In this document: piece after piece, positions 1-24,690 of the stretch
How the letters are laid out: every line of letters starts with the position of its first letter
How positions within the stretch are numbered: position 1 is the stretch's first letter
IMG/VR virus record: IMGVR_UViG_3300002514_000068
Location: 3,729-28,418 of that record
Source: a virus
Length of the DNA: 24,690 nucleotides
Direction: 5' to 3' (one strand)
Notes under the pieces: generated by a model
Database searches by the model: none
What the model was told of the DNA's origin: nothing
What the model saw: the letters and a program-made list of their open reading frames with translations, nothing else
Translations under genes and position numbers: made by a program

Positions 1-599
1 GAAAATGCAAGGTCTTCTTGCACTTCTGAACCCTCCAGTGCTGAAGAGTCCTGGCTAATGCTCACATTGCGTAACCCGGATCCACGGAGTCGCTCTTCGA
101 TCTCCGGTGCCTGACCTTTGAGCTTCAGGACTCGCCTGTTGATCTCTGCCTCAGACACCTTGCGCGACACCAGCTTCGCCTCTGTGGTGATCTTGACGGG
201 CAGCATGTTCGATGGCCACGGGTTGTACAGACTCAGGATCACCACCCACTTGTCTGATCTCGGGCGTGAACCACCAGACTGAGTCGGGGCTTGTGACTTC
301 TTGCGGGGCACCACATAGACCAGCTGGTTTCTCTCATCGGAGACATCGGTGACCGTCCTGACCACTCCAGGATGGATCACACCGGCAAGAACAGGGTCTC
401 CCTCAACGAGAACGACCTTGAGGTCATCTGCGTACTTCTCGTCCTTGATGGTGGGTGCCGTTGCTTTCACCAGGTCCAGGAGTACCTCGGAAAGATCCAC
501 CAGCGAGAGCGCCTGTGCCTCCACGGTCCTCGGTGCCCACTTCTCCATGCCCTTGAGCATCCTCTGCGAGGACTTCGTAAGCTCGATGACATCCTTCAT
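1..599 (-). CDS. Unknown virion-region protein, 3' end outside window
   Basis: An open frame starts at an ATG at 599 and runs without a stop off the left edge, giving 199 visible residues. The ATG overlaps the stop of the upstream gene as ATGA, so translation is probably coupled. The N-terminus (MKDVIELTKSSQRMLKGMEK) is helical and charged and begins MKD like two other genes in this block. Around residues 100-130 comes a hydrophobic beta-like stretch (KWVVILSLYNPWPSNMLP), after which the sequence becomes charged and helical. I do not recognise the family. Its place after a connector-like gene would fit a tail-completion or other small virion protein, but this is only position. Confidence is high that it is a gene and low on any role. 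Confidence 0.8.
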   Translation of the reverse strand, partial: MKDVIELTKSSQRMLKGMEKWAPRTVEAQALSLVDLSEVLLDLVKATAPTIKDEKYADDLKVVLVEGDPVLAGVIHPGVVRTVTDVSDERNQLVYVVPRKKSQAPTQSGGSRPRSDKWVVILSLYNPWPSNMLPVKITTEAKLVSRKVSEAEINRRVLKLKGQAPEIEERLRGSGLRNVSISQDSSALEGSEVQEDLAF

Positions 600-958
600 G
601 TGCGTAGCTCGTGCGCGTGCGTGCGTGTTATGAACGGAGGAGCCTCGCCTTCCATCGAGTAGGACTCGAGAAGCTCCATGTGTTTCTCGCACACACCCAG
701 GCTTCCCTGGTCTGGCGTCAAGACCAAGCCATCCGGCTCTGATCCACAGACGAAACAGACCTTGTTGAGCAGGTCAGTCATCGCGCCCTTGTAGTGCGGG
801 AAGGACTTGCCCTTCAGTGGACCCGCACAGTTCAGCCCACGAGCCTGTGCCACGCAGTAGTCCATCCCTCGATCCTTGCCCGCCCAGTAGTGCTCGCACG
901 TAGCACAGACGAACGCGACGCCCTTCCGTACCTCAATGGCGACCTTGCGGGGATTCAC
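596..958 (-). CDS. Small protein with two zinc-knuckle-like cysteine sets
   Basis: The 120-aa protein starts at a GTG at 958 that overlaps the stop of the upstream gene as GTGA. An AGGAAG lies eight bases before it, and this start is much better than the longer frame that reads back through the neighbour. It has two cysteine sets: C18-x2-C21 with C35 and C44, then C68-x2-C71 with C90-x2-H93. Such pairs commonly bind zinc in small phage proteins that touch nucleic acid or protein partners. The C-terminal 25 residues are acidic and then His/Arg-rich. The stop overlaps the next start as ATGA. I do not recognise a named family; zinc binding is inferred from spacing only. Confidence 0.75.
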   Translation of the reverse strand: MNPRKVAIEVRKGVAFVCATCEHYWAGKDRGMDYCVAQARGLNCAGPLKGKSFPHYKGAMTDLLNKVCFVCGSEPDGLVLTPDQGSLGVCEKHMELLESYSMEGEAPPFITRTHAHELRT

Positions 959-1440
959 GGATCTGTCTTCCTGTCTGGGGTGAACTTGGAACGCTTCCTC
1001 AATTCGAACTTCCAACCCACCGTGTCGGCTGTGTCTATCAGGTTGCCGCCCGAACCGACCTTGACGATGTCGAAGTATCGATTCATGCAGTACACAACGT
1101 CGCCCACCTTTGGATTCTGGCTCGTCTCGCCGTTCGCGATCCATTCGTTGTAGGACAGATACGAAATGGCGTCGAATTCCTTGATGAATCCCTCTTCCTC
1201 GGCACGCTCTTCCAGGTCCTCTGCCTCTGTGAACTCCACAGCCATCGTCATCGTATGCGAGTTGTACTCCCATCCGTCTGCGTTGGCCATGTCATAGGGC
1301 TCGTCATAGAGGGGATCGACGTTCTCGTACAACTCGAGCCAGTAGTAGGTGACTACCTGCCCGGTCAGCTTGATCCTCTCGTCCTCGTAGAACCTGGTGA
1401 GGGGAAGTTCAAGCCCTCCGCTGTCTGGGTAGAGTGCCAC
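955..1440 (-). CDS. Putative head-tail connector-like protein
   Basis: The 161-aa protein starts at a GTG at 1440, which directly abuts the TAG of the upstream gene. The N-terminal third carries the segment YYWLELYENVDPLYDEP; a 'DPLYxEP' stretch near the N-terminus is something I associate with small phage virion proteins near the neck. The middle is acidic (residues 70-95). The C-terminal half (VGDVVYCMNRYFDIVKVGSG and onwards) looks like alternating beta strands, similar in layout to T4 gp14-type connector proteins that end in a small beta domain. The position downstream of the head genes agrees. This assignment is an inference from pattern and place, not a firm family match; other neck or tail-completion roles are equally possible. 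Confidence 0.7.
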   Translation of the reverse strand: MALYPDSGGLELPLTRFYEDERIKLTGQVVTYYWLELYENVDPLYDEPYDMANADGWEYNSHTMTMAVEFTEAEDLEERAEEEGFIKEFDAISYLSYNEWIANGETSQNPKVGDVVYCMNRYFDIVKVGSGGNLIDTADTVGWKFELRKRSKFTPDRKTDP

Positions 1441-1824
1441 CTACTTCCATTTCCCAGAGGCACGGATCTTCGCCACGATGGGATCACCCTTCCTCCTGAT
1501 GCTCCCGGTCTGCCAAGACGTCCAGGCGCGTTTCTTCTCAGAAGAGCTGGCAGTGGAGTCCACTAGCCTCCACGCGCCATGGAGCTTTGGATTCTCCTTG
1601 TTGGCGTTGATCCACATCCACAGTTCCATCCCTCCAGGAAGCTCAGCCTTGAATTCAGCCCTTGCCAGCAATCTCGTGGCTGAAGCCGAACTGATCGCTT
1701 CCCCTGCCGGGGAGCCACGTAGCTTTGAAGCGACATAGGCTCTGATCTGGTTCAGAGCCATCTTGCTGTCGCCCCCAGCACTCTCGATGAGCAGGTGTTC
1801 GACACCTTGAATCAGGTCTTTCAT
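1441..1824 (-). CDS. Unknown 127-aa protein, candidate packaged head protein
   Basis: The protein starts at ATG 1824, four bases past the stop of the upstream gene, with no strong ribosome site, so coupling is likely. The first 14 residues (MKDLIQGVEHLLIE) form a short amphipathic helix ending in L-I-E, followed by a small/polar stretch. In T4, internal head proteins carry such an N-terminal targeting peptide that the gp21 protease removes after (L/I)-x-E. The remainder is basic, with a compact segment (ELPGGMELWMWINANKENP) and a Lys/Arg-rich C-terminus ending KWK. No family is recognised. The packaged-protein idea is an inference from the N-terminus and from similar N-termini in neighbouring genes. 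Confidence 0.7.
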   Translation of the reverse strand: MKDLIQGVEHLLIESAGGDSKMALNQIRAYVASKLRGSPAGEAISSASATRLLARAEFKAELPGGMELWMWINANKENPKLHGAWRLVDSTASSSEKKRAWTSWQTGSIRRKGDPIVAKIRASGKWK

Positions 1825-1825
1825 T

Positions 1826-2224
1826 TCATGCCCGTGCCGATCGACGCTCTCGCGCGCGCTTATTGCAGATCTGTGCGTCTAACTTGCCGATGATCGCGTT
1901 GACGAGCTTTTGCGTCTTCTGCTTCCCGCCAATCACCCCAATGCCATTCTCGTACTTGCCATCCGCACTGAGGGTCCACTCTACGTTGGCCTTTCCGTAC
2001 TTTCCGATGTCGTGAGAGGTCATGCTGAGTGATCCATCGCCGATCTTCACCTTTACCGACGCGGACATCTTCCCGGATCGACCATACTTGACGGTCGTCA
2101 CCGCGACCCCAATCGCGTCAGCCTCGATTCGGAGATCCTTCACGATTGCCTCCAAGGACGATCGGTGATTGATCGCAGATTCCTCGGACAATGTACGAGC
2201 GATCAGCCTGATGAGTTGTTTCAT
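1826..2224 (-). CDS. Unknown 132-aa protein, candidate packaged head protein
   Basis: The start is ATG 2224, preceded by GAGG about eight bases upstream. The N-terminus (MKQLIRLIARTLSEES) is a short amphipathic helix ending in L-S-E, the kind of site a T4-type prohead protease would cut. The body looks like a small beta-rich domain (residues 35-95, alternating Val/Lys and Gly turns), and the C-terminal 20 residues are very basic (KRARERRSARA). The DNA behind that basic end contains a short CG-alternating run. No family is recognised. It sits in a run of similarly organised small genes, which supports a shared role but does not prove one. Confidence 0.7.
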   Translation of the reverse strand: MKQLIRLIARTLSEESAINHRSSLEAIVKDLRIEADAIGVAVTTVKYGRSGKMSASVKVKIGDGSLSMTSHDIGKYGKANVEWTLSADGKYENGIGVIGGKQKTQKLVNAIIGKLDAQICNKRARERRSARA

Positions 2225-2236
2225 TTCTACGTCCTC

Positions 2237-2248
2237 AGAAGCTCAGGT
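2237..2248. repeat. 12-bp repeat at gene junction, copy 1
   Basis: The coding-strand 12-mer ACCTGAGCTTCT lies across the stop of the gene ending at 2248 and just upstream of the next ribosome site. An identical copy is at 2630-2641 at the next junction upstream. In both places AGG follows within a few bases, so the similarity extends to about 15 bases with one inserted base. It may mark an old duplication or a recombination joint between small genes. Confidence 0.6.
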
Positions 2249-2619
2249 CATATCTCATCGAAGGCATCCTGGGCCTGTCGCCACGCCTTCCTGCCCTTGC
2301 TGGTCAAGCTGGCTCGTTTCCCCATCCGATGATCCTCGATCTCAATGTAGCCCAGCTTCTTGAGTTGGCCCGCCCTCTTCGCGGGGATCTCAAGTCTGCC
2401 TGAGCCGACAGGTGCAAACGACCGAGGCCCATCCATGATGAAGTCCAGATCCCTGTACCACCAATACTGACCCTGGTGAGTCTTGATCTTCTCTCGGGGG
2501 GAGTACACCTTGCGCTTCTGCCCCTCGCTCATGGTGAGGTCTGGGTTGGCGTCGAACGCATAGCGAATGTCGTCGTCTGACCACATCGCCTCTTCCAGGC
2601 TCCTGAGTAGGTCTTTCAT
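2248..2619 (-). CDS. Unknown 123-aa protein with winged-helix-like C-terminus
   Basis: The start is ATG 2619 with AGGAG five bases upstream. The N-terminus (MKDLLRSLEEAMWSDDD) again starts MKD and forms a short helix containing L-E-E. The C-terminal third (residues 75-115) has the pattern of a winged helix: PAKRAGQLKKLGYIEIEDH followed by a basic segment, a RASLTSKGRKAW turn and a final helix. That pattern is common in small DNA-binding proteins, but the match is by eye only. The gene ends in a 12-bp repeat shared with the previous junction, and the -1-type frame there would read YDLSF-stop, echoing the LYLSF-stop of the upstream gene. No named family is recognised. Confidence 0.7.
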   Translation of the reverse strand: MKDLLRSLEEAMWSDDDIRYAFDANPDLTMSEGQKRKVYSPREKIKTHQGQYWWYRDLDFIMDGPRSFAPVGSGRLEIPAKRAGQLKKLGYIEIEDHRMGKRASLTSKGRKAWRQAQDAFDEI

Positions 2620-2627
2620 AAGTTCTC

Positions 2628-4061
2628 CTAGAAGCTCAGGTAGAGACCTGTCTCTTTCTCAAAGATGCTCTTGAGCTTGCTCGCGTACACGTCGTTGTAG
2701 GTCTTCGTGACCTTGAACCTCGACCCGTGGATCGAGCCGAAACTCACGTCGTAGAGGTCCTTGCCGTTGAGGATGATCTTGACGTAATTGGGCCTGTTCC
2801 CGCCACCTGGTCGAGGAAACCTGAAGCTCACACCGCCCAGACCCTCACCGGACTTGGATTCGCCAGCTGCCCTGTACGATGCTGCGTTCTTCGCACCGAT
2901 CATCATCCGAATCCTGCCCCATCCACCCATCTGCTTTAGGATGGTGTTGGCTACCTGGTTCGACTCTGACAGATCAGTCGCTGCTGAATCAGCCTTGTGC
3001 GCCGGGTCCAGACCCTCCGAGAACGCTACACGCGCTCCCAGCCACTTGGCGATCTTCTTGGCAGTCGCCTTGTTGAAGTTCCAATAGACCGTCTGGTGCA
3101 TGACATTGGCACCCTTGCGGGTCACGTCTCCAGTCAGGATGTTGAGCGACCCACCGCGAGACATGAACCGAACCGGGGTGCCATTCTTGACCATCTCCCC
3201 ACGGACTTCATCCTCCTGGTCCTTGGTCAACTTCGCCTCGATGAGGTTGTCCAAACCTTCGATGAGGTTTGCACCCAACTCGGCGAGATCGGAGAGCGTG
3301 CTTCTTGCACCGCCCATCTTCTTTCGCCTCTTCCAGTCGGGGCTGGGTCCTGTCTTTTTCTTTGCCCACTTAGGCTTTTGCCCACTCCAGCAGAGGCGAC
3401 CGTAATCCTTGCCTGCCCCCGCCTTTCTGGCAGCGCGGCCACACAGTCCCTTCACTTTCTCTCCCTTGGGAAAGTCTTTTTTCGTCTTGAAGTAGAACCT
3501 GTCGTCCCCCTTGCGTTCCCCGTCTGAAGCTGACCCCCGACCCGCAGCCGACACCCTCGCCTTTGAGGTCCATCTCCCATCATGAGCCGTGTGGATCGTC
3601 CTCTCGTCAAGCTCACCATCTTCGCCCACGATGACGGGCGAGTCATACAACTCGAGACCTAGACCTTGGATCTCGGCTGCGCCATCCACGAGTCGCTGGT
3701 AGATCGTGGGCTTGCTGTACACGACGATGGGCTCGACCCGCACCGCATACTGACCCAGGCCCCACTTCGGATTCACGGTGTCATCGAAGATCACCTCGCC
3801 ATCGACCAACCCCAAACCCATCGCCAGGGTGAAGACCGCTTTCGCCTCTTCCAGATCATGGAAGAAGAACGCCGCTTCGGAGTCACTCCGATTGTCGGCC
3901 TCCATGAGGGGTCGCGCAACAGGTGCAGCTGCCATCGCCAGAGCCATGAGCGCATCTTCTCGATCCGAGACTCGGTGCAATCGATTGCGCTCGATCTCGC
4001 CAACCTCATCGACCTGCATGAGTAGGTCCACTGTGTCTTTGAAGTAATCCATTGGATTCAT
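2628..4061 (-). CDS. Unknown 477-aa protein of the accessory head block
   Basis: I place the start at ATG 4061 because AGGGTG lies six bases before it; a GTG at 4070 would overlap the upstream stop as GTGA and add three residues. The first 80 residues are helical and acidic. Residues 170-255 are a basic, glycine- and lysine-rich stretch that includes three cysteines (around VKGLCGRAARKAGAGKDYG and LCWSG), suggesting a flexible or nucleic-acid-contacting linker. The C-terminal 220 residues look folded, with a glycine-rich turn (FRFPRPGGGNRP) followed by regular strands up to the final LYLSF. I know no family for it. Its size and position beside the ADP-ribosyltransferase-like gene suggest a virion or injected protein. 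Confidence 0.8.
   Translation of the reverse strand: MNPMDYFKDTVDLLMQVDEVGEIERNRLHRVSDREDALMALAMAAAPVARPLMEADNRSDSEAAFFFHDLEEAKAVFTLAMGLGLVDGEVIFDDTVNPKWGLGQYAVRVEPIVVYSKPTIYQRLVDGAAEIQGLGLELYDSPVIVGEDGELDERTIHTAHDGRWTSKARVSAAGRGSASDGERKGDDRFYFKTKKDFPKGEKVKGLCGRAARKAGAGKDYGRLCWSGQKPKWAKKKTGPSPDWKRRKKMGGARSTLSDLAELGANLIEGLDNLIEAKLTKDQEDEVRGEMVKNGTPVRFMSRGGSLNILTGDVTRKGANVMHQTVYWNFNKATAKKIAKWLGARVAFSEGLDPAHKADSAATDLSESNQVANTILKQMGGWGRIRMMIGAKNAASYRAAGESKSGEGLGGVSFRFPRPGGGNRPNYVKIILNGKDLYDVSFGSIHGSRFKVTKTYNDVYASKLKSIFEKETGLYLSF
2630..2641. repeat. 12-bp repeat at gene junction, copy 2
   Basis: This is the second copy of the coding-strand 12-mer ACCTGAGCTTCT. Here it encodes the last residues (YLSF) of the 477-aa protein and leads straight into the AGGAG ribosome site of the next gene. 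The copy at 2237-2248 lies in the same place relative to its downstream gene. Confidence 0.6.
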
Positions 4062-4066
4062 TGCTG

Positions 4067-5557
4067 TCACCCTAACTGGGATAGGAGGTTGTCGAGCGAA
4101 GACACCGCCTCTTCGCGGCGTCCGGTGCCTTTGTACTTCGGTCGGAAGGACGGTGTGCCTGTCAGGAACCCATTGATCAATGCAGCCTCGTCCTCGGGCG
4201 TTGACTTGCCCGAATCATCGTGAGGTTGTGGGAGCCCATACCCTCCCTTTCCCGGATTCGCTGGGTCATCTGATTGATAAGCAGCAATTGCCGCTTTTCC
4301 CTTTGGACCCGCCTTAGTTGATACCCCCGTGGGGGTCCACGTCAGCTTCATGGGTACCTCGCTGGCACCCATGACGAGGAGTTCAGCCTCTTCGTCAAAG
4401 CCGGTCTGCATAGCCAGGCTAGTGGCTAACACCGTCTCCACTGCCGGAGCACACCTAAGGACGAATTTGTTCTTTTCCACGAAACCAGTAGAGGGCAGGC
4501 CCAGTTGGTGGGCCTTGCCAGGCCCATATGAGTAACCACCATGACCAGGCCCCAGAGACCAGCCAGATTGAGGTCGTTGGTTACAGAGCACACCAAGATC
4601 ATACTGGGTGACGACCGTAGCCACTGCCGCTGTATCTTCTCGGCTGAGACTGCTGAATTTATTCGTGCCCCTGGTGCAGAGGACCCTTCCGCCCTTTATG
4701 AACGCAGGCAGACCCTTCTTCTTCGACTTCGACTTCTTGGAGCGCTTCGCTGCCTCACGGAGTGCCCATTGGTTCACGGCGTACTGGTCACGCAGGAAGG
4801 ACTTCACGTTCTCCTCAACCTGAGCGATGTTCTCCTCCGTCCAGTGCGCGGCACCGATCTTCGTGCCGTCTTCGCCGATCAGTGGTCCGTGGAACGCTCG
4901 TAGGACCCTGACCCGATCGATCTTTCCATCTGAGTCGATGAACTTGTCTTGCTTGTTGTACTCTGCCTGGTGATCCAGGTCACCACCAACGCCCATGCCC
5001 TTGAGGATGAGTTGCAAGGCGCGCACGCCTTTCTCGGTGGGACTGCCATAGTGCTGCTGCTGCGCCGACCGCATGTGCGCGTATCCATTGGTTGGCGTGG
5101 CCAACTCGTGGAGGTAAGCCAACCCCACAGGTCTGCTGCCGTAAGCATTTCCTGGGTTGTTGGCTTTCAGTCTATGGTTGAACTTGCCGCTCAGACGGAC
5201 CTTTCTGCCCTTGAAGTGCTTGTTGACCTTCGCGATCGAGGAGTTCACGCTCTTCTTTCCAAACGCGCTGTTGATGAAACGAAGCGCACCCATGGTCATG
5301 CCTGGTTGCTTCGCAGCCTCAGCTTGGAACGTCCCCTTCTTGAGAGACGAGATGAACGGAGCACTAAGGGGGGAACTGATGCCAGTCATCGAGGTTGGGC
5401 CGGCTACCGGTATTCCAGAGCCTGAGCCCTCAGTGCCGTGGAACCCCACATGCAGACCGTCTCGCATCGTGCGCCAGTAGTCGATCGAGTCACGATCTGG
5501 CCAGATCTTCTTCTCAAGGAGGTCTTCGACATCTTGGATGATGGAGTGAAGGTTCAT
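4067..5557 (-). CDS. Candidate ADP-ribosyltransferase, Alt-like virion protein
   Basis: The 496-aa protein starts at ATG 5557, overlapping the upstream stop as ATGA, with AGGTGG just before it. The N-terminus (MNLHSIIQDVEDLLE) is a short helix ending in L-L-E, a possible prohead-protease site. The C-terminal part carries, in order, the three motifs expected of an R-S-E class mono-ADP-ribosyltransferase: R296 in VLCTRGTNKFSSL, S331/S334 in SGWSLGPG, and E390-A-E392 in DEEAELLVMG, which resembles the ExE motif of T4 Alt (EMEV). R220 in LRAFHG is an alternative first motif. T4 Alt travels in the capsid, enters the host with the DNA and modifies RNA polymerase. A Lys/Ser-rich stretch (residues 271-281) separates the halves. 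The function is inferred from motif order; the middle motif is not a canonical STS. Confidence 0.85.
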   Translation of the reverse strand: MNLHSIIQDVEDLLEKKIWPDRDSIDYWRTMRDGLHVGFHGTEGSGSGIPVAGPTSMTGISSPLSAPFISSLKKGTFQAEAAKQPGMTMGALRFINSAFGKKSVNSSIAKVNKHFKGRKVRLSGKFNHRLKANNPGNAYGSRPVGLAYLHELATPTNGYAHMRSAQQQHYGSPTEKGVRALQLILKGMGVGGDLDHQAEYNKQDKFIDSDGKIDRVRVLRAFHGPLIGEDGTKIGAAHWTEENIAQVEENVKSFLRDQYAVNQWALREAAKRSKKSKSKKKGLPAFIKGGRVLCTRGTNKFSSLSREDTAAVATVVTQYDLGVLCNQRPQSGWSLGPGHGGYSYGPGKAHQLGLPSTGFVEKNKFVLRCAPAVETVLATSLAMQTGFDEEAELLVMGASEVPMKLTWTPTGVSTKAGPKGKAAIAAYQSDDPANPGKGGYGLPQPHDDSGKSTPEDEAALINGFLTGTPSFRPKYKGTGRREEAVSSLDNLLSQLG

Positions 5558-5784
5558 TTTTCCACCTTCTTCTTCGTCCTTTCCGGGTCCTCCATTTCGC
5601 CCTCAATCCTGACAAACAGCTGACCCTCGATCATGTCGAGTCGGATCGCTTTCTTGCTATCTGAGAACCACTTGTTGAACTCGATGAGATCAGTCCTCTC
5701 GAGCTTCCCTGCCTTGGCAGCTTTCGCTGCCATCTCTAGCACAGAGAAGACTGTGTGGTTCTTCCCCTTCAAGTACTTAGCCAT
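5554..5784 (-). CDS. Small charged protein of unknown function
   Basis: A 76-aa protein starts at ATG 5784 with AGGTG five bases upstream. It is largely helical and lysine-rich, with an alternating hydrophobic segment (residues 47-60, IRLDMIEGQLFVRIEG) that looks like a two-strand hairpin and a highly charged tail. Its stop overlaps the start of the ADP-ribosyltransferase-like gene as ATGA, so the two are probably made together; a chaperone, inhibitor or packaging partner for that protein is conceivable, but nothing in the sequence shows it. No family is recognised. Confidence 0.7.
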   Translation of the reverse strand: MAKYLKGKNHTVFSVLEMAAKAAKAGKLERTDLIEFNKWFSDSKKAIRLDMIEGQLFVRIEGEMEDPERTKKKVEK

Positions 5785-5792
5785 GTATTCAC

Positions 5793-6629
5793 CTAGAGAC
5801 CAAGGTCTCTGATCACGGTTTCAAGGTATGAGTGCCGTTTCTTCAGCTTCGGAAGCATGGAGCCACCGTACTGCTTGGCGTCCTTCAACATCTTGTCCTG
5901 ACCGTACTTATCGGCGAGAAACTCTATCCTAGCCAGCCCATCTCTCATGGCTTGATCCACCTTGGACCACGACAACCGCTTGAACACCTTCGCAGCCTTG
6001 CGGAACTCGGCCTCGTTCATCTTGCTGAAGAGCCTGTAAGCCTTGCCCGACTTCCGTCCCGGCCCGGTCAGACCGGTCCAAGCTGCCAGTTCGTCAACTA
6101 CGTCTCCGAATCTGCCCTCTGGCTTGCGCTGACCTTGCGCCCGAAAGTCCATACCTCCAGTGTCGATCCTTGAGACCTTGCCGCCCTTCCCCACGAAGAG
6201 GTTGAACTGTGGCGCGCTGCCGATCACGTCCCAGTTACCCAGGAAGGCATCGACAAACAGCCCTCGGGTTATGTTCGACTTCTTGAGTATGTCGATCGGG
6301 TCCATGCTGTGACCCTTCACCTGCCGCCCGCTCACAGTGCCCTGTACCAGACGGAGGTGATTGAGGTCATCGCTCATCACAAGCTCAACCTGAGGGGCTA
6401 CGCGCATACCCGCAGCCTTGTAGATGAGCCATGTGAGGTATTCGTTGAAGGTCTGGAGGTCGCTCGCCGACCTCTTGGAGAAGAACCGTCCCTTGTTCTT
6501 GACGCCTTTCCGCCTGACTAGACGGATGTCATGCGTGGAGGTGGGAGCGGACTCGCCTGGCATGGCCTCGTACCGGTCCCCCTCACGCACCTCAAGAAGA
6601 TCACTTCTTCCAGATGTCGGGATAGTCAT
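5793..6629 (-). CDS. Candidate kinase-fold protein (HipA/PI3K-like motifs)
   Basis: I place the start at ATG 6629, giving 278 residues and a 29-base overlap with the upstream gene; the open frame reaches back to 6761, and GTG 6590 or ATG 6560 are other choices, none with an ideal ribosome site. Numbered from 6629, residues 47-51 (GRFFSK) could hold an ATP-contacting lysine, residues 61-79 (FNEYLTWLIYKAAGMRVAP) resemble the Glu helix followed by 'Gly...Val-x-Pro' of HipA and PI3K-like folds, residues 130-143 (LGNWDVIGSAPQFN) resemble a catalytic loop with Asp134 and Asn143, and residues 154-159 (SRIDTGG) a metal-binding Asp. The C-terminus is helical and basic. The motif order is right for a kinase fold, but activity is inference. 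The N-terminus contains L-L-E at 11-13, a possible prohead-protease site. Confidence 0.8.
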   Translation of the reverse strand: MTIPTSGRSDLLEVREGDRYEAMPGESAPTSTHDIRLVRRKGVKNKGRFFSKRSASDLQTFNEYLTWLIYKAAGMRVAPQVELVMSDDLNHLRLVQGTVSGRQVKGHSMDPIDILKKSNITRGLFVDAFLGNWDVIGSAPQFNLFVGKGGKVSRIDTGGMDFRAQGQRKPEGRFGDVVDELAAWTGLTGPGRKSGKAYRLFSKMNEAEFRKAAKVFKRLSWSKVDQAMRDGLARIEFLADKYGQDKMLKDAKQYGGSMLPKLKKRHSYLETVIRDLGL

Positions 6630-7032
6630 CCTGAGGATGGTATCCAAGGAACCGACGCTCTCTTCCAAGGTTGCCCTTGAGCTTTTGAATTTTGGCCTGT
6701 CCATAGCTGAACATGGTAGACCAAACATCCGCGTAGGCGCAATGCAAGTCGTCATCAGCAACGCTGTTCTTGAAGTTGGGATACCCTATATCCATGATCG
6801 ATTCACGGATGGCATCGGCAACGTCACGCCTGATGACAAATGCCCGGTAATGGTAGTCGTTGTGAGGCGTGTGCGCGACTTTGGCGTCGGGAAACACTCT
6901 CTCGATGTGCCCCTTTACCCTGGCTCGGACGCACAAGAAACCGCTCTTTGAGCCATCCTCATGGGGCGTACCACAGCCCAATTCTCCCTTGTCTACGATG
7001 CTCAGAAACGCATCATTTTTGCAGATCCACAT
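6601..7032 (-). CDS. Conserved small protein of unknown function (MWIC-type)
   Basis: The 143-aa protein starts at ATG 7032 with GGAG about eight bases upstream, about 40 bases after the predicted start of transcription. Its layout is one I recognise as a widespread family in phages and bacteria without a known role: an opening MWICKNDAFLSIV, a central LCVRARVKGHIERVFPDA, then DYHYRAFVIRRDVADAI and a final NFKNSVADDDLHCAYADVW. The fold is probably compact alpha/beta and cytoplasmic, with no signal peptide or membrane segment. It is the first gene after the promoter at 7080-7108, so it may be expressed apart from the structural genes before it. Function cannot be stated. Confidence 0.85.
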   Translation of the reverse strand: MWICKNDAFLSIVDKGELGCGTPHEDGSKSGFLCVRARVKGHIERVFPDAKVAHTPHNDYHYRAFVIRRDVADAIRESIMDIGYPNFKNSVADDDLHCAYADVWSTMFSYGQAKIQKLKGNLGRERRFLGYHPQDDYPDIWKK

Positions 7033-7079
7033 ACACTCTCTCCGTCTGAAGCTGACAACAGTGCCAGCTATCTAGGGAG

Positions 7080-7108
7080 AATGTAACACACCTGATACGT
7101 TTTGTCAA
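7080..7108 (-). promoter_or_regulatory. Sigma70-like promoter
   Basis: On the minus strand the -35 box TTGACA (7108-7103, six of six) is followed after exactly 17 bases by TACATT (7085-7080, four of six). Transcription would begin near 7073, ahead of the gene starting at 7032. The -35 box includes the stop codon of the neck gene. This is one of only two true intergenic gaps in the window, and the 11-mer TTGACAAAACG within it recurs twice elsewhere. Confidence 0.7.
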
Positions 7109-7845
7109 GCCGCAAAGAATCCAGGAGGCTGGCGCGTGAGCTTCAGACGGTTGATGACTTCAGCCTTCAGGACATCTGCGTTCGCGAACAAGGTGTCCCC
7201 GTTCATGCTGATGGTGCCAGTTGCGCTGGGGAGTTCTGAGTACTTCGTGCGGATCATTCCGAGGGTTTCCAAGCACTCAGCATAGCAATACTTTCGCATC
7301 AGTCCGTAATCAGGACTGCGGAGCAGAGACACATCCACCTCAGACACTAGGTACCTGGTGAATGCCGACGTGCCCACCTGACCTTCGGTGGGGGTGATGA
7401 CCAGCTTCCTCTGGGCGTAGTCCCAGTACCAGTCTCGGTCGATCCCGAGAATGGTCTTGGCCATCTCTCGATATTGAAGCGCCTGCACCAGGTAGGAATA
7501 GCCACCACCGACCCCACTGCCGTCGATACGGTAGCCCCCGTAGATCCCAAAGCTCAAAGGACCGAGTTCCACTCCAGCCCAATTGAACTGGTCGTACAGG
7601 CCAGCCTGGTTCAGGGCGAATGACACCTCGACCACCTGCTCACAGTCAGCTGGCATGTCGAAATTGCCGCCCGCGTTGATACCGGTGACCTCGTGAGTCT
7701 TCGTCTGCCCTATGAACTCCTGGAAAACGCGCTTCGAATCATCGATCGCGTCGTCTATCTGGTCAGTGGTGAGTTCCACGCCCACCACTCCAGCCCCTAT
7801 CTTGCGCTGGCAGTAGCTAGTGAGATCCGCCTCTGACTGGGCCAT
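7105..7845 (-). CDS. Neck protein, T4 gp13-like
   Basis: The 246-aa protein starts at ATG 7845, four bases beyond the upstream stop. The pattern is typical of T4 gp13-type neck proteins, which join the filled head to the tail: an N-terminal helix that includes DQIDDAIDDSKRVFQEF, a Gly-rich middle (residues 95-120), then YWDYAQRKLVITP, YLVSEVDVSLLRSPDYGLMR and a closing helical region ending in a GTISMNGDTL turn and NRLKLTRQPPGFF. Length is a little below T4 gp13 (about 300). Position after the capsid protein and its accessory genes agrees with the role. Assignment is by pattern and context; a related connector protein of the same fold is the main alternative. Confidence 0.9.
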   Translation of the reverse strand: MAQSEADLTSYCQRKIGAGVVGVELTTDQIDDAIDDSKRVFQEFIGQTKTHEVTGINAGGNFDMPADCEQVVEVSFALNQAGLYDQFNWAGVELGPLSFGIYGGYRIDGSGVGGGYSYLVQALQYREMAKTILGIDRDWYWDYAQRKLVITPTEGQVGTSAFTRYLVSEVDVSLLRSPDYGLMRKYCYAECLETLGMIRTKYSELPSATGTISMNGDTLFANADVLKAEVINRLKLTRQPPGFFAA

Positions 7846-7848
7846 GAC

Positions 7849-8418
7849 TTACGCTCCAGACTTCTCCAGGACAGGTTTGATCGCCGTTTGGATCTCGACG
7901 ACCTTAGAGTAGATCTCACTGTGGGACACACCCGATGAGCGCATCGATGCCATCGCAGCCTCACTTACTGCTGCCATCACACGCTCGACCTGGCTGTCCT
8001 TCAGGATGCTGGGGTCCACTTCCGGCTTCTTAGGCTCAGCCTTATGCTTAGGCTCTGGTGGTACCTTCTCACCCTTCTCGTCCACCTTGATGGAATCATC
8101 CACCGCAGAGTCTTCCTTCTCGTCCTCTGCAACCGATTGCGCGTTGCGGTCGAACTGGAACTCGTCCGGGTCGATGACGTTGACATCGTCCTTCATCAGC
8201 ACGAACGAGTAGAGGTGGGTGTCGTAGATCCGATTCCCCACAGCCGACCTTGGATCGATGATCTCACGCAGCTGGACGGCCCCGTAGCTGTACACCGCTT
8301 GCACGATGCCAGTTGAAACCGGGTTTCCAGTCTTCGTCACCACCATGACCCGCTCACCGTCTTGGAGCGTGTTCGGGTCAACAGCCAGGCTCAGCACGTC
8401 TTCTGTGAGTGTTCCCAT
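7849..8418 (-). CDS. Probable virion-associated protein with acidic linker
   Basis: The 189-aa protein begins at ATG 8418, whose A is shared with the TGA of the upstream gene. Residues 1-95 look like a small beta domain (QDGERVMVVTKTGNPVSTGI, then YSYGAVQLREI), residues 96-135 are a charged Lys/Glu/Pro linker, and residues 136-189 are helical, ending LEKSGA. This layout, a small globular domain, a disordered linker and a helix, fits an accessory capsid or neck-region protein. It lies between the capsid and neck genes. No named family is recognised. Confidence 0.75.
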   Translation of the reverse strand: MGTLTEDVLSLAVDPNTLQDGERVMVVTKTGNPVSTGIVQAVYSYGAVQLREIIDPRSAVGNRIYDTHLYSFVLMKDDVNVIDPDEFQFDRNAQSVAEDEKEDSAVDDSIKVDEKGEKVPPEPKHKAEPKKPEVDPSILKDSQVERVMAAVSEAAMASMRSSGVSHSEIYSKVVEIQTAIKPVLEKSGA

Positions 8419-8882
8419 CAGCTTCTCTTCTTGGAAGACCTGGATTTCCTCGAGGTCGTTTTCTTAGCTGGAGCCTTTTTGGGTGCCCGCTTCCTTGGAG
8501 CATTCTTAGCTGGAGCTTTCTTCGCCTCAGGCTTCGGCTCTTCCTTGGCTGGAGTGGGCGGATCAAAAGCCTCGTTCTCTGGTGTAGACGGATCGTCTGG
8601 TCGGAAGGTCCCATCCTCCTCGCGCGCACGCACGGGCTCTGGTTCGGGCTCTGGCTCTGGCTCTGGTTTGGGTGCCGGGGGCAATGGTGGAGCCGGGGCT
8701 GGCTCAGGTTGCGCCTGAACAGGATCAGGAATGGCTTCACACGAAACGTGACCAGCATCAACAAACTGTCGCAGGAAGTCCTGATCCCGCCTGTTGTCGG
8801 TCACGAGGGTACCGATGGTCACCCTTCCCGCACTCAACTTTAACGTCAGCTGACCTTTCAGGGCAGTATACCGCATCTTCAT
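8418..8882 (-). CDS. Tripartite protein: small domain, Pro-Glu repeat, histone-like tail
   Basis: I start at ATG 8882, which has GGGAG six to seven bases upstream; a longer frame to 8957 would run through the hairpin behind the capsid gene. The 154 residues fall into three parts: a small beta domain (1-50), a proline/glutamate/alanine segment (51-120) with five consecutive PE pairs, and a Lys/Ala/Pro/Arg/Ser tail (121-154) of the type found in eukaryotic H1 and bacterial histone-like tails. Such a tail would bind DNA or an acidic surface. It follows the major capsid gene, so a decoration or DNA-contacting head protein is possible. The function is not known; the low-complexity part is unlikely to fold. 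Confidence 0.75.
   Translation of the reverse strand: MKMRYTALKGQLTLKLSAGRVTIGTLVTDNRRDQDFLRQFVDAGHVSCEAIPDPVQAQPEPAPAPPLPPAPKPEPEPEPEPEPVRAREEDGTFRPDDPSTPENEAFDPPTPAKEEPKPEAKKAPAKNAPRKRAPKKAPAKKTTSRKSRSSKKRS
8635..8670. repeat. Six-unit hexanucleotide repeat coding for Pro-Glu
   Basis: Six successive 6-bp units read GGCTCT, GGTTCG, GGCTCT, GGCTCT, GGCTCT, GGTTTG on the plus strand. On the coding strand they give alternating Glu and Pro codons. Gain or loss of units by slippage would keep the frame and only change linker length. Confidence 0.75.
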
Positions 8883-8898
8883 GACAACTCCCAACGTA

Positions 8899-8945
8899 AA
8901 CCGGGTCGATCCCGGTGTCCGCAGACTACCAGAACCGACCCGGTT
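8899..8945 (-). other. Hairpin after the major capsid gene
   Basis: AACCGGGTCG (8899-8908) and CGACCCGGTT (8936-8945) are perfect 10-bp inverted repeats around a 27-base loop, in the gap between the capsid gene stop and the next start. A competing hairpin, ACCGGG / CCCGGT with a TCGAT loop, lies at 8900-8916, so the left arm can pair in two ways. No run of T follows on the coding strand, so it is not a standard terminator. It may stabilise the capsid message or reduce read-through. Confidence 0.6.
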
Positions 8946-8966
8946 CGACCAAGGCACCTTCAGCTA

Positions 8967-10607
8967 CTACCCGAGGATGGCGGGCAGACCTTGGACAAGG
9001 ATAGTCCCGTAGTACTCAGCACGAAGCATCTGCTTCGCATACCGAGTCCTCAGACCCTTACGGAACGTGAAGTCGTCCGGGTCCAGGAACGTGGGAGTGA
9101 CCTGGAGCGGAATGTACGGTGCGTACACATAACCCGCGTCGAGGAAACTCGATCCCTTGAGACCAACCAGGATCCGCTTGGTCGTGGCCACGCCACCCAC
9201 ACCCTGCGAGTCCATGAACGGATCCTGATAGACGGCGAACTTGTTGAGCAGAGTGCCGAGACGCTGCACACCGAAGTTGCTGTTCATCGGCCCATAGCTC
9301 GGTGAGACAGGCTGTGTCTCGATCTGATTGATGTTCATGAAGTCGCCGTGAGTGGTCAGCTGAGCGAACAGCGCACCAATTTCGGGCGGAACAACAAGGA
9401 AGTTCGCCGGGGCACGCATGGAACCCGAGTGAATCTTCGAACTCATCGAGGAGATCGCGGTCAGCAGATCGCGGATCGCGCTCAATGAATCATTCTGGGT
9501 GTTGGCAACCCAGCCAAGAGGCTGAGCAGCAGACACGTCGTATGTAAAGCTCCACCGGGCACCGGTGATGAGATCGTCGATGATCTCACGGTCGAGTTCC
9601 AGGGCGATCTCGTTGGAGATGCCTGCAACCAACTCGGTCTCGGCGTTCAGACCGTGGAATGCCCGAAGGTCATCCACTGCCTCGGCAGACCAGCGAGCCT
9701 TGAGCTTCCTGGTGATCGCCGTGACGGTCGTCAGCGTGATGTCGATGTTGACTTCAGGGATAGCTGCCTGCTGTCCGAGAGTCATGTTGAAGGTCGTGGA
9801 GTCCACGCCCGCGCCCGGTGCCGTCGTGTTCGCGACAAGCTCCGAGTTGTAGAAGTACGTCGCCGTGATCGCATTGGCACCACCGGCTGGGAGATTCCCT
9901 GCGAGCAGGCCACCGACGTTCAACGTCCACGCGCCCGTCACGTAATTGATCGTACCAACGGCAGTTCCAACGTCAGCAGGGAACGAAGGCGCGGTTGCAA
10001 CCGCCAGGATGCCCGCTCCGTTGTCCGTGATCGTCACCGTTGTAGCGGTGGCGTCGAGATAACTGAAGGTCGTGAGTTGACCCTTGGTGTCATCCCTTGG
10101 GGCAACAGGCAACCAGCTGAACGGGGTGCGGTCAGTCGGGTTGACAGCGTTGTCCCATTGAGTGTTCGCGAGAGGCGTCAGGACCTTGGTCTCAAAGTCG
10201 ATGAACTCGCTGGAGTACCACTCGCTGAACGTCTGAATGAGGTTCTGGTTGGCAGTGATGTTGCCCTTGGTGTTCCCGTACTTGTACTCGTAGGTGAAGA
10301 TTCCACCCACAGGGGCCGTCATCGGCTGCACCGAGACAATCTGATTGGCGATGAGGTTCGGGAAGACGCGACGCAGAATCGGGAAGATGTACTTAGTGAA
10401 CGAGCCGACGCCCGTACTCAGGGTCTCCTCATTCAAGCCACGCAGATGATCCATCTGGTTCTCGAAAAGGATGCCCATCACGCCACGCTGGTAGGGGTTC
10501 TGGATGCCCTCAAGCATCGGTCCCCACTTTGTGGATACGGCATTTACAAAGGAGGTGTCCACGGCTGTCCGTGCCCCACCATTCTCGAGAAGTTTTCGCG
10601 CTTCCAT
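8967..10607 (-). CDS. Major capsid protein, T4 gp23-like
   Basis: The 546-aa protein starts at ATG 10607 with AGGAG eight bases upstream. It is the HK97-fold subunit of the shell in the T4 gp23 group. Near residues 70-115, TKYIFPILRRVFPNLIANQI and VSVQPMTAPVGGIFTYEYKYG match the conserved early region of gp23 relatives. Residues 190-275 are Ala/Thr/Gly-rich and look like an inserted surface domain. Residues 345-546 contain the remaining core, including PANFLVVPPEIGALF. Candidate prohead-protease sites near the N-terminus are L-F-E49 and L-N-E60, close to where T4 gp23 loses 65 residues. The gene directly follows the protease/scaffold gene, as in T4. Identity as capsid protein is secure; the cleavage site is inferred. 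Confidence 0.95.
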   Translation of the reverse strand: MEARKLLENGGARTAVDTSFVNAVSTKWGPMLEGIQNPYQRGVMGILFENQMDHLRGLNEETLSTGVGSFTKYIFPILRRVFPNLIANQIVSVQPMTAPVGGIFTYEYKYGNTKGNITANQNLIQTFSEWYSSEFIDFETKVLTPLANTQWDNAVNPTDRTPFSWLPVAPRDDTKGQLTTFSYLDATATTVTITDNGAGILAVATAPSFPADVGTAVGTINYVTGAWTLNVGGLLAGNLPAGGANAITATYFYNSELVANTTAPGAGVDSTTFNMTLGQQAAIPEVNIDITLTTVTAITRKLKARWSAEAVDDLRAFHGLNAETELVAGISNEIALELDREIIDDLITGARWSFTYDVSAAQPLGWVANTQNDSLSAIRDLLTAISSMSSKIHSGSMRAPANFLVVPPEIGALFAQLTTHGDFMNINQIETQPVSPSYGPMNSNFGVQRLGTLLNKFAVYQDPFMDSQGVGGVATTKRILVGLKGSSFLDAGYVYAPYIPLQVTPTFLDPDDFTFRKGLRTRYAKQMLRAEYYGTILVQGLPAILG

Positions 10608-10622
10608 GAGTTATCTCCTGAC

Positions 10623-12191
10623 TCAGTGCTTGTTGATCCCTGCGAGCGACCGGAAGTCACCCATGCTCATGTCACCAAATACGGATGCTGGACCGGCTTG
10701 TCGAGAATCATCTTCATTTAACGCTTCTGGCGTTTCTCGTGCCGCTCCGCGCAATCGATTGCGTATGCCTTCCAGGGACGAATCACGCATGGTCTTGCGT
10801 CCCGTCGTCCGTACGATCTTATCGACTGACTGCTCATCCGAAGCGCCCTCAAGGAGGTCCATGAGCCTGCTGGAGTTCGTAAACCCACGCGCCTTCTCAT
10901 TCTTGTACGCGCGCAAGGACGCCTCTTCTGCCAGTTCGCTGTTGCGAAGTGCCTCGGTGCGATAGTCCTCGCTGAGGTCCAACGCCTCATCCAACTTGGA
11001 CTTGAGAGACTTGATCTGGCGTCGGAGATTCTTCCGATCTGATTTCAGGTTGCTCAGCACACTTGCCTGCTCGTCGAGTTGAGCCTGCACCGTGGCGAGT
11101 TCATGATTGTCGTGCTCCTCAGCGAGACCTTCCATCTCACCCTTGAGGACCTCTACCCGGTCCCGAAGCTCTTCCAGGTCCTCGTAGCTTCCAGGATCTC
11201 CAATCAACTCGACGATCATGTCGTGTCGCGGATGACCCCCGATCGACTGCTCCAGCTGAGCACGGAAGATCGCCTGGCGCGCAACGCCCTTAGCCCGATC
11301 CATCTCCTCAGAGATCTTGGCAATCTCAAGGTCCTTGGCTTTGAGAGCATCCTTAGTCGCCTGAACGTCGCTGTTCTCTTCCTGGCGATAGTCGGAGACC
11401 ATCGATGCAATCTGAGCCAGCACAGCCTTGGATCCAGCGACATCCGGGTCCTCACACAGCTGCTCACGCACGGTGGCTTCCACCTCTTCCCGAAGCAGGG
11501 TCATGCGATCCACCAGGAGACGACCGAACTCATCACGGAGTTCGTCCTTCGCCTTGGCTCGCTCTACGACGAGCATGTCGTTCAGAGCGGTCTCGACCTT
11601 GTCTCGCTCGTCCTTGCGGAGTTCCTCAGCGAGGTCTGGAAAGGATTCCTCGAGAGACGCAGCGCAGAATATGTTGTCGTCTACGTCCTCAGTGAAGATG
11701 CCTGGGTAGGCCGACTTCATCGCTGGATCGGCGACAAAATCGAAGGTGCGGAGCATGAAGTCCTCACCGACGACCTGCTGACCAGCCTGTCCCTGCTTCG
11801 TTGAGCCAAAGCCACGGGAACTGACACCAACCTCGGCGTTCGCGTCGAGGATTGCCTTGAGGGTGCGACCATTGGGAGTGTCCAGGATCTCAGCCTCACC
11901 CATGACCACGCCATCACCGTCGATCGTCAACTTCGTGATCACATGACTCGCGCGCGTGAGCTTTGTCTTTCCGTCTGCTGGGTGGTCAAGCTCACCAAAA
12001 ACTCGGCGTTTACCAACATTCTCCTGGAGCTTCTTGATCTCACGCTCGTAGATAGGTCTCGGGTAGACGCGACCATTCTGAGTCGCAAGGTCCGCTCGGC
12101 CAAACTCGCCTCGCGCTACCGTCTTTCCGTTCGCGCCCTCGTCAAGCGAGAGACGAATCGGGAAGGCATCCATCAACAGTGTCTTGGTCAT
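10623..12191 (-). CDS. Prohead protease (gp21-like) fused to scaffold-like coiled coil
   Basis: The 522-aa protein starts at ATG 12191 with GGAAG five bases upstream. Residues 1-165 are a herpesvirus/T4-type prohead serine protease: H70 in GELDHP, the SHVITK strand, ILDTPNGRT, and S124/S125 in GVSSRGFGS. Such enzymes cut head proteins after (L/I)-x-E during maturation. Residues 180-435 are highly charged and helical (for example QLDEQASVLSNLKSDRKNLR) and look like a coiled-coil core scaffold, which in T4 is the separate protein gp22. Residues 436-522 form a mixed tail ending FRSLAGINKH. Fusion of protease and scaffold in one chain parallels lambda C/Nu3 and herpesvirus UL26. I saw no strong internal ribosome site that would make the scaffold part separately. 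Usual gp21 length is about 212. Confidence 0.93.
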   Translation of the reverse strand: MTKTLLMDAFPIRLSLDEGANGKTVARGEFGRADLATQNGRVYPRPIYEREIKKLQENVGKRRVFGELDHPADGKTKLTRASHVITKLTIDGDGVVMGEAEILDTPNGRTLKAILDANAEVGVSSRGFGSTKQGQAGQQVVGEDFMLRTFDFVADPAMKSAYPGIFTEDVDDNIFCAASLEESFPDLAEELRKDERDKVETALNDMLVVERAKAKDELRDEFGRLLVDRMTLLREEVEATVREQLCEDPDVAGSKAVLAQIASMVSDYRQEENSDVQATKDALKAKDLEIAKISEEMDRAKGVARQAIFRAQLEQSIGGHPRHDMIVELIGDPGSYEDLEELRDRVEVLKGEMEGLAEEHDNHELATVQAQLDEQASVLSNLKSDRKNLRRQIKSLKSKLDEALDLSEDYRTEALRNSELAEEASLRAYKNEKARGFTNSSRLMDLLEGASDEQSVDKIVRTTGRKTMRDSSLEGIRNRLRGAARETPEALNEDDSRQAGPASVFGDMSMGDFRSLAGINKH

Positions 12192-12394
12192 GCTTTCTTC
12201 CAGAACTTTGGCTTGAGCGGGGTTCGATCGTTGTGAAAGTAACCCAACTCAGTCCTTCGCTTGTGCTTCTTGCCTACCTTCCGGCTTGTCTTCTTCCCGC
12301 CAGGGTTCAGCGCCCCTTTGAGTGAGACGAGCCCCGCAAGTTCGCGACGACCGCTGGAGTAAGCGGTGCGCCTCTTGCGGGGCTCTTCCGTCAG
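12188..12394 (-). CDS. -1 frame extension of the core-like protein (68 codons)
   Basis: Reading on from the GGGAAAC heptamer in the -1 frame gives 68 codons before a TGA at 12190-12188. The peptide begins LTEEPRKRRTAYSSGRRELA and ends LKPKFWKKA; it is strongly basic, with KKTSRKVGKKHKRR in the middle. There is no ATG, GTG or suitably placed TTG in this frame, so it is most simply made by frameshifting from the gene that ends at 12391, giving a fusion of about 351 residues. A CTG at 12394, overlapping the TGA as CTGA behind a GAGG, is the alternative start for a free small basic protein. The final TGA overlaps the ATG of the protease gene, so ribosomes reading this frame end exactly at the next start. 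The frame has no stop and its amino-acid content matches the basic middle of the core protein, which supports real coding. Confidence 0.8.
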   Translation of the reverse strand: MTEEPRKRRTAYSSGRRELAGLVSLKGALNPGGKKTSRKVGKKHKRRTELGYFHNDRTPLKPKFWKKA

Positions 12395-12400
12395 TTTCCC
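12329..12400 (-). promoter_or_regulatory. -1 programmed ribosomal frameshift signal
   Basis: The coding strand has the slippery heptamer G-GGA-AAC at 12400-12394 in the correct zero-frame phase (last base of GAG, then GGA and AAC). The TGA stop follows at once. Eight bases after the heptamer, GAGCCCCGCAAG (12385-12374) pairs perfectly with CTTGCGGGGCTC (12340-12329). Inside the 33-base loop, ACCGCT (12367-12362) pairs with AGCGGT (12355-12350) around TACTCC. Heptamer, spacer of 5-9 and strong stem are the three known parts of -1 frameshift signals; lambda G-GT uses the close heptamer GGGAAAG. Confidence 0.85.
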
Positions 12401-13242
12401 TCAGTGTCCTCAATCTCTTCCAGGCACCGCTTGATCAGGTTCAGTGTGGGCCGGACTGCCGCGTCGAAGTCTTCTTCGCTCTCGTAGAGTCCTATGGTCA
12501 GGCTCTCAAAGCTCTCGCCAAGCACCTCATCGACGGCAACATCGTCGATCCACTCACTGATCAGGTCCATCACTCGACCGATTCGCTCGATGGTCTCAGC
12601 GAAGTCACCGTGATCGGTGTTCTCACTGAGAGACAGGGAGCGAAGCTCGTCAGCTAGACCAGTGTCCGTGGACAAGCCCCGACGTTTTCGGCGTCGGGCA
12701 AGGGTCTTGCCCCTGGTGCGAGCATACCTATCAGCTTTCGCCCCACCGGCACCGCGCATGTGGATCTCGCGCTTACGCTTCTTCTTCCTGCTTTCCCCAG
12801 CCGTGTACTTCTTGATCTTGCCCTTTACCGTATGGTAACCGGCTTGAGCCCGACGCAGGAACCCGCCCGTAGTCTTCTTGAGCTTCGCCCATCGAGCCTC
12901 CAGGAGATGAACTTCTTCCTCGGTGAGGGCTGGATTCATCACCAGCCTGTCCAAGCCCTCAAGGATGGCTTCAAGGTCTTCGTCTGAGAGACTCTCAAGG
13001 TCCAGGGCCTCAAGACGGTCCAGTAGTGTGTGATTGACGTATGGCGAGTTCAGAGGATCTTCCTCCTCAGCCACTTCCACGGGCTCGTCCTGCATCTTCG
13101 ACTTGAAGAGTTCGCCAGAGAAGAAAGCTCCCCCGTCGCTGCCCTCAGACAGGACCTTCAAATGGCTGGATGGTGCCACGCCGAGGGACTTCAATTCCTC
13201 GTCGAGGTCGGTATTCACTACTCGATTGGTGATGAGTGACAT
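12391..13242 (-). CDS. Charged prohead core-like protein, frameshift zero-frame product
   Basis: I start at ATG 13242, with GGGAG six bases upstream; the frame extends to 13332 but would run into the upstream gene. The 283 residues divide into an acidic helical part (1-115, for example LDRLEALDLESLSDEDLEAI), a very basic part (119-190, with SRKKKRKREIHMRG and LARRRKRRGL) and a second acidic helical part (195-283, ending EEIEDTEGN). The place between portal and protease, and the charge pattern, fit a prohead core component comparable to T4 gp67/gp68, though I see no direct match. L-D-E15 near the N-terminus is a possible prohead-protease site. The stop sits on a -1 frameshift signal, so a longer, basic-tailed form is also expected. 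Confidence 0.85.
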   Translation of the reverse strand: MSLITNRVVNTDLDEELKSLGVAPSSHLKVLSEGSDGGAFFSGELFKSKMQDEPVEVAEEEDPLNSPYVNHTLLDRLEALDLESLSDEDLEAILEGLDRLVMNPALTEEEVHLLEARWAKLKKTTGGFLRRAQAGYHTVKGKIKKYTAGESRKKKRKREIHMRGAGGAKADRYARTRGKTLARRRKRRGLSTDTGLADELRSLSLSENTDHGDFAETIERIGRVMDLISEWIDDVAVDEVLGESFESLTIGLYESEEDFDAAVRPTLNLIKRCLEEIEDTEGN

Positions 13243-13252
13243 CGAATTCTCC

Positions 13253-14041
13253 CTAGTCGTCGATGGAAATGTACTCGGCCATGACCAAGAGGTCGCGCAT
13301 ACGATCGCACGACCTATCCAAGATTGTTGCAAATTCCTTCATGTGAACTGTTCCACACGTCTCTTTCAAACCTGTCAGAGCCTCTCTGAGGTTCTGAGCA
13401 TCGTCGATCAAAGAGGATCCGAACCCCTCTTCGCTCGAGTCGGTTGAGTCTATTGCGTCCGCTACCTCTGTGGCAAGAGAACAAATCGTGTCAACCACTT
13501 CGATCATCTGAGCACGATATTCCTGGCAGTCTCCACGCAGCCGCGAGAAACGACGGGACGGAACTTTGCCCTCAGTCACACCCAGCTTGCCGTGGCAAGC
13601 CTTGCGGACATCAGCCCGATTCTCAGCGTAATACAGACTCCACTCCCGGTCCCCGGTGGCGCTCTCGCCAAGGGCGATGTAGTCGGTCGCAAAGTAGGTG
13701 TCGTCTGTCTTCACCAGAGGTACCAATCCACTCAGGTTGACGGGTGCGCCCTCCCAGATGGCGTCAACAGCACTCAGAATAGACCTGCCAAGCACAAAGT
13801 TGAGATTCGACTCGTCGTGACTCTTGATTCCAGCACTGGCTTCATCACCGAACTCAATGCCGTCATCACCTTTTGTCCAGGAACGGTTGAAGATCCCGCC
13901 CTCACGCTCGTACACCACCCGGTCAGGGAAGGTCGCGATGGTCACTGTTCCATGTGGCATCGCAGCGTCCACTTGCGCGGATTGGTGCTCGTAGCTGCCT
14001 GCCAATGCCTGGCTCAATTCATGGGTGTCGATAAAGCTCAT
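13253..14041 (-). CDS. Unknown 262-aa protein between portal and core genes
   Basis: The start is ATG 14041, overlapping the portal stop as ATGA. Residues 25-150 look like a beta-rich domain (HGTVTIATFPDRVVYEREGG, then an acidic loop with WTKGDDGIEFGDEASAG), and residues 165-262 are helical with four of the protein's five cysteines (for example MIEVVDTICSLATEVADAI). No signal peptide or membrane segment is visible. Its position in the portal-core interval, where T4 has small core genes, makes a head-assembly role likely, but no family is recognised and T4 has no clear counterpart of this size. Coding is secure. Confidence 0.85.
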   Translation of the reverse strand: MSFIDTHELSQALAGSYEHQSAQVDAAMPHGTVTIATFPDRVVYEREGGIFNRSWTKGDDGIEFGDEASAGIKSHDESNLNFVLGRSILSAVDAIWEGAPVNLSGLVPLVKTDDTYFATDYIALGESATGDREWSLYYAENRADVRKACHGKLGVTEGKVPSRRFSRLRGDCQEYRAQMIEVVDTICSLATEVADAIDSTDSSEEGFGSSLIDDAQNLREALTGLKETCGTVHMKEFATILDRSCDRMRDLLVMAEYISIDD

Positions 14042-15732
14042 GCCGATCTCCTTCGGAACAGTCCCTCTACTACTTTCACGCGCTTTGCGCTATCCCGCAA
14101 CCCGGTTCCCACCGCTTCTAGGCTTTGCTCGATCCTATCTGAGGCGGCTGTGATCTCATCCAAGGCACCAGAGAGCCCCTCCAGACGGGATTCAAACGCC
14201 ACCTCTTTGGGCGTTGTCGGAAGCCCTGGCTCTTTGGGAAGCATGCCAGCCTGAGCCTGCATGCCCATAGCCTCTGGGAACTGCGTGATAAGCTCTTGCG
14301 TCAACGCCGTCTGAGTCCTCTGCTCCATCCTGGCTTCGTCCTCTTTCTCCTGAGCGAGCGCCTGTGCGACTTCTTCACTGAAGTCGAACACGTGACTGAT
14401 TACCCAGTTACGCGGGAAGAACTCAAGCAGACGTGTGGCGTTGTCAGCTTGTGCGTTCCTGAGTTCGATCTGTGCCAACTCAAAGATGGCACTCGGCACA
14501 CTCATCCTGATCTCAAACTCAATCTCGTCGGGGTCAATCCCGAGAAGAGCGAGGTGGATTCTCGATACCCTTCGAATTCCGTTTCTGATCTCCCGCTGGA
14601 TCCTCATCACACTACGGGCGAAACGGACATCCTCTTGAGACAGGGCGGCTCTGCTCGTCTCGCCAGCCAGTCCCAGATAAGACGCTGGCACCTTGATCGC
14701 GCTGAACAGCTTCGACCGGAAGTACTCCAGATCCTCGACAGCCTGGTAGTCTGGACCGCTGATGACCTCGATCCTGGTTGAGTCCTGCCCCGCCCTTGAA
14801 GGGACCCAGAAATCCTCTTGCGCGTTGAGGGGATTCATTCGGAACTCGAGCTTCTTGGTGCTCGTGTTGAACAGCTTCCGCTTCTTAAACTGCTGCTTGA
14901 CCTGGTTGACGTATGAAATCGCTTGCGCGGGAGGCAGATCGCCCACGTCCACGTAGAAGGCGTATCTGGCTGGAGATCGAGTCAGCTTGTAGACAAGGGC
15001 TGAGTCCTCAGCCATCACCAGGCGTCGCCAGATCCAACGTGCGGGCTCCAGAACGCTATGTCCGTACTCGGAGCCAACGTCCCGACCCTGGAGTCGCCAG
15101 TTGACCACCTCCCAAGGCTCAAAAACGATCAACTTGTCAATGGTCTTCTTGCCGCTCTCGATCGCCTTCTTGACCTCCTCCCGGCTTACCGCAAAGCCCC
15201 CTGTGGGGTCCTGTACATAGCCGATGAGGACACCGTTCTTCTCTTCGACCCTTCGCATGGTCGCCGGTGGAAGATAGCTCCAACCCAGAACTCCTGATTC
15301 GTCCGCGATCACCTCGGCGTAGCAGTTGCCGTACTTGGTCAGGGTCCTGGCCAGCACATACACCGTCTCGTCGAGCTTCAACCTCTTGTAGAAGAGGTCC
15401 TCCAGGGCGGCTCTGGACGCCAAATCCTTGGACGTGGGCCACACCGACTTCCCGGTCATGGAGTCCGGGATCGTCGCGTCATCTGCATAGATGTCTATCG
15501 CGCTCCCGATCTCCGGGTAGTCATCCATCTCCTCGTAGTCCGCGAACCGCTGCATGAGCGTTTGCTCAAGGCGAAGGGACTGACTCAGAGTGTCGTAACC
15601 GTCGAGGTAATTGTAGAGGGAGTTCTCAGGCGTGACGAAGTTCTCGCCTCGTCTGAGCTTGTCCACCTGCTTCTCAGGTGTGTTGGCGAACAATGCCCTG
15701 ATCTTTCCGGCTATGTCGTTCGCAAAGCCCAT
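14038..15732 (-). CDS. Portal protein, T4 gp20-like
   Basis: The 564-aa protein starts at ATG 15732, three bases after the terminase stop. It forms the dodecameric ring at the packaging vertex. The features agree with gp20 relatives: the early segment YEEMDDYPEIGSAIDIYADD, the clip-region pattern GNCYAEVIADESGVLGWSYL, IVFEPWEVVNWRLQG with GHSVLEPARWIWRRL, then RSPARYAFYVDVGDLPPAQA and the later LEYFRSKLFSAIKVPASYLG. The final 80 residues are a Glu/Gln/Ala-rich helical tail that includes a predicted coil (LEGLSGALDEITAASDRIEQ). Length is close to T4 gp20 (524). It sits between terminase and core genes as expected. Identity is firm. Confidence 0.95.
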   Translation of the reverse strand: MGFANDIAGKIRALFANTPEKQVDKLRRGENFVTPENSLYNYLDGYDTLSQSLRLEQTLMQRFADYEEMDDYPEIGSAIDIYADDATIPDSMTGKSVWPTSKDLASRAALEDLFYKRLKLDETVYVLARTLTKYGNCYAEVIADESGVLGWSYLPPATMRRVEEKNGVLIGYVQDPTGGFAVSREEVKKAIESGKKTIDKLIVFEPWEVVNWRLQGRDVGSEYGHSVLEPARWIWRRLVMAEDSALVYKLTRSPARYAFYVDVGDLPPAQAISYVNQVKQQFKKRKLFNTSTKKLEFRMNPLNAQEDFWVPSRAGQDSTRIEVISGPDYQAVEDLEYFRSKLFSAIKVPASYLGLAGETSRAALSQEDVRFARSVMRIQREIRNGIRRVSRIHLALLGIDPDEIEFEIRMSVPSAIFELAQIELRNAQADNATRLLEFFPRNWVISHVFDFSEEVAQALAQEKEDEARMEQRTQTALTQELITQFPEAMGMQAQAGMLPKEPGLPTTPKEVAFESRLEGLSGALDEITAASDRIEQSLEAVGTGLRDSAKRVKVVEGLFRRRSA

Positions 15733-15735
15733 CGC

Positions 15736-17763
15736 TTACCCGATGATGATTGGAAGAGGACCGTCTTTACTTACTCTGGTGGGCAGTTCCTTGCCAGCTT
15801 TCCAGGGTATTTTGCCCCCAGTGATCCAGCTGTGATCCTCCTTTGGCCTCTCCTGGTTCGACTGAACTCTCATAGGACTTCGGAGGCTTCTCTTCTTCAA
15901 CCCTTCCACCACTCCAGCCACAGCGTCACTCACATCCTTGGTGCCCGCAACTGGGTGATCCACCTTCCCCTTGATGCGGTCGTACTCGAGAGCCTTCAAC
16001 TCGCGCAGGAACGGAGGGTAGTTGTAGTACTTGATCCGGTTCTCGTAAATGGCGGATTTCAGGCTCTCGTATGGCTGAATGGTGCGATCAACTGACAAAA
16101 GCTCGGTTCGAATGCCCCTGGTCTTCACCTGTTGGAGCATCTCTGCGGACTGATACTGGTCGCACGAAAACCCACCCAGGTGGAACCCGTGATCCTGCAA
16201 CTCATAGACGAGGCGTCGAACGTCGGGAAGGAATATCTGCTCACCGTAGGGTGGATTGATCCGCAAGACTAGCTCAATCACGTAGAACGGTGCCATGTCC
16301 GTGAACTCTTCGCCTTCCTCGTTCCGGCGCACCACCTCGACCCACCGGTCCACGTACCCCATCGCTATTCCAGTGCTGTCACCAGAGAGGGACGTGTCTA
16401 TGTGGATGTGTCTGGGTCGATCTGGCCTTTTCCTTGGCGCGTAGTAGGTCTCCTGGTAGCCACCCTTGAGACGCCTGGTCTTACTGACACACAGCAGGTC
16501 CCAGAGGAACTGACCAGGCCCACCGAAATCGTACTCGGAGACGCTGAATGGGTGTTTCATGGCTGGATCAACGCACGCCATCACCTTGTCCACGCGATGG
16601 ATGAAAGCACTGATCGCGTGCGTCCCTATGCCAGCGATGTCCCTGATCGAATTCTCAAGATCCCGCTCAAAATCTTCCTTGTACTCCTCGGGCACGTTGA
16701 TGATCTCGCAACCCTGATCAACGAAGAACTGCTCACGCGCACCGGATGTCTTGTCTTCCTCGAGGATCTTGCTTCGGATCGAAGCTGATCCCACCACGAC
16801 CTTGAAAGATCGACCGCAGAACGTAGTGGCTGGCTTGACCTCCCACGTGGCGTAGTCACGTGAGAACACCTGTGGATCGTTCACGGCGTTGTTCAGCTTC
16901 CGATCGGTGAAAGAGCCGATGGTAGCCGCGCTGGAGCTAAGAATCATGGCACCCGGAAGGTCAGGAGCAGCTTTCAGGAACCTGGACTTGATGCGGCGAC
17001 AGATGGAGGCGTAGGTCTTCTCGGCCAGGTCGAACTGGGCAACCGTCTTGCCCTTCTTCCCTGTACTCTTGATGACCTCGCCCTTGCTGGCCATGAAGTT
17101 GGCCTCATCCAGAGCACCGCCGATCACGTTCATACCGAGGATGCGCTCTGAGAAGCACGAACCGATCGAGAGCATGACCCCATTGGGAAATTGCGTCACA
17201 TCACGACCGATCTTCAGCCTAAAGTTCTCATTGAAGTAGGGGCTGAGTTTCAACTTGTCCTCGACCGCTGTCTTCATCACCGTCCGAGCCAGGTGGAGGC
17301 TCTTGCTGATCAAGGCAATGACCAACTCACTGCCTGGTGACAGCTGGTATGCGGTCTGCGGGCTTCGGAGACAGGACAGCTCGTAGATCATCCGACAAAG
17401 AGCGATGGACAGGAACGTCGTCTTGCCCCAGCCAATGCTGCCGGTGAGGACCATCTCCCGGTAGTTGTGCCCGCTCATGGATTCAATCAGGTCCAGACGC
17501 ACCCGTGGGTAGAGAGTCTCCGTCGAGAGGCCGAGGTAGTACGGGTCATCCAAGAACTGGGCTACCGGCACCGGTTGCCTTAGCCACCTGTGCTCACCCA
17601 TCGCCTGGATGAGAGTGTTGTCAGAGTTGCCCATCTCCAACATGGTGGCTTCAAGTAGCTTGCGCGCGCGCGGGGGAAGGGATTCAAGCTCCGCGAGCAA
17701 CATTCGGAGCCGCTCTTCGTCAGTACGACTGGAGTTCCGTCTACCCTTCTGCGTCTTGATCAT
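15736..17763 (-). CDS. Terminase large subunit (packaging motor)
   Basis: The 675-aa protein starts at ATG 17763, overlapping the upstream gene by 23 bases. It is the ATP-driven DNA packaging motor and headful nuclease. The ATPase half shows Walker A TGSIGWGKTT (107-116), Walker B VIGGALDEANFM (213-224) and the coupling motif LSSSAATIGS (275-284). The nuclease half shows the acidic residues of an RNase H-like site: D456 in HIHIDTSLSGDS, D535 in GFSCDQYQSA and D611/D613 in KDVSDAVAG. The length is a little above T4 gp17 (610). It sits before the portal gene, the usual order. Identity is firm. Confidence 0.96.
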   Translation of the reverse strand: MIKTQKGRRNSSRTDEERLRMLLAELESLPPRARKLLEATMLEMGNSDNTLIQAMGEHRWLRQPVPVAQFLDDPYYLGLSTETLYPRVRLDLIESMSGHNYREMVLTGSIGWGKTTFLSIALCRMIYELSCLRSPQTAYQLSPGSELVIALISKSLHLARTVMKTAVEDKLKLSPYFNENFRLKIGRDVTQFPNGVMLSIGSCFSERILGMNVIGGALDEANFMASKGEVIKSTGKKGKTVAQFDLAEKTYASICRRIKSRFLKAAPDLPGAMILSSSAATIGSFTDRKLNNAVNDPQVFSRDYATWEVKPATTFCGRSFKVVVGSASIRSKILEEDKTSGAREQFFVDQGCEIINVPEEYKEDFERDLENSIRDIAGIGTHAISAFIHRVDKVMACVDPAMKHPFSVSEYDFGGPGQFLWDLLCVSKTRRLKGGYQETYYAPRKRPDRPRHIHIDTSLSGDSTGIAMGYVDRWVEVVRRNEEGEEFTDMAPFYVIELVLRINPPYGEQIFLPDVRRLVYELQDHGFHLGGFSCDQYQSAEMLQQVKTRGIRTELLSVDRTIQPYESLKSAIYENRIKYYNYPPFLRELKALEYDRIKGKVDHPVAGTKDVSDAVAGVVEGLKKRSLRSPMRVQSNQERPKEDHSWITGGKIPWKAGKELPTRVSKDGPLPIIIG

Positions 17764-18442
17764 CTGCCTGCCCCGCGAACAACTCCCCTAATGTGGGCAA
17801 GTTCGTGAACTCCGACAAGCTCCGAGCGATGCTCAGAACCTTGTTTCGTGACTCCGGGTCAGTGATTGCCCCACCTATATCTTCACCATACTTCTGGTTG
17901 ATCTCAACCATAAGTTCCGGCCTGAAGGTCATGGTGCCCAGGTTCTTGCCTCCACCTAGTCCGAGATCCATCTTCATTTCGTGGCTACGTCGTAGCAACT
18001 CTATGGCGGTCGTGATCTCAGGCTGGAGGTGCTTATCCAGGGCATCAGCCGACTGCTCTCGGCCCATCGCAAACTCGATACGTCGCAATTGCATCTGGTA
18101 GAGACGCTCGATCTCGTCCAGTTCCTCGAGTCCCTTCGGCAAGAAGTCGTCTGGATCAACCGCGTCTTCTGGGTCGATCACAAGGTCCTGATCAGGGATG
18201 TCCTTGCGGTAGCGCCCCAGACCCACCATGAGCGAGCCTTCGGTCATGTCGCGGCATTCGCCCTTGTCCTTCTGGAGCCACCTGGCGCACTCCTGGAGCG
18301 TCCAGCCGCTCACCAGGCGGTAGTGAAGCTGCTTGTAGCAGCGAAGGGACTTGATGCGCCGATGCTTCCGGGACTTCTTCTTCGGACGCTCGACACCCCC
18401 ACCGTCTTGCTCATCGGGTGAATCTGTCGGGATGAGCGGCAT
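17741..18442 (-). CDS. Probable terminase small subunit
   Basis: The 233-aa protein starts at ATG 18442, sharing its A with the stop of the previous gene. Residues 1-30 are charged and probably disordered. Residues 31-75 contain a helix-turn-helix-like stretch (LVSGWTLQECARWLQKDKGE), the DNA-recognition type found in small terminases. Residues 105-165 are helical and may serve for oligomer formation. The end is acidic (LFAGQADDQDAEG). It lies directly before and overlaps the large terminase gene by 23 bases, the classic arrangement. The call rests mainly on that position plus the helix-turn-helix-like stretch; there is no distinctive family motif. Confidence 0.85.
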   Translation of the reverse strand: MPLIPTDSPDEQDGGGVERPKKKSRKHRRIKSLRCYKQLHYRLVSGWTLQECARWLQKDKGECRDMTEGSLMVGLGRYRKDIPDQDLVIDPEDAVDPDDFLPKGLEELDEIERLYQMQLRRIEFAMGREQSADALDKHLQPEITTAIELLRRSHEMKMDLGLGGGKNLGTMTFRPELMVEINQKYGEDIGGAITDPESRNKVLSIARSLSEFTNLPTLGELFAGQADDQDAEG

Positions 18443-19197
18443 CAGATTTCTTCGTCTACCAGAGAGTCGAGGGTGTCTGCTCCATAGACAATAGCGTCTT
18501 CGTTCGGGTCAAAGCCAATGATCCGAATCCCGACTGCCTTCTCGATCTTCGCGAGGTAGTCTGCCAGAGAGTCGATACCCCCATTGGTGGACAGGAAGTC
18601 CGTGCAGATCAAATCGAGAGCATGTCCGTCCTTCTCAGACTCTGCCATGTCCCTCGCACGCTCGAGTGCGCGCGTGACGTTGCCATGCTGATCCGGGAAG
18701 AGCTTGAACTTCATGGCGATCGGCTTGTCATCGACTTCGACCGTGGCATCCCCGGCGATCTCTTCGATGACATCGACCCCGTTCTTCCCCTTCAGGACAT
18801 CCATCATGTCGCGGAAGCTGAGCCCATCGAGACGATCTCGCCACTCATCTGCGTTGTCTTCGTCAACGATCCCGACAAGTTCCTTGGCCTTTGTCCAGCC
18901 AAGCCCACGGACCCACTGCTGAATGTGGGGTGGCATCCTGCCGAACCAGTCCTGGATGGACACGAGGTACTGCGCCTTGCGACGCTGCATGTCCAACTCC
19001 ATCTCGATATAATCGACCCATGAGGCGTGTCCCCAGGACACGTAGTATGAGTTCTGGTGAACATCGTGAAGCAGAACGCTCAGGTCCCAGTAGGACTCCT
19101 CTGCGCGTGTACGTGCGTCCTGGACTGCCTTCCGAATGTCGCCGAATTCAATATCTCCAACCACCTCACCTGGCACTACAACTGTCAACTCAGTCAT
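18442..19197 (-). CDS. Unknown 251-aa DNA-binding-like protein
   Basis: I start at ATG 19197, which has AGGAG five bases upstream and overlaps the end of the resolvase gene by eight bases; a start at 19224 would be deeper in that gene without a good ribosome site. Residues 25-125 are helical, with SYWDLSVLLHDVHQNSYYVS followed by a WGHASWVDYIEMELDMQRRK segment, resembling the layout of phage and plasmid proteins of the DUF3102 sort that carry a helix-turn-helix. The later part is acidic (IVYGADTLDSLVDEEI). It links the recombination block to the terminase genes. A role in transcription or packaging initiation can be imagined but is not shown. Confidence 0.85.
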   Translation of the reverse strand: MTELTVVVPGEVVGDIEFGDIRKAVQDARTRAEESYWDLSVLLHDVHQNSYYVSWGHASWVDYIEMELDMQRRKAQYLVSIQDWFGRMPPHIQQWVRGLGWTKAKELVGIVDEDNADEWRDRLDGLSFRDMMDVLKGKNGVDVIEEIAGDATVEVDDKPIAMKFKLFPDQHGNVTRALERARDMAESEKDGHALDLICTDFLSTNGGIDSLADYLAKIEKAVGIRIIGFDPNEDAIVYGADTLDSLVDEEI

Positions 19198-19657
19198 CTC
19201 TTCTCCTACTTGCTGCGAGAGCAATGACTAAAGCATCACTCTGATTGTGGTCAGCAAGATTGTATCCACGTTTTGTCAATTCGTCAAGTGCCGCTTTCTT
19301 CTTGATGTTGCCCTTGTCGAAGACAACCTTCCTGGCACTGGTCGGCGGGATCACAGTAGGCACGATACCCAGACCCAGTAGGACCTGAGACTTGACGACC
19401 CCGTGAAGCTCCCCCAGGTCGTTCTGGGCACCCTTAGCCGCATAGGCGAAGCCTTCGATGGCTATCTCTGTGACCCCATGAGACCTTGCCGCACGGATGA
19501 TCATCGCCGCTATGGAGGTCATCCTCTCGATCTTATCCCTGATGCTCGATGAACGCTTCAATTTGAATCCAGCGTTGGCTGCGAACAACAGCTTCTCGTC
19601 GGAGTCAATGATGGCAACCCCAGTGGCAACCAGAGACAAGTCGAGTCCCATCATCAT
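19190..19657 (-). CDS. RuvC-fold Holliday junction resolvase
   Basis: I start at the first of three consecutive ATGs (19657), which overlaps the upstream stop as ATGA and has GAGGTG nine bases before it. The 155 residues give the RuvC/RNase H-like pattern: D6 in GLDLSLVATG, E69 in IAIEGFAY, and D137/D141 in ADHNQSDALVIALAAS, with the VIPPTSARKVV segment between. Enzymes of this family cut four-way DNA junctions, which a phage needs to remove branches before packaging. Length matches RuvC (about 170). The closest context is the nuclease and recombinase genes upstream and the terminase genes downstream. The general class is secure; substrate detail is inferred. Confidence 0.93.
   Translation of the reverse strand: MMMGLDLSLVATGVAIIDSDEKLLFAANAGFKLKRSSSIRDKIERMTSIAAMIIRAARSHGVTEIAIEGFAYAAKGAQNDLGELHGVVKSQVLLGLGIVPTVIPPTSARKVVFDKGNIKKKAALDELTKRGYNLADHNQSDALVIALAASRRRDD
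19259..19287 (-). promoter_or_regulatory. Candidate internal sigma70-like promoter
   Basis: Inside the resolvase gene the minus strand reads TTGACG (19287-19282), exactly 17 bases, then TACAAT (19264-19259); each box matches five of six consensus bases. Transcription would start near 19252, ahead of the gene at 19197 and the terminase genes. The 11-mer TTGACAAAACG lies within the spacer region. Because it is in coding DNA, chance cannot be excluded. Confidence 0.4.
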
Positions 19658-20541
19658 TTCGCGAAGCACCTCTCTCTCATAGTGCAATTGATTGCACGCC
19701 TGGCTCTCTTGGTGTCGCACTCATCGAGACGCTGCCACTGATCCACCCACAAGAGCGCCTCGATCGGCGAAAGTGAATCCAGAGGACCGTCTATGGCATC
19801 CACGCACTGGCGGATCATGTCTTCGATCATGGCAACGATCTGATCGTCCCTGTGTATCACATGCTCAGACAGACAGTCTCGGATCTTGTTGTCCAGACCC
19901 TTTCGAATGTAGACGATCCGTGACCTGCTGAGTCCAGTGAACATCATGTAGGCGTGAACCTGCATAATGTGCTCTGCCCTCGGTGGGTGCCCCACAGAGC
20001 CATCTACGTAGGCGAACCCCCGTTCCCCTATCGTCTTGAGTTCAAGCACCTCGGGTTCCTCGCCTGGCCAGCATAGAATTCCGTCGCAGTGACCAGTCAG
20101 GCGCAGTCTGGGCTCACGAAACTCAAGCTCGGCGTAGCGACACTGCCTTGTCGGTCGAGGGATCCAACTGTGTGATAACGGACCCTCAAGGGTATCCCCC
20201 TGTACGATCTCACCGTGAGGGTCGATCCACCACCCTTGGAACACGTCGCCAAGAGTGGGCAGATACTCTTCCTGCCAATGGGAGTGAATCGCAGTGCCGG
20301 TGCCGAAGATCCAGGCGAGTTCTGAATCCACGTCGCCATCTAGTGGTTCACGGTGATACCTGGAGAGTGCGTACATCCTCGGGCATGCGTATGGCAGTCC
20401 AGAGGATCTGAGCCACATCCCTGGCTCGATCCACTTCTTCTCTTCCCTCCCAAGTGAGTCAACTAGCGCGTCAGTTAAGCTTGTGCTGCACGTTTTTTGA
20501 CTCGGGAACTGCTGACCAATCCTTTTGATTCGATTGAGCAT
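19654..20541 (-). CDS. Cas4/RecB-like PD-(D/E)XK nuclease with Fe-S pattern
   Basis: I start at ATG 20541, which has AGGA eight bases upstream; ATG 20589 has no ribosome site and would deepen the overlap with the previous gene. Among 295 residues the nuclease core shows D153 in GHCDGIL, E167-L-K169 in VLELKT and Q194 in HIMQVHAYMM, the RecB/Cas4 arrangement. C53 in YACPRMYAL and C275, C286, C292 near the end have the split-cysteine pattern that holds an iron-sulfur cluster in Cas4 and AddB. Such enzymes resect DNA ends for recombination. No CRISPR or other cas gene is present, so a recombination exonuclease working with the RecA-like protein is the better reading. Confidence 0.9.
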   Translation of the reverse strand: MLNRIKRIGQQFPSQKTCSTSLTDALVDSLGREEKKWIEPGMWLRSSGLPYACPRMYALSRYHREPLDGDVDSELAWIFGTGTAIHSHWQEEYLPTLGDVFQGWWIDPHGEIVQGDTLEGPLSHSWIPRPTRQCRYAELEFREPRLRLTGHCDGILCWPGEEPEVLELKTIGERGFAYVDGSVGHPPRAEHIMQVHAYMMFTGLSRSRIVYIRKGLDNKIRDCLSEHVIHRDDQIVAMIEDMIRQCVDAIDGPLDSLSPIEALLWVDQWQRLDECDTKRARRAINCTMRERCFAK

Positions 20542-20893
20542 TTTCCGCTTCCTGGCGAGCAAGGATCTGTTCGTGGAGTGCCTCGACATTGAAACTGATC
20601 CGAAACAGAGGTTGCTTCACCTTCCCGTAGTTTCGCACCAGGCTCAGCTTCCATGCCTTCGTGGAGCTATATCCCTCCCCCTTGGCCAACTCAGGGTCCT
20701 CCTCGTAATCACCCTTCGTCACCGGGCGCACGCTTCGGACGATGCAGTACGCGAATGGAACCAGCTTCCCGTCCCGTTTGATCTGCAAGGTGAACTTCTG
20801 TTTCGCCTCGTATGGACAAGCGGTGAATGGTCGCACCAGCGCGTTCGCCTTCTTGTTGTAGATGTTTGCCGCCTCAGGCGTGGAGATGATCAT
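20471..20893 (-). CDS. Small ASCH/PUA-like protein of unknown role
   Basis: The 140-aa protein starts at ATG 20893, overlapping the upstream nuclease stop as ATGA. The central beta-rich part (LQIKRDGKLVPFAYCIVRSV and RPVTK next to it) recalls the ASCH/PUA fold, which often binds RNA or modified bases, but the match is loose. The C-terminal 40 residues are helical (FNVEALHEQILARQEAENAQ) and polar. Its last 71 bases overlap the Cas4-like gene in another frame. It is embedded between two nuclease genes. The function is unknown, with RNA or DNA binding as an inference. Confidence 0.75.
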   Translation of the reverse strand: MIISTPEAANIYNKKANALVRPFTACPYEAKQKFTLQIKRDGKLVPFAYCIVRSVRPVTKGDYEEDPELAKGEGYSSTKAWKLSLVRNYGKVKQPLFRISFNVEALHEQILARQEAENAQSNQKDWSAVPESKNVQHKLN

Positions 20894-21270
20894 GACTGCT
20901 CCTGTTCCAGCAGACGCTTGAAGACTGACAGCGGTATCGCTATCCAGTCCCGCTCTGCAAATGTGTCCTCGATTCCCTTGATCTCAAATTGAAGAGCCGG
21001 TTCTTTGCCAGCTGCCATAGCTTCACGGGAGATTTTACTCAGCCACTCACCCTTCACCGACAGGCTCTTGTGCTTCGTCTGTTTGCACTCAACCAAGAAC
21101 TTGGAAAGGGAGTGCCCCTCACTCGACTTCTGTATCACGTCGCCCTTTGCGTAAGGCGAGCTTCCTGAGCCTGGTTGACGCCTTCCGCTCAGAACCCTCG
21201 CTACTCGGTTCTCCTGCCCCTTCGGGGCCTCGTCGAACTCTCCGAACACCTTTGGATAGAATTTTGCCAC
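20890..21270 (-). CDS. PD-(D/E)XK Holliday junction resolvase-like nuclease
   Basis: The start is GTG 21270, supported by a strong GGGAGGTG five bases upstream. The 126 residues show a compact PD-(D/E)XK site: E20 in GQENRVARVL, then QPGSGSSPYAKGDV with D44, and E61-C-K63 in FLVECKQTK. The E...QPGSG...GD...ExK layout is that of small phage and archaeal-type resolvases and VRR-NUC-like nucleases. It would cut branched DNA during replication or packaging. It is the first of three nuclease genes in this block. The gene begins inside the preceding small reading frame, which it overlaps by 152 bases in a different frame, an unusually long overlap for this genome. Confidence 0.9.
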   Translation of the reverse strand: MAKFYPKVFGEFDEAPKGQENRVARVLSGRRQPGSGSSPYAKGDVIQKSSEGHSLSKFLVECKQTKHKSLSVKGEWLSKISREAMAAGKEPALQFEIKGIEDTFAERDWIAIPLSVFKRLLEQEQS

Positions 21271-21439
21271 CCTTCACCTCCCATTCTCCCTGCGAGTAGA
21301 CGTGCTGAGTCACAGACTCATCCCTGTGCACCACGAAAACCCTTCGTGAGAAGCACACGTCGCATATTTCCACCACATGACCGTTCTCTGCGACGGCTTC
21401 CAGTCGGAACTCGCACTCATGGACAGGGTGAGCCCTCAC
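21119..21439 (-). CDS. Small zinc-ribbon-like protein with overlapped tail
   Basis: I prefer GTG 21439, eight bases past the upstream stop with AGGG five bases before it, giving 106 residues; ATG 21490 would overlap the upstream gene by 44 bases. The first 60 residues look like a real small domain: a His-x-Cys pair in HPVHECEF, a CxxC in ICDVCFSRR and regular strands up to HVYSQGEWEVKGG. The last 50 residues (GVRRVRRGPEGAGEPSS and onwards) are only the other frame of the nuclease gene, low in structure and very basic. Either the overlap is real or the functional protein is effectively the first half. The family is unknown; zinc binding is inferred. Confidence 0.6.
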   Translation of the reverse strand: MRAHPVHECEFRLEAVAENGHVVEICDVCFSRRVFVVHRDESVTQHVYSQGEWEVKGGKILSKGVRRVRRGPEGAGEPSSEGSERKASTRLRKLALRKGRRDTEVE

Positions 21440-21446
21440 TTCTTCC

Positions 21447-22154
21447 CTATCCCTGAGCTTCTTCAGCTTCGATCGAAACTTCTGCCACATCCTTCTTCAA
21501 CATCTCCCAAGCCATGACGGTGACGTGAAGCGGGTCAGTATCCATCACCGCTATCCAGTCCCCGTGTTCCAACTGTTCCAGTTCCTTTTCGGGCACCCGG
21601 TTTGGAACCGGGACCATCTTCATGGCCAGCGAGCGCAACGAAGCACACAAGGTCTGACCATCAATGTCTGCTTCCCGGCAGAGAGCTTTGAACAAGGACT
21701 CTGCCATCGGACCCAAAGCCTCCCGCACGTCCGCGCAGAAGTTTGAGTAGAGCGTTGCTGTGGGGTCCACAGCGATAGGTCCGCTGACCTCCAGGACCCT
21801 CACCTTGTAAGAGACCACCCGAGATCGATCTTCCTTGCGTCGATGGATCACCTCAATGAACCCGGCGCGCTCCAAGGCACCAAGCGTCCGACCCAGCGCG
21901 ATGGGCACCAGTCCAAGGTCGCCTTCCACGAGAAGGGGATCGATGTCACCGGTCCTTCCGGTGCCGACCACCTCAGCGAGCCATCGATATAGCTTCCTGC
22001 CCGATGGGCCTACCTTCCTGAGGGCATCACTCGACGGATGAGCCATCGGTGACCTGGAGGCCACCTCTTCGTCGAAGCTAAGTTGCACTTCAGCGCCCTC
22101 AGGAACGTCCATGGCGAATGTACGACCCTGGCATGTGATCACGATCTTTGCCAT
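21447..22154 (-). CDS. Winged-helix protein of unknown role
   Basis: The 235-aa protein starts at ATG 22154, one base past the RecA-like stop, with no strong ribosome site, so coupling is likely. Residues 1-35 are a small beta opening (MAKIVITCQGRTFAMDVPEG). Residues 50-120 have a winged-helix pattern: SGRKLYRWLAEVVG, IALGRTLGALERAGFIEVIH and the wing RSRVVSYKVRVLEVSG. Residues 125-235 are helical (SLFKALCREADIDGQTLCAS), with two of its four cysteines there. It may be a regulator or a mediator protein for the recombinase, since it follows that gene directly, but no family is recognised. Confidence 0.85.
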   Translation of the reverse strand: MAKIVITCQGRTFAMDVPEGAEVQLSFDEEVASRSPMAHPSSDALRKVGPSGRKLYRWLAEVVGTGRTGDIDPLLVEGDLGLVPIALGRTLGALERAGFIEVIHRRKEDRSRVVSYKVRVLEVSGPIAVDPTATLYSNFCADVREALGPMAESLFKALCREADIDGQTLCASLRSLAMKMVPVPNRVPEKELEQLEHGDWIAVMDTDPLHVTVMAWEMLKKDVAEVSIEAEEAQG

Positions 22155-22155
22155 C

Positions 22156-23340
22156 TCATGCGGACTTCTTCAGAATCAGATCGCGAAGGCGAGTGTGCTC
22201 CGTGGTCATCATCGCGTCCATCATCTCCCTCTTGGTCCTGTGCTCATGGCATCCGAGACGCCACTTTGAGCCCACCTTCTCGATCTCACCGAACCTCTCA
22301 GCCAGCGAGTAGATCAACTTGCTGTCGTCGATACCACCATTCTCGAGATCCATCACGTAGGACCCGGTCCTCTTCGGTGGAGCAGTCTTGTTCTTCTCCG
22401 TTCTGAAGTTGATCCTGACGGATGTCGCTGTGTCCATCTTCTCTTTCGCGGAGACCGTGAATGTCTCCTTCTCAAAGTCATTTGCCCACAGCTTCACCTC
22501 AACTGAGGTTGCGAATCCCTGCCCTAGTCCACCTGGCACTGTCTCTGGGTTGCCGAACATGACCCCGATCTTCATCCGAATCTGGTTGATCCATATCTGC
22601 GTTGGGGCTCGACCGTACTCCCGTGCAATCGAGTTGGCAGTGGCTTGAACCTTCCGGCAGAACTTGTTGACCAGTCGCGCCTGAAGCCCCTGTTGCCACT
22701 TCTCGGTGGACTCCTCAACCTCTTTGGATGGAGTCATCGCAGCGATCGAGTCCAGGATGAAGAGATCAACCGCCCCCGTCCGCATGAGGCTGTCGTACAG
22801 GTCAATGGCCTCCTCGGCTGTGTCTGGCCGCGCATACAGAATCAGGCTCTCGTCAAGACCGAGGTTCCGTGCCCATTTCACGTCGTAGCTGCCCTCCAGG
22901 TCGATGACAGCCACCCGGAATGGCTCGTAGGAGTTCGCTGCGTACCCTTTGATCCGTTCCTTGAATTCAGTCAGCCTCTCATCTGGGTACTTCTTAGGGT
23001 CGAAGAGACCCGAAGTGTGACAGTCGCAGTGTCCTACCTGCTCTCTGTCGTCACCTTCACCCTCCAGGGTGTAGTCAACCTGACGGAGGCAGTTGGCGCA
23101 CAGACCCTGCGCCAGTGCGGCGATCCGGTACGCAGTAGTCGTCTTTCCCGAGCTTTTCGCCCCGTAGAGCATGGTGAGCCTGCCCACTGGCAACCCGCCA
23201 CCCAAGGCGATGTCGAGACCCAGAGACCCGGACGCAAGCCTCGGCATTTCGACCGTGGTCATGCCAAGCTCGACCACCTTCGTGCCGTAGTGCTCTTGTA
23301 CCGTCTTCGCGAACCGCTTCAGCTTCTCTTTCCTACTCAT
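22156..23340 (-). CDS. RecA/UvsX-like recombinase with cysteine insertion
   Basis: The 394-aa protein starts at ATG 23340, with GGAGG five bases upstream. It is the strand-exchange ATPase. Walker A is YGAKSSGKTT (59-68), VAVIDLEGSYDVKWARNLG (144-160) and LFILDSIAAM (193-202, Walker B) follow, and IWINQIRMKIGVMFGNPETV (249-268) with GGLGQGFATS (270-279) matches the L2 region of RecA. Between Walker A and the next strand, residues 81-108 carry an added CANC and a CDCH, a likely zinc-binding loop absent from E. coli RecA. The C-terminal 60 residues are charged and helical, with C364 and two His nearby. It is the head of its block, behind a gap rich in inverted repeats. Confidence 0.94.
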   Translation of the reverse strand: MSRKEKLKRFAKTVQEHYGTKVVELGMTTVEMPRLASGSLGLDIALGGGLPVGRLTMLYGAKSSGKTTTAYRIAALAQGLCANCLRQVDYTLEGEGDDREQVGHCDCHTSGLFDPKKYPDERLTEFKERIKGYAANSYEPFRVAVIDLEGSYDVKWARNLGLDESLILYARPDTAEEAIDLYDSLMRTGAVDLFILDSIAAMTPSKEVEESTEKWQQGLQARLVNKFCRKVQATANSIAREYGRAPTQIWINQIRMKIGVMFGNPETVPGGLGQGFATSVEVKLWANDFEKETFTVSAKEKMDTATSVRINFRTEKNKTAPPKRTGSYVMDLENGGIDDSKLIYSLAERFGEIEKVGSKWRLGCHEHRTKREMMDAMMTTEHTRLRDLILKKSA

Positions 23341-23354
23341 GCAACCTCCACATG

Positions 23355-23405
23355 CACAGCATCTTGCTGTGAATCACAGTGCCACCTGGTGTGGCGTTTT
23401 GTCAA
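23355..23405 (-). promoter_or_regulatory. Probable promoter/operator region of the recA-like gene
   Basis: The 61-base gap before the recombinase gene holds a perfect -35 box TTGACA (minus, 23405-23400) that overlaps the MerR-like gene stop, but no clear -10 at 17 bases. Three inverted repeats follow: GCCAC-CTGGT-GTGGC (23381-23395), CTGTGA-A-TCACAG (23366-23378) and CACAGCA-TCT-TGCTGTG (23355-23371), the last two overlapping. Weak -10 with dyads in the spacer suggests an activator- or repressor-controlled promoter. The last hairpin lies just before the ribosome site. Confidence 0.55.
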
Positions 23406-23848
23406 GTTTTGACACCGAGTTCCAGCCAGCCCTCAGAGACCTCCATGTGGAAATCGAGATCACCAGCTGAGATTCGCCCACGCTTAGCCACTGCCTTGCG
23501 TACAACCAGGATCATCCCGTCCGTGTAAAGGCGGTGACCCATGTCTGTCCTGATGGGTGAGTCCGGCATCGCACCGCTCTTGACCCAATTACGGATCGTC
23601 GGCACTGACCTGCCAACCCTCTTGGCAAGATGAGCCACCGTCCACCCCTTCATGTTGCGACCGCCAAGCACAAACGGCACCGGACGCCGCGCACGTGACC
23701 CCTGACGCTGTGTACCCACACGAGTACGATTCCTGGCGTTCTCACGACACTTCTCCGCGTAGTCTTTGTCCTCTCGATACCGTTTCCTGCGCTTGTTGAG
23801 CAGTGTGTCTCTGTTCTCAGCGTACCAACGTTGGAAGTAGGTCGTCAT
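23402..23848 (-). CDS. MerR-like DNA-binding protein
   Basis: I start at ATG 23848, which overlaps the helicase stop as ATGA; the longer frame to 23995 only reads back through the helicase gene. The 148 residues begin with a basic helical part (1-58, for example RKRYREDKDYAEKCRENARN). A MerR-type helix-turn-helix follows at 69-90 (WTVAHLAKRVGRSVPTIRNW) with the wing VKSGAMPDSPIRTDMGHRLY, and the end is a short mixed region (LDFHMEVSEGWLELGVKT). There is no long dimer helix or ligand domain of classic MerR regulators, so it is closer to small phage excisionase or regulator types. It stands next to a gap with several inverted repeats, possible binding sites. Confidence 0.9.
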   Translation of the reverse strand: MTTYFQRWYAENRDTLLNKRRKRYREDKDYAEKCRENARNRTRVGTQRQGSRARRPVPFVLGGRNMKGWTVAHLAKRVGRSVPTIRNWVKSGAMPDSPIRTDMGHRLYTDGMILVVRKAVAKRGRISAGDLDFHMEVSEGWLELGVKT

Positions 23849-24690
23849 ATCTTCACCCCGATCTCCCGGTAGAAGCCAACACGTCGTGCCCTCTTCTTTC
23901 GGGCCTGAACAATGTTCTGATCCCGCACGTCTACGATGATGGGATCTGGTTTGCGTTTGCACTGTCCTGCGCGCCAAGGACACAAGTGAGCACACTTGGT
24001 CTCCTCGGCCTCGCAGTAGCGTCGCACCCTTCCTGCTGTCTGCTCCACGTCGCTGATTGGAGTTGCCAGGTAGAGCATGTCGATCGCTGGGATGTCGAGA
24101 CCTTCTTCGACCATCTGCTTCGTCGCCAGAACCACGTTGCTGCGCTCTGCCTCCTTGAGGTCCGATTCGCTCTTCCCGCCTATGTAAAACCCGATGCTTG
24201 CCAGCGACTTCTGGCGAGCAAACGAGGCAGTCAGCATCGCGTGCAGGTCACGCAACTGCTTGAGTCGTTCCGAGACGACCATCACCTTCCTGCCCTCGGA
24301 TACAGACTTGGCGATGTCGTCCGCAATCATCCTGTTCCGAGCAGGATCGATAGCCAGCTGTGCTAGGACCTGGACGTGCTTCAGGTCATCTGCTGCGACC
24401 GACCTACCAGCCAGGTTGCCGCTCCTCAGCTTCAAGTCACTATCCAGTGTTCTCACCTGTGGAACCAGACCCTTTGTCTTCGCCCTGTATAGGATCTCGC
24501 CAAGGTGGTGGAAGAAGACAGCCTCTGCCCTGTCCTTGCGTCGAGGGGTAGCGGTGAGCCCCAACCTCCACCGCGCACTGAAACGCGGCACAACGCCTGC
24601 CCAGGTCGCCGCACCTATACGATGACACTCGTCGCTGATGACAAGCCCAAAGGCATCGTAGATGTCCTCCGGGTACTTGCCGCCGTTGTC
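23845..24690 (-). CDS. SF2 helicase, UvsW/RAD25-like, 5' end outside window
   Basis: The open frame enters from the right edge and 281 residues are visible. Motif II is VISDECHRIG (residues 17-26), motif III LTATPRR, motif V ATKQMVEEGLDIP and motif VI QTAGRVRR, so the Walker A part lies beyond the window. This set is typical of UvsW and RAD25-like helicases that unwind and migrate branched DNA in phage recombination-dependent replication. After motif VI comes a cysteine group, C-x6-C-x3-C-x6-C (CEAEETKCAHLCPWRAGQC), then IIVDVRD and a basic tail. A metal or iron-sulfur site there would be unusual for UvsW. A GTG at 24591 is internal, not the start. Confidence 0.93.
   Translation of the reverse strand, partial: DNGGKYPEDIYDAFGLVISDECHRIGAATWAGVVPRFSARWRLGLTATPRRKDRAEAVFFHHLGEILYRAKTKGLVPQVRTLDSDLKLRSGNLAGRSVAADDLKHVQVLAQLAIDPARNRMIADDIAKSVSEGRKVMVVSERLKQLRDLHAMLTASFARQKSLASIGFYIGGKSESDLKEAERSNVVLATKQMVEEGLDIPAIDMLYLATPISDVEQTAGRVRRYCEAEETKCAHLCPWRAGQCKRKPDPIIVDVRDQNIVQARKKRARRVGFYREIGVKI

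Follow-up and report, generated by a model that had tools for sequence, protein, structure and literature searches.

The window analysed here, a stretch of 24,690 b taken from a virus record of 41,753 b, carries its genes on the minus strand and raises the question of whether a probable prohead-core gene of a T4-like phage yields two proteins, one of them through programmed ribosomal frameshifting. The order of genes assigned with PHROGs is that of a T4-type head module: terminase, portal, a 262-aa gene, a 283-aa gene, head maturation protease and major head protein (Table 1). The zero frame of the 283-aa gene ends in GAC ACT GAG GGA AAC TGA, and an earlier note on this DNA had described at this point a G-GGA-AAC heptamer with a TGA next to it, an 8-base spacer, a 12-bp stem with a nested 6-bp hairpin and a 68-codon open -1 frame. 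All of these elements were confirmed, with coordinates on the minus strand. The window showed no DNA similarity to phages and holds no tRNA genes within its 24,690 b.

Table 1. Features of the head module and of the candidate frameshift site (positions in the window).
Feature	Position	Strand	Evidence or detail
T4 gp20-like portal	14038..15732	(-)	phrog_213, E 4e-61
Zero-frame prohead-core-like gene, 283 aa	12394..13242, ATG at 13242	(-)	between portal and protease; homologues aligned
-1-frame TGA directly 5' of the heptamer	12401..12403	(-)	
Slippery heptamer G_GGA_AAC, zero-frame phase, zero-frame TGA directly next	12394..12400	(-)	also found in phase close to the stop, in 33 distinct upstream genes
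Zero-frame TGA, stop of the 283-aa protein	12391..12393	(-)	
Candidate stimulatory stem-loop, 8 nt after the heptamer (spacer 12393-12386)	12329..12385	(-)	perfect 12-bp stem (12385-12374 / 12340-12329) with nested 6-bp hairpin (12367-12362 / 12355-12350)
-1-frame extension, 68 codons, LTEEPRKRRTAYSSGRREL...KFWKKA, strongly basic	12191..12394	(-)	73 distinct homologues; frame open 12394-12191, its TGA (12190-12188) overlapping the protease ATG (12191) as ATGA
T4 gp21-like head maturation protease, scaffold-like C-terminal part	10623..12191	(-)	phrog_207, E 3e-46; tblastn to T4-like proteases
T4 gp23-like major capsid protein (context)	8967..10607	(-)	phrog_138, E 1e-63

The geometry of the site is that of -1 programmed frameshifting: an X_XXY_YYZ heptamer lies in the zero-frame phase within the overlap of both frames, a structure follows at a distance of 5-9 nt (in the window the 12 bp at 8 nt, though such a structure is not universal in relatives), and the site and the -1 frame are conserved in relatives. 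Because a -1-frame TGA precedes GGG and the zero-frame TGA follows the heptamer, any slip is confined to TGA-GGGAAAC-TGA. The stem folds at -47 kcal/mol (z -4.0 against dinucleotide shuffles); against sequences with synonymously randomised codons and an unchanged -1-frame protein, its z of -4.46 is the strongest among 42 sites. No intrinsic terminator was found at the stem, where a T run is absent, and Rfam gave no match. The reading frames give predicted products of 283 aa (zero frame) and 351 aa (frameshifted), in agreement with the short form and the basic-tailed form that the earlier note had anticipated.

To place the site among relatives (related viral loci compared with the window are labelled with L-numbers, such as L001 and L120), we searched with the tail protein, which gave 10 further viral loci, and with the portal, which gave 80 loci in all. 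A profile of the tail is present in about 70 of the 80 portal loci, and a further scan yielded 53 loci on partly shared contigs. Almost all of the 73 distinct tail homologues are on uncultured viral contigs, 5' next to an ORF in the protease position, and the tail stands in a -1 relation to the upstream gene in nearly all loci. It is a basic domain with the motif RRTAYSSGRREL, the pattern R-x-R-R-T-A-Y-S-S-G-R-R-E ... W being nearly invariant, and its median net charge is +14, whereas the 60 C-terminal residues of the zero-frame product have a median of -14.5. Close pairs differ in the tail frame at 170, 71 and 449 sites of codon positions 1, 2 and 3, respectively, a distribution indicating that the tail evolves as a protein under purifying selection with strong protein-level constraint, as the frameshift reading in the earlier note had called for. 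The near-identical sister locus L001 differs by a single base in the tail region, a CCC to CCT change that is synonymous in the -1 frame and retains the stem as a G-U pair. We found no relatives of the tail in the cultured phages of the collection or in bacterial and archaeal genomes; the domain is absent from the nearest cultured portal phages (Microcystis phage Mel-JY01, the Flavobacterium immuto phages and Bacillus SP-15) and also from two huge metagenomic phages. The structure model of the tail is poor (pLDDT 60). Two divergent members, L022:7274-8323 and L053:7824-8891, were missed by the tail profile, and their upstream genes likewise end with in-phase GGGAAAC and CCCTTTT.

The heptamer itself recurs at the same place. 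An in-phase X_XXY_YYZ lies no more than 3 codons from the stop in 39 of 64 distinct upstream genes and in 6 of 384 controls (Fisher p 1e-32), counts that, the loci being related, represent non-independent events. The controls are 384 other genes in the same loci, from which duplicates and extra members of the same family were removed (27/434 with those included), and in the two other phases of the same upstream genes the pattern occurs 1 and 0 times. Seven loci with in-phase heptamers farther upstream in the overlap (L041, L045, L049, L033, L031, L063 and L066) were left out of the heptamer counts. Among 43 hits GGGAAAC is the most frequent form (34), followed by CCCTTTC (4), GGGAAAA (2) and one each of AAAAAAA, AAACCCT and GGGGGGC. 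On the portal tree AAAAAAA is a neighbour of GGGAAAC, GGGAAAA falls within a GGGAAAC clade, and CCCTTTC, found in one clade, sits next to a GGGAAAC member, a pattern indicating that the heptamer is replaced between neighbours without loss of the -1 relation. All 33 distinct GGGAAAC members have a G at the end of the codon that precedes GGA, although the residue encoded there may be E, S, L, M, Q, V or A. The Gly of the heptamer is always GGA, whereas GGA accounts for 9.5% of the Gly codons in the rest of these genes. The invariant G and the invariant rare GGA, despite the varying residue, imply that selection acts on the RNA rather than on the protein. The proposal of a -1 programmed frameshift thus gains support, since the heptamer and the -1 frame are found again in very distant relatives and the heptamer is swapped in some lineages.

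Conservation of the stem holds in part. At 22 of 42 sites a helix of 6 bp or longer follows after a spacer of 5-9 nt, whereas synonymous recoding predicts 8.1 (sd 2.5), and over the 42 sites the fold z has a mean of -1.19, with 11 below -2; one clade (L013-L024), however, has no clear stem. In L003 the stem pairs in a register 3 nt off that of the window, so that what is shared is a like-placed stem, not column-by-column covariation.

The earlier note had counted as evidence against frameshifting any relatives that keep the -1 frame without heptamer or stem, and a minority of relatives does so, several of which are accounted for by a tail that starts on a codon of its own. The canonical heptamer is missing in L060, L131 and five further loci (L037, L054, L099, L113 and L126); these five have in its place CCT followed by ACC or ATC near the zero-frame stop, where a slip of a single proline tRNA is possible. 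In L032 (9303-9521) the ORF upstream of the tail has 500 aa and the frame relation is +1/-2, at GCG CCC TTT CGG, an arrangement that could reflect a +1 or -2 shift or a sequence error.

The same note had also named a tail with its own start codon as a refutation, and this leads to the reading in which the tail is a separate protein, initiated by ribosomes that terminate upstream and restart on a non-AUG codon overlapping the stop (the CTG in AAC-TGA). The tail-frame codon across the stop is indeed CTG in 18 of 39 sites, and a minority of loci, judged by sequence, have an ATG or GTG of their own: L004, L005, L011 and L012, and also L120, L123, L127 and L130, where a separate tail gene starts on an ATG or GTG overlapping the upstream stop, often as ATGA or GTGA, in the same -1 relation. 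In those last four loci that relation would be reached by reinitiation. In 19 of the 39 sites, however, the codon across the stop is GTA, CTA, ATA or TTA and the heptamer is kept nonetheless, no ATG, GTG or TTG precedes the tail motif in 31 of 39, and reinitiation would select neither the G before GGA nor a swap to CCCTTTC or AAAAAAA; as a general account of the family we consider it improbable. Since an ATGA overlap already places the two frames in a -1 relation, a lineage could move from reinitiation to frameshifting, or back, with no change of frame.

A different view accepts the shift and makes the tail a by-product, the main role being to bring ribosomes to the start codon of the protease. 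In 37 loci the stop of the tail overlaps the next start codon or lies directly against it (-4 or -1 nt), and in most the distance is no more than 4 nt, so ribosomes that have shifted frame could go on to translate the protease. Gaps of 8-35 nt before the downstream start in some loci, the constraint on the tail as a protein and its existence as an independent gene in other lineages argue against this as the main role, which we regard as unlikely. Artefacts fare far worse. The contigs are all metagenomic, so that a sequencing or assembly error might have divided one long gene, but the same -1 relation and slippery site occur in dozens of distinct contigs from many metagenomes, and the stop codon of the GGGAAAC class varies (TGA 19, TAG 7, TAA 5); the independent contigs refute such an error, and we give it almost no weight. 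Slippage of the polymerase in place of the ribosome could be envisaged for L079, with its seven consecutive A. Runs of three are too short for polymerase slippage, and GGGAAAC and CCCTTTC have runs of three only, which disfavours this reading, while in-phase tandem heptamers with downstream stems are hallmarks of ribosomal slippage; a transcriptional origin is extremely improbable.

We conclude that -1 programmed ribosomal frameshifting very probably operates at this locus, within a gene that probably encodes a prohead-core protein, and is conserved in a large group of uncultured T4-like phages. The heptamer, the stop, the stem, the open -1 frame with its signature of purifying selection and the conservation of the arrangement through heptamer turnover can be read from the sequences, and we infer that ribosomes slip, how efficiently they do so and what the products do. 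Ribosomes with GGA AAC in the P and A sites would pause at the downstream stem, and the P- and A-site tRNAs would slip simultaneously; a fraction would re-pair on GGG AAA and continue to the 351-aa product, and ribosomes that do not slip would terminate at the adjacent TGA to give the 283-aa protein. The minor extended form would have a tail, basic and probably disordered, attached to a protein whose end is an acidic tract in most relatives, and would enter the prohead core through the shared N-terminal part in sub-stoichiometric amount, following the logic of Gag-Pol. Frameshifted ribosomes would finish at the protease start codon, and the shift may help to set protease synthesis. More tentatively, the slippage rate might act as a single dial, setting both the dose of tail-bearing core protein and, by way of the ATGA overlap, how many ribosomes reach the maturation protease, in which case core, tail and protease would be synthesised in defined proportions ahead of prohead closure, with lineages swapping the frameshift for ATGA/GTGA reinitiation in the same -1 relation.

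The assignment of the 283-aa gene to the prohead core, which the earlier note had made, stands on gene order and charge, and we regard it as probable. The gene lies between homologues of gp20 and gp21, as do genes 67 and 68 of T4 (order gp20 - 67 - 68 - gp21), and T4 gp67 ends acidic and gp68 basic, like the acidic zero-frame end and the basic tail here. The assignment found no backing in families or folds: neither product has a significant PHROGs or Pfam match, the 283-aa protein has no phage matches, its mostly helical, low-confidence structure model (67) gave no Foldseek match, and comparison of the products with T4 gp68 by hhalign and BLASTP gave nothing. Unlike the frames described here, gp67 and gp68 are separate genes with their own starts, and neither of our products matches gp68. 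The T4 core proteins are present in about 340 (gp67) and 240 (gp68) copies and are destroyed by gp21 (PMC9958956), so the products here may likewise be degraded in the prohead and be absent from the mature virion. Near their N termini the aligned zero-frame proteins have in common a short motif, T-T-L-E-E-D-F-x-x-I-G-L, which resembles a T4-type L/I-x-E protease site or a capsid-targeting peptide. Between the window (12391-13242) and L001 (2947-3897) the ends of the gene are near-identical and the middle (about residues 60-190) is unrelated, a pattern indicating a module swap inside the core gene.

As in the lambda G/GT-type tail assembly chaperones, ribosomes would here slip by -1 at a heptamer of the G_GGA_AAG type, close to where the upstream gene ends, and give a minor, C-terminally extended morphogenesis protein. 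The G/GT genes, however, lie just 5' of the tape measure in the tail module, whereas this gene lies between portal and protease, within a head module of T4-like type, and its products are unrelated in sequence to any PHROG family. G_GGA_AAC is the shift site of g-t in the haloarchaeal virus HCTV-1 (PMC5009743). It is also strong for mammalian ribosomes; in the bacterial host here its efficiency may differ. Frameshifting has been described for tail chaperone genes and also for major coat genes, with -1 shifts in T7/T3, A2 and A118/A500 and a +1 shift in PSA (PMC5009743). As here, those of T7/T3 gene 10, Lactobacillus A2 and Listeria A118/A500/PSA give a head-structure protein a minor, C-terminally extended form (PMC5009743), but there it is the major coat protein that is lengthened, in several cases with an Ig-like domain, and here a basic tail would extend a probable internal core protein. 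In agreement with the earlier note, which knew of no frameshift in a gene between portal and prohead protease, we found no description of one in a prohead core gene in the open-access literature, and recoding in this gene of T4-like phages seems new to the literature.

Ordinary gene callers would miss the 68-aa domain, and the annotation of the locus is corrected accordingly for two products that match no PHROG family. A single locus shows natural turnover among several slippery heptamers and own-start translation. The localisation rules and structure of the T4-type prohead core are still described as unresolved (PMC9958956), and it is into this internal core that conserved programmed frameshifting would now be extended.
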